From NCBI GenBank assembly GCA_900095095.1, contig FMBT01000506.1, positions 1 to 64,000 of the forward strand: a stretch of DNA of 64,000 bases. Direction: 5' to 3'. Below, in pieces: positions 1-64,000 of this stretch (positions are counted from its first letter, which is position 1; each line of letters starts with the position of its first letter). Under the pieces are notes generated by a model. The model searched no databases, was not told where the DNA came from, and saw only the letters and a program-made list of their open reading frames with translations. This DNA comes from Fragilariopsis cylindrus CCMP1102. Lineage: Eukaryota; Bacillariophyta; Bacillariophyceae; Bacillariales; Bacillariaceae. The position numbers were made by a program, and so were the translations under genes.

Positions 1-502
1 ACGCTTCCGTGCTTTAGCGCGTGTTAATTTTCAAACGATAGCGCTTGGAGTAAATTAGCGTTGCACGGAGGAAGTATATATTGTTTGTAAATGAAAACTG
101 AGAATAAAATAATTGGGAAATCTAATACTTGTAAAGCGATTTAAAGCTTGTGTCTAATGTCAAATGTTTGAATGTTTGAGCACAAAACGAAAAAGAAATT
201 AGTCGTCATCGATGCAGCAGGGCCAGGCAAAAAATTGCGCGAAAGTAAATCGCGCAAGGAAGTTTTCAAGAAATTAAATATAAGAGAAATAAATTTGTTG
301 AAATTTCAACAAAACTTAAAAAAAGAAATAAATATTTTTTTGTGGTTGATTGACGATGACAAAAAAATCATTATTACGATACCGTAAAGGGTAGAAGGCA
401 ATAACGAACCAAAGACAGTAAAGTACAGTACAGTCAGCGTACTAAGAGAAGCAGTCAGAATCATTCTAAAGCAGCAAAAAGAGAACTGGCCATTATGGAA
501 AT
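1..502. other. Left edge, no clear gene
   Basis: AT-rich sequence at the window edge. The only open frame of note (172-387, plus) encodes a 71-residue Lys/Ile-rich peptide with no motif I recognise, so I do not call it a gene. It may hold the promoter and 5' leader of the gene that follows. Confidence 0.5.
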
Positions 503-694
503 ATGTATCCCGGAACAAAAAAAAGGAAGAATGCCGTGGTGTGGTCAACCTGTAGTGTCAAGCGGAACAAACTAATGACAGCGCAAAACCTCAGCAGCAA
601 ACAAAAACGACCTAAGCGCAGCACGGACGAAACCAATAACGTGCTGTCTGATACCAAAATTGCCCTCGATAGGATCGATGACGATGCTGATACC

Positions 695-732
<38 letters not shown>

Positions 733-1051
733 GCAATAATAGCAATATAGCAATATAGTATTACCTAGAAGAACAGAAAACGATTCATGAAATTACATTA
801 CAGGCATGGAGGCAACGACGGGATCAAGTGTTTATACAACGAGAGGCAGCTATTGCCACGAAACGAAAACTGTTAGATCAACGAGATAAAATCTTAAGCG
901 ACAAAAGAATTTAGAGGAAACGAAAATGAAACATCTATCACTCCAATCAAATTTAATGGAATCTTTAACTAAAAGTAGAGAACGACTACGACGTTTAACA
1001 ATATTACTCCAAGAAGAAGAAGAAGAACACGAGCAGGAAGTTTTCAGCTAA
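503..1051 (+). CDS. Probable 5' coding part of the zf-C3H1/LRR gene, in changing frames
   Basis: An open segment from an ATG at 503 encodes a basic peptide ending in a (AAT)n run that gives poly-Asn (about 688-735). From about 762 another frame encodes a charged helical, coiled-coil-like stretch. Near 905-917 that helix continues in the frame used by the large downstream ORF (KNLEETKMKHLSLQS), up to a stop at 1049-1051. The continuity of the coiled coil across the frame change suggests one protein with a base missing near the AAAA run, or an unrecognised intron. The large ORF from 1142 has no ATG at its left end, which supports a start further upstream. The exact start and joints are uncertain. 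Confidence 0.4.
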
Positions 1052-1141
1052 CGACGATAATAACGACAAGATGACGCCAGTAGAAGTAAACAACAACTGC
1101 AGCTGTCCGAGTCAGACTACACTACTACTTCACGAGGAGGA

Positions 1142-4100
1142 TTGAAAGAGGTAGACAATAATAATGGAGTTGTACATGATGGTCACCAAATCCAGCAGGG
1201 AAGACAAGAACAGAAAATAGTAACGAAACAACAACAACAAGAATTGGATAATTCTTCTTCATCTTCTTCTTCTTCTTCCCAACATCATCCTCATCATCAT
1301 CATCATTTTCCCTTAGCATACAATCCGTATCGAAACAATAATAATAGCAATAAACAATTACTTCGATACCATCGTTTTTTGGGAGAAGAAAAGAAAATAA
1401 GGTCTGCTTCTTCTTCTTCTTGTCACTCACGACGTCGTTCGTTGCTCAGTTTTTTACCATATCTCGACGCAACTCAGGTTGGAGAATATTTGACTCTGAT
1501 GTTACGAGAAGCGAAGACCTTCGACGACGAAAATAATAAGAATAATACTAATAATAATCAAGACCTTGAAACAAGTCTAAGAAGAAAGTTGTTAGAAAAT
1601 ACTTGTCTGGATATATTACTATTATCGTCATCAACAACAACAACAACAACAACAACAAGTCACATTGAAAAAAAGTCAAAGCTAGATACAACTAATAACA
1701 ATATTGTTATTGACTTGACGGAAGATAACAACAGTGGTAACGATGACAATAAAGGCGACGACGACGATGATACTATCGTTGATCCGAAGTTGTCGTATTC
1801 TATAAATCCAAATATCTCTCTTTGTCCCTACGAAATGGATGGTGTCTGCGCGGATGATTTATGTCCCTATCAACACACGTCCAAGGAGACAAAAGTCATG
1901 GCACGTGAACGTCTTCCACTCCCTTCTCTGTCGTCGTTCCTATCGGCAGCAGCACCAATCAGAACGGAAAAGAAAGCCAAGAACGGAAAAACTCAACAAA
2001 AGACGTCCACAATAGTAGCTACCGTCAAAACTAATACCGAAACAAAGGCAATTACCACTCTAGAAGCGACAACAGAAAAAAACAACGAAGACGAAGGTTT
2101 ACTTGGTAACAAGCCCAAGAGGAACAGGGCAGCACCAGGAGTCGCGACTGTCGGAGGATCGACCGGTGGAGGAAAGAAAGCAGGTGGAGGATCGACCGGT
2201 GGAGGAAAGAGAGCAGGTGGAACCAAAGGCAAAGGGGATCTGCGATCCAGACTCGGAGCTCCACTCACCGAAGGAAAGCTCGGTGACTCGGATGACTCGG
2301 AAGAAGATTCAGATGGTACAGCTCTCTCAGAGTGGGAGAAAAGCGCAGCAAGGAAAAAAAACAGGAAAAGGAGGAAGAAGAAGAAAAAACAAGCTGAATC
2401 GCCGGCTTCCAGGATCCATGAGATCCAGATGGAGAGGCTAGTGGCTACCACGACAATGCTTGTCAATGCGTTGGGGGGAGAAGAAGACCTGATGATGCTG
2501 CCTCCTTCTACCAGTCTTGCTGATAGCGATGAAGAAGATGAAAACGATTCGGACGATGAGCTTGACAGGGGGAATGATTGCGATGACGTAGCACTGGAGA
2601 GATCACTTCCACTTGGTGCTCCCTCTTACATCAATCAAGATGCTGATTTGAAGACAAGAAACTGCGATAAAGGTACATTCTGGTGGGGTGGTAAATTGCC
2701 GAGTAGTCAAGAAGCCTCTCTACCGACCGATGAAACGGATACACCATGCAAAAGAGTAGAATTGTCTATTACTGATATACTCAAGGAAACTTTTGGAATA
2801 GTCATACATACAATGAAAAGATCAGAAACAACAACGACAACAACGGATCGACTGGAAGTCAAAGGGATGCCAGTTCCCAATTCTGATTCAAGCGATAAAA
2901 TACTGAACTGGTTAGAAACTCTTGGTCGACTAGTTGATGCATCCCGTCTTGCTATGCATGGAGGGTTGGATTGTGTAGCGTTGAGTGTATCTCGAATCTA
3001 CAAACGAGACGGTTTCTTAGAAGATTTAATATCTGATGGAGATATCGACCATCGTCACTCTCTGATAGCGTTTTTCAAATTGATGGAGAGCCAGGCAGAA
3101 GTCTCGTGGTTTCATGAGAGAGAATCTCAGCTCTCGTGCTTTCAGACCGCATTTGCCACTCAAATGGGAATGTCAATACTATCTTGGTCGTTGGGTTCAA
3201 AATGGAAATCCGTACACTTAGCCGACGAGGGAGGGAATCGAACAGAAGAGAAGAATACATCTCCACAATCAGTATCATTGGAGGCTTTATGTAAAATTTG
3301 CTGGGTTATAATGAGATGTCCCCCTATTAAAAACGCGTATAGAATGCGGCCATTTAATGGTGAAGTATTAAAGCGTCATCTACTAGGAGATACGTCGAAG
3401 GATGATCCTGCAGCAAATTCAATTGACCAACTCAAGAAATTAAGACACTTGATTTTATGGGCTCAAAAGCAATTCGCAATCCCGCCATATGATAAGCTGC
3501 ATTTGTCAGACCAACTTTTAGAAGAAAGACTGAAAGAAACCTGGTTGATATGCCGGAAATTTCTACGGGAATACCAAGAAAGTGGGTCGATAGAGCAATT
3601 AGATTTTGAGTTACAATGCTTGAAGGTTGTTATTGTTATGGGATATGCCATTTTCGGTAGCCTTACAAGTTTTGCATCCGCTGCAGCTGATGGAGCAAGA
3701 AAGAAAGATCGTAAATGGATACTCATTTCAGGCCATTCTGGTAGTAACCTTGCCGCTTGGACTATTCTGGATGGATCTATCGTTCGAATATTAAAAGATT
3801 TACGAAAACATATTGCTGACATCCCACTGTTAGATCTTGCTCTTGCACCGTTGTACTCATGTAGCGTCGCCTCTGTATCATTTCTTCGCAACTATTCTGC
3901 AGCCCAGCAACGACTGGTAGATTGCCTTAAAAGGACAACTTCTTCTGACATGCTGTCTTATTCAGAACTTCTGTGGTCTCAGTTGGTACAATTACGTATG
4001 AGTCTTCCAAATGAATCTACATCGAGTGTCTCCGTTGCTAGCAATCTACTCACCGGAAAGAAACTGTCAAAAAGAGATGACGACTTTTCGTGGGAGCCAT

Positions 4101-4912
4101 CATCCGTTGTCAAGGAAGGAATCCGATTATTGGTTGCCAAACTTGAATCGACTGGTATAAATTTGCGACACGTCGTCTTATGGGGTGATTGGATGCTTTC
4201 TCTACTGATACAGAACCATGACGACGCGGGCAATCAAAATAGTAGTATGAAGCTACTACTGTTGTTGCAGGCTGATACACCAAATAAATCAGACGATTCT
4301 ACATCAATACATATGAAAAAAGATCTACAGAGATTACAAAATCTAAGTATCAATGCTTGTCGAACGTATCCGCCAATTGCACCTCTTCCTCAGCTGCCTC
4401 TATTTCTACTCCATGTGGGTCATTTCCTAACAGATCTCAATCTGGATGGGTGTGGTTTAAATCACCTCCCACGATCCTTTGGTTTGTATTTTCCCAATCT
4501 TAAAAGACTGAATCTTTCTCATAACGACCTGATGGAACTTCCTGAATCGTTTCAAAACATGACCCGACGAATGAAATTTCTGGAAGAGTTCTATATAGAT
4601 CGCAATCGTCTCGAATCACTTCCATCGAACATATTTTCTAATACGACAGGAACAACATGTTCCTCCTCCGGATCCGGATCATCATCATCATCACAGCAAA
4701 CATCGTCGCCTTTGAGAATAGTAAATCTTTCCTACAATCGTCTCACATCAATTCCGTCTCTGGTTGACACCACCCTCACACACTTAGAAGTATTAAAACT
4801 AAACAATAACTTGTTGATTGATCTGACTATGATGGACTTATCACGGTTGGTTCTCAAGTTACCTACATTGCGGGAGATAACACACGAAAATCAAAAGGAT
4901 GTTACAGTATAA
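1142..4912 (+). CDS. zf-C3H1 (Red1/ZFC3H1-type) zinc-finger protein with C-terminal leucine-rich repeats
   Basis: A 1256-codon open frame with no ATG at its left edge, so the true start is probably upstream. At residues about 228-245 it holds CPYEMDGVCADDLCPYQH, a Cys-x7-Cys-x4-Cys-x3-His finger that matches the zf-C3H1 domain of metazoan ZFC3H1 and fission-yeast Red1. Those proteins link RNA substrates to the nuclear exosome. N-terminal Ser, His and Asp runs and a Gly-rich direct repeat (2155-2222, GGSTGGGKKAG twice) precede an acidic/basic linker. Residues about 550-1050 form a long, mostly helical region I do not recognise. Residues about 1095-1245 hold several leucine-rich repeats with the pattern LxxLxLxxNxLxxLP. 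Known Red1/ZFC3H1 proteins are not noted for LRRs, so the combination is unusual. A nuclear RNA-surveillance role is inferred from the finger alone. Confidence 0.75.
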   Translation: MKEVDNNNGVVHDGHQIQQGRQEQKIVTKQQQQELDNSSSSSSSSSQHHPHHHHHFPLAYNPYRNNNNSNKQLLRYHRFLGEEKKIRSASSSSCHSRRRSLLSFLPYLDATQVGEYLTLMLREAKTFDDENNKNNTNNNQDLETSLRRKLLENTCLDILLLSSSTTTTTTTTSHIEKKSKLDTTNNNIVIDLTEDNNSGNDDNKGDDDDDTIVDPKLSYSINPNISLCPYEMDGVCADDLCPYQHTSKETKVMARERLPLPSLSSFLSAAAPIRTEKKAKNGKTQQKTSTIVATVKTNTETKAITTLEATTEKNNEDEGLLGNKPKRNRAAPGVATVGGSTGGGKKAGGGSTGGGKRAGGTKGKGDLRSRLGAPLTEGKLGDSDDSEEDSDGTALSEWEKSAARKKNRKRRKKKKKQAESPASRIHEIQMERLVATTTMLVNALGGEEDLMMLPPSTSLADSDEEDENDSDDELDRGNDCDDVALERSLPLGAPSYINQDADLKTRNCDKGTFWWGGKLPSSQEASLPTDETDTPCKRVELSITDILKETFGIVIHTMKRSETTTTTTDRLEVKGMPVPNSDSSDKILNWLETLGRLVDASRLAMHGGLDCVALSVSRIYKRDGFLEDLISDGDIDHRHSLIAFFKLMESQAEVSWFHERESQLSCFQTAFATQMGMSILSWSLGSKWKSVHLADEGGNRTEEKNTSPQSVSLEALCKICWVIMRCPPIKNAYRMRPFNGEVLKRHLLGDTSKDDPAANSIDQLKKLRHLILWAQKQFAIPPYDKLHLSDQLLEERLKETWLICRKFLREYQESGSIEQLDFELQCLKVVIVMGYAIFGSLTSFASAAADGARKKDRKWILISGHSGSNLAAWTILDGSIVRILKDLRKHIADIPLLDLALAPLYSCSVASVSFLRNYSAAQQRLVDCLKRTTSSDMLSYSELLWSQLVQLRMSLPNESTSSVSVASNLLTGKKLSKRDDDFSWEPSSVVKEGIRLLVAKLESTGINLRHVVLWGDWMLSLLIQNHDDAGNQNSSMKLLLLLQADTPNKSDDSTSIHMKKDLQRLQNLSINACRTYPPIAPLPQLPLFLLHVGHFLTDLNLDGCGLNHLPRSFGLYFPNLKRLNLSHNDLMELPESFQNMTRRMKFLEEFYIDRNRLESLPSNIFSNTTGTTCSSSGSGSSSSSQQTSSPLRIVNLSYNRLTSIPSLVDTTLTHLEVLKLNNNLLIDLTMMDLSRLVLKLPTLREITHENQKDVTV

Positions 4913-5074
4913 AAGCAAACAAGAACAACAATGAAGAAGAAGGAGAAGGTATTAGTATAACGTCAACATCGAAGGTTGACTCGATGTTGTCAACACAGAA
5001 AATTACACGAAATGACGTGGTTGCTATAGATATAAAATGCAATATCAAAGCACTAAATTTCACAGCATAATAAA

Positions 5075-5182
5075 TAGATTGATTAGTTACTGTACTCAAA
5101 CGAGAAATAGAAAATACGATGAAAAAGGTAGATTGATTAGTTACTGTACTCAAACGAGAAATAGAAAATACGATGAAAAAGG
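5075..5182. repeat. Exact tandem duplication of a 54-bp unit
   Basis: Two identical adjacent 54-bp copies (5075-5128 and 5129-5182), beginning TAGATTGATTAGTTACTG, lie downstream of the zf-C3H1/LRR gene. They look like a recent slippage duplication in its 3' flank. Confidence 0.95.
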
Positions 5183-5403
5183 TATAGCGCTTAACTTATA
5201 ATTTTTATTATTATTTCGAAACTATTTCTTTCTCTAATTTTGAATCAACAGAGCTTCCGAATGTAACAAAAACCCTGCATCGAATTTATAGTAGTTTTTC
5301 ATACATTTTCTTTTTGGTAGTATCCCGAATAAACTTGAACTATAATTAATATGTACAGTCCTTTTTGTTTTTATTAGGCGTTTTGTTTTGATTTTGATTT
5401 TGT

Positions 5404-6262
5404 TTACTGGAAAGATTGAAATTGAGTAGCATTGTTTTGACATTGTTGTAATTGTTCATATAAGAAGGAACAAGTTTGTGCATCACCATTATTTACTTTA
5501 ATACAATCAAAGAATAATTCTTTATCATTCACACAAACTGCGGAATTGTTAGCAGCAGCAGCAGCAGGCTGTTGTGCATGTTCCGGGGCATACTCTTGTT
5601 GTTGTTCTTCTCCAGAGGAACCACCACTCATCGCACCCACCGCTGCACCCACCGCCTGATGAGCCATAGCGGAACCGGTACCGAATGCCATACCTTGCAT
5701 AATAGTCGATCCAATTCCACTAAGCATACCACCACCAGCAGCAGGTGCTGATTTTTGCATGGGAGCGGGAGTTGCTGGTGCTGCTCGAGCTGGAGTTCTA
5801 GCGGATGTGGATGCCGGTCGACGTGCTGGAGGACGTGCTGGAGGACGTGCTGCAGGAGCACGACGTGCTCCCATACCACCACCTCTTCGTGAACGCTGTT
5901 ATGTTATCGGGAGATAGGTAGATAAAGAAAGGGAAAGAAGGAATAGTATAATGAAAATGAAATGGTGAGATCTGATTGGTGACGAGTCAAGACTACTACA
6001 AAATGAATTACCTTAACTACCCGGTAGAGGAGGAACAAACACAAAATAAATCAAAACAACACAACAGCATAGCCAGCCAACGAAGATTCATTCGTTTCCA
6101 TTCATCGCCCATCATTTGACTCGTGTTTCGAATTTGTTTTGTTATTTATTTCGGGTTTCTTTATCTCCATTCTCAATCAAAAAGATGCTATCTCAACTTT
6201 CCTTCACTAATTGATGGATTACTCGTTTGCACAGTGGTGCATATACATATACTTACTGCCAT
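5404..6262 (-). CDS. CHCHD2/CHCHD10/Mix17-like twin CX9C protein
   Basis: Two exons. Exon 1 (6257-6262) is only ATG GCA, followed by a GTAAGT donor. The 361-bp intron ends in ACAG, and exon 2 (5404-5895) continues in phase. The N-terminus reads MARSRRGGGMGARRAPAARP, a basic, Ala/Pro/Arg-rich mitochondrial-type leader. A central Gly/Ala/Met segment (GSTIMQGMAFGTGSAMAHQAV) is the hydrophobic part typical of CHCHD2. The C-terminus carries Cys-x9-Cys twice (CVNDKELFFDC and CSFLYEQLQQC), the CHCH fold oxidised in the intermembrane space by Mia40. In animals and yeast the family affects respiration and mitochondrial stress signalling. A six-base first exon is easily missed by gene callers, which would start at the internal ATG at 5874. 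Confidence 0.9.
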
Positions 6263-7465
6263 TTTGATAGTTTATTTTTTTTAAAGGGTGTTTGAGGTGT
6301 TTACTTTCTCGTTATAGAGTTTATGGTTACTGAGAGAGCGTCCTCTTCTTCGTGCACTAATGTAGAATTGGCACTTTCACTTTCTTTTCCACGCGATCTT
6401 CGAGTTTCGACGGAAATCACATGATCAAGTATGACTAAGTCCTTTTCAAACATGAAACATTTTGTGAATTCACGGGGGATGGTCAGACTTCGGAGAATTA
6501 AAAAAAAAATGGAAATAGTATATCTATAACTATTACTATTGCAGTTCAATATATTTTTTGAGTCATATAAAAGGAAGGATGTGGGTAGCTAGGTTTATAA
6601 GATAGCAGGATAACCAGATCATTCTTATAGCTCTGTTATTTGATTATTGGATTTGTATCTCTTCTCACTGCAAAAATAAACTAAATCTGTTTTCAGACGC
6701 ACGCGACGCTCCACCTCGATAGAAACTGATGTACAGTAAATAGAATTATGTTTCTATATAAGATGTTGTTGGAGTAACTTTTATAGATTAGTATTAAGAT
6801 AGATATCAGTATTAAAATAGGAAAGGAAAAGTTTTTCTTCCCTCCCGCGAGTGCGTGGTCCACCAATTTTCTCGTTCTCCCAATCACTTTTTTGATATCA
6901 CTATTGTTTGATCTTAAATGCTTTCCGAATTTACAACCAAAACAAAGGAAAGCGATATGAAAAAAGTAACCAAGCTATACAGTATCTTAATAAGTTAAAG
7001 TAGTAGTAGCATTCACTCTATCATGAATTATTCAAAATAGCTATTAGAATTTCGTTGTCTGCTACCGTAGTATTCTGTTTTAAGTCATGTTCTGCTACAA
7101 TATGTGTGTCGATTACTGCATACGGGTAGAATTGTTTGTTGTCGTTTTGTGTGTGTGTGTGTGTGTCCGTACTCTCGTTTTAGGTAACGGTATTGTTTAG
7201 CTTTGTTTTCTTCTACAATGGTCTAAAGGTATAATGTTGTGTGTATGTGATTCGATTCGTGTGTTGTTGGGGTGCGATGTATATATTGGTTGCATGCATT
7301 GCTGGTTGGTAACTGTGCGGTATCCCGTTTTGAAGTATAAGTAAGTGTTGTTGTGGTCTTATAAAATTATGGCTTCCTGTAAAAGTAAATACCTCCTCAT
7401 CAAGGTGAAACGTAACAAACGAAAAAAAAAAAAAAAAACTTCTTTATCTTAGCTCTTTTTTATTA
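6263..7465. other. Intergenic 1.2 kb between CHCH and PPR genes
   Basis: No convincing coding sequence. It includes the CHCH promoter side and the 3' flank of the minus-strand PPR gene, a (GT)n run near 7150-7166 and an A-run near 7421-7438. I see no RNA gene. Confidence 0.5.
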
Positions 7466-9984
7466 CTAATAATCTACATGCCGACGCCGTCTCCATTTGT
7501 CTTCTACGACATTACACCACCATTCTTTTGGTAAGTCTTCCATTTGGATATTATCTTCCACATAATGACCAGTCAGCTGAAAATATAAATCGGACGGTCC
7601 CATTATTTGTAGTTGCTGTAGGACTAAGTTCCCAACTTGACCATCACGGGTACTTTTCTGGAATATGTTCTCGATGATCTGTTGTCGAGAGTTACATTCC
7701 GGCATCTGATTCGCGCACACCTTGAGGAAGGTCCCATACGTAATCTGATCGGGTGACCCATAATCGGAATCTTCTAAATCCTTCAATCGTTTATGAGCAA
7801 TCTCCATGGCACGATTCTGTTCTTGAATATCACCACCCGCTGTGTACGCACAAGCGTTCATGACAGCATTCACAGCCACCACGTTCGGTCTTAAATGTCC
7901 ATTCTTTTTCCTTCCGCTTCCATTTTCATCCATCTCGTAGGCATCTTTCATGGTCCGAAACAAGTTATTAGCGCGTTCTGCCTTGTATCTTAATTGACTG
8001 CGAGCAAATGCTGTGTTTGTTTTGTGTATTTTTTGTTTGAAGTATATTATCGGAGAGAGAGAGAGGGAAAAAATCCAGAAGTGAGCAAGTGAGAAAGAAT
8101 TGAATGTAATTTCAGTCGTATCTTTTTCTTTTTTTCCTCATTCTTTCTGTGACACAAAATAAAGTACGTACCATTGATCACAGTGCAGAATGTATGTACG
8201 TCCGGACGGACTGTATCGTTATTACCCTCCTCATATAATCTCGTCATCATATCTAATAAATCTTGTGCCTTTTCGGCCGCCTCATCACCTCGACCACTTT
8301 TGGCCCAGGCATTAATCACAGTATTGAAGGAACGTGTATTCGGTCGGATATCCGCCCGTCCCTCTTTATATAAATGTCCCATCCGTCGTAAGATTTGTTC
8401 GGCACGTTCGGCCGCATCCTCCCGTGAACTTTTGGCGTACGCATCAATGACAGCATTGTAACTGATCGTGGTGGGCTTACAGGAGAGATCTCCTGCCGCG
8501 TAACATTGTTCCATCCGTTCTAATATCTCTTGTGCCTTCCGTGCGGAACAAAATTCATAATCATTCTCATGATCTTGTGGACGACAATTCGCCCAGGCTG
8601 TGATTAAACTATTATAATTGAAACTATTTGGTTTCGCTTCCTCTAATCCGGACATGTACAAACCATCTAATTTGTCGAGTAAGATTTCGGCACGTTGTGC
8701 GGCACCCGGTAGAGCACTTTTTGCGTACGACGAGATCACAGCATTGAAACAACGTGCATTGGGGGACAGATCCGAATCACCTTTATTGTACTTGTCCACC
8801 ATCCGTTCTAATAATTCTTCTGCCTTTTGTGGTGACTCGTCACTACCACTATGCGCATGTGCCTCAATTGCCGCCGTGTACGTGTACGTATTCGGTTTCG
8901 CGGATGGATTTTCTCCATTGAACATGGATACCTGTTCCATCTTGTTCAGAATTTGTTCGGCTAAGTCACCCGAATCGGGTCGATTCGATCGTGATAAGGC
9001 ATTAATAACTTTAGTATAACTACGCACATCTGGACACACGGGTGATTCCCTTCCATAATTCGAATACATTTCCTCCATTCGTTCTAATAATATCATCGCC
9101 TTATCGGATGCATCCATTTCTGCTGAAAAGGCCCATCCATCAATTAAAAAATTAAAGGTATTCAAATTAATCTTCATGCCACGACTAATGGTATTAGTTT
9201 TTGAATCATTTTGTTGATGTTGCGATAGATAGTTTTCGGTGGAGGTTGCTTTTAAGAGATTCGCGGTACGTTTTCGTAAAAATGCTACATCCTTCATGGC
9301 GGTATTATTCTTATATCGTTTCTTCTTTCTTTGATTGGTATTGTGTTGTTCGGGTGACACAGCTGCTAAATAGGAGGACGTCGTAAATGGCTTGGATGAG
9401 GATGATAATGATGATGATTCCGATTCGTCGGTCGTGGCCGTATCGTCATCATCTTCTTCATCCACATAACTACTTCCGTGATCGTTGTCGTGAGATGATG
9501 TCTCATGAAGACCTAATTGATGCTGTTGTTGTTGTTCATTTTCCTCTAAAAATTCTTCTACGCCGTCTGTGTTGGACGACACGGATAAACCAGTTTTCGG
9601 ATCTACTGTCATGCTATGAAGTCTCGTTGTTGTTTTGGATCGTATAGGAGGAGGATGGTGATAGTAGCTGTAGCTGCAGAAATCGGTGGTGTCATCTCTG
9701 TTATTATTAATCCATGATCGAGGATGTTGTTGTGGTTGTTGTGTTGTATAATACCCTCTGGAAGATAAAGAGAGCGATGATGATGATGAAGTGGAAGAAG
9801 AAAAGGAAAGATCGTTTGGTTGTTTTGACCTTCCTGTTGCTGTCGTTGTAACGGCCAATCTACTTCCATTAAGAGCTTCGATTGGACTGTTGTTGTGTTC
9901 CAATAACAATAACATGAGCCCGTATATCCAAATGGAACCTGCCAGAGTGGTTATCATACTATTATTATTCCTTATTATCCGCAT
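7466..9984 (-). CDS. Pentatricopeptide repeat (PPR) protein, probably organellar
   Basis: Two exons: 8172-9984 and 7466-8010, with a 161-bp intron (donor GTACGT, acceptor CACAG). Splicing joins CTVIN to AFARSQLRYKAERANN in phase. I start at the ATG at 9984; a longer open frame upstream lacks an ATG. After a hydrophobic N-terminal helix (about residues 15-30) and a low-complexity Ser/Asp/Gln-rich linker come about nine 35-residue-type repeats with the signature FNxxIxAWAKS and AExxLxRM, running from about residue 260 to the end. Such PPR arrays bind single-stranded organellar RNA and act in its stability, processing or translation. The hydrophobic N-terminus suggests import into plastid or mitochondrion. 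No DYW or SMR tail is seen. Confidence 0.92.
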
Positions 9985-12131
9985 TGTGCTTATTTTATAT
10001 ATATAAATCAACAACAAATACGAGTATTAATTTGAATCGAATTGACTACGTTGCTTTGCCTCTTGATCGATCGACGTGATCTCGTTCTGTCTGGGATCTG
10101 AGAGAAGAGCGTTGAGTAGGAAAGTTACACGTATTATTTAATCTCGCGAGAGAGTTGTTAAAAGGAGACAACAGTATTGATTCTGTCGCACCGGGCTATC
10201 TAATTTAATGCTGTATAATGAAGGTACTGTTTTCTTTTCTTCGGTTGGAATGATTGATGGTGTCCGACCCTACCAGCTGCGCTACACTGGACACTACTAG
10301 ATGATAGAGCTACACTGAACACGGAAAGAATGATGTGAGTTAAGGAGTGTGTGAACTAATTGATTGATGTACAGCAGTAGGCAAAACGTACGATGCAGAA
10401 AACGTACGATTATGGCTTGTCGCCACCAATTTTAGAATTTTAGAATTCATCCATCAAGCAAACTGACAACTTTTCATGCAGTTGACAATCTGTTTCCGCC
10501 CTCTTCTTATCGGTAGTGCAAAGTATGCGCGTCAAAAGCGGTAGGAGTTTGAAATCTGACGTACGCGCCGCGATAGGCCTGTCCTCCGCGCGTTTGTTGT
10601 ACCATCTATGACTGTACAGCTACTAGTAGTAGTAGACTTATATAGTACTAGTCAGGGGTAATAAGGTACTAGTAGGTACAGCCCAAAACATTAGAAAAAG
10701 AATGAGCAAAACCTGAATGAAAATAATGTAAAAAAACTACAGTATATTCATCCTACCACCACTGAAATCATGAAGAATTGATTGATTGAATGATATCAAA
10801 CCATGTTCCCCATAGTCTAGTGAGGCAGGTAGCTAGACACATTTACATAGACACATTATTTACACTTCCAACCCTCTATACACATAAATAAACCCAACTC
10901 TCTCTACACTATTTTTATAATTCTGAGAAGAAAAATTATTGTATCATTACTTCAGCTGATATCTGATTTGTGTTTTTCTTGCTTTTTTGCGCTTCTAGTG
11001 ATGTGACATGATTCACCTCTGATATCGATTATTGTCTCTTTCTTGAAGTTGAATTGTTACCCATCACTAACATGGTACTTGGTTTATGGACTGTGTACCA
11101 AGATCTTCAGCTCCCCCCCCCCCCCCTGTGATTATCCTGAAATCATTAGTTTCCTGTAGTTATTATGGTGTATTGTCTTCCTGTGAAAAGGATGGGTCTT
11201 CTGCATGCTAGTTCAGACTACTAGGAAAAGGATTCCTTGATGCAAATAAACATGCTGTATCTTCTTATCTTGTCACTTCTACTTTATTATTGTCTCATGT
11301 TATTTGAGCAAAACAATAATAGGAGCAGATAGGCAATACATCTTCTCTGAAAATAGACAATACTGACTGACTCATATTCAGCTGTGGAAAATAGGAATCT
11401 GCTGTTAGCTAAAAATGCAAAGGGGTAAAAATAATGTGATATCCAAATTTCTGATTCACCCAGCATTACGTAAATCATACATTAAAGCCCATGCAAGCAG
11501 CAAACAGGGTAGAAATTAAATCTCTAAACGATCCAAATTTCAATCTATACAACTATCTCATTTCGCAACCAATAAGAATTATTTGTTATTATAATTATAT
11601 TATTGTTAGCGTACGAATATTGTTACTCTAAACGAATATTGTTACTCTAAGAGAGAGAAAGTGAGAAGATTTTCCTCAATCAATAGAAAGAGTTTTTTTT
11701 TTTCTTTGACAGTGGTCGTCTGACTTTACTTTACAAACGAAGGTATGACCTCCAATAGATGACAATAATAATTGACTTGTTCACGAACCGTAATTTTTTC
11801 CCAACAAATAGAATCAATCAATCAATCTCCAACCAAAGTAGATATTGATATAAAGGAAAGATCCTTTTCAATATATTCAACAGGTCAAACCTTGTTGGGA
11901 ACTCCTTGTTAATTCTGCTAACAAACAAAAGGTATTCACCGTGTTTAAAAGAAAAAAATAAGTCTCCTTACTAACGAACCAACCGTCGAAACTATTATTT
12001 GAAAAAATATCCGACCTTTTCTTCCTCTTTCATTTCCATTATTATTTTCTTCTTCCTTATTCATATTTTCTCCGAACCATCAAAATTTGTATTATACATT
12101 ATGTATCATTATTTTTTCAATTTATTTATTT
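9985..12131. other. Gene-free 2.1 kb
   Basis: AT-rich with scattered short motifs and no coding sequence I can support. It holds a run of about 14 C near 11112-11126 and a repeated GAATATTGTTACTCTAA motif near 11617-11651. A tRNA A-box-like match on the minus strand near 10270-10290 has no good B box and is not called. Confidence 0.5.
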
Positions 12132-12836
12132 TTAAACACCCACCGATTGTAGATAATCTTTGTATTGTTGTACGGCAGTTTTCAAATTGATAAATTTTTG
12201 ATGTACGTCCATTAATAATAGTTGTCGTTGCTGTACGTCCGCTAACAAGGCTGGATTTTTAGAGGGTTCGGTAGCAGCCGTTTCTAATGCCATAGCAGTT
12301 TCTCGCAGTTGTCCACACATTAGATTCGATGCCGCACCCTTTATGACATGTGCCGCACGACAAATTTGAATAAATGGATTCCCATCATTCGGGTTCTATA
12401 TATTTATATTTATTTTTGATTTTATTGTTATGAATTTAGAGAGGAGTGAACGGAATGGGAAACAAAGAAAAAAGGAGAGAAATAAACAAGATTGAGACGA
12501 TTGAGTGTTCTGGACGACAATACGAATGCTAAAGGAAGGAAGCGTATGAAATAGAAAGTAGTGCCATCATCGTACTACTACTTGTATGTCGATTTGCATT
12601 TGCATTTGCATTTGCATTTGAATTTGAATTTGAATCTATTATTATTTTAAATACACAACAATAATAATAATAATAGTAATAGTAATAGTAATATAACGTA
12701 CCTGTATGATTATTTCCATTTGACTCATTTGAGTATCAGTTTCCGTACGGAGATCACCTAACAGTTCTCTTAAGAATTCTTCATCATCACCACATTGTTG
12801 CATTGCCTCGTCCCAATCAATTACTAGAGTTGTCAT
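12132..12836 (-). CDS. Histidine-containing phosphotransfer (HPt) protein
   Basis: Two exons: 12702-12836 and 12132-12395, with a 306-bp intron (donor GTACGT). Joining ends exon 1 at EIIIQ and continues NPNDGNPFIQICRAAHVIKG in phase 0. The product is about 133 residues, the usual size for a stand-alone HPt protein. It has the diagnostic AAHVIKGAASNL: the phospho-accepting His (about residue 61) followed by the conserved Lys-Gly. The rest is a predicted four-helix bundle with no receiver or kinase domain. Its role would be to pass phosphate between a hybrid sensor kinase and a response regulator. The cognate partners are not in this window. Confidence 0.93.
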
Positions 12837-14259
12837 TCTTCATCAATTTGTTTTGTTTTCGTTTTGTTGTTTTTCGTGTATTATATAAGAACGGTATTGA
12901 AAAAATTCTCTTTGTTCTCGTTCGTTCAAGAATGAAAGGAGGATTGTTTATTGTATATAATAATATATTGTTAGATTACTAGAAGGCTTGTCGATAATCT
13001 TATGATATCCCTGTTACGTGACTAAGTAGTTAGCTGATTTTAAATCATTTTAAAAAAAGTCGTGGTGGGGAACGGCGCTTCAACCGCGCAGACACCCAGC
13101 TCTTACAGACACCGATGATACTAAGAGGACTCTCGGTCTTCGTATGTATTTATTTTGAGGTTAAACATTAAAATTCATTCAATTAGTCCTAAAACAAAAG
13201 AAATAAGCGAACCCGATATACACCTTCAACAACGTAGGGTCCTATATTTCGGCATGTTGATGAATCTTCATTGTGTAACAGTATAAATAACTTATTATTT
13301 AAAAGCTGCCGCTTCAATCCTCTAGGTCTTAGAGTAATAATACATTCTACCCCAGCATTAGCAGCCAAGGGAGTATCAATAAATGTGGCTCTTGGACATA
13401 CATACACACATACATTTAGTAGTTTGATTTTCATTTGTAATAAATTGTAGTATTAACAGAAGAAGATAGGGAACACTGTTGCATTGAAATTGTTGCGTAT
13501 AGCACATTCATTAACCCACTCCCCAATTTTGTCTTTTCCTTCCTAAACAAAAACTAGTCTACTGATCATTGGCTGTTACTCTAAAGTGAGAATCAAATTT
13601 ATGTAGACAATACATCTATGGTACAAGTATGTTGATGATGATGATAATAATGGTCGTCAAAAAGGCAGGAACAATACTAAGTAAACAATGACAAACTAAC
13701 TATTCTATCACAACAGTTGAATTATAGTGGTGATGGATTTTGGCATCAATGTCAGCCCCCATTGCAAACCACCATCTTCTGACCATTCATCATTGTTGTC
13801 ACTAGAACTGATGGAATCTCAGGTCCAGAAAACTAAGGAAGTTGGGTCCATGTATGTGCCAACCCACATGAAAGTGGAAGCTGGGAAAATCAAACCAAAA
13901 TCAAATCTGACACAGCATCATCATATTATAGGTATACTCAATGGGGTTTGGATAGGAATACAATCAATTGTGCCAAATTGTACTTCTGATACACATTACT
14001 ATTTTTTCTTTACGTGTTCGTGAAGACTTCTTACTCATATTATTTCTAGCAATACTCTCTCTTTTATCACTATCTCTTTTCTGAGTCTAACTATTTGTAT
14101 TCAGTACCGTACAAAGTGCGCCTTGTTAATAAGTATTATTTATTTATTATTATGTTATATTATATTCTTCTTTTTGTTTGCTTTTACGAAAAAAAAATTG
14201 AAAATGAGACTTTTACTACTAACGTTACAGTACTTGTTATTATTCAGGAAAAATCCCTC
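12837..14259. other. Intergenic 1.4 kb with repeat-like sequence
   Basis: No supported gene. The 98-residue plus frame at 13727-14023 and the 81-residue minus frame at 13189-13434 have no recognisable motif. A GC-rich island at about 13058-13140 followed on the minus strand by seven T is noted separately. Near 13283-13312 sits a copy of the AACTTATTATTTAAAAGCTGC motif that also ends the inverted-repeat element at 33.4-40.3 kb. Confidence 0.5.
13050..13140 (-). ncRNA. Possible small structured RNA, unidentified
   Basis: A GC-rich island in AT-rich surroundings. Read on the minus strand it contains a short hairpin (GCGC, 7-nt loop, GCGC) and ends in CACCACGA followed by seven T, as RNA polymerase III transcripts do. 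It lacks a T-arm GTTC in the right place, so it is not a normal tRNA. It does not match U6, 5S or U5 as I remember them. Low confidence. Confidence 0.2.
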
Positions 14260-15814
14260 TTAATCAATCATGAAATAGGCAACAAGATCTTTTGCTGACA
14301 CAACCCCCACCAATCGTTCGGATTCATCTAGTACAAATAATCGATTAAATCGCAATTGAGCGAAGTATTCAAAAATACTTTGTAACGTATGTGCAGTAGA
14401 ACAGGAATGCATCGCATCGGGAGTAGTGACGTCCGTGCGTTGTTGTTCTAGTACATCATTCAATGTTAAATCTAAATTAGCCACAGCATCTTCGGCATCG
14501 GTGGCTCTGGTTAGGAAGGTAATATCCGACCGTGAATAGACACCAATTAATCGATCACTAGCCAGATCGACGACCGGGATGGCGGATAATTCATGTTCCT
14601 GCATTAGTTCTAAGGCACGTGCTAAACTTTCTTCGGGACCGACCTTAATTAGTTTCTCATGATAAGTCCCAATTTTTAACTCATAGATCGAATCATCAAA
14701 TAATCGTCGTGTTTCACGAAAATGTGTTACTAAATGTTCTAAGATATTCGTGTAGGTGATACAGGCTAAGACACGCATATCTTCGGGCATTACAATTGGT
14801 AAAAAATCCAAACGAGTATTCTTACAATGTTTCGCACTCCTATCACTTTTGGGACCGGTTATCATTGCCTTCCTCGATTCTTCTTCTTCTATATTATTAC
14901 CGGCAGCATCCGCAGAGGATGATGAAGTTTGATCGTTGTTGTTGGTTTCATTGTTATTGTTGTTATCACTGTTACTAATCTTGTTACTATTACTAGATGA
15001 ATGCTGCAATAACAATTTACATGCTTGTTTCAAGCTCGTACTCGAATCAGCAGAGGGGAAACCAAAGGTTAAATGCACTTCTTTGGCGATCATCGGATCT
15101 TGAATCATATCCGCAATCGATCTCGTAGCGAGAGTAGAGACGTCGGCATTCGTTCGTTTATAAATACGTAATATATCAATAAAATCTGTAACCTTTAACA
15201 ATCCAACAAATTGACACTGTGTTGGATCCCATAATGGAGCGGCTTGCATGTCTGTTGTTGAATAATAAATAACCAATAGTAATGTTTGTTGTTGTTGTTG
15301 TTGTTGTTGTTTTGTGTGGATGTTGGTTTTGTTTTGAATTGGCATTTTTTTCATCGACGAGCATCAACATACAGTAGAAAGGACATAGTAGACGTCAAAA
15401 AAGATTGACACAGAAGGCAGAGAAAAAAATCATGTAATGTGAGCAGATTTTCCATGGTACGCAACATACACAAACAAAGTAACAAAAATAAACGCAGTTA
15501 TTGTATAACAGCGGTTAATAACAGATTATTATTACATGTAGTAGCATTCAATATTAATACGTACCATGCTCGACTAAGGCATAAAATGCTAATTGGATGG
15601 GGATACGTGTATCAAACACCACCACTTTACCACTGGCTCTTATGACAGAAAAACAATTATGTGAATCTAAAAATGCACTAATGGCCTGCCGTCCCGCCTT
15701 CCGAACAATCTCCACTTCATTGACTAGTTGTAAACTACTCCCTAATGGTAAATTATCCGCACCCACTGACGTTGATGATCCGATTCCTACCGCCGACGCT
15801 TGTTGGACATCCAT
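14260..15814 (-). CDS. AMP-activated protein kinase gamma-like subunit (four CBS domains)
   Basis: Two exons: 15565-15814 and 14260-15251, with a 313-bp intron (donor GTACGT, acceptor ACAG, phase 1). Joining gives ALVEHDMQAAPLWDPTQCQF. This is followed by VGLLKVTDFIDILRIY, the hallmark of CBS1 in AMPK gamma/SNF4. Four CBS motifs follow, including LACITYTNILEHL, AIPVVDLASDRLIGVYSRSD and RLFVLDESERLVGVVSAKDL. The family binds AMP, ADP and ATP and sets SnRK1/AMPK activity by energy charge. A Ser/Asn-rich loop of about 50 residues (nt about 14880-15010) is inserted between CBS1 and CBS2, and the N-terminal extension is short. Length is about 414 residues, near the family norm. Start ATG at 15814. 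Confidence 0.93.
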
Positions 15815-16435
15815 TTTTTTTATTTTATATATATATAATTTATTTATTTATTTGTGATTGTTGGTTTGTTTATTATATAATATATCTTGATCTTGTGGAT
15901 GATGTTGAAACAAACTAATGGTTACAGTATCTCCCCAGGAATTTACTTCGCGAACTGAATTTCTTTTTTGTTTCGAAGGTTGTATTGTTGAGATTGAGGA
16001 TGTTGACAAAGACAAGTAGAGGATGTTATATCGATATTTTTTGTATATATTTTCTTTTTTAAAGTATGATGAGATGACTCTTTTCCGTTTTGGGGTTGTT
16101 AACTCGCAGCTAGCTACCCGTTCAAATCGCACAAACGCAAGGGAACTATTTTGTATATTATCGATAGGATAATAGTAGATGCGGTTATAGTGAACGAGAG
16201 ATCTAGATGTTGTTGTTGTGTTATACCTTAACTGTTGTTATGTTTTATAAATTAAAAGTGTATTAACAACGATGACACTCACACGCGAATAGCGGTGTCA
16301 ACAAAGCAAAAAAATCACATAATACTCGTTATTGCTGTCTTTTAAAGATAGTACGCTACTAGTACTGTAGGCACAGCTGCTTACACTCGATACTCTGTTT
16401 ATTGGCATGAGAAGTCGTACGTGTGTGTTCTGTTT

Positions 16436-16490
16436 AAAGCGCGCGTTCTCAGATCAACTACTGTGTAGTTGATCTGAGAACGCGCGCTTT
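16436..16490. repeat. Perfect 26-bp inverted repeat with 3-nt loop
   Basis: Arms 16436-16461 and 16465-16490 are exact reverse complements (AAAGCGCGCGTTCTCAGATC and onward), separated by TGT. It lies about 280 bp before the esterase start. It could form a cruciform or an RNA hairpin, or be the relic of an inverted-repeat element. Confidence 0.97.
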
Positions 16491-16771
16491 CAATCATTAC
16501 GCGCATCTCTTTTTATATTGAATGAAATCGAAGAATGAAGGAATCGAATCAATCAATTATGATCCAGTCAAGTTGAAAAGCAGTGATGATCAATCGAATG
16601 TGGAATGCGGACAGAAAGATTCTTAAAAGATCTGTTTGAAAATGATTGAAGTCAAAGAAAAACATTGAAGACAATCGACATCTATTTTAAAAAAAAGGTG
16701 GACCAATCATCATCTAAGTACTGCCGTATTCAAATAATAGTAGGATATGTTTTGTTGTTGTTGCTGATGTC

Positions 16772-18160
16772 ATGTCGTACCTACTACCTCTCGAGAAGAT
16801 CTGTGGGACTTCCACACGTTATATCCGCAGCAGTTTGAATGATGATGATTGCGATCGAGACGACAATAATAATAAAGCAGAAGAATGTAATCGAAAATAC
16901 GAACTCTACATCCCAGAAATTCTTTGTGACGACAACAACAACAACGACAACGACAACGACAATACATCCTATTATGGATCACTACCACTAGTATTTGCCG
17001 TACATTGTTTGGGATGTCAAGCTGCTGCAATGGAACATTTTGAAGACATGGCCAAGAAATATAATTTTATTTTAGTACGTCCCGAAGGTATTAAACAGAG
17101 TTGGAATGCGAAGTATTGTTGTGGATATGCACTCAGTGAGAATATTGACGATGTGGGATTCTTAACTCAAATTATAGAGGACCTGGAGGAATCCTTTCGC
17201 TTTATCAACAAAACAATGACGTACGGTGTTGGTTGGTCGAACGGTGCCTTTATGGTGACCTATGCCTCTCACCTATTTCGGGCTGTAGCACCAATCTCAG
17301 GATACATGTATGAATACAATGATATTCTTGATGATGACGACTATGATGATGTAGTAGATTCGTCACGGTCGCCACGCCCCAAAGGACTCTTCCAGCACCA
17401 TAGTTTAAATGACCGTATGGTGTCCTACAATGGTTGTTGTGACAAATCAAAATGTTGTTGCGGAATATCATCATCGAGTAGTAGTGGAAAAAATAATAAT
17501 CACCAGCAGTGTACATCGGTCGACCAAGCTTTTGACTATTGGAATGAACGAAATCAATGTTCGGGTGCTGTAACGACGACGTACACTGACAAGGAAAGAG
17601 GCATCGAATGTCGTGCCGGTGTCGGATGTACCTCGAACACCACACTGTGCGTCTATGAACATTCGGGACATTTCAATTCTGGTGGTTCCTTTTCCAGAAA
17701 CTTCCCGATGTTTCAAGAAGTGGGTGAATTCTTTGCACGTGATGCTTGTTCAATGAATCAAGGACAATGGGATACGATCCACACCCAATGCGATTGTGAC
17801 GGCGGTGGTGGTACGAATAATAATGCGCAGCAATCGCAGCAATCATCTCTTTCGTATTGCTCAGCGGTGACATCAACATCAACAACAACAATAACAGAAA
17901 ACATAAATAGTCTGGACTCGTCGTTGTTAGAATCATCTACGGGGAGTAGTAGTAGTACCAATATGATGATGCTTGGGACTACTGGAACTGTAATTGTAAC
18001 TGTGGTCACAATTACCTTTCTCTGTCGAAGATACTTGTGGACGTTTATTACTGGCAATAATTCAAAGAAAAGGAGAGGCGGCGATTGGGAACGCGTGCCC
18101 TCGTCGGACGAAGAGGCAACCACCGAAATCGAACTTCAACGGCAGCAGAAAGTGTCTTAG
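16772..18160 (+). CDS. PHB-depolymerase/feruloyl-esterase-like alpha/beta hydrolase with C-terminal membrane anchor
   Basis: A 462-residue single-exon frame starting at the ATG at 16772. PLVFAVHCLGCQAAAMEHFE resembles the oxyanion-hole strand, and GVGWSNGAF holds the nucleophile in GxSxG form (Ser about residue 155). HSLNDRMVSYNG fits the catalytic-Asp loop and YEHSGHFN the His. This is the layout of esterase PHB-depolymerase (LpqC-like) enzymes, which cleave polyesters or feruloyl esters. Cys-rich inserts (CCGYAL, CCDKSKCCCG, CRAGVGC) suggest a disulphide-bonded extracellular enzyme. A hydrophobic helix near residues 398-424 followed by RRYLW indicates a type I membrane anchor. No signal peptide is visible after the chosen ATG, so a short upstream exon may be missing. 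Confidence 0.8.
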   Translation: MSYLLPLEKICGTSTRYIRSSLNDDDCDRDDNNNKAEECNRKYELYIPEILCDDNNNNDNDNDNTSYYGSLPLVFAVHCLGCQAAAMEHFEDMAKKYNFILVRPEGIKQSWNAKYCCGYALSENIDDVGFLTQIIEDLEESFRFINKTMTYGVGWSNGAFMVTYASHLFRAVAPISGYMYEYNDILDDDDYDDVVDSSRSPRPKGLFQHHSLNDRMVSYNGCCDKSKCCCGISSSSSSGKNNNHQQCTSVDQAFDYWNERNQCSGAVTTTYTDKERGIECRAGVGCTSNTTLCVYEHSGHFNSGGSFSRNFPMFQEVGEFFARDACSMNQGQWDTIHTQCDCDGGGGTNNNAQQSQQSSLSYCSAVTSTSTTTITENINSLDSSLLESSTGSSSSTNMMMLGTTGTVIVTVVTITFLCRRYLWTFITGNNSKKRRGGDWERVPSSDEEATTEIELQRQQKVS

Positions 18161-18564
18161 CTGCTCGAACACGTCATCATTGGACTCAGTAATCGTTATG
18201 ATCGCTTTTCGGATACAATATTATGTTTGTAATAGTGGAATGCTTTTCTCGTTATTGAATTCACACAATTGTACATTTTTTCCAAATCATATTATGTTGT
18301 TTTTTACAAGTGTTAGCTAGCTTTTTACACTTGTCTCTAGGTGAAAAAATAATGTCATGCGTCATTTTTTGATCAAGTACAATCTCCTTTTTTTTTAAAT
18401 TGAATGAATGGTCATCGAAGAATGAACAATCATGTGTCTAATACTACTGTAGAGACTTACTTACTGCCATCTCTTCGTCCGCTTTCGTTCAAAACAAGGT
18501 GATACAGTAGAACAGAATAGGAACGATCCATATTGTTATATGAATGAATCAAATCTATTTTTTA

Positions 18565-18652
18565 TGCATGCATGCATGCATGCTATCCATCCATCCATCC
18601 ATCCATCCATCCATCCATCCATCCATCCATCCATCCATGCTATCCATCCACA
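18565..18652. repeat. Microsatellites (GCAT)n and (ATCC)n
   Basis: Four to five GCAT units are followed by about twelve ATCC units, then one more GCAT/ATCC step. The open frames over this stretch are repeat artefacts. Confidence 0.97.
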
Positions 18653-18769
18653 TTTAAAAAATGGGTTGTATTTTTTCTTCTACTTCTACTTCTTCTGCTT
18701 CATTTTTTCATACGTCATTTCTCCTTGAGAAAGTTGTTGTTGTTGCTTGCTGACTTGTTTCTTCTTCCT

Positions 18770-19133
18770 CTAAACAACGCAACGACGTTGTTGAGCTCTT
18801 CGAACTTCACGTTGAGCATTCTGACATCGTCGTTTTTGTTCCTTTTTATTAGTATTCTTGTTATTAGTATTATCTACTACTTGTGGTAGTCGTGTGAGAC
18901 TCCAATTTAACACATCATGAGTTAACGATTCTACGACATCGGAAGTCGTTCCGAGATGTTCACTCAATACCATACCACCACCACCAGTAGAAATAGTACT
19001 AGAATTATTAGAAACAGATATATCAGTAGTAGTAGTAGTAGTAGTATTGGTGGGAGCTGTGGAAGCTGTGGACAATTTGTGACGACTGAACCACCATTGA
19101 CTAGAAGAAGATGGTGGTTGTTGTTGCTGCTGC

Positions 19134-19168
<35 letters not shown>

Positions 19169-19447
19169 CATATGATCATCATTGTCATCATGTCGAACTT
19201 TTTTCTTTCTTCCATTCGTTATCACGTAATTATTATTATTCTTATTATTATCAAAGGACAACGACCATTCATCAGTCTCAGTAGTGATGTCGCTGTCGTC
19301 GTTGATCACGATATCGGTGTGGTGGTTGCTGTCATTGTCATCGTCTTCGCTACAATCATCATCATCATCATCATTTCGAGAACGACGACGACGACGATTA
19401 TGACGGTCTGGATAAAGATCTTCTTGATGAGAGGCAAAATATGTCAT
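18770..19447 (-). CDS. Poly-Gln, Asp/Arg-rich hypothetical protein
   Basis: A 225-residue single frame beginning MTYFASHQEDLYPDRHNRRR. It has Arg, Asp, Asn and Thr runs and a run of about 18 Gln. Its only non-repetitive part is residues about 160-225 (GMVLSEHLGTTSDVVESLTH then a basic coiled tail). I recognise no domain. The ordered C-terminal helix on this strand favours coding over the antisense frame, which is only low complexity. The (CAA)n tract makes length variation likely. Confidence 0.5.
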
Positions 19448-19826
19448 TCTTGTCTTTTTGTTCGGATATTATTTCTCTAATCATCTCACGCAACGACACA
19501 CAAATTCGATTCTCAAGTACTGTAGAATGATTCATTCATTCAATCTCTCGCTCTTGAAAAATCAACTGATGTAACTTATTACAATCGATACATTGAAATC
19601 AACCTAATGGTAATATTCTTGCTCCCTATCTTCAATCTGTGTTCGTGTTCTCTCCGTTCTCAGTGGTGTTAGTTAGTGCGTTGTTTGTTGTAAATACTTC
19701 AAACTTGTTGTACTAACGATAATCAAGATACGGTACGCACCGAGAGCTTGTTTATTTAAGGGAGAGGCAGTGTGTTTATTGATTACTATCAACATTAGCA
19801 CCGTAAGCATCATACGCATATCCCCC

Positions 19827-20075
19827 CTATTTGACTATACCACGAAAACTACGACTGCCTCTCCCGCCCCCAAACTTAACTGTGAAAAAATGACAAGGAT
19901 TTGGTTTATTTTGTGAAGTTTTAAGAAGTATCTTGAAGAAACTATCATCATCAAGGAGTCCTTCGAAACCTAGGCTGCCTAACATAGACGAGAAAAGATC
20001 AGTAACAAACTCTTGCCGATCGATCCTTGACAAGTATGATACATACGTCGACTTGGATTTGTTATTTTGGTCCAT
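19827..20075 (-). CDS. Small hypothetical protein, divergent from the nuclease gene
   Basis: An 82-residue frame from an ATG at 20075 (MDQNNKSKSTYVSYLSRIDR) that is not low-complexity. Its start lies about 60 bp from the ATG of the plus-strand nuclease gene. No recognised domain. It may be coding or chance. Confidence 0.25.
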   Translation of the reverse strand: MDQNNKSKSTYVSYLSRIDRQEFVTDLFSSMLGSLGFEGLLDDDSFFKILLKTSQNKPNPCHFFTVKFGGGRGSRSFRGIVK

Positions 20076-20135
20076 TCCCACAATTTCAAATTCATTCTCT
20101 TGCACATAGTTAGTGTGCCCGTAATACAATATAAA

Positions 20136-20706
20136 ATGACATCAAAGAAGAAGAACGATCACGAGATTGTGGATCTGGTCGACGACGATTCCACAGATGA
20201 TGAGGAACGATACATTGACATAACGAACCACCGACGCAACAATACTAATGAAGCCAGGGGTAATGATGATAATGGTGATGACGACGAAGAATTAGAATGC
20301 TGGACAACTAATACAAATACGACGTCGAACAGCACAAAGATGAATCCTTCCTCGTCAAATAATGGTACTACGTCATCAACGTTGCCTACAAAAACTAAAG
20401 ATCCACCAGCAAATAATAATACGACGACATCAACTAAAGTACGTAGAAATACTATCGCAAGCAAAAACAACTCCGTCGACGACAGTGATGATGATGATAA
20501 TGATGAGGATGATGATGTCGTTATTATTGTGGATCCCACCACCGAGTCAATCTTCGACCACCACAACAACAAAAATTTCCAGAAAATCTAAAATTGCTGC
20601 TTCGACTACGTCGTTGTCGTCGTCGTCGAAAAAGAAAAATGCAGTACGTGGAACAAGTAGTACACCACGACATAATTCACATTCGGTCCTGGATGATGAT
20701 GATAAT

Positions 20707-20737
<31 letters not shown>

Positions 20738-23700
20738 ATGCTTTCTGGACAAAAAACAAACCAAGTGGTCTCAGCACAAAAGCAAAGTCGTCGTCCGACA
20801 CCGTTGACAACAATAACAGTAACAACAAGAAAAGTAGTAGCAACAGCTTCAAAAGTACACTACTCGCGAGGGCAACATCGCGTGCTGGAAGCAGTTCCTT
20901 GTTACATGGTAGTAGCAGCAGGAATGGTACTATAACGACGACAATGTCGTCAGTAGCGGGAAACCAACAACGACCTCCTTCCTCGGTCGTCCGTCGCAAT
21001 ATAGACGAAAAAGAACAACAGCACTACGAAGACACTACCACTTAGGACGACTTCGCCTCCTATAATCCGCAATCCATACGAAAAGAACAACAGCACTACG
21101 AAGACACCACTTCGGACTTCACCTCCTATCCACAATCCATACGAAAAGAACAGCACTACGAAGACACCACTTAGGACTTCTTCGACTAGGAATTCCCATT
21201 CTTCTTCATCATCATCGTCGTCATCTCCATTGAGCATTAGAAATTCTTCTTCTTCTAAGACTACAAAAATTGTGAATCCTTATGCTAGTGCTGGTAAGAA
21301 GAAGATATTTATGAACGCCACACCACCAACCTCCAAATCTATCGTTACACAAAAGTGCGATAGATCTTCATCCTCGTCTTCCTCGTTGATCATACCAGGA
21401 GTAGCTACTGCTACCGCCGCTACTGCTGCCAGTATCCGTCCTTCGTCGTCTTCCTCTTTTGTGGTTGATGAGGGTGGTATTTGTTACCCAACACTTCGTG
21501 ACAAGACCAAAATGTATACTGATATGAGACCCAATATTATATTAGCATTATGGACCTATGCACGATCAAATTTAGTACGACAGTCGCATACTTTGGAAAC
21601 TCTGGATCGATATGCGACTAGGATCGTCGATTTAGCAGTGACATCACATGATTATCCGATCCGTTCTCTCGGTGAATATGCTTTCCGAAAACGAACTCCA
21701 ACACCCAAACGAGGGTGCGGTGTATCGGACTTGAATCATTTTAATAAATTGAAAGAAAATTTAGAATCAACAAAGTTGATGGAAACTAGATATGAGGTTG
21801 GTAAATGTAATGATGGGAAATATTTTTCTATTGCCGAGGCTTGTTTAGTCGCGATCAAGGACATGATCTTTCTTCGTTGGAATAATAATAGACAACAGCA
21901 ACAGAATCAAAGAACCCAGTTGTTCCCCAGTAAAGCAGATGAGCAGTCGATCTTGTTTTCGCAGAAGGAATATTGTATCGCACTCGTGGATTTGATTCCT
22001 GAAATTGACTTTCGATTGCGTCCCGAATGTCCTGCTAGACTCGGACGGCCGAAACATCCTGATCACGGAGCTGAATTCTACTTAGCAAAATCGACGAGGT
22101 CGATAGAATTCAAACAAATCGAAAAACTCCTTTCGTTCCATGAGGTACCGAATGGTACTGGAACTGTAGAAGAAATGGCATACTTGAAAAAGCGAATGAT
22201 TGATAGACGAGTTCATTATCAACTTACCCCATTAGGATTTTGCAAGGCGGGGGTTATTTCCAAACGAACTTTCCCAAATACGATCGGTCATTACCGGTCG
22301 AGTAATCTTAGAAGCGTCCTACCAAAATACGAAGGTATTTGTCTCGCGGTGGATTTGCGAGAGGGAGGTGCGGGGCAAGCAGGTTCTAGAAAGGTTCTAC
22401 ATGAAATGTGTAACAGACTGGATATGAAAAAGATCCCATACATTACAACTACGTTAACAATTGGAGACTATTGTTTCTTTTCTGGAGATTTGTTGTGTCC
22501 TATTCTAGTCGAACGCAAGTCGGTTCAAGACGTAGCACAATCAATCCATGATGGACGTTGGGAGTCACAAAAGCGCCGTATGTATCATGGACAATTTGTT
22601 TTTGGTTATGATAACTGTCGTATCGCATTCATCATCGAAGGGAAAGTTGAAAAGCATCTAGTATCGAATGGGTTTATCGGAAGTGCAAAATTTAAAATAC
22701 CGAAGGAGCGTTTTGACGAAGAAATAGCAAATCTCAAATCAGAAGGTTTTGATGTCATACGGACACCTCATCGAGATCATTCTATGTTTGCTTTGGCTAA
22801 GTGGGCCGAGGCATGCGCAATGGACGTACAAAAGGGAAAACTCAAACTTCAATTTACTTACGACGAGTTCATATCCGAAGTAGGTAAGATTCCGAAGGAG
22901 ACCGACTTTTCACGTCTCGTTAAGGATCATGCACAACACAAAAAAGACCATGCACAACACAAGAAACACACAGAGACAGTCGATCTACTCAGCGATAGTG
23001 ATGGTGATGAAATAGGTTTGAATAAGAAAATAAAACCGATCGATTTGGATGAAACATTTAAGAAAAATCGGAAGAGGCCACCCATGTCTACAGGTGCTAG
23101 TGACAACAATCCTAATACCAGTGCTCAAAAACGTTTTAAACTGGGCGTAGTTAAAAAGAAAGAAGCGATTAAGCAAAGAAATGATTTGGGTGAAACATTT
23201 GAGAAGAATCGGAAGAGGCCACCTATGTCTATAAGTGCTGCTGACAACAATCCTAATACCAGTGCTCAGAAATGTTTTAAATTGGACGAAGACAAAAAGA
23301 AAGAAGTAATTAAGCAGAGAAACAATCAAGAGAATGAATATGTAGAAGCGGGGGCTGATTATTCTAAGTGGACCATTGGTAGTTTGAAAAAAAACATGTG
23401 CTGAATACGGAATGAAAAAAAGCGGGACAAAACTTGAACTGATTGCCAGGCTACAAGACAAATCGAATCGTCCACCTGAGGTGTATTGTTTGCGTAAGCA
23501 GTTAGGCCTGTACGTTCCTGTTCGGATTGACACCTCGCCCACTGCAATTCTAGTAGCTATTCAGATAAAACAAGATATTGCACAAGCCGGTACTGACTAT
23601 TCAGGAGCAACCAAGGATGAATTATACGCGTTATGTGAGGTATTGGAAATCAAAAAAGATCCATGGAGTGGAGGGACCACACAAACGGGTCCTTTTCGTA

Positions 23701-24034
23701 AGTTCTTTTCCATTTATTCATTGTTATTGTCATGATTTTTATTGTTGTCGCTTCTAGCGAACGAAGAAAAAAGAAATCATCCTAAGATAATTAACAACTT
23801 CGTCTTGTTCTACTTTCTTTCAAATCATAAGACTATGATGGTTGGACCTCCATGGCACCGCTGTTAAAGGCAGGAGAATACCCAGCCCTGGTTATCAAAT
23901 CCAAAGGACGTTTTCATCTCAGTATCAGAGGTGAAGTCTCAGGTATAAAGCTCGCTAGAGAGATGCACATTTGGTGCCACAAGAAAGGAATATGTCGTTG
24001 TGAAGTGGAAGGGTACAAGTTCGATCTAAAGTAG
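20136..24034 (+). CDS. MUS81/ERCC4-type structure-specific endonuclease with SAP-like C-terminal part
   Basis: The ATG at 20136 opens an Asp/Ser/Asn-rich disordered N-terminus that runs through two frame changes (about 20540-20590, and a short tandem repeat at 21005-21185) into the main frame. The core (nt about 22330-22850) reads ICLAVDLREGG, LTIGDYCFF and LVERKSVQDVAQSIHDGRW. This is the ERCC4 nuclease fold with the ERKxxxD metal site and the DGRWxxQKxRM helix of MUS81, which cuts branched DNA intermediates. The C-terminus has two copies of a 44-residue linker (FKKNRKRPPMSTGASDNNPN type) and a SAP-like helix pair (YGMKKSGTKLELIARL). That SAP-like part follows a frame change at an eight-A run (23387-23394); seven A would keep the frame. 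A last intron (23698-23831, GTAAGT...ATAAG) leads to the final exon 23832-24034. EME1-type partner not seen. Confidence 0.75.
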
Positions 24035-24604
24035 TTTCCTCGTAGGGGGTTTTAATTGAATAATATATTTTGAACATCTACATTATTTCGTTACTGTAAA
24101 TGATCAGGGGAGATAATAATATGTATGCATCACTGACTATTGTCGTGGGACTGACTACAAAATCCATTTCACAACAGATGACGGTCTAGAATAGAACCGG
24201 GATCAAAGCGCCAATGATGGCATGCAACAAAGCGCAATCTTTGTACTTGTGAGAAGTTATCAGCACGTAATAGTAGTATATAGCCATATTTAGTACTTCA
24301 CAGTAACATAACAAATATTTATTAGGGAAGTTTATGAAAATTATCAGAGATGTTGATGGTTGTCGACTATTAAATATATATTCGTAGTAGAGATAGTAGT
24401 AAGTTAGTGGTGGGAATGAAGTAATAGTATAATAAAAGTGTATTTCATGTCTTCACTCGTCGTCAACTTTAGTTTTGTAAGGTAGTGGATGCGCTCGCAT
24501 GCAATGCGTGGTAATGAAAATGAGTGATGGTTTTATCTGGGGGGGAAATCGACATGCAGTATTTGTGTTAACTTTTTTTTTTCTACGACGATTTTCTATT
24601 TTTC
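24035..24604. other. Convergent intergenic 0.57 kb
   Basis: Shared 3' region of the nuclease gene (plus) and the BFR1-like gene (minus). No coding sequence or RNA gene seen. Confidence 0.6.
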
Positions 24605-26726
24605 CTATTCCTCTTTGGCAGCGGCGGCGGCAGCAGCACCAGCAGGGGTAGGGTCCTCTACCGATGCTACCTCAGTTCCGACCGTCATAGTGGGGGCAGG
24701 TTTTTGACCTGATCCCCAAGAGGAGGCATCCACAACAGAGGAAGATGCACCTTTTCCTAATGGAACGAAATCATCCGCAGACGAGGAAAACTTCTTTCCG
24801 GAACTACTATTACCACCACCAGCGGAAGTGCCGGACGGTGTTTTTTGATTCCGCACTTTCGCGACACTCTTTTCATTCTGCTTACGAACGTCCTTGGCGG
24901 TGGGGACGGAACCCCGAGGTTGTTCCTTGAACCATAATTTCTTCGCACGCAAGTCCTTGACCGATTTTTCCACCATTTCTAGTTTCGTTGGAGGATTCAA
25001 TCCAATCAAACCAAACTGTTCGAATGAGTCAACATTGAGAGTGAAAGGACCAGCAGCAGCAGCTTTCTTAGGTGCACGTTGACGCTTTTTCTTGGCGCCC
25101 TTACCACCCTTACCGTAGTATACTGTATCTTCTTCCTCGGTACTTTTCTTCATGGAAGTCATACCAGCAAATGGATCCTCCTTGACAGCAACCACATCCT
25201 CCTTCTTCACCGCCACCTTGTCGGAATTCTCGGATCCACCGTTCAAGTGTGTACGTTCCAAGTAATCAGCCAAGTAATCACATAATGCCTGTTCCTCTTC
25301 GTATGGGATCTTCTTGAGTTCTTCTTCCTCTTGCTTTTTCAAGAAGGCGACCTTTTCTTCCTCACGTTCTTTCTTTTCTTCCTCGTATTGGACCTGCTTC
25401 TGCGCCCGGAGTGCACGTTGGGAATTCCACCACGCGTTGTTATTTTCTCTGTAGTCATCTCTCATGGTATCCTTTTCCTTCAACACCACAGAAATCGCCT
25501 TCTTAAAGGTTTCACGTTCTTTGAAGAAATCGTCCAAGACGGTGCGTTTGTCTGTTTCCTTTTCCGATAATGCCTTGATTTTGGAACCAATGTCATCCAT
25601 TTCTTTCGACACGGCATCGATTTCCTTATCCTTCGCCTTTAAGGTATCATTGATCACCGACCGTTGCTTTTTCACACCATCGAGGCTGGCATCCTTCGAT
25701 TTCAAATCCTTCACCTGATCCTTTGACGATTGCAGGGTACTGATTTCTTGAATCAATTTCTTTTCCTCGGTCAGACTCATGGACGTAGTTTCCTGTTGTG
25801 TTTGTAACTTTTTGATCGCAGCATTGATCTCTTCCACCGAATTAAAGCGGATCGTGGATTTCGCATCCTTCTTATCTTTAAACAATTTGTCTCCGACAGC
25901 CTTTAAGACATCTAGTTCCGCACGGATACTACGTTTCCCATCGATGAGTTTTCCCTTCTTTTGACGAAGGACTAACATCGCCTCTTTCATCTTACCGACT
26001 TCGGTATTCTTTCCGGAGGTCATGGCGGCCTCAATCTTATCTTGGATTTTATTCTTATCCTTTTTGAGTTGTTCAAATTGTGCATTTAACTCATTGAGCT
26101 TTTTATCGTGTGCCGCCTTGTCCGGTTTTTCCGTCTGATAAAAATAAAGAAAAGGCGGGAGAGAAATTGAAGGAGATTGTGTTGATCAGTGATGTGAGTG
26201 AAAGTTGTTTATTTAATAGAAGCACGTCGTCGTATATTATGTTCGTAGTATGGCAATTTTCTACATAGCAACAAAGATCCGTCACACGACTAGTAGCATG
26301 GCAACGCGTCGGTCGTCCACCGATGAAAATTACAATTACAATTACAATTCCCGTGGACATCCTTTTTTCACCGAAAGAATAATGACCAAACAGTTTTGTG
26401 GTATTTTCTAGTGTAATTGTTGATTGGGAATAGTAACTGTCATCTAGGTTGACCTTTTGAAATTTCAATTGCAAGAAATTTTGAATATGGATCCAAGATA
26501 GGAAAAACAGCGGTCATTTATTTTGTAGAGAATAACAAAAACTTACACGAGGGATCGGTTTCGATAGATCGAACAGCTCCTCGACCGGAACATCATCGTC
26601 TCTGTTGTTGCGATGTTTCTTTTTACCCTTATCAGCAGCAGCAGCGGTATCAGCTTCACCGTTCTGTTCAGTAGTGGTAGTAGGGGCGGCAGGTGGAGCC
26701 ACCGGTGTCGCTTCCTCTTCAGCCAT
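24605..26726 (-). CDS. BFR1-like coiled-coil, mRNP/ER-associated protein
   Basis: Two exons: 26547-26726 (60 codons, donor GTAAGT) and 24605-26134 (acceptor ATCAG), intron 412 bp, phase 0. Joining gives SKPIPR then TEKPDKAAHDKKLNELNAQF. The product is about 569 residues. An acidic/Thr N-terminus is followed by some 270 residues of continuous heptad-rich coiled coil. Next comes IPYEEEQALCDYLADYLERT, a conserved box of yeast Bfr1 and related 'nuclear segregation' proteins. A Lys-rich KKKRQRAPKK motif and an Ala/Ser/Gly-rich tail finish it. In yeast Bfr1 associates with polysomes at the ER and binds mRNA. Cytoplasmic RNA binding here is inferred from that similarity. Start ATG at 26726. Confidence 0.85.
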
Positions 26727-27176
26727 GGTGGAGTTGTTTCAAATTTATTATTATTTATGTGTAGTAACGTGGGAGAGTGGTATGTTATTTATTTTAGGCA
26801 CACAAAACCTTACGCACAAAGAAAGGGTTCTCGCTTGTACGCCGCACACTGCGCGCTTTGCTTCACTGTATTTAGTATTTCCCTCGAAAGGCTATTTAAT
26901 TGTGCCGTTCTCGATGGCCATCAAAAATATACAACGAAAAATTAATACGTACAGACGGTCAGTCGGTCAGCTGTCGGTGCAAAGTCAGACGATGATTTTT
27001 ACACGTGGATGGATGAATCACGTCGATTTCGGAAAACTCACATCGCAACAAAAGAAGAAAGATTAAATATATCTTGTCAAACTCATTAAACGACAACAAC
27101 AACAACAGCAGCAGCAGCAGTCAGTCCACCTTCCAATAGATAAGCAACTGAAAAAATAAAATATATAGAAGCAACC
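26727..27176. promoter_or_regulatory. Putative bidirectional promoter
   Basis: A 450-bp gap separates the divergent starts of the BFR1-like gene (minus) and the membrane protein gene (plus). It must hold both 5' leaders. A CAACAACAACAG...CAGCAG leader-like stretch lies at 27091-27120. No specific site is identified. Confidence 0.45.
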
Positions 27177-28520
27177 ATGGTGTCATCCAGAATATCACAT
27201 CATTTTGAATTGGTTTTAACTGATTCGGCAGTAGTAGTAGTAGATAACGATTACGACGAATCTTCGAAATACTCGCCGCACCAAAAAAATCATCCTCGAC
27301 AACGGCGGAGACAGCAGCAACAGCAACAACATCGTCTTCTTCCATCGTTTTTCATCATCATCGCCGTTTCATTATTGGTATTATTACAAAATTCCTCTCC
27401 TTTATTTTTGGCCGTGAAGGCTGCTTCTACTAATTCAGCTGCTGCTTCCGCTGCCATAATCAGGAATAGGAATGGTGGTCAAAATCAAATAAGACACAGC
27501 AACATCCTATTATCTGAACGGAGAATATCTTTCGTGGATAAGGCGGCGACTGTGTTGTCCTATTTTCCTCGTGGTGGTGCTGGGAGTGTAAATAGTTTTG
27601 GAACAACGATAGAAGATGACGAGAAAGAAGAAAATGAGGATGAGAATGCCAATGCCAATGACAATAATAGTAATGATGTTCGAACACATCCAGAGTATGA
27701 TAAATTATTAGCCTATCGGATGAAACAACAAGTTCTACTTCAACTTCGTGCCACAGCATTAAGTGAAGCATTGGTGGCACGTGGATTACCCGGTATACCA
27801 TCATTACGTGACGTCTCGACATTGGATGGGAAATTGAAACCAAAAAAAGTGGATTGGGATTGTGCTTTGTCAACGGAAGAAGATCCCAAACATTGTTTAA
27901 TTAGTTATGAACCGGAGGTGGGATCTAAATTAATTGTACCCATGGAATTAGCAGGCGATACCGATAAATGGATTACCTTACGTGAATTGAATCGATTACG
28001 ACGGGAGGATCCCTCCAAAGTGGAACCGATGTGGAGTGATAAGTATGCAGTCTTATCCTCCTGGTTTAGTCCCCAATCACGATATTCCTTATTACAACAT
28101 GTCGGTGTGAAAGGTGTGTTGTTAAATACGTTATTAGAGGGTAGTACATTATCGATCGTGGTTGGGATGTTGTTAGTGATGGGGATACTCATTTTTATGC
28201 CGGTCATTGAATATATTGTCGGTCGATTTCTTGTGTCCGGATACTTATGGATGAAATGGGCCTCCTGGGCACGTTTTGTTCATGTTGGTTTACCGTTTAA
28301 GTTAGTCATTTTTCAAATTGTCTTCGGTCAAGCATCGAAGTTATTCGCTAAATTAGTCTCGTTGGCCAAAGACAATTTAGTGAATTTGGAATGTAAAATC
28401 TTAGAGGAAACAATACCATTGACTGTAGGAGTTCCTACAATTCTTGATGAAGAGGAAGAAGAAGTCGTCGAACATCTAAAAGAAAATGATGATGACGACG
28501 ACGACGATGACGACGAATAA
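27177..28520 (+). CDS. Predicted multi-pass membrane protein with acidic tail, unknown function
   Basis: A 447-residue single exon from the ATG at 27177. Residues about 60-85 (FFIIIAVSLLVLLQNSSPLF) look like a late signal anchor. YFPRGGAGS follows, which resembles the region after transit peptides in some diatom plastid proteins, but no clear Phe+1 motif is present. The non-repetitive core holds a long soluble helix-rich part, then hydrophobic segments TLSIVVGMLLVMGILIFMPV and PFKLVIFQIVFG with amphipathic helices between. The C-terminus is a run of Glu and Asp. I do not recognise a family. The compact, non-repetitive core from residue 180 on suggests a conserved algal membrane protein. Confidence 0.7.
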   Translation: MVSSRISHHFELVLTDSAVVVVDNDYDESSKYSPHQKNHPRQRRRQQQQQQHRLLPSFFIIIAVSLLVLLQNSSPLFLAVKAASTNSAAASAAIIRNRNGGQNQIRHSNILLSERRISFVDKAATVLSYFPRGGAGSVNSFGTTIEDDEKEENEDENANANDNNSNDVRTHPEYDKLLAYRMKQQVLLQLRATALSEALVARGLPGIPSLRDVSTLDGKLKPKKVDWDCALSTEEDPKHCLISYEPEVGSKLIVPMELAGDTDKWITLRELNRLRREDPSKVEPMWSDKYAVLSSWFSPQSRYSLLQHVGVKGVLLNTLLEGSTLSIVVGMLLVMGILIFMPVIEYIVGRFLVSGYLWMKWASWARFVHVGLPFKLVIFQIVFGQASKLFAKLVSLAKDNLVNLECKILEETIPLTVGVPTILDEEEEEVVEHLKENDDDDDDDDDE

Positions 28521-31429
28521 GGAGCCAAAACACGATAACATAATCATAATATAGTATAATCAGTGGAAGCCTTAAAACTTAAACAAAGGTAGAATAAAGA
28601 AGCAAAGGCTTTGTTTTTAGGGTAATTGGATCATTATATTACCACTTTGATGAAGCACTACCGTAACTCTAGATAAAAATGAGATGCAACATTTGTATTT
28701 CATGATTGAACGCATGACATGCATCATTACAAATAAGTAATGCATCACACTACTAATTGCACGTCATTGATGCTTGATGCTCCCACACACTCTCAGTCTG
28801 ACCTCTGGGGGGGGGAGGGGAGGGGAGGGGAGTGATTTCATGTATTGATGTCCGCATAGAAAAAGGGAATATAATGCAAGCTTAAAGCTATCAACTATTT
28901 AGAGTTTATACTATCAACTCAAAAATAAGCTGTGCAATGTACAAGCAGTAGTGGGTACTATTAAGAAGCATTGTTTAGCTTGTGTCTGCCGTAGATTATA
29001 ATATGTATGTATTATAAGAAGGCAATTTTCTAAAAGATACCCAGTTTGGTATGGTTCTTGCATAGCTAGCAGAAGATTATTACAACTGTTTATTGTATCC
29101 AGTAATAGATTTGTTAATGTTGTGGTACTAATGAAATCCAAGTCAAAGTTTCATTATGCATTGAAATAATTTGTAAAGGAAATTGCTCTACCAAAACAAT
29201 ACTCTTTTTCTATGCAGTTCTACTGGTGAGCAAAAGTCAATTGAAGTGAAGCAGACAGCATAACATAAGGTATGAACAGACATAACAACTCGTTGGTCCA
29301 CTCATCTCAATAGGCATTTGTTTGGTCTAATGAATTTATAGAAGCTGGTAGTAGCAGGCTTCCAGGACTAACTATTACATAAGGTTGTGTTAAAGTAAAT
29401 AATATCATGAAACAGAAACACTATACCAGGAAGGATTCATTATGGCTCACTGCAAATAATATTAAGTCACAAGCTACTATGCACTCAAAAAATGTCCTAT
29501 TTTCAATTGGAATTGTTCTGCAACTTTGCTGCATCATATTATTCAAACATTGGTGCTGTAAGACATTTCATTTTTGGATGGTATGATGTTAGGCCTTATG
29601 ACACTAATACCATGGCCAACAATCTTTATTTACAATTTGGTTTCTACTTACTCTGATGATGATCAAGTAGTACAAAAAGGGTCTTAGTCACAATGTTTGT
29701 TTGATTGCACCCTTACTCACAAGAAAGGGAATAGACGGTACAGTAGATGACGGTAGAAAGGATCCATATCTTTCCAATATGAGTGGTTGACATTTCCAAA
29801 AGTCTACTGCAGGTTAGAAACTACAGTATGTGTTGGCTCATTACTTCTTCCAATTTCAATTGGTGATTGAGTTGCAGCTATTTGAATGGTACAGTCACCA
29901 GTACAGCTACACTTAAAGATTTCATTTTGTAGATACTAATAAAACTCTTGATCTGGCTTTGATAGGTCCAAGGCAAGGGGAGCTTGTATAACCACTGTGC
30001 TGCACCACCCGCTGTTTCATCTTCTCCTGGTCCCGCAGATTTATCAAAAGACTGGCTGATTAGTGGATTTACAGGAATACCCCCAAAAAGGGAAACTGCA
30101 TATGTGTTTTCTCACGTTGAAGGTGCAAATAGGAGGTGCGCAAACGTAAACCAGTAACTTTTGTAAGTAAAAACAATCAGATCCAGTCAGAACATGACTG
30201 CTAATCACATTGAAGTTCCCAAATATCACATAGCTATCAAAGGGAACATTTGATGAAGAATAGACATTCAAGTGGTGGGTGGACCTCCCCTAGAAAGAGA
30301 GTCTGCATGTTGTAGAACCATAATATGCGCACTCGTATAGTAGTATTATTACTGTGTACTTGCATATCTAGCTCTTTCTGGATTCACATGGTGTGTGCAC
30401 AGGATAGCCATTCCAAATGTTGGTAAGGGATATTTTTTGCCATGACGCATTTACATCATCCTCCGCCCCACCAAATTTGGTGGTAGGGAAAAAGGCTTGG
30501 TATTTCCCTTTCTCTATCTCCTGTCACAAATAGAGGATACTCATTAGTAATTAGCCACCTCATCTCATCAGTCAAGAATTTTGGGATATATATATGCTTT
30601 ATGCATACATGTAGCTAAGAGATTTTGTCATTTGACTGATGCTGCAATAATGTTCAATTCAACATCAAAATGTTGTAAGCAAAAAGTAACAATCAATGAA
30701 AGCATCAACAAATAATCAGTCTTTTTGTAGATAAAGTCGAATCTGTATGGTCTTACATAGTAAACTGTGAGAGTTTAGTGGAAAGAGCTGACCTCCAGAG
30801 TTTTATACTGGTGCAGATAATCAACACAATTAAAGTCTGGATCGGTCATACCTATCTAATAAAAGGTTTTTCAAACTAAATCAAATTTGTATGCAATATA
30901 CTGTAGAGTTGTAATCAATATCGTTAGCTAGCCAGCTACATTGTAGGCACGAAAAAACAAATTGTGATATACTGTAGTGTCAGTAGTTTGTTTGTCACTA
31001 TGACCTAAGATACATGATCTAGCCATTTACTTCAATTCAACAGGCCAGTTGCCACAGTAATAGCTACAGCTACTGTATAGTTGAATGAAAATCCTGGCAG
31101 CTTATTATTGGGTTTAGTAGGCGGCAACCATGTGAAGTTTGGATGCGGAACATGTATGGACTGACTTTGATACTGTACCACTAGTGATAGTTGATTGCCT
31201 GGGGAAATCATTAAAAGCGGGGGTATTTATTGTACCTACTGAAGGTATGGTTGTGAACGCCTTTTTGTTGTTCTTGATAAAAGGTTTTAGAACAATTACA
31301 CCTCAGCTCGCATCACATAACTCCTGCTCTCGTTGCACCTCGTCAACCTTTCATATAGCATCCATCACCCGAAATAGCGAACTGCAAACAGAATAAAACG
31401 GGCAAGCATTACAGTAATCCATTGTCGAC
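28521..31429. other. Gene-free 2.9 kb
   Basis: AT-rich, with only short random frames. It holds a G-run near 28807-28830 and no terminal repeats I can pair. It may contain decayed mobile-element sequence or a long 5' region of the P2X gene, but I see no direct support for either. Confidence 0.5.
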
Positions 31430-32842
31430 ATGATTTGTGCCTACGATACTGTGAAATATGTCCATATTAAAGATGCCCGACTGGGCGCTCTCCGCTATTG
31501 CTTGCTTATTATCATCTTTATTTACGTTATTGTGTTTGAAATGTGGGCATTAGGAGGGTATCTAGAGTCATCCCCTGTCGTCGGTGTTGTTCGATTCAGC
31601 TTGCAACAGCCCACGGCGAAAAACTGCGATCCTTCCCAACCGGGATGTTTCAACGCCTTCTCGTCGTTGAATACGATCGAGTATTGCGAACAATACGATG
31701 CCAATAAAGTCGCAGCCAACAATAATAAATCTATACAGTACAAGGGGAATATCTACCCATGTGAAATATACGAAGCAATCAATGCTCAAATCCTCAGTGA
31801 AAAGTCTATTACCGTGATTACACGTGCCACACTAACAAACCAGACTTTGGCTTGTCATGAACACGATCTCACCTGCTCTCGGACCTATAATGATGCGCTG
31901 TCATTGTCCTCCTCTTTCTTGGAGCGTAAATATTACATTGCTCAAAGTGAAGCTTTCACACTGTTGTTTGACCATGCCGTGACTGCATCTAAAATTTGCA
32001 CCAACCATGGTAATAGCCATCCATCTTCTACGAGTTATACCTGCTCCGCACAGGCGTCCGATTACGAAGGACGTTTATTTTCTATTAGTGATCGTCTCTG
32101 CGTACAGGAACACAGTAAAGGAAACGCTTTCAAGGATTATCGTGGGGCAAAAGAGACCGACTAAGCACCATGCTATATCCTACCGAATCGAACGAGTACT
32201 CACCAGGATGTTTTCTCTCTCGAAGTCCTCTTGATGGCAGCCGGGGTGAATTTGGATGATTGTAGTACGAGTAGTAGCAGTGGAAAACCGTGCCAGACGT
32301 ATCGCGACTCGGGTGCTACCATGCTGCTCAACATTTACTGGGCCGATTTCAATCTCTACCAAGGACGCGTTGAGCCATATTACTATTACAAAACCCAGTT
32401 TATTGCTGGATCCACGTTTAAGCAGTACATCCCCTTTTATGATAATAATTACAGACAATCGAGAACGTTACTGAATGCACACGGAATAAAAATTGCCGTG
32501 CTGCTTGGTGGAGAATTCAATCAATTCAATGCTGTGACTTTTCTGGTGACACTCACAACGGCTTTGGGTTTACTGGCAGTTGCCACAACAATTGTGGACA
32601 ACCTAATGCTGTACATTTTGCCAGAACGGGAACGTTATCAAGAGGTAAAATATGAGAATACTGAAGAATTTGAGCAAAATGGTGGAGTTCTCTCCGCTAC
32701 ACTGATGGCTGGACTGAATCAGCTTGTAAGTAGTCGACAGGATGACGGAGTGCTAATAGACCACCCGGACGAAAATATAGCAGTACCGGTAGTAGCAGAC
32801 AACGCAAACGAACACGATGCCTTGAATGAGCCTCTTTTGTAG
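31430..32842 (+). CDS. P2X-type ligand-gated ion channel
   Basis: Starts at the ATG at 31430. MICAYDTVKYVHIKDARLG carries the YxTxK motif that opens P2X receptors. It is followed by TM1 (LLIIIFIYVIVFEMW, about residues 25-45), a Cys-containing extracellular loop, and TM2 near the end (FLVTLTTALGLLAVATTIVD) before a cytosolic tail. Just before TM2, RTLLNAHGIKIAVLLGGEFN matches the P2X RTLxKAYGIRF...GxF segment. The usual ATP-contacting Lys there is Asn, and I see no KxK pair after TM1. P2X channels are trimeric cation channels; in Dictyostelium they act in the contractile vacuole. The frame is continuous except for a TAA at 32162-32164. The same frame then goes on with DVFSLEVLLMAAGVNLDD. A short intron near 32114-32165 (donor GTAAAG) is possible but unproven. 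Length about 470 residues. Confidence 0.8.
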
Positions 32843-32996
32843 ACAACGTGTAGATTATAGTAGTAGTGTGAATTACATGAGAGGCTACAAAATAAATGCA
32901 GTGGTCTCAGCGTCACATGTATACATAAATGGGCATACTTTCTGCTCGAAGCGTATACAAATCAGTTAATTTCTCACAGGTTTGGTAAAGTAAGCT

Positions 32997-33245
32997 TTAC
33001 ATCATAATATCACCAAGATATTCTCGTGCACCTTCACCCTTTCCGCTCCTAGCTTCAGGTGATGCCCATTTGATGGAACTGTTGGCCTTCATAAAAACTG
33101 ATAATAGCTCCGAGGTGCTCTTGCGCATCATTTCCATCCTTGTACAAGATATCGTTGACCCAAACGCAGTTGAATCCTTTGTCTCGGCAGATCCACGCTT
33201 CTTCGATTTCCTGAAATTCTTTGTCGTCCCTAGCAAAATGGGCAT
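32997..33245 (-). pseudogene. 3'-terminal fragment of an unidentified conserved gene
   Basis: Minus-strand sequence reads HFARDDKEFQEIEEAWICRD and then GFNCVWVNDILYKDG in one frame. It continues as NSSIKWASPEARSGKGEGAR...YLGDIMM and a stop in another. The change falls at a TTTTT run (near 33090-33110). Composition and Trp/Gly pattern look like real protein, and the ending resembles a conserved C-terminus, but I cannot name the family. Upstream on this strand there is only the short repeat array and mobile-element sequence, so the gene body is missing. It is probably a relic cut off by rearrangement. Confidence 0.5.
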
Positions 33246-33264
33246 ATTATGACCGACCTCTTTG

Positions 33265-33385
33265 ACTAAATGTATCATACTTCAACATATCTTACTTCAA
33301 TGTATCATACTTCTTTTTAACACATCATACTTCAACATATCATACTATTTAAATGTATCATACATTCAATGTATCATGACCTCAA
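33265..33385. repeat. Degenerate short direct repeats, TATCATACTTCAA type
   Basis: About seven imperfect copies of a 13-18 bp unit around TGTATCATACTTCAA lie in a row between the gene fragment and the inverted-repeat element. The open frame over them is a repeat artefact. Confidence 0.9.
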
Positions 33386-34159
33386 CTTCAATGCTTTTCT
33401 CATTTATATATATAACTTGTTATTTAAAAGCTGCAGCTTTGACCCGCCTTGCTTTTCTCATTTAGCACAATCAATCTCTTCATTTTTTTAATTTCTTGAG
33501 GCTAGCATGGCATCCTCTCCCCAGTGCTTTGTGTTAGTGTTATTATATTAGCCTCAATACCAAATCTACACAGGAAAAGCATGGGGGGAAATCTCCCACA
33601 CATCCAACAGTCTCTGTGCTTTTGAATCTAATATCATAGTTTCATTTTTCAACAATATAGAAAATGACTATGGTATTGTCTCATTTTGAATCTGTTCCTT
33701 CCTTCTTTACATGTTGTTGTTGTTGTTGTTGTTGTTGTCAGTCATCATTCATTGCGTTTGTTGTGGTTTACTGTTGTTACTTCATTCATTCATTCATTTG
33801 GTGCTTCTTTTGCATTTGACTATGGGATTTCTCTTTCTTGCTTGCTAGATAGACCGCTGATGTATGTGTCATATCCTCCCCTTTGCTGTATTGTTGTGAT
33901 CTGAATTCTTATTCTGTGTTGCAAGATTTTGTGAGCATCAATTAATTTGAATCTATGTCCTAACCATTGCTTTATTTCTTATTTGCTGTATCCTTATTTC
34001 ATTATCATTCTCTATTTCTGACTGATAGTCAACCTAGCATATGTTGGATTATCCGTGTCCTTTATACTGGTCCTTTTCTTTCCGTTCAAGCGGAGGGCCT
34101 TTCTTCTTCTGGTACGGCCTGCTCAAACCCCCTGCTTCTTGTAGCCAACCAAGCATGAC

Positions 34160-34394
34160 TGTTGAGATTCTAGTTTAGATAAGAGTTTAATATTAGTTGT
34201 TAAGGTTGTTCTAAACGATTTATGGGCTCTATCTTAGGCTGTCCTTGAGACGCTGTGTTGCTTGTGTTAGTGGTGATAGGCATTTGTTGTTTGAATTGGA
34301 TTTGGGGTTTGACTGGCTTGTTTGACTGTTTGAATCGGTGCGCGATAGTAACGGTATTTGCGGTTTGTCCGTCGTGCGTGTTAAGATTTCAACA
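34160..34394 (-). repeat. 3' LTR of the Copia element
   Basis: Bounded by TGTTGA and TCAACA; matches the other LTR throughout by eye and abuts the ATGAC target duplication on its left. Because the element is on the minus strand, this is the downstream LTR. Confidence 0.97.
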
Positions 34395-37300
34395 CACCCT
34401 TGCAAGCTAGTTGGACTTTTTCCTTCGATATATGTATAGATAGGTCTTAGTTTCCTGTGTGTGGCTGGTGAGTGGTATTTGGTGTAGTAGTCGGCAAGGT
34501 TAACTTTGCCCGGTGCCCAGAATACGTTGTATTCTCCTTGTTCCACCCTGTCCTGTACCCAGTAGAATCGTTTGTCCATTGCTTTACTTTGTTTTTGTTT
34601 GATTGTTTTATTCATTATTCCATCTGCTGTACTGTTATCTGTTCGTAGTGGTGTTGGTGGTTGTGGATGGCCTAGTTCTTCTAGCGTTGTTCGCATTGGT
34701 GCTAGTTCCTGTGCATTCATGTATAGTGCTCCCACTTCTGCTTCTGCTGCTGATGCCATTACTGCTTTGATTATTTTGGCTAGTATATATATTGGTCCGT
34801 TGAATTGGGTTCCCTTTTTGTTGCCTAGGTAGTGATATCCGCCTGCGCGGCTTCTTGATTTTGGTGCTACACAGTAGGCTGCATCACTGTCACATGATAA
34901 TATCATGTCGCTGGCTCTGTAAATTATGGTTGCGTCTGGGTTGCTGGCACAGTAGTTTAGGAATTGTATTAGTGCTGCTTGCGTGTCTTCTGTTGCTGTT
35001 GTTGCCTTGATGCTTAGTTCGTTGAGTGCATGTAGTTGTGTGCTGTCTACCGATCTTCCATCATATAGAAACTTGCCACATACTTTTTGGATGTGGTTCT
35101 TTTGTAATAGAGTTAGTTCCGGTGTTGTATCTTCTGTTGTATACTGTACTTTCTTTCCATATTCCGGTGCTACATATTTTGTTGGTCCATAGTGATGTTT
35201 TGATGGTGTTGGGTGTTGGAATTGCTGTAGTGCTCGCTTTACATACCCCTTCATTGACAGTTTTACTTCTCTTTTCTCGTAGTTCCATTCAAGGTCAATT
35301 CCGATATATTTGGATCCGGTCCAATCAATCTTGAGTGGATATTTTTCTTTGATTGCTGCAAATAGGTGGTCAATGTCGTCCTTGTTGGTGTATTTCACTC
35401 CAAAGTCGTCTACTACCAGTGTGAAGCTGATTGGTCTTGTTTTATGTTTCCATAATCCTGGTGTACGTTTGGTTGGGTAATATCCGTACTGTGCTAGGTG
35501 TTCTTGGAGGTCTTCATTAGCAATACGACCGCTCTGTGCTAGTCCATACATTGCTCCGGTGATCTCTAAATAGGCATAGTCATCTGCTTCCACATATTGC
35601 ATTACATTGTATTCTTCTATGATTTCTGTTGGGATTAAGCTTATGTGAATTCTCATGTATTCAGATGATTTGAGTTTTGAGTTGGTGTAGAAGTTTCCTA
35701 TATCGGCTGCCGCGTACTGTGCATTCTTGGTTGATATGGTACTGTTGAGGTGTATCTTGATTGTCTCCAGTCCTGCTGTTTCTGTGCTTGTTTTTCCATC
35801 ATATGGTAGTCTGTCACCTCCTACTGTTAGTCTGGTTCGATTGATATCATCTTTTTGAAGTCGTACATCGCAGCAGAATCTAGCGTATGTTACTTTCTTT
35901 CCTATTGGAACTGTTTTCGCTTGATGAAGTGGAATGTGTCTGATCCTTTGACTCGTTGTGTACCATCTGCTTTCTTTCCTACTCCTTTTAGAAGTTTGCC
36001 AAATTCATTTGCTGCTGATTTTTGCCATGCTTCCCGTGTTTGTTTGTCTGAGTGGTTGACTAGTTGTTTGTAGTCTATCATTTTGCCTGTTGCTTCATCA
36101 TATACTGTCATTGCAAAGTGTCCTGGTAGTTTTCCTCCTGCTGCTGATGGATTGTTCCTGTTTTGTCGTACGATGTTGGCCCTTTGTAGTCTTGTTGATA
36201 GTCTGGTCATTCGTCTTGTTAGATCTTTGTCTGTATCAATGCATCGAAACTGGTTGAGTGTTCTACTGCTAACTTGTTCGTTATCTCCACTTTCATACTC
36301 AATGAAATATAATCTTTCATTTTCATTGTAGTGGGTGACTTCTCCTCGTTGGATGGTGTTGTTGTAGCTCTTCATAATCTTGGTTCCTATCTCATCTTCG
36401 GTAATTGTTGGTAATGCCACCCTTGTAGCTACTCGGTTCGTACCTTGGTTCGGAAAGTATATTTGGTTTTCCACTGGATGACCTACTCGGTTCGGATCTT
36501 GGTTCACGAAGAATTGTTGTTGGTTTTCCACTGGATCACTCACCACCCTTGTAGCTGCCCATGCCGGCACCCTTGTAGATTCATTCTGTTGTCTAGGGGT
36601 GAATATTTCACGTAACTTGTCATGGCGTCGTTGGTTGTTGTACCTTGATCAAGAAATGGCGTTGGTGGATGTGGTTTTTGGAGTATTGCTACTAAATCTT
36701 CTGTTACGCTTGCTAGTCTATCTTCTGATGATGTCTTTGGCATTTGTACATGTTCAGGGAAGAATTCAATTGTGTCTGTTGTTCTTTCTCCTCTTGTTGC
36801 TGGTATGTATACTCTATAATTCCGATAATGATGTTTGGCTGGTCCAATGAAGTATCCTTTTACTCCATGGTCTGCCCATGTTTTTCTATCCTGTGGTCTC
36901 TCATGTGCCACAATGAGGCATCCGGGTGGTGCTAGTGGTGTTTTGGTTGAAGTCAAAGTTACCCCATAACTCATTGTAGGCTGACTTCGCTGGATTGATT
37001 CGTGATGGCCGTAGCATGTTGAGTGTTAATATTGCCACTTGTAGTAATCTATCCCATTGGCTTTTTGGGAACGTTGGATCACACCCATACAGTGTTGATA
37101 CGAAATGATTTTTGACTGTTTGTATTGCTCTCTCTGCAGGTATGGTCCGATGGTTGCCTCTTGGTGCTATTTGGTATTTTAATCCTCTTGATTCTATCTC
37201 TTCGATGAGTTCCTTTGAAAATTCATTGTCTATTCGGTGTAGTACTGGATTGATGCCTGCTTTCTTCAGTGTATCATGCATCTCAATGAATCCTGCTATT

Positions 37301-39760
37301 AGGTGTTCTTTTGCTCGTGATTTGATTGCCACTGCTAGGATTGCTCCTGAATCACTATCCTCCATCACCATGATATATCGGTTTCCTCTTGATGATGTGT
37401 GTGGAAACGCACCTGTTTGATCACTTGAGGTCATTCCTTTCAGGTCTGCAAAGTTTACTGCTGTTATCTGTACAATGTGCTCCCGATTCTTGATTTCTCT
37501 TGGTGGTAGATAGTCTGGATCATCTTCTTCATCTTCCATGATGTCTTCCGTTGTTACTTTGTCTGTTGGACGCAGGTTCTTTCTGACTTTGTGTAGATGC
37601 CCCATAGTTGTCTGGATTGATTTTGGTAGGTGTTTTCTGATGCCATTGGATGTTAGTCCTGGAATGATGTTAACCAATTGTTGTCAATTGCTTTGATTAG
37701 TGTTGTGACAACTGGAGCTCCTAATGTTGCATGGTGCCAGGCTTGTAGCTGTGATGCTGATTTTTGTTGGTAGGCACTGTTGGCTGTGTGCTTTAGTTGG
37801 ATTACAAATGGTCTCTTGATCGGCTTCACCTTGTTGTTGTTATTGCTTTCTAGTGGCATCAACCATAAGTTTGTTTTCAGCGTCTCTTGGTCCTTCAATT
37901 ATTATTTTGTTTTCCTTGATTACCTGTACATTTTTCTTTTTGAATACTACTGTGCAGTCGGCATCACATAGTACTGGTACTGATATTAATGATCGGTCCA
38001 TTTCATTGAATCCGTGTGCTCTCTGTGCTTCCATTGGCAGTTCTGGTGCTAGTTGTAGTTGCCTGGTTGTTACAGAGTTCATCGTGTTTGTGTTGGCCAC
38101 TCCTACGTTGATTTCTTCATGATGTAGTGGTTCTCCTAGATACTTGTGTTTGTTCGATAGGAACATGCTGGTTGCTGCTGAATCCGGATGACCCTGTGGT
38201 GTTGTGACTAATAGTGCTTTGAGGTTGTTTGTGAGGGTTGACAAACGCGTTGAACTACTATTGCTTGTTACTGCTGCTGCATATGATATATGCCTGGTGT
38301 TGATACGCGAAGATGATGTGTATATATTTAAATCAGTATTATTTATTTTATTTTGACTTATCTTACTATTCACCTCCCCACCTTGTCAAGTGACAAAGTG
38401 GCAGTTGGTAGTGACACCTCCCATCTTGTTAGCGAGTGTTGCTGCTTCATTGTGGCAGGCCTTTCGGTTGGTGCATGTACCTGGGGTGTGTGTTGGTTTG
38501 ATATCATATCCACACGATGGACAGTAGTTAGTTGAATCTGGTATCTGCGTTTTGATCGTTCACCATTTCCTAGATCATTCCGGATGTACTCTGTTCCAAA
38601 CTTGTTCTTTTTCTTCTTTGCTGTACCTGCATTGCCTTCACCTTGGTTGTTGTTTTGAGTGAATTGTGCAAACATCTGCATCATTTCTTCTTTGGTGACC
38701 GTGCTTGTTGCACTACTACCACCGGCGCTGCTTCCGTTGCTGCTGCCTGTGCTGATTGAAGCTGGGATCCGTCCGGGGACCTGGTTGGTTGCACTGTTCG
38801 CTAATTGTTGTTGTTCAATCCTTGCTTCTAGTTCTTGGATCTTCTGTGTTTGTAGGACCAGTACCTCCGATGCTTGTCTTTGGGCATTTTTCATCTTCTT
38901 TGGTTTGTGCTAGAACTGCATTTGCTAGTTCTGTTCTTTTCATGATGGCTGGATCGGTCTTATTCATCTGAATTTCTTTGCTGAAGTGCTTTCTCATCTC
39001 CTCCCATGTGGTTAATGTTCCGCGGTTCCATTCTCTACATGCATCCTTCAGGTCAATATTCTTTTCAAAGGTTGCGTACGCATTTCGCATTACTTCTGCA
39101 TCAGTTACAGTTTCGCGGAGACCAGTTAATAGTTCTCTTGCTTCATTGATTGCTTTGTAATAGTGTTGGACTATTCGATCTGGATCGTAATCTACCTTGA
39201 GTAGTTCTCTTGCATGTAGGATTTCCCGATCCTTGTCTACTGTTAGGATGAAATTAGTCCACATGTGTTGATATACTTCATGTGGTGATACTCCCAGTAA
39301 TAATCCATCGGTTTCTAGTTCAATAAATAAATCTTCATCGAAGCATGCTTGGATTGCTTTGTTGGTGTTGCGCTTGTGTTCCTCGTATTCTTCATAGAGT
39401 TTGAGGGCTTGCTTGTGCGCTGCATTGAGTATGTTGGTGTCTCCGATGTATGGTCCTGGGTCGGCTGGCACTGGTACTTGTGCTGTTATTCCCTTTTTTA
39501 GTATCCATTGTGCTTGAGTGCACATTATCCATGACCATCCATGATCTCTTGCTTCTGCGATGTTGCATTTGTAACTAGTTTGTACTTTTGCCATCTGTTT
39601 CTGGAATGTAATTAACTGTCCCGTTGTTGGTATTCCGGCTACTCGATCAATGCCTGAGTAGTCGTATTCAATTTCGATTTTGGTCATGGTCAATACCTGT
39701 GACTGTTTCGTAGGTTAGGTTGGGTCTAGCTTCGTGTCCTGCGACAATATTGTTTAGAAC

Positions 39761-39995
39761 TGTTGAGATTCTAGTTTAGATAAGAGTTTAATATTAGTTG
39801 TTAAGGTTGTTCTAAACGATTTATGGGCTCTATCTTAGGCTGTCCTTGAGACGCTGTGTTGCTTGTGTTAGTGGTGATAGGCATTTGTTGTTTGAATTGG
39901 ATTTGGGGTTTGACTGGCTTGTTTGACTGTTTGAATCGGTGCGCGATAGTAACGGTATTTGCGGTTTGTCCGTCGTGCGTGTTAAGATTTCAACA
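39761..39995 (-). repeat. 5' LTR of the Copia element
   Basis: Second 235-bp copy with the same termini, followed on its right by ATGAC. It carries the promoter side of the minus-strand element. Confidence 0.97.
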
Positions 39996-40798
39996 ATGAC
40001 CCTACCCAAAAGTGCCATCACTTTGGCTCAAGGCATGTATCTTTTTGTCCCATTCATTTGATCTGTTTGATCATCCATCATCATATCCTTTCTGTCAATC
40101 CTTTTTTCTTTTCATGCCATCCATATTGGGAACTGCTACCAAATGCATGCATACCATCATTTTTCCATCAGGATCATTATTTGTAGCATATCTGTCATCT
40201 GGGGTCATGTTCTTTGTTCCACCATTCTTTTCAGTATTGTATCATTATGTTTTTACTATCTTATCTGGATCTTAAGGAGCGAAGCTGCAGCTATTAAATA
40301 ATAAGTTATATATACTTGTGTACCTAGCTATTAGGTCCTATTTATTTATTGAGTACAGTATATTATATATTGTTTGTGGTTGACGCACGTCATGCTTTCA
40401 AAACACACGCGACAAGAGGAATTCTTACACACAATAATCATCCAGATCATAAGTAGCTAGATGGATCTCGCCATCACATCATTAATTCTTTTCCTTTTTG
40501 GCGCAATTCAATAGATAAGATCGTAACGGTAGGCAGACCCTATTGATCACAACGCTACAAATAAATCTTGTTGACAATACTACCTCTGTTCTATATTACT
40601 GTAGTACAGCAACTTCAGGAGAGAAACAAAAGAGCAAGATCTGGTATTTCAGTAGGAACTGACGGAAATGTCTATAAGGTAGGAATAATATTCCTGTTTT
40701 TGTATCTAGCTCTATCTGTCGATAGAGACAAAAACGTCAGTTATCTCCAATAGAGCTTTTGAAGGAAACGAACAGGGTACGGTACGTGATTTTCCAGA

Positions 40799-43700
40799 AT
40801 GGAAAAGAATATGAAAAATAAATGGCAAGTTCGTCGAGAGACTTTGAAAGCAACAACGAACATAATAGATCCCATGATCACAAGAAAAAGAAGCAGACGA
40901 GGTAGTAATGGAGCGATCATAGTAGGACTATTATTTATGTGTTGCTGTATGATTATCCCTACAGCATTGGCATTTATTTCTCCATCTCAAAATTGTGATG
41001 TTCTATCGATCGAATCTTCCAACACACGAAGGATACACAATAATAATTTGAAGAAGAACCCTGCCGTTGCGAGATCGTTTCCATCATCATCATCATCATC
41101 ATCATTGTCCACAATAATACCATCGACCACGGTAAGAACGAAATCATCATCAACTACTAGTACGGCGTTATTTGGTATTAAAGGATTCCGTTCCTGGTTT
41201 CAAGAACAATTCCCGAATGCCGTTCGACACGTGGATGTGGATACATATCAAGACAAGTTCGATCATGTATTGGTGGATATGAATCAGATCTTACATGTCA
41301 TATTACGTCGGAGTCGCAATCAAGAACAAGTGACTAAGACACTTATGTTTGAATTGGATCTGTTAGTATCACGTTGTAATCCCACACAATCATTAGTCCT
41401 TGCCATTGATGGATCACCCGCCGCTGCAAAATTAGCCACACAACGAAAACGACGGTTTGCTATCTTAAAAAATACACAATTTAAATTAAAACATTCGGAT
41501 AAACTCCGAATGACGAAACGACAACGTGCTCGACGGAAAAGGAATTACAAAGCAGAATTACAATCCTTACAACTAACACCCGGCACGGCTTGTATGCAAA
41601 ATATGGAAGCGGTCTTATTGTATTGGGCATGGCAACGGTTACAAACACAAGGGAAACCCCATTCGAAGCTCTTACCGAAAGTTCGGATCTATATCAGTTC
41701 CTCATCGGTACCGGGAGAAGGTGAAATCAAACTATTAGAATGGATTAATAATTATCGTGGACATTTATCGACCAAGCCCGGTCAATCATTGCCTTGATCG
41801 GTGGTGATGCTGATTTACTGTTAGAGGCGATGGTGATTCCTCCATCCTGGACACACAATGTGTTCGTCTTACGACCAGAAGAAGCCGATAACAATAATAA
41901 AAGCAAAGCAAAGATGAAGGCGAAAAAACCAAAACCAGCAGAAAAATCCACCAAAAGCAGCAAGAATGGCAGCAGCAGTAGCAGTAGCAACAACAACAAT
42001 AAATGGAGTGGCAGAAAAGATAATATCATGCACTGTACTAGTTTATGGGAGATGACATTAAGTCTCGACGATTATTGTCGAAAGAATATATCAACAAAGT
42101 ATTACGATCCCGAACACAATCCAAACGATCAAAACTTACTCCTACAAATACGAACTGATATGGTTCTGTTGTTTATGCTAAATGGGAATGATTATTTACC
42201 CCGTGTCGTTGCTGTTGGATTTCGTGGTGTATTACGAACGTATTTAACTTTATTAGAACAATGGATTGACACGAAACAAACAACTCAAAATATTGGGTTA
42301 GTCGATCCGAATACATTACAATTCAATTCTGATTTTTGTTCGGATTTCTTTCATATTTTAGGTCGTGATGCACCCACCGAACAAGAACGATTACGAAGTG
42401 CCATGCAAACGAAACGAAAGACATATCATTCGATTGTGAACGATATGAGTGCAATAGGGTTTCTTCCAGCACCGGTTAAATTCGAGATAGTGGACAATGA
42501 TGGTACTAATGAACAAGTAGTGAAAGTGGAGGATGATACACATGCGCAGATTGAAGAAGATGATGACGAAGAAGAAGAAGAAGACGACGATTACGACGAC
42601 GACGACGCTGATGATGATACAGTCGACGATGGAGAAGAATTTGACAACGACGATTACGACGATGACGAAGACGATGATCTTGATAGTGATGATTCGTTGT
42701 CCGAAGAAAATAATGATATCGCATCGAATGATGAGGAGTCAGAGGACGAACTGGACATGATGCAGCTATCTCTCGGAAAAATAAATTCGAACGACTATCA
42801 CGAATACCAAATCTCAGTCAACGCCGGTTCCTCTAATAGTAAAACAACTGCAAAAAATTCACTAGCGAAGATTGTGTTAAATGAGTTTAAGTTACTCGAA
42901 TTTGTGGAGAGTGAAGGAGATATGACGAAACTCGACTACGAATGGGAGATAACCGTTCCCGCTGCTGCTAATTTAGATCGATATTTGGGAGGCCTGTTAT
43001 GGACCTTACAGACATACCAAGATGGTGTTTGTCCTAGCTACAGTTATAATTATGGAAAGTGCATGGCACCCACAGGCCGTACGATTGCCGCGTACTTTGA
43101 TCAAGCGATCCATGATAAGAGAGATGTGGGAGCAGAGGAACTTTTACAAAATTTTGAACCTGGTGGGTCCATTAGTGCTGGTGTAGCTTGCTTAGCTGCA
43201 TTGCCAGTTTCTGTGAAAGATCTCGTACCAAAGCCGTACTCACTTATTGCAGATGCAACTGTGGAAGATTTCTACTCCCAATGCATGGACCCCGTCGATA
43301 ACTTCTTCTATTTTAAAAAATTCGAGGAACTCGTCGATGCTGAAGTCAAAAGGATGACGAAAGACGGATTGAATAGCGAAAACACAAAAGATGATGATAT
43401 AGACGCATCTCCTGGTCGTCATATAATACTCGGTGATCACTACTGGACAGTGCTGAAACGAGGGAAAGAGGTTATGGAACACCCATTTCGACCGCCTTCA
43501 CCACCGACCGAGAATTTTTCAAAACTAAGACCTAATTCTCGTATTACGGCAAGTCGCATCATTAGTATGGATCGCCCACCTCCAAGAGCTTCCAATACTA
43601 AAAATGCAACAAAAGCTGATGAGCGACCATCGAAAACACGTTACCCTCGTAAATTCTGGGTCAAAAATATGATCGATATCGATCATTTGAACTTCGGATC

Positions 43701-44682
43701 TTTGATCACTGGATCAGAATCTTCTTCGGTGTCTCAAATTCCATACAAGATTGCGTTTGGATCATCCCCCGATATGTACGGGGGTTCACGACAAGCAAAC
43801 GACAAGACAAGTTTCAAACTACTCAATTCGAGTCCAGTGGATGTGTTATATAAACAAAGTACCGTCGACAGTAATGACCAATTGGCAGAGATAGCTATCT
43901 CTACCCCGCTTCATACCCCCATTCTGAATCCTGAAAGTCAGAGTGCACTTGTTATCCTGAAACAACTCTGTGACATTCGGCTTGTGGGTTGCTATACGTT
44001 CGATGATTCTCCGAATCACGAGATTACGCTGACTATTGCAAAGCCTGACGAAATTAACGTTATCCTGCCTGTGGAAAAACTAACATTCACTCTGATAAAG
44101 GAAAATAGTCAAACGGAACAATCGGTGAAACAATGCCTGGCATCGTTGGCTCTTGATTCAATGATGAATTCTGGTGGTATGATGAAAGACGAAAAACAAC
44201 CCCGAGTACGATGGTACGATTTGACGTTTCAGGGCACGAAAGACTTTTTGGAGCTTCACCATTCTGGAACCGCAGTTGCAAAAAAATCATCAAACGTAGA
44301 TACGAATCTTGAGAATCAAAGTGCATTAGTAATTCTGAAACAGCTGTGTGATATTGGTTTAGTACAATGTTATGAATTCAACGAGGTCCCAGGATCATCC
44401 GATCATCCGGAAAAGACCTCTCTGTTTCTATACAAGCAGGGCTCGTCGTCACCGGAAAGTTCCTCGGAAGAGGAGGTGGTGCCGTTTCTTTCATTTGAAC
44501 GAAATAGGATCACCGAATCAAAGAAATGGGTACGACAACATTTGGTGTCGTTGGCTCTAGATGAAATGATCTTGAATGGTACAGCTAATGACAATAAAGG
44601 GGGTGATGATAATCTAACCAAAATTCACTGGTATGATCTTACTTTTCAAGGTATCAAAGAACGTATCTGCCTTCACCAATGA
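40799..44682 (+). CDS. XRN-family 5'-3' exoribonuclease with plastid-type presequence and duplicated C-terminal domain
   Basis: The ATG at 40799 gives a basic N-terminus, a hydrophobic helix (GAIIVGLLFMCCCMII) and TALAF|ISPS, the signal-peptide plus Phe motif of diatom plastid presequences. A Ser/Thr-rich transit region follows, then ALFGIKGFRSWFQEQFPNAV. XRN_N signatures follow: DMNQILHVILRRS, LAIDGSPAAAKLATQRKRRF, TPGTACM, SSSVPGEGEIKLLEWI and IGGDADLLLEAM. Another conserved XRN stretch is MLFMLNGNDYLPRV-like. A one-base frame change lies at about 41760-41795, between LLEWINNYRG and the IGGDADLL motif. A long Asp/Glu region (42540-42750) leads to two tandem copies of a roughly 120-residue domain. 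Both open QSALVILKQLCDI and end WYDLTFQG, and they loosely resemble double-stranded-RNA-binding folds. XRN enzymes degrade 5'-monophosphate RNA processively. Plastid location is an inference. Confidence 0.82.
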
Positions 44683-45041
44683 TCCTTCTTTGCTAGACCA
44701 AAGAATTATCGGCAGAGAGAGAGAGAGAGAGAGATTCTCTGTATCTTTATCTTAATGACCTACACGCATCAGATCATATTAAGCACCTTGCAAAAATAAA
44801 TTTGCAGGGGATGATATAAGATCATAGAATCACAATTTTGACTACTGCATTATGTTTGTTTTTGGTCTATGCATTTATCTCTATACATATATGTTATTTA
44901 CGATACGATGGCAGCATAAACAGATATCAATTATCCATTTGAGTGGACTAGCTAGATCTAGTACTCCATCTTAAGTATCGTCGTAGACACGTATGTATGT
45001 TGTCGGAAAAAGATGATTATTTATCTCTAATTATTTTTATT

Positions 45042-45965
45042 TCATTTCTTCTTTTTTCTGGACGACATAATATTACCCAGCCATGTAATAAAGGAATATC
45101 GGAATGATTTTTTAAATGGCATCGCTTCTCGGAAGGGTAATCCTTTTCCAACACCATAAAAGAATCCGAATGCGCCACCTAATCCACCAGTATTGCCATA
45201 TTGTCGATCCACTGTATAAAATCCATATTCCGTCAGTTTCATCTCTTCATCAAAATCAGCATGATGACATTCCGGTGGTAGAATTAAATTGCCCTTATTT
45301 TTGGCATTTTCCTTCGACATGCCCATAAAATCACTTGTCATTTGTGCGGTATTGGAGGTTAAAAAGTAAACACGATTGGGTTGCAGAGGTGAGACCGTAA
45401 ATCCAAATCGATTAGTTTCGATATCAAAAGAATCTTCTAATTTAAATCCACCTAAGGCATCTAAAAATGGTTGTTTTCCAATCGGACCCACCACCGCCGC
45501 ACAGAATTGAAAATTTTCTGCTAAGCATTCACCACTATCACCCAGTCCTAACATAATTTCTGGATCAAATAATTTTTTCGTTTGTTCAATCAACTCAGAT
45601 GATTTGTTATCAAAAAATGCCGCCTTCGCTGCTACTTCTTCGTCGTTCTTCTTCTGGTCCAAGGATTGTTGTTCCATTTGTTGAATAAATTGATCGGTGG
45701 ACACAGTTTTAGATCGTTTCTGATGATCCCTAATTATTTGACGTGTCAATTTCAGGTCTTTTTCTGCTGCTTTCGATGTTGGTATTGCGACTGCAGCTGT
45801 TGCGGCCGCATTGAGTTGTGTATCAACTGCGACATTATAGTGCTGCTGTCGTTGTTGTTGGTGGTTGGAAGATCGTGATGAAGTGCTAAATGCATCCGCC
45901 GTCGACGAAAAAAGTCCCAATAGAAGGAAAATCTTCGACGTTTCAATAGTAGTACGCATTTTCAT
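45042..45965 (-). CDS. SnoaL/NTF2-like plastid protein
   Basis: A 307-residue single exon. The N-terminus KIFLLLGLFSSTADAF|STSS is a signal peptide followed by the Phe+1 motif and a Ser-rich transit region, the bipartite presequence of secondary plastids. A charged helical stretch comes next. The C-terminal 170 residues (FDPEIMLGLGDSGECLAENF, AAVVGPIGKQPFLDAL, GFTVSPLQPNRVYFL) match the SnoaL-like small-domain proteins common in diatoms, a cone-shaped alpha+beta fold of mostly unknown activity. Start ATG at 45965 is preceded by a (GTC)n tract in the 5' flank. Confidence 0.82.
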   Translation of the reverse strand: MKMRTTIETSKIFLLLGLFSSTADAFSTSSRSSNHQQQRQQHYNVAVDTQLNAAATAAVAIPTSKAAEKDLKLTRQIIRDHQKRSKTVSTDQFIQQMEQQSLDQKKNDEEVAAKAAFFDNKSSELIEQTKKLFDPEIMLGLGDSGECLAENFQFCAAVVGPIGKQPFLDALGGFKLEDSFDIETNRFGFTVSPLQPNRVYFLTSNTAQMTSDFMGMSKENAKNKGNLILPPECHHADFDEEMKLTEYGFYTVDRQYGNTGGLGGAFGFFYGVGKGLPFREAMPFKKSFRYSFITWLGNIMSSRKKKK

Positions 45966-45972
45966 TGTTGTT

Positions 45973-46006
<34 letters not shown>

Positions 46007-47484
46007 ATATTTCGATACTATGTAAAAGATTGTGTTAGTTAATAGAGCAAAAAATAATAATAATGGTTCAAACTGTTATGATCATAGCTGAACAAATGCA
46101 AGGATCGTTGTACAGTATCTTGTTTTGCACTGCTGTGACTGACTCACGCACTTTTGTGTCGTGGCGCGTGTTCCTGGCACGGGCGGGGTTCCAATTAGGG
46201 GGTGAAATCACGAAGCATAATTCCGATGACCCCAAATCAAGGTATGTCCATCCATCTCTTGATTGCTTCGTACTAGTACTACTGTAGTACGTTCTCACTC
46301 CAATGCACTTAGCTTTCCTTGCGTTGACATTTTATCGAAGTCTACTGCTAGTACTACTCTTTCAGATAGCACTGCTGCTGCTGCTGCTGCTGCTACTGCT
46401 ACTGCTACTGTTCATTTCGATAGTAGTACTGCAGTATCTGCAACTGGTATGGTGCTACATACATGTCACATCAGCAACAAAGGATCTGCTCAGTCCACAT
46501 CGTTCTACCAATAGATCTTTGGAACAGAAAGGATCATTGGTGGCGAGTAATTCAATATTCCTATAGCTATTATAACCATCATTACTGTCCTATTATTGTG
46601 TCATTCAAAATTGTTATTAGCAGCTAGCTGTATGTATCATACTACATTCCAGATTTTTCAAACTCTTCTTCTTTTTTCGCCTTCTTGATTAACAGGATTC
46701 AAGCTATAAGGGTTCTTGTGTCTGCTGTCATTAATTCTTCTTCTTCTTCTTCTTCTTCTTCTTCATCATCATCATCTGTCAGTGACAGTAGAAAGTTTGA
46801 AACTTCAGAAGAGGCAAATTGATAGCGGATGGAAGCGTTATTTTGATCTGCAGCGACAGTAAAAAGTTTAAGACTTCAGAAGTTACAGTACCAGGAGGAA
46901 GGTTCTTGGTGGTAAACAACGACATAATATTATCTGGACTTGCATTATTTGTATCAATTCCCCTGGAGTGATGAGTTGTGGTGGGTGATTTCGTGATTAT
47001 CGATTGTGCGCCTTTCGATCGCGCGAACCAAATAAAAATAAATCGACTTAATCGACTACATAAAAAACTATCTTGATCGGCGATACACACGATCAGGAGA
47101 TTCGACGTGATTATTGGCGATTGACTTTGGCGTCACTTACACAAGAATTAGATGAATAGAACAAATAAATGAGCCTATCGCTTACTTTGCATTCTTGTCT
47201 CTTTCGACGTTCCGAAGACGAGAATCTTCATTCAAATTCCTCCCTCTCCTTCCTTTTAAAATTTGAGTCGGTGTTGCATTGCCTCTCCAGTTTTATTCAT
47301 TAAAAGAAAGTCAGTCCAAAAGAGCCCGAAATCACAACTCAACTCTGCATTGCTACTACCACCACCCTATCTCATCTACTATAAAGAGACGTCCCGATTC
47401 ATTCATATCTCGTGCCTAGTAGTTGATCTGTCATATAAAGATTAATTAAACGTAGTAAAGTCTTATCGTATCATATCATACACA
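45966..47484. other. Divergent intergenic 1.5 kb
   Basis: Separates the SnoaL-like gene (minus) from the SGNH gene (plus). It holds (GTC)n at about 45970-46010, (CTG)n at about 46375-46400 and (TTC)n at about 46736-46766. The short frames over these repeats are not supported as genes. GAAACTTCAGA-type motifs near 46793-46815 and 46868-46885 form a short direct repeat. Confidence 0.5.
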
Positions 47485-49563
47485 ATGGGAATTTACGGAA
47501 AGTTAAAGAAAGCAGGGGCATCAGTTGCTTCTAGATCATCTCGGAAAGGAGAAGAATCTGTAGCAGCAGCGTCCCAACAATCATGGTACGCTCCACCGAC
47601 ATCTTACGATGTTGCTGATACGGATGTGATAGTAGTACCAACAACACCCGACAATGTCAACGTTCCAAGAAGCATGTCAGGAACTGGTAGTAACGGCAGT
47701 GATAACAGTAAAAAGAAGGCTCTACTTGAAGGAGAAGATCCTGAAATGGATGCAACAGAAGATGATCCATCGATAGTTAGTAAGGCATCCTCGTTCATTC
47801 TGAGTGTCTTTTCTGTCAACAATAGTACTATTGCCACCAATGTGTCGGGTGGTGATCTTGATTCTGTCCATAAAGAACTCAACGATAACGATGAGGAGAA
47901 CGATGAGGAGAAAAACATGGCAAGAAAGATGATGGAACAGTCCACCATGTGCTGTGCTTCAATGTTAGCATTTTGGTATGGACTCTCCAAGGTCGTACAG
48001 GTTTCGTTATTGGCAGGAGCCGCACTTGGTACTGTTGGCGTCGTTGCGATGGTGGCGTTCGGTGGACGTCCACCGGCATTCCCTGCTCACATCAACGTCG
48101 CGTTTGTTGGTAACTCGTACTTTTACGTGAATGATTTACCACGATTCGTTGAGAATATTGGGGATGGACATATTACACAAGATTCCGTTTTGCACAATTC
48201 AGCTAGTATCTTACAAATCATCATGACAGGAAATGGTATGTACAATAAGTGGGCAACGACAAAAGCTATGATCGGTGGTACTAAATTCGAAACGAACACA
48301 GGTAAAACTGCGTACCTGTACGATATGGGTGCATGCTCTGTCCCGCAACTCTTAACTGGACACGATCAGATGGTGACCAAGCAAAATGGATTAGGATCGT
48401 TCATCGATGACGGTGAAAATCCCTGCTTCCAAGATGACGCATACCGTCAATATGAAGAATCTTTTGACCTCAAAGATAAAGTTAAAGGGGGATGGGACTT
48501 CGTCGTTATTACCGATCAATCTAAGGTCATGGCTGTGGATGAAACCCGGCAGGAAACCCTTTCAGCATTTAATTACACGTACGGGCCATTACTGAAGAAG
48601 CACAATATTTCTCCGATCATCGTCCAACCTCATGCGTATTCAGCGAGTAGTGCTAACTCCACTAGTCTTTCGGATCTTGCCACATTCACCGCCCTAATCA
48701 TGGAGGGTGCAGAAATATACAAGAAATACCTTGGTAAACGTACCGGATGGTTCTCTACTGCACACGTCGCTCCTGTTGGGAACGCATTTGCTGCTATTTA
48801 CGAAGAATCTCCATACGATTTATACCCGAAATTATTTTTGGATGATGGTATCCACCCATCTGCATACGGAACTTTCGTCTACGGATGTGTCATTTATGCT
48901 ACCATGACTGGACACATGCCTAAATACAATCGTGTTGTCGTTGATGATATGGAAAACTCAGATATCTTCGCTACCGCAAGACGGTTACAAGCAACAACTT
49001 CCGTGGCTGGTTTCCCCACCAAAGACGAGGCTGCTATTTTATACAAGATCGTTAAGAAGGTTGCTCTCCGAGGGTACAAACCTAAGATGTTGAGAGGATT
49101 CCAAATTGAGTCAGACGCAGCCGATTTCTTAACGACGAACAATGACAACGGTGCCGCCTACCAGGGGGATTATCAAAGCTACAACCAATATAGCAACGGT
49201 GGAGGAGGAGGATCGTACAATGACTACTACCAAGATCAAGCATATGGTGGTGGTTACGATGGAGCATACGGAGGTAATGACGATGCCAACGCCCAACAAC
49301 AAAACCAGAATGGAGATGATAACAACGACTACAATGGCAATTATCAAAATAATGGCAATTATCAAAACAATGGCAATTATCAAAACAATGGCAACTACGA
49401 GAACGGAAATAACAATAACAATAACGGGAACTACAACAACAATGGAGCATACGGAGGTAATTATGGAAATGACGATAATAACGGAAATGACGATAATAAC
49501 GCTCAGCAACAGAACAATGGTAATGAAAATACCCAACAGTACTACTACAACAATGGAAACTAG
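47485..49563 (+). CDS. Membrane-anchored SGNH-hydrolase-like protein with Asn/Tyr/Gly-rich tail
   Basis: A 692-residue single exon from the ATG at 47485. The N-terminal 160 residues are polar and probably cytosolic. A hydrophobic helix (VVQVSLLAGAALGTVGVVAM, about 170-193) makes it type II. HINVAFVGNSYFYVNDLPRF carries the SGNH block I Gly-Asn-Ser (Ser about 211). FLDDGIHPSAYGTFVYG carries block V Asp-x-x-His (about 453-460). The lumenal domain therefore resembles GDSL/SGNH esterases, which often act on acetylated glycans. The tail from residue about 555 is Gly, Asn, Tyr and Gln rich. It contains four near-identical 18-bp repeats (49339-49404, unit GNYQNN), like structural cell-wall proteins. 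The substrate is unknown. Confidence 0.8.
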   Translation: MGIYGKLKKAGASVASRSSRKGEESVAAASQQSWYAPPTSYDVADTDVIVVPTTPDNVNVPRSMSGTGSNGSDNSKKKALLEGEDPEMDATEDDPSIVSKASSFILSVFSVNNSTIATNVSGGDLDSVHKELNDNDEENDEEKNMARKMMEQSTMCCASMLAFWYGLSKVVQVSLLAGAALGTVGVVAMVAFGGRPPAFPAHINVAFVGNSYFYVNDLPRFVENIGDGHITQDSVLHNSASILQIIMTGNGMYNKWATTKAMIGGTKFETNTGKTAYLYDMGACSVPQLLTGHDQMVTKQNGLGSFIDDGENPCFQDDAYRQYEESFDLKDKVKGGWDFVVITDQSKVMAVDETRQETLSAFNYTYGPLLKKHNISPIIVQPHAYSASSANSTSLSDLATFTALIMEGAEIYKKYLGKRTGWFSTAHVAPVGNAFAAIYEESPYDLYPKLFLDDGIHPSAYGTFVYGCVIYATMTGHMPKYNRVVVDDMENSDIFATARRLQATTSVAGFPTKDEAAILYKIVKKVALRGYKPKMLRGFQIESDAADFLTTNNDNGAAYQGDYQSYNQYSNGGGGGSYNDYYQDQAYGGGYDGAYGGNDDANAQQQNQNGDDNNDYNGNYQNNGNYQNNGNYQNNGNYENGNNNNNNGNYNNNGAYGGNYGNDDNNGNDDNNAQQQNNGNENTQQYYYNNGN

Positions 49564-49817
49564 TAAACTATGATAATGAGATGAACCAGAATCTCCTCTG
49601 GTTATATGTAAAAAATATATATATTACATATATATATATCTGTGAAGGAAAATGTACAAGTCAACACGCATAACGCACGCGCGATGGATAGTAATTATTA
49701 GATATAAAAATTTGTAGGACATTTTACATTTTGAATCTACCTACATACAATATAAAATACATTCCCAGTAGTCTATTATTATTATAGTTATCGATCGTTG
49801 TAACAACATGATGATGT

Positions 49818-52004
49818 TTAGATAAACTCCCCAGCAGTGGCTCCTATCGTCGTCGTAGTTTTGATCGTAGTCATAGCGATGCCGCTGCCATTAATCGAGT
49901 TTGAGTTGAAACTCAAGTTCGAATCATTATCGTCGCCATTGTCCGTATCAGTATTGTTTGTAATTCTGATTTCGACACCATCTAATGACGACGACGATGT
50001 CGGTCGACGATATTGCCTTCTTTGGATGATGCGTCTCTTCATCTTTTTCTTCTTCTTCTTCGTTTTCCCCATTAGGAAAGAGAATACAACCAGCACACCA
50101 ATAGCTATTACAACGGTACTAGCAGTAAGATACAAAATAATCCCACCATGATTTGTCTTCGGCTCCGATAGTTGTGACGACCTTCTTTCTTCGATGCATT
50201 GCATATATGCGTCTTTGGATATCGCTCGTAGGGTACATACCCACTTCACTTCACTGGATGTATTACTGTCAACCATGCCTCCGTCATCATCATCATCTTC
50301 ATAGGACGAATACACATGTTGCCGTTTTATAAATGTCTCAAATAATGACGAGGAATCATCACCTTCCGATGTATGATTGATGTTACTATTATTATCATTT
50401 ATTTCATTCTCAAATCGCGTTATAAGACTATCTAAACTGTTTGAAGATAAATCTGAAACATTGTATACATCAGTAAAACGTGGTAGTTGATTCCAAACCC
50501 AATTTTGATCGTCGTCGCCACCATCGTTGTCGTTATCGTCATTATCAACATCATTATTGATACTACCACTACTACTGCTACTGCTACTACTACTACTTAA
50601 ATTAAGATAATGAGTTGTGTAGTCGAGCAATGTACCCGATTCATTGTCATAATCAACGATGCGATAACTTGGATTGGAACCATATACTGGTGAAAGAGAA
50701 GAAGACATCAACAACGGAATAGAAAGAGAACTATTCCTTTTGTTGTTGTTGTTGTTGTTGTTGTTACCATCATTATTGTTATCAGCATCATCATCATCAT
50801 CATCGTAGTTGTAAGTTAATAACCGAAATTCTTCTGTGTGAATATGTCCAAATAAATGTCCTTGTATGATCGGAAAGTTGTTGTTGGTCGTCGTTGTACT
50901 ACTACTACTACTACTTGGTCGTTGTTGTTGTTGTTGTTGTTGTTGTTGCTGTTGTCGTTGAGCATGATTTTTTAAAATCGTTAGATATCGATCGACGTAT
51001 CGGTCCGACCATTGTTGAGAATGACGAAAGCTACCAATAGACGGGGGTATATGACCCACCATCCAAATAACAGTAATTTTAATTTTAGTAGAATCATTAT
51101 CATCATCGTCGTCGCCGTTATAAGAGCTACTAGTACTACTATTATTGTTCTGATCATCGCCACCAACAATTGCCTTCTGTAGCTGTGCTTCGATCCAACT
51201 AAATTGACCTAATGGATCATCATCATCATCATCATCATTATCTTCATCATCTCCACCAACAACATACGTCGGTTGATGATTCACTGAATATATGACAGTA
51301 TTGAGAGATAGAATAAGTATGGAGGAGGAGGATGTCGTTTGGATAATTCTAGAATAATAGCCACCATCCGCAAATGTTTGAGATTCCTCCTCCGATAAAA
51401 AACAGTCACTCAGTCCATCTCTCGCCATTGTCAACACTGTATTGGTACTGGTACTGGTACCATTGCTGCTGCTACTGCTGCTGCTGCTGTTGTTGACGTC
51501 AATGTAGTAATCGGGAGTCACGTCGTTATTACCTAAGACTGGGATGATGGGTACATTCGGAAATACTTTTCGGATCGAACGAATCGATGTTGAAAGGACG
51601 GTCCTGGTAAAAGAAATTGGTCCATCATCGAGGATGATATCACTGTCACCACTGGTAGTATTTTGTTGGGTCAATGATAGTTTTGACGAAGACAAAGACG
51701 AAAACAACTCATCTGTTCCGTGACGAACAATATCACCCGTAATCAATATGAAATCAATTTTTGGTGCTATTGCTGTTGCATTATTGCTGTTAGCACCATT
51801 CTTTCCTGCTGCACTTTGAAGAGAGGAGTCGAGTAATGAAATAGGTGAATCACATCCCGATCGTCCAACTGGATAATTAAGTAAAGTTTCATTTTGTGTA
51901 CAGTTACCGATATCCTCGCTCATCGAATTGTGATGCGTGACAGCAAATTCGGTACCATAGAATGGATCTACATGTAAATCACTCAACCACAAGAAGTGTC
52001 CCAT
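49818..52004 (-). CDS. Calcineurin-like phosphoesterase, acid sphingomyelinase-like, with C-terminal membrane anchor
   Basis: A 728-residue single exon from the ATG at 52004. Metal-site motifs in order are FLWLSDLHVD (Asp9, His11), FILITGDIVRHG, VPIIPVLGNNDVTPDYY, VGHIPPSIGS and HLFGHIHTEEFR. This is the acid sphingomyelinase/SMPDL and endopolyphosphatase-type branch of the family. Two Cys near residues 35 and 50 fit its disulphide-bonded N-terminal part. Asp, Asn, Gln and Ser runs are inserted in surface loops. A hydrophobic helix near residue 635 (YLTASTVVIAIGVLVVFSFL) with a Lys/Arg-rich stop-transfer indicates a lumenal or extracellular enzyme. No signal peptide precedes the catalytic domain, so an upstream exon may be missing. 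Confidence 0.85.
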   Translation of the reverse strand: MGHFLWLSDLHVDPFYGTEFAVTHHNSMSEDIGNCTQNETLLNYPVGRSGCDSPISLLDSSLQSAAGKNGANSNNATAIAPKIDFILITGDIVRHGTDELFSSLSSSKLSLTQQNTTSGDSDIILDDGPISFTRTVLSTSIRSIRKVFPNVPIIPVLGNNDVTPDYYIDVNNSSSSSSSSNGTSTSTNTVLTMARDGLSDCFLSEEESQTFADGGYYSRIIQTTSSSSILILSLNTVIYSVNHQPTYVVGGDDEDNDDDDDDDPLGQFSWIEAQLQKAIVGGDDQNNNSSTSSSYNGDDDDDNDSTKIKITVIWMVGHIPPSIGSFRHSQQWSDRYVDRYLTILKNHAQRQQQQQQQQQQQRPSSSSSSTTTTNNNFPIIQGHLFGHIHTEEFRLLTYNYDDDDDDADNNNDGNNNNNNNNKRNSSLSIPLLMSSSLSPVYGSNPSYRIVDYDNESGTLLDYTTHYLNLSSSSSSSSSSGSINNDVDNDDNDNDGGDDDQNWVWNQLPRFTDVYNVSDLSSNSLDSLITRFENEINDNNSNINHTSEGDDSSSLFETFIKRQHVYSSYEDDDDDGGMVDSNTSSEVKWVCTLRAISKDAYMQCIEERRSSQLSEPKTNHGGIILYLTASTVVIAIGVLVVFSFLMGKTKKKKKKMKRRIIQRRQYRRPTSSSSLDGVEIRITNNTDTDNGDDNDSNLSFNSNSINGSGIAMTTIKTTTTIGATAGEFI

Positions 52005-52459
52005 GATTGATGATTGTAAAATATTACTTGGAGATTCCTTCTTTTTTTTGGGGGGCGCCTATAACAGTAGATTCGATTCCGACCGTTAGTTCGCCGTATT
52101 CAAACTAAGGTAGGGCTACCAGGCAATCACCACACTACTGTACCGTGTTCGGTCTTGGCTCTTATAGTATTTAGGAAACGACCTGCTTTAGCATCGGTCT
52201 AGGACGTTATATGATACTCCTAGTATTTTCACGTCATGGTCGATTGAAAAATGATAGTTTCTGCCCAAGAATACTTCTGAAGTAGTTAAGCACAGAAGAG
52301 GAGAAAAGAAGAAGATGCACAGAAGATTCCTGTGTTTAAATAACGTGCGAAAATTTTAAAAAAAATACGATTAGTGTGTATTTTCCCGTAGACTCGATTA
52401 CTATGCACGACTGGGTTTTCTTCGCTCACAACTAAAAGATCCAATCCTCACAACTACTT

Positions 52460-52493
52460 TTTTGACACCTTTCGCTCATGAAAGGTGTCAAAA
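52460..52493. repeat. Perfect 13-bp inverted repeat, 8-nt loop
   Basis: Arms TTTTGACACCTTT (52460-52472) and AAAGGTGTCAAAA (52481-52493) surround CGCTCATG. It lies between the divergent phosphoesterase and pyroglutamyl-peptidase genes, about 210 bp before the latter, so it could be a paired transcription-factor site. Confidence 0.9.
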
Positions 52494-52702
52494 GGTGCAC
52501 CTAACTTACTATTATCAGCTTCTTGGAAAAATAACAATCAAATGCAACGACAAGATGTACAATAGTCTCACACTATTGTAGGACGACAAGTATAGCAATC
52601 TATTTACCTTTAACGACGACGACGACAGAAAGAGGACGACAACAGAAAGAGAGAGAGAGAGAGAGAGAGCGACGAATTACTGATACACAGAAAGAAAATA
52701 AT

Positions 52703-53511
52703 ATGGTATTTAAGGTTTTAGTGACAGGCTTCGGCCCGTATGGCAAGACCAAGATCAATCCAAGTTTGTCGGTGATTCGAAATCTTGCTGAAGAGTGCAA
52801 TGAGAATGGCATTCTAATAATTGACAACTGCGGCAATAACATCTGTCGAGACGACAACAAAGACGAAGATGAAGACGATGGCAACAACAACGGCGTTGTA
52901 CAAGTCCAAGTGATCGCGAAACAGGTGACTTGTGAATTTAACAAATGTATTCAGGAAACCGAATCCTTCGTTTCCAAATTTGCACCGGATGCTGTGATTA
53001 TGATCGGAGAGTATCCTGGTCGGTCGATGGTCACACTAGAGAGAATCGCCATCAATTATAATGATTCGACTCGATATGGAATATCGGACGAAGCGGGATA
53101 TGCACCTCAGGGCACTCCTGTTGTGACAGGTGGACCTGCCGCTTATTTTTCCTCTTTACCACTACGAAGGATCGTAAAGGATCTGCGTTCGGCGGGAGTA
53201 CCAGCCGATATTTCGGGTGATGCGGGAACATTACTGTGTAATCACCTGATGTATGGAATTCTCCATTACTTACAACAACAACAACAAAACGTTAGTAGTA
53301 TTCCACCCGCTGGTTGGGTACACCTCCCGCACTACCAGAAATGGCCTCCCGTGAAGAAAATCTTGGTATGCCATCCATGACGGCAGAATTATCCACAAAA
53401 GCAGTACGGTGTATTATTTATTCTATTTTCCAACAAGAATTGATTCGTCATCAAGCTGGTGGTGATAAACAAGATATTGACGAACCTATCAAAAGTCGTT
53501 TACTTGTTTGA
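52703..53511 (+). CDS. Pyroglutamyl-peptidase I (peptidase C15)
   Basis: The ATG at 52703 opens MVFKVLVTGFGPYGKTKINP, the GFGPF-type start of the family. The catalytic triad residues are visible as Glu in GRSMVTLERIAIN, Cys in DAGTLLCNHLMYG and His in GWVHLP. The enzyme removes N-terminal pyroglutamate from peptides in the cytosol. An Asp/Asn-rich insertion (nt about 52840-52895) enlarges an N-terminal loop. Right after the catalytic His, at about 53322-53330, the frame changes by one base. The expected continuation ALPEMASREENLGMPSMTAE runs on to a stop at 53511. Together the length is close to the family norm of 210-230 residues plus the insertion. Confidence 0.88.
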
Positions 53512-53730
53512 GATAAAGAGTTTTTCGGCTTTTTCCAAGATTTGTGTATAGATTATTTCTCTTAATTTTATCTGATGTACGATGGCGGTCGCGATTATAT
53601 CAGCACAAAGTATCCCAAACTATCCATTCAATTTTTGGGCAATAAATATAAATAACGTATAGATACTTAAAATGATCTGGCGAAGCAAATACACGTATCA
53701 TCATCATCATCATCAACAACAACAGCAACA

Positions 53731-55042
53731 TCAACTATCAATAGAGGATTGCCATAATTTGGCCACCGCACCACCACCACCACCACCTTCACTACTTTCC
53801 TTTTTTTCCTCTCTTTCAATCGATAATAAAATTTCACGATTATTGTTACCGATGAATTCTGTCACCGCTTCACCTGCCTTTTCGACTACATTGGTAGAGA
53901 CAATTGAAATTAAGGGATACGGGGATCGTTTTTTCATAATTTAATGCGCCATATTCATCATCATCAGATTCAGCAAATTGCCAATCCGGATGAAAGGGTG
54001 CAATGATAACATCGTCACAGTCTTCGGACCAATTATCTTCCAGATCATTAAACCAATCAAGAAAATCAATAAAGGAGGATGTTGTTGTTGTTGTGATCGC
54101 CTGCGGATTTCTTTCATTATCATTATCACTAGTATTGTTGTCATCATTCGATAGAAAGATCACAAATAAATAGCGGCTCGTTCCAACATGTCATTATTAT
54201 TATTATTATTATGAAGTATCTCAGTTTGAAACCTCTTCGCAACATCATCTACTATTCTCCTGTTTCGATATTCTTCTTCTAATTGTAGTTGTGTGGTGGA
54301 TACTACTGACTGTGACGACGACGACGACGACGACGACGCTGTTGTTGGTGGTGGTACTGGTGGTATACTAATTGTTATCGGTGGCACTAAAAAGAATCGT
54401 ATCGCACCTTTGTTTGTAAACTAGCTTTGGCAAAGGGACATAACTCCAGTTTCATGACAAATTCGTTACACCAATTCATGGTTTTTTTGGTAATAACAGT
54501 CACAGCATGGGGATCCATACTACTAGTATTATCGGAGGAATCATCAATGCAGTCATTATCAATGCTGTGGTCCTTAGTATTCGAATGAGGAAGAAAACGT
54601 CGCCATTTCACAATGACATTTCTCCATCATTGTAGCCATCAAAGTCATCCTCATTGAAGTTGTATTCATCATTATATTCAAAACCACTATCTTCCCAAAT
54701 AAACACAAAGTCATTATCACTTCTACTATTCTTCTCCTTATTACTATTATTTTCGTCGACGTCCTCGTTGCCTTCTTCCACTTCATCTAGTGCTAGAAGT
54801 TTCGAAACAAAAAGCTTCGTCGACTTTCTGTTATTATTACTAATATTGTTATAGTTATAGTTGTCCCCCGATAGCGGACGATAATAACAATGATTATTAG
54901 GATGGCTGCTTCTTACATTATTACTCCTTATATTATTCTTCGCAATTTGAAAGGACGCAACAGAATATGAACATGCGATGACAAATAACAGCAATAACCA
55001 CAACAATAGTCGAGAGTGTGCCGATTGATCCAATATTATCAT
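53731..55042 (-). CDS. DUF1415-family protein, probably plastid or secretory, frame interrupted
   Basis: The ATG at 55042 gives a signal-like helix (LLLWLLLLFVIACSYS) then VASF|QIA, a possible plastid presequence. Conserved DUF1415 boxes occur in order down the minus strand: WCNEFVMKLELCPFAKASL, AIRFFLV, FIDFLDWFNDLEDNW, VIIAPFHPDWQFAESDDDEY and RSPYPLISIVSTNVVEKAG. They are spread over several frames. Changes lie near 54608-54613 and 54160-54165 (both at TTGTGA), near 54405, and at an A-run near 53935. Between the boxes are Ser, Asp, Asn and Thr runs. DUF1415 is widespread in bacteria and plastid-bearing eukaryotes and has no known activity. It is either a decaying gene or a good gene with assembly indels. 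Confidence 0.7.
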
Positions 55043-55049
55043 CTGTCTC

Positions 55050-55062
55050 TCTTTCTTTCTTC

Positions 55063-55104
<42 letters not shown>

Positions 55105-55105
55105 C
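55050..55105. repeat. (TTTC)n microsatellite
   Basis: About twelve TTTC units just upstream of the DUF1415 start, in its 5' flank. Confidence 0.95.
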
Positions 55106-55166
55106 TCTCGAGCTAGGACTACAGTAGGGGCAGCTAGCTCAGATTATCTAATTTTGTTTCTTTCTG

Positions 55167-55395
55167 TACACTGTAATTATTTGGCTGATGTCGGGTAAAC
55201 ATGTCAATGAACTAATAATTGATTGCTCTATGGCTAGTGAGCTATTGGTCTATCAATAAAATGGAATGATGGAATGATGGCATGATGGCCATGATTTCAT
55301 GATTTTGAGAGATGGAATCAATCAGATCTGATGCATCAGTACGGTACGCGTTCTTTTGATTTTGATGATTGATTGATGATTGATTTCGATTTCAT
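55167..55395 (+). repeat. Left copy of a diverged direct repeat
   Basis: About 225 bp starting TACACTGTAATTATTTGGCT, repeated with small indels at 57361-57563 in the same orientation. The two copies bracket the ankyrin-like gene. The right copy starts about 37 bp past that gene's stop, so the left copy is probably the 3' flank of a lost tandem gene copy. Confidence 0.9.
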
Positions 55396-55701
55396 ACGGA
55401 TGGCTGGCCAGTCCTGAACCTCTCAGCCATTTTGTGAATTCTTAATAATCTTGAGGTGGCGAAATATTTTTCAAAATAATTTTTGGGTTTGGGGTTTGGG
55501 GCGTGCATTTTGTTTAATTTTATTATATTTATTCAAGAAGGGGAAAAGTAAGATTCCATTTAGAAATAAAGCTAACATACGACTTGTAGCACTTATTATT
55601 TGTTATTTGTTATTTTTTTCTGCGCGTGTAGGATTGTAGGATTGTAGGATTAATTGAATTCGGGAATCATTCAGTACTACGACCTCCAAGTAACGATCGA
55701 C

Positions 55702-55841
55702 GCCTATTACGGTGTGCGCCAGCTTTATTTTTATTAAAATAATAAAATAATATTTGAATGAACACAAATAAAAGAGAAAACAGACGGTGTCAGGCGCGTC
55801 ATTTTTAAGAATCAATATTTTTTTTCTACACCGTAATAGGC
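55702..55841. mobile_element. MITE-like element with perfect 14-bp terminal inverted repeats
   Basis: GCCTATTACGGTGT at 55702-55715 is the exact reverse complement of 55828-55841. The 140-bp body is AT-rich with no coding capacity. It lies about 200 bp before the ankyrin-like gene. The target duplication is unclear. Confidence 0.6.
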
Positions 55842-56047
55842 ATAACTGTACACACAAATAATAATAGCCGAAGTAAGTACAGTATAACAGCCACCAAGCA
55901 CAAAGCCACAAACATATTATATTATATTATATCCACCAAACGACGACGACGACGACGACGACGACAGACATCGACTACATATCGATAGCAGCACAAATAT
56001 AGCACGAAGCAAAAACTCACTCACGACGCACGAAAGATAAGGAGCTA

Positions 56048-57323
56048 ATGGACGATCATCCCAATATTGATAATAACGAAGACGATGAGCAGCAGCAAGA
56101 AGCGCAAGCGGAGGAACAGGAACACATCGATGCTGCTGCTGCTATTGCCGCTGCTGCCGAAACTAAGCAAAGACATTTGAAGATAGATTTGGTCCTTGAA
56201 AGAAAAGAAAAATTTCCTTTCCGGAACAGAAATAAAATTGATGGATTGATTCAGGAATTCCTGGAAAAATTAGGGAATGATATCCATGATATGCTTTTTG
56301 AAAATGAATTTGCTGGAGCTGATACTTATGATGGTTTAGATAGTGATCGTGATACAGAAGAGGAAGTAGAGACTGCTATACGGTTCTTCCCTGAAGTATT
56401 ATCAAGAAGAAAACCTTTTTCCGAAGGACGTCTTTACTATCCAATTCAAGCACTCACACTTGTACACGATGTACACAACGATGATGGCAATTGGCAATGC
56501 AACGTGAAGACTGTATGTTCATCCCTATCGTAGCTAGACTAGCAATTGAGTTCGACTTATTTGAGGAAGACAAGAGGGAGGATTATTATGCCTAGATAGA
56601 GATGGCTATAATGTTCTGCAGCATCTCATGCTTACTGTTGAGACCATTGTGGAAAATTTGGAAGAAAAATACAGAGTTATTGATGATAAATATCTACAAG
56701 TTTTGATACAATTAAGAAAATTGGGTCTTCTAAAGAAAGAAGATATTCAAAGGTATGACCTTTTGCACTACTTGTGCAGAGTTGATTACTTTGCAGAAAA
56801 GAGGCTTAGGTTCTTGGTCGAATGGGATCCAAATGCATTAACACAAACTGATATATTCGGACAACGTGTCAATGCACCTACCATCCAAGGATTCCAATTC
56901 GTATTCGAATACGGAATTCGTTATTTTCCCAACAAGAAAGGAATTAGTCTCCTGTTCCACAAACCGAACTCTTTGCTGACAACATTCCGATATGCTTGTG
57001 GAAAATTCGATTACAACGATGTGATGAATGTCATAGAGGATACTCTTGCACGATATTCAAGCACACCAATTAATAGTGCGGATGCAGTATTATCTGCAGC
57101 TATTGATGAGACTGTTCATTTAGACGGTGTGTATTTTCTGTTACGGAGAGAACCTGATATGTTACAGAAACTTTTATCGTCCTCGCCATCAGCATCAACG
57201 TCAACGTCAACGGCAGTAGCAGATTGCGATATCAATATCAATAGCAATATCAATAATGATACAACCGATGAGGTGAATTCGCGAAAAGAAAAAGATCGTA
57301 AATGTAAGAGACATATTGATTAG
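56048..57323 (+). CDS. Ankyrin-like member of an expanded diatom protein family
   Basis: The ATG at 56048 opens an acidic/Gln N-terminus. The core reads TAIRFFPEVLSRRKPFSEGR, YYPIQALTLVHDV, FIPIVARLAIEFDLFEED, GLLCLDRDGYNVLQHLM and RYDLLHYLCRVDYFAEKR. This is a helical repeat pattern I associate with large lineage-specific families in pennate diatoms; it is loosely ankyrin-like, and its function is unknown. Two one-base frame changes (about 56510-56520 and 56565-56580) separate the first frame from the last. The short linking sequence is only meaningful in the middle frame. A Ser/Thr/Asn-rich tail ends at 57323. Direct repeats on either side suggest tandem duplication. Confidence 0.65.
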
Positions 57324-57360
57324 ACTGAAATCGGTTTGAAACTTCTAATGCGTGTGGCAG

Positions 57361-57563
57361 TACACAGTAATTATTTGGCTGATGTCGGGTACATGTCAAT
57401 GAAAATACTAAGAATTGATTGCTCTATGGCTACTAGTAGTGAGCTATTGGTCTATCAATAATGGAATGGTGATAGCATAATTTCATGATTTTGAGAGATG
57501 GAATCAGATCTGATCAGTACGTTCTTGATTTAATTATTGATTGATCATTGATTTGCATCATTT
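57361..57563 (+). repeat. Right copy of the diverged direct repeat
   Basis: Same orientation as 55167-55395 and directly behind the ankyrin-like gene. It shares GGCTGATGTCGGGTA, GATTGCTCTATGGCTA, GAGCTATTGGTCTATCAATA and TTTTGAGAGATGGAATCA with the left copy. Confidence 0.9.
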
Positions 57564-57785
57564 CGTGACTAAGATACAAATGCTCATCCAGTCACGTATG
57601 CTAATAATTCTCCTAGATGTAGACCACAACTTTAGTTTAACGTTAGCCATAACCAAGATAGTAGGACCTAGATTATTATTAGTTTAGCATACATTCTAAG
57701 GGAGTGAATATAAGTCTTTCTCTCAATAGTAGATCTCCCTCTAGCTAGCTGATATTCTAATTGACGTCCGATTTCGACGCGACGA

Positions 57786-60277
57786 CTACTTCGATGATGA
57801 AGTATCTTTATTTTCATTTGCATTTTCATTTTCATTGACATTCTTGTTCTTCTTCTTGGTATTATGATTATTGTGATGCCGATGCTGATAGACTAGAAGT
57901 TGATCATTGACTTGTTTCATAATGGTACCCAAATTACCATCACCGGTATCTTCCCAACAGAATTGTTTGGCATGTAAGGATGTGATATCCACGGTCTTGT
58001 ATTCGACACCCTTCGGTGGAAAGGATTTATCATAATCAATTCGTCCATCACCAGGAACGGACTGTCCGGAACCATAATCATATTCCCAACGACAATAATC
58101 CTTTCGTTGGTTTTGGTGGTCATCTTCTTCTTGAGAAGTTCCATTCTCTAGTATACCACCACCATCATTATCGTCGTTATTCATTATTTTCTTCTCCTTC
58201 TCCTCCTTGATTTGTTCTTTCTTCTCCAATAATGATAACAATGATCGAGGGAAATAATCAGAAACTTTATATCTACCAGAACCAGAACCAGTACTTGTAG
58301 TAGTTGTTGTCGGTCGACGTCGTCGTCGAAGAATTTGATTCACAGTCGGTACGGTATTCGTGGAGCACACTATAATTGGAGGGAGTTCTTTTCCCTTCTC
58401 CACGTCGTTATCAAGTAGTGGTGCTAAAATTGTCTTCCGCCATCGTTTGGCATCCTCCATTTGTAGTTTCATATGTTGTTTGTATTCTAAAAGAGTCTTC
58501 TTCTCCAAAATTTGATTATTTTTATAATAGGGATCAAAGATACCAATTTCATGTTTTTCCCATTCGTCGGGATTATAAAAATCAATTGATATCCGTTTGC
58601 CGGGTGTCGCTGGTCGTCGTATATTTGATGATGATTCAGTTATATTTGCTTTCTTTCCGATGGTACTTACATCCGCTTCAAATGCAATGATATCTGGATC
58701 TTCTTCGGTCACATCGACAAATAAGTTTCCAATGTCAGTGGCGGAGGTGGGAAAGAAGGACCAATGACTTGAAAATGTAAATTGTGTCGGTGGTAAAAAT
58801 TGACGACACGTACCTAATTCAGTAAAATATCCTTTATGTAAATCTTGTAAATATTGGATCCCCGTACCGAAGGGTACACCCACCAACACTGCACCGACCG
58901 TAAATTTCTTGGGATATAATTTCATCGCACCATACGCAATCAAACCACCTAAGGAATGTGCGACAATTTGTATTTTGGTATCGGGATTTGGAAATTCTTG
59001 TTCACAATAATGATAAAATTCATCGGTCAATTCAAATAAATTTCGACGCCAATCATACACAAAGGATCGTGTCGGACGTGGATTATCTAACATTAGTTCT
59101 TTTATTTTGTGATATCATCATCATCCTCGATATCGATATCGTTGGTGTCACTGTTACTACCGACAGCAGTGGCAGTAGCAGTAGCAGAAGCAGCAGCGGT
59201 GGAGTTGTTGTTATTGTTGTGTGCATCATTGATGTCTTCCAGGAATTTTGTCACATGACCATAAAATGGAAAAAAATCAAAGTTGTTCTTACTATTACCA
59301 GTATTAATATCAATTATCGTACTCAATTCGACAATATGATCCACGGTCCCATCCACAAAGTGTTCACCTCGATCTTGGATTGGAAACTTGGACGACGGCG
59401 ATGACGATTTTTCTTGATTGTTGTTGTCGTTTTCTTTGTCATCTGAATCGATCAACGAATTATAGGACAATGGTAAGGAAATATCACGATCCGGATGATA
59501 ATCCACTTTTCGTGGAAAATTCAATAATCCAGTTAAACTCAACCAGGATCGTATTTTTTTCTTCTTTTTGTTTTTTTTGGCGTTGTTTCCTCTGATGTTT
59601 TTTTCATTTTCATCACCGTCGTTTTTGTTTTTGTTATTGTTATTGTTATTATTATTGGTTTGAGTTTGGTGATGAAATGCAAGATGCGATCCCTTCATTC
59701 CATGTAAGAAGATAAGTGGTACAACCTCGTCGTCGTCGTCGTTGTTGTCGTTGCAAGATGATGACGACGATGTCGACGATGACGATATAAGTCGTTTGTC
59801 GGTTGATGATATTTCTATTAGATCAGCACTCGTACTAATTGCTTTCAAGAACGACGAAGATGATGAGAACAATAATGAGGTTGAAAACGTACGACGCTGC
59901 CGCAACAAGTTGTTGTTATGACAGAATAATTTCTGTGGAGGATGTTGATGTCTATCATTATTTTGATTCACTACACTACTAGAAGTACGGACGTTATTAT
60001 TATTTGGTAGCTGTAATGATCTCATCATCATCATCATTGATGTTGTTGTTGCTGCTGCATACCGCCGTGATTGTGATTGTGACGATGACATCATCGAAAA
60101 AGTTGTTCGTCCAATGAAAGCACGACATCCTACTACGACATACCGATTCGATATAATAGCAATAGTAGTCCTCCTCGGCATTGTTCTTGTTCTTGCCACG
60201 CCGCCGAATGCTGTTACTTTTTCTGCTATCAATACTGCTACTAGTAAAAGTAGTAGCAAGTAACAGTAATGGCTCAT
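57786..60277 (-). CDS. Alpha/beta-hydrolase lipase (LCAT/PGAP1-like) with plastid-type presequence
   Basis: The ATG at 60277 gives LLLLLLVAVLIAEKVTAF|GG, a signal peptide plus Phe motif pointing to the plastid. A Ser/Asn-rich N-terminal region leads to VVPLIFLHGMKGSHLAFH, the oxyanion strand of lipases. The nucleophile elbow is IQIVAHSLGGLIAYGA, and FGTGIQYLQDL, RQFLPP and PGDGRIDYDKSFPPKGVEY resemble LCAT-like lipases. The open frame ends just after an Asp-rich run, and the next begins 8 bases on. A one-base change in an A-run near 59100 would give DITKIKELMLDNPRPTRSF, a natural continuation. Galactolipid or phospholipid hydrolysis in the plastid is a guess from targeting and fold. Low-complexity tails give a total near 830 residues. 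Confidence 0.72.
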
Positions 60278-60838
60278 TTATCGTATCGTTCCACGTATTG
60301 TATCTTACGAGTACTGTACTGTATGACAGCCTTCTGCTGTCATTGCTTCAGCCTTTGATGATGAGATGTACAAGTAACGTTAGTGCATATTGTATATTCA
60401 ATATACTATCTTTGATCGGAAGCTTTCGGAATGGAAATTTCTATATTTTGAGAAGTTTCCCGTGTCCTCCAAATAATGCGCGCTGATCGAAGTTGACAAC
60501 AGTGCGCGCTCAATCGTGCCTACAGTATGATCCATGTGTTTTTCATTCGGATTCGACGACACAATAAATAAATGAAGAAATAATGATTACAATCGCCAAT
60601 CGCTACCGTATATCATTGCTAGAAGAGCAGCTAGATCAAGATGACCTGAACATTGCTGTTGTAGGATTCGAAGATAACTATTTCTCCCACTACCATTCCC
60701 ATACATAAATTACACTAGATTATTTGAGAAAAATTCGTCGTCGTCGTCGTCGTCGTCGATGCAATTCTTGCTACCATCTTCGTCAGAGCATTATTTATAT
60801 CATTCCAACAGAAGTACTACGGTTTTAAAAACAAAATA

Positions 60839-60905
60839 ATGGATGATCGCAATAGACACGAAGAAAGACCTCACGACGACAAAGGAGATGGCGATGATGG
60901 CAACC

Positions 60906-60942
<37 letters not shown>

Positions 60943-61434
60943 CTTTCACAACAGCAACATAATCAGCGTATTCTTGATTTCCTGGATGGGCAACAACACG
61001 ACAATATCAATATCAAATACACGACGATCCATCATCAAGAGACTCATACGTCGGAAGAATCGGCACGTGTACGATCGGTACCATTAAAAACTGGTGGGAA
61101 GGCATTATTATTAAAAGTACCGGGGACGAGTGGTCCCACATTTTCACTGTTTGTAATGAGTGCCTCCTGTCAATTAAATTCAAAAGCTATTAAGAAGGAA
61201 TTAAAAGCCACCAAGAAGAAGAATGGTGGTATACGCTTTGCCACACCAGAAGAATTAAAATTGATTACGAATGGATTAGTTCCTGGAGCTGTTCCACCAT
61301 TTGGGACACCAATTTTTACTACTATACAAGACTTATATGTCGATACCTCTATTCTAGAAAATGAGAGGATTGCCTTTAATGCTGGTTCCTTAACAGATTC
61401 TGTGTTGATGTCCGTTCCAGATATATACGAATAG
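60839..61434 (+). CDS. YbaK/ProX-type aminoacyl-tRNA deacylase-like protein
   Basis: The frame from the ATG at 60839 enters a CAG/AGC repeat (60908-60940). The conserved part then continues in a frame shifted by one base: RILDFLDGQQHDNINIKYTT, HTSEESARVR, TGGKALLLKV, RFATPEELKLITNGL and PGAVPPFGTPIF. These are the ProXp/YbaK landmarks, including the Lys of KALLLK and the GAVPPFG loop, ending NAGSLTDSVLMSVPD. The family hydrolyses mischarged tRNAs in trans (Ala-tRNA-Pro, Cys-tRNA-Pro). The repeat is a natural place for a length change, or there is an unseen upstream exon joined at CCACAG. No targeting signal is seen. Confidence 0.75.
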
Positions 61435-61576
61435 CAAATCCAACAAAAATATTTACCTTCTCAAAATAATTAAAATAGTTCGCTGGATTAACATATGTCA
61501 AAATTATATACATTCATTTTTTTTTACTAACTATTATGGTAATTTGGAAATTATGATCTGAAAGTATAGCATAATA

Positions 61577-63137
61577 CTACATATAAATAAATTTTAATCC
61601 AATGGGATAAGTCGACTGGACTGAAGGATTTTTTCTCTGTCTCTCATTTTCTCTCGAGGAGGGACGCAAGTTAGTAGTGGACTCGTCACCTTCATCACCA
61701 CCAACATCAACGCCATTATTATTGGTACCGTCATCACCATCACCACCACAGAAAGATGCATCCTCCGGATTTGTACCAATTCATCACACACAATTGTCTG
61801 AATAAAATCAAAGCAGAACTGGTACGCGCATTAATATTCGGATGAACTGAGTTACCACAATAGTCTCCCCAACTAACAATACCGACATGAATGTCTTTGA
61901 AAGTCCCATCACCTTGATCGACCCTACTAATTACAGGACCCCCGGAGTCACCCCAACAAGCATCTTGTCCGTCTTCTAACGATCCATATTTGTATACTAA
62001 AAGAAAAGAGAAAAAAGAGAGAGAGAGAGAAGGGAGTTTGGATAAAAGGTAAGAATTAATATCCGATCGGGATCGATCATAATACGTTAGTGTTTGTTGT
62101 TACTGTTGCAGTTAGTTACGTACGATTACAAATTTCACTATCAGTAATACAAGTTTCCATAGGTAATGATTCGCAAGCTGCAAAGTCTGCTTCACGACAT
62201 TCCTCATTACTAATAATTTGTGAGGTAACCTCTTGTAAAAATTTAGGATAGCGTAATACGTAACCACCATAATCATCGGTATTGAATTGGGAGAATCCTC
62301 TTCTGCAGTATTGATATCAATGTATCATCATATTTTGGTATCTGAACGGGTGCCGGGAATGGATGATCATTAATGGAACCCATACCAATCAGAGTTATAT
62401 TCGAGCTGGTGGTGGATAATTTGGATCCGAATTTAATATTAATTTTGTTCTTGTTTGATCAATTGCAATTGGTTCATTTAATCTACATAATGCAAAGTCA
62501 TAATATAATGGTGGTCCATAATCATTAATCTTGGATCTTCAATCCATTCGATACATTGACGTTTGTATGTAATTCCCTCCTTAGTTGTTTGACTTTCATA
62601 GTCACCAATATAGACATCATCACCTACACCAAATTGACAATGTGCTGCCGTTAAAACAAATTCGGAGGAAATTAATGTCCCACCACACCACCAATCACCA
62701 CCGAAGCCCACTATGTATGTATGAACAAAGCACAACACAATACAACATTGTTTAAGAAAGGAAGAATGAACGAAAATTAGTTGGGAATCAAATTATACAT
62801 GTATTATGGTACGCTTTTTCTTTTGAAAGTAATCAATATTTATCAATGCATATGGCGTTTACGTACCGAAATATGGATAATCTCCAACTTTTGCCTGTTG
62901 ACCACCAACAATAAGATTTCGATTATTGCTATTATCTTCGTTGCTATTGTATTGATGCTGTTTTTGTTGCTGTTGTTCATCACGAAGATGACGTGTAGGA
63001 CGACGATTGATCATATTACTATTACTATTGTCTTCGGTTGATGTAGCAGTAACTACTGCTGCTGCTGCTGTAATTAAACTATCAACCGTAATTACGATTG
63101 AGAAGAAGGAGATAATTGCAGATGACAGTAATTTCAT
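61577..63137 (-). CDS. Secreted trypsin-like serine protease, S1 family, frame interrupted
   Basis: Three exons: 62867-63137, 62124-62710 and 61577-61996, with two introns, both with donor GTACGT. The signal peptide is MKLLSSAIISFFSIVITVDS. After a Gln/Asn-rich propeptide comes LIVGGQQAKVGDYPYF, the activation site. Catalytic residues are His in VLTAAHC, Asp in YYDFALCRL and Ser in DACWGDSGGPV, with SWGDYCGNSVHPNINARTS closing the S1 fold. The protein is readable only by passing about six one-base changes, one near 62515-62525 and the rest in 61800-62430. All behave as one missing base, mostly beside short runs. The tail after CDEL is Asp/Gly/Asn-rich. It is either a decaying gene or an assembly with missing bases. 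Confidence 0.75.
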
Positions 63138-63873
63138 CTTGTCTTCTTCGGCGTTGACGTTATGATGTTTGACCGTCGTTGGTGTCTAGTGTCGTCGTTG
63201 ATGTATATCCAAATTTATTTTACGATGATAAGGAACAGTATGAAAGTTCGTATTAAGGAAATGTCAATCCTTTATGTATGTCTTGGCGAGAGGTACACGC
63301 CTTCATTCATTATTCTCATAGTAAAGATCCACATCCACATCCAAACTGCAAGAGGGTTTAGGTTATGTTATGTTATGTTATGTTATGTTGTGCGTGATGT
63401 GAGCTGAGGCACGAGTTGAATTTACAAGAATCGAATTGGCATGATATCAACACATGATGGTCCTGAGTGATGTTTGAACGGAAATATGATGCCATACAAT
63501 GTGTGATTGAAGGAATATGTGATGTGCACCGCGTTGTGATGCTGTAGTTCCTTGTTAATAGCCATATGCCTTCATTGGTTTCAGAATGGAAACTTGACGC
63601 ATGCATGTTCTTGTATTTTTTGACTATGTTATATCGATCGTCATTGTTCGTTACAGGATGATGCCAAATTCGAGCTCGTAAATTTTCCGGGTTACTATTA
63701 GATTTTAATCCCGCGCGTATGTCGTGAACGCGCAAAACTTGAAAATCACCTTTAACAAAAAGAGCACATAAATTCAAAATCGGACAAACACAAACGCAAT
63801 ACACAAAAGCGATAAACAAAGTGTTAATAACGATGAAAGACAATGACGTAAATTGTGATGAGATAGCACCTAC
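63138..63873. other. Right-edge 0.7 kb with no supported gene
   Basis: Upstream side of the trypsin gene, probably its promoter, and possibly an intron of the partial gene at the edge. A (TTATG)n run lies at 63364-63388. Nothing else is visible. Confidence 0.45.
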
Positions 63874-64000
63874 TTTCGAAGTCACCCTATCAAGGATCTC
63901 ATTTTCTACTTTGGCTGAACCGGTCGTATTTAATGGCATTCGAGTTCTTTCTTCTTCCAAGCATATGTCCGTATCCTCAAAAAAAGATGAGATTGGAAGT
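63874..64000 (-). CDS. Partial gene running off the right edge, unknown
   Basis: A minus-strand frame enters from beyond 64000 (PISSFFEDTDICLEEERTRM) and continues to a plausible GTAGGT donor just below 63874 (ending LDRVTSK). The frame goes on to 63373 but becomes intron-like, with Cys/Val and low-information sequence. No family recognised. Confidence 0.3.

Follow-up and report, generated by a model that had tools for sequence, protein, structure and literature searches.

Here, we present an analysis of a gene on the forward strand of a 64,000-nucleotide stretch of diatom DNA (the whole stretch analysed, hereafter the window), which forms the start of contig C98 in the searched assembly of 67.9 Mb and 818 contigs. 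Matches to silicon transporters in this assembly (27 rows, with E values reaching 1.1e-226) identify its source as a diatom. Judged from its sequence, the product is a real, diverged XRN-family protein, and we consider it likely that this nuclear gene supplies the plastid stroma with an imported 5'-3' exoribonuclease. The stronger finding is that this gene is one of a pair: two XRN genes bear a predicted plastid-type presequence, and RNase J and RNase E/G went undetected in our searches of this assembly. Given this second XRN and the failure to detect the usual bacterial-type nucleases of chloroplasts, RNA in diatom chloroplasts may be degraded by eukaryotic machinery. We treated contig C657 as the other haplotype of the window; C657 (taken without its first 1000 bases) matches the window over ~55 kb at 78-93% identity, with eight of ten blocks collinear and two short and out of order.

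The XRN_N nuclease domain extends from the glycine of GIKGF at 41174 to 41871 (end approximate) and includes the motifs DMNQILH, AIDG, AKLATQRKRRF, VPGEGEIK, and GGDADL. The first-pass annotation had described the XRN N-terminal signature as complete, and the Pfam profile PF03159 bears this out, with positions 2-238 of 241 matched in C657. Against a Pfam cut-off of 22.9 bits, the first ORF of the window scored 126.9 bits (E 1.2e-36) and the C657 copy 146.2 bits (E 1.4e-42); solved Xrn1 and Xrn2 chains in the PDB also match (best E 3.1e-18, 7opk). When the protein is aligned with the products of C80, C29, C439, and C219 (the last without its third exon), the remaining XRN genes in the assembly, all seven expected acidic residues are kept; we take this catalytic set to comprise the D of DMN, the D of AIDG, both E of GEGE, both D of GGDAD, and the D of GND. 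Excerpts of PMC8850482 name K93, residue 97, R100, and R101 together with His41 as residues of the 5'-phosphate pocket, and the window protein retains the K-Q-R-R pocket (AKLATQRKRRF) and the DMNxxxH histidine (DMNQILH); position 97 is printed as E97 in that source and is Q in the sequences of this genome. A low-complexity Lys/Ser/Asn-rich insert lies at 41881 to 42024 (limits approximate).

A putative, diverged XRN_M core containing GNDYLPR and YLGGLLWTLQTYQDGVCPSYSYNYGKCMAP occupies 42157 to 43281 and is interrupted by an acidic Asp/Glu-rich loop at 42526 to 42756. Pfam gives no XRN_M match in the window ORFs or in C657. Using a local profile built from the same four XRNs (C80, C29, C439, and C219), the region scored 22.8 bits when the acidic loop was removed (a weak but co-linear match, with 0/500 shuffles as high) and −1.5 bits when the loop was retained (230/500 shuffles as high). 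The motif GLLWTLQTYQDGVCPSYSYNY aligns with CPSWSW of 3pie with a Trp-to-Tyr exchange, so that the Trp of the SWxW motif is absent from the window protein, which reads CPSYSY, while the other XRNs have SWxW/Y. In the SWxW motif, a Trp stacks on RNA. Over 1274 aligned codons (codons touching an indel were left out), dN/dS between the window and C657 is 0.16, with values of 0.065 for XRN_N, 0.057 for 42041-42500, 0.026 for 42881-43500, and 0.115 for the linker; in the acidic loop, we counted eight nonsynonymous and no synonymous changes. The failure of Pfam to recognise XRN_M, the Trp-to-Tyr exchange, the long inserts, and the existence of a canonical C80 enzyme that could provide the exonuclease all speak for a protein that is imported but no longer acts as a processive exonuclease, serving instead to bind RNA or to cleave it internally under the guidance of its C-terminal modules. 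We regard such a loss of activity as unlikely because the protein retains the seven acidic residues as well as the His of DMNxxxH and the whole K/Q/R/R pocket, and its core is under strong purifying selection.

The protein closes with two modules at 43942 to 44268 (SALVILKQLCDIRLV ... RWYDLTFQG) and 44314 to 44679 (NQSALVILKQLCDIGLV ... HWYDLTFQG). These had been described as two tandem modules of 120 residues; the duplication stands (49/127 identical, E 4e-21), but the lengths are 109 and 122. The modules are 39% identical and have SALVILKQLCDI and WYDLTFQG in common, and dN/dS is 0.23 for module 1 and 0.084 for module 2. The earlier remark that no XRN was known to carry them was borne out in Pfam, the PDB sequences, and this genome: nothing above chance was found in Pfam or the PDB, matches in the genome were confined to the XRN gene and its haplotype copy, and among viral contigs, 36 stretches fit a pattern and none was a relative. 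A likeness to SoFic (20 residues of module 2 against a helix of PDB 3zec) was discarded, as its E of 1.4 is at chance level. AlphaFold models of the modules (mean pLDDT 43.6 with four rows and 29.0 with two) were too poor to use; at low confidence, they suggest a layout of helix, strands, helix, and hairpin. The order helix-strand-strand-strand-helix prompted a reading as a dsRBD, which was supported neither by a small profile of seven sequences (−1.8 bits for module 2, a value equalled by 585/1000 shuffles, and none for module 1) nor by hhalign (probability 0.1%) nor by Pfam dsrm (no match). Our guess is that the C-terminal modules help to bind the substrate (RNA) or a partner.

At the other end of the protein, a predicted signal peptide with the cleavage site ALA|F (40874 to 40972, counted from the third in-frame ATG; the earlier ones are at 40799 and 40811) is followed by a transit-peptide-like region of 67 aa (40973 to 41173) that contains 40% Ser+Thr, 7 K/R, and 2 D/E and ends in STTSTALF. 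A signal peptide with ALA|F and, directly before XRN_N, a Ser/Thr-rich stretch had already been reported for this gene, and we find them in both haplotypes: STTSTALF leads straight into GIKGFRSW, the start of XRN_N, leaving no gap between the transit-like region and the domain, and the haplotype indels in the presequence are multiples of three or compensating. In a home-made score taken from the ATG at 40874, PTALA|FISPS after the hydrophobic core was equalled by 2/5000 shuffles in the window and 0/5000 in C657. The presequence is under weak constraint (dN/dS 0.74). A start at 40799 is less likely, as that ATG reads AAG in C657; 40811 and 40874 are retained there, and one of these is the likelier start. 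There are no in-frame ATGs between 40949 and 41279 and, therefore, no ATG start downstream of the whole presequence. The ATGs at 40937 and 40949 sit within the hydrophobic segment, and starts there would drop most of the signal peptide and keep the rest. The proposal of plastid targeting is thus strengthened by a presequence in both haplotypes, the lack of an ATG start beyond it, and the same anatomy in C80, but starts at 40937 or 40949 could yield a product with an incomplete signal peptide.

According to PMC4329603, plastid import depends crucially on Phe at +1. As reported in PMC3774753, the cleavage sites of diatom transit peptides have Leu at −2 preceded by hydroxylated residues (positions −3 to −6), and transit peptides measured in Thalassiosira are 12-42 residues long; for the comparison, we took Leu at −2, Ala or Ser at −3, and hydroxylated residues upstream of it. 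STTSTALF|G has Leu at −2, Ala at −3, and Thr/Ser/Thr at −4 to −6; misfits to the rule are the length (67 aa, and 44 aa in C80, compared with 12-42), the Phe at −1, which is not of the preferred class, and the nonacidic start of the mature protein. If applied to the window protein, the published diatom rule (Leu −2) would expose a glycine equivalent to the Gly that follows Met1 in ordinary XRNs. We conclude that the presequence of the window XRN is of the plastid type, a prediction that is convincing but unproven. The secretory route could also end elsewhere, either in the periplastid compartment, which was once the cytosol of the red alga, or in a different space of the endomembrane system. 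XRN, a eukaryotic cytosolic and nuclear enzyme, would be at home in the periplastid compartment, and periplastid signals are described as resembling plastid signals, with insensitive prediction, in sections of PMC12136025; in the same sections, however, a set of periplastid proteins lacks Phe at +1, while both the window gene and C80 have it. Moreover, the stromal cleavage motif is placed at the edge of XRN_N. To our knowledge, diatoms have no nucleomorph, and an RNA substrate in the periplastid compartment is, therefore, doubtful. Altogether, we consider a periplastid or other endomembrane destination improbable and favor the plastid stroma.

Searching the genome for XRN_N gave 10 rows, which we reduced to five genes: C98/C657 (the window gene), C80, C29/C608, C219/C299, and C439, with C608 and C299 assigned from the search result. 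The XRN genes on C29, C439, and C219 start with MGVP. The C80 gene (L010:4342-6863) encodes 784 aa, contains one GT-AG intron, and matches both canonical domains (XRN_N, 3.6e-79; XRN_M, 1.2e-80). Its N-terminus consists of a signal peptide with SDA|FAPP, a 44-residue region, and SMSLF|GIPKMF, and 18/5000 shuffles equal its home-made presequence score; KSTSMSLF|G has Leu at −2, Ser at −3, and Met at −4. On this sequence evidence, C80 is a second, canonical XRN with the same predicted presequence anatomy as the window gene. The two proteins are alike in the signal peptide, Phe at +1, the transit-like region just before Gly, and the catalytic motifs; they are unlike in that C80 has canonical XRN_N and XRN_M and lacks the C-terminal modules. 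The bipartite presequence is, thus, found in two of the five XRN genes, and in both it ends directly ahead of the Gly found after Met1 in the remaining three. From the MGVP starts and by analogy to FEN1, we infer that XRNs may need their N-terminal glycine.

Outside this genome, one stretch among the IMG/VR viral contigs encodes an XRN_N relative, perhaps a record of the same or a very near genome. Two partial XRN matches were found among 37 stretches of viral contigs (L034 and L035), and two short, weak ones among 68 stretches of genome contigs, in metagenome-assembled genomes (L032 and L033); no C80 relatives were found in the viral contigs.

The window gene had been presented as a single span read through from 40799 to 44682. 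Rather, there are two ORFs, 40799-41797 and 41830-44682, in different frames because one A is absent at 41787/41788, inside XRN_N, relative to C657. The first ORF holds the presequence and most of XRN_N, and the second, the frame of which stays open upstream beyond GGDADLLLEAM, holds the remainder of the protein. The C657 copy has breaks of its own (four bases absent at 41896 and one at 42777), and each break in either copy is open in the opposite haplotype. Indels not divisible by three separate the haplotypes in 8 of 11 gene intervals, with the XRN gene counted, and amount to 32 in total, some of which are compensating pairs or lie near the chosen ORF limits. In the C439 XRN gene (L013:4558-5993), the frame is lost through apparent one-base losses within DGVAPRAK and ERTIDDF, motifs that are kept in other XRNs. 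Because indels are widespread between the haplotypes and C439 shows these one-base losses, the base quality of the assembly looks poor. Based on dN/dS, purifying selection goes on beyond 41787/41788. Since the haplotypes often differ by indels that shift the frame and selection persists past the break, we take the break to be most likely an error of the assembly, more so than the mark of a dead gene; in the organism itself, the XRN gene is probably intact. We consider it unlikely that the XRN gene in the window is a pseudogene or an allele in decay, truncated within the catalytic domain by the one-base deletion and with a 9.4-kb insert upstream, since this reading, to which the broken frame, the two breaks in C657, and the upstream segment absent from C657 all lend themselves, has against it that every break is open in the opposite haplotype, that non-triplet indels in 8 of 11 intervals and the C439 losses in conserved motifs speak for poor base quality, and that constraint persists 3' of the break. 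Less probably, the window copy could be a null allele of very recent origin; the best fit is a working gene that the assembly renders with errors.

The extra segment itself (window ~30984-40360; ~9.4 kb) is not in C657 and stops ~450 bp before the XRN gene begins; by eye, its minus-strand ORFs resemble a Copia-type retroelement. On the minus strand at 45042-45965, a neighboring gene has a signal peptide and an ADA|F presequence, the home-made score of which is reached by 4/5000 shuffles; no Pfam match above the curated cut-off was found for it (best E 0.084), and its product is possibly a plastid protein. By eye, the start of a further minus-strand ORF at 59102-60277 resembles a signal peptide and shows VTA|F; its product is possibly also plastid-targeted.

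Among other enzymes of plastid RNA decay, profile searches of the genome identified PNPase twice with high scores, on C679 (L036) and C306 (L044). By eye, the C679 protein has a bipartite presequence laid out like those of the two XRNs, with a signal peptide and the sites VEG|F and TTSLK|D, while the C306 protein has no evident signal peptide, and from their sequences the two look like a plastid and mitochondrial pair. Neither RNase E/G nor the RNase J beta-CASP domain was matched in exon-by-exon searches of this assembly, which is possibly incomplete and may lack the plastid genome; as a positive control, Synechococcus elongatus was matched in the PNPase, RNase E/G, beta-CASP, and TIGR00649 searches. 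The single TIGR00649 (RNase J) match, at 25.4 bits, was set aside, as the gene reads as CPSF73-like and not as RNase J.

We suggest the following model. The signal peptide would direct the protein to the ER route and, as its motif indicates, be cut at ALA|F; the Phe-led transit peptide would then mediate passage across the inner membranes. A stromal peptidase would cut STALF|GIKGF with Leu at −2, making Gly the first residue, with C80 arranged likewise, and, to judge from conservation, 5'-monophosphorylated plastid RNA would be digested by the acidic residues and the K/Q/R/R pocket. Possibly, the window XRN replaces RNase J/E in the plastid. More tentatively, and with the odds somewhat against it, we speculate that the plastid of this lineage swapped cyanobacterial RNase J and RNase E for two imported XRNs, a canonical one and a diverged one bearing new C-terminal modules, kept bacterial PNPase for 3'-5' decay, and had the transit cleavage site set to recreate the N-terminal Gly that XRNs ordinarily gain when Met1 is removed. 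If true, two plastid XRNs without RNase J and RNase E/G would amount to eukaryotic-type RNA decay inside a plastid and open a testable question about the trimming of plastid transcript 5' ends and RNA surveillance in algae with red-derived plastids. Among the matches listed, which included few subscription journals, titles and abstract openings did not mention a plastid XRN, which does not show its absence from the literature.

The window protein has XRN_N, the acidic residues, the K-Q-R-R pocket, GNDxLP, and, putatively, the order of XRN_M in common with Xrn1/Pacman and Rat1/Xrn2. It differs from these in carrying a bipartite plastid-type presequence where they have Met1, and from the XRN family in its diverged XRN_M, accompanied by Lys/Ser/Asn-rich and acidic inserts, the Trp-to-Tyr exchange in SWxW, and the added tandem C-terminal modules. 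By Pfam, none of the Xrn1 D1-D4 domains is found in the window protein, while they are present in the C219 gene. In plants and green algae, plastid RNase J has the role in 5'-3' decay that is proposed here for the window XRN; RNase J is unlike XRN in its metallo-beta-lactamase/beta-CASP fold and bacterial origin. Land-plant RNase J also has an added C-terminal domain, GT-1, as stated in excerpts of PMC7154860. Finally, Pet127, as described in part of PMC9014873, resembles the predicted plastid XRN in being an organelle 5'-3' exonuclease distinct from RNase J; unlike the window XRN, it belongs to the PD-(D/E)XK superfamily and is mitochondrial.
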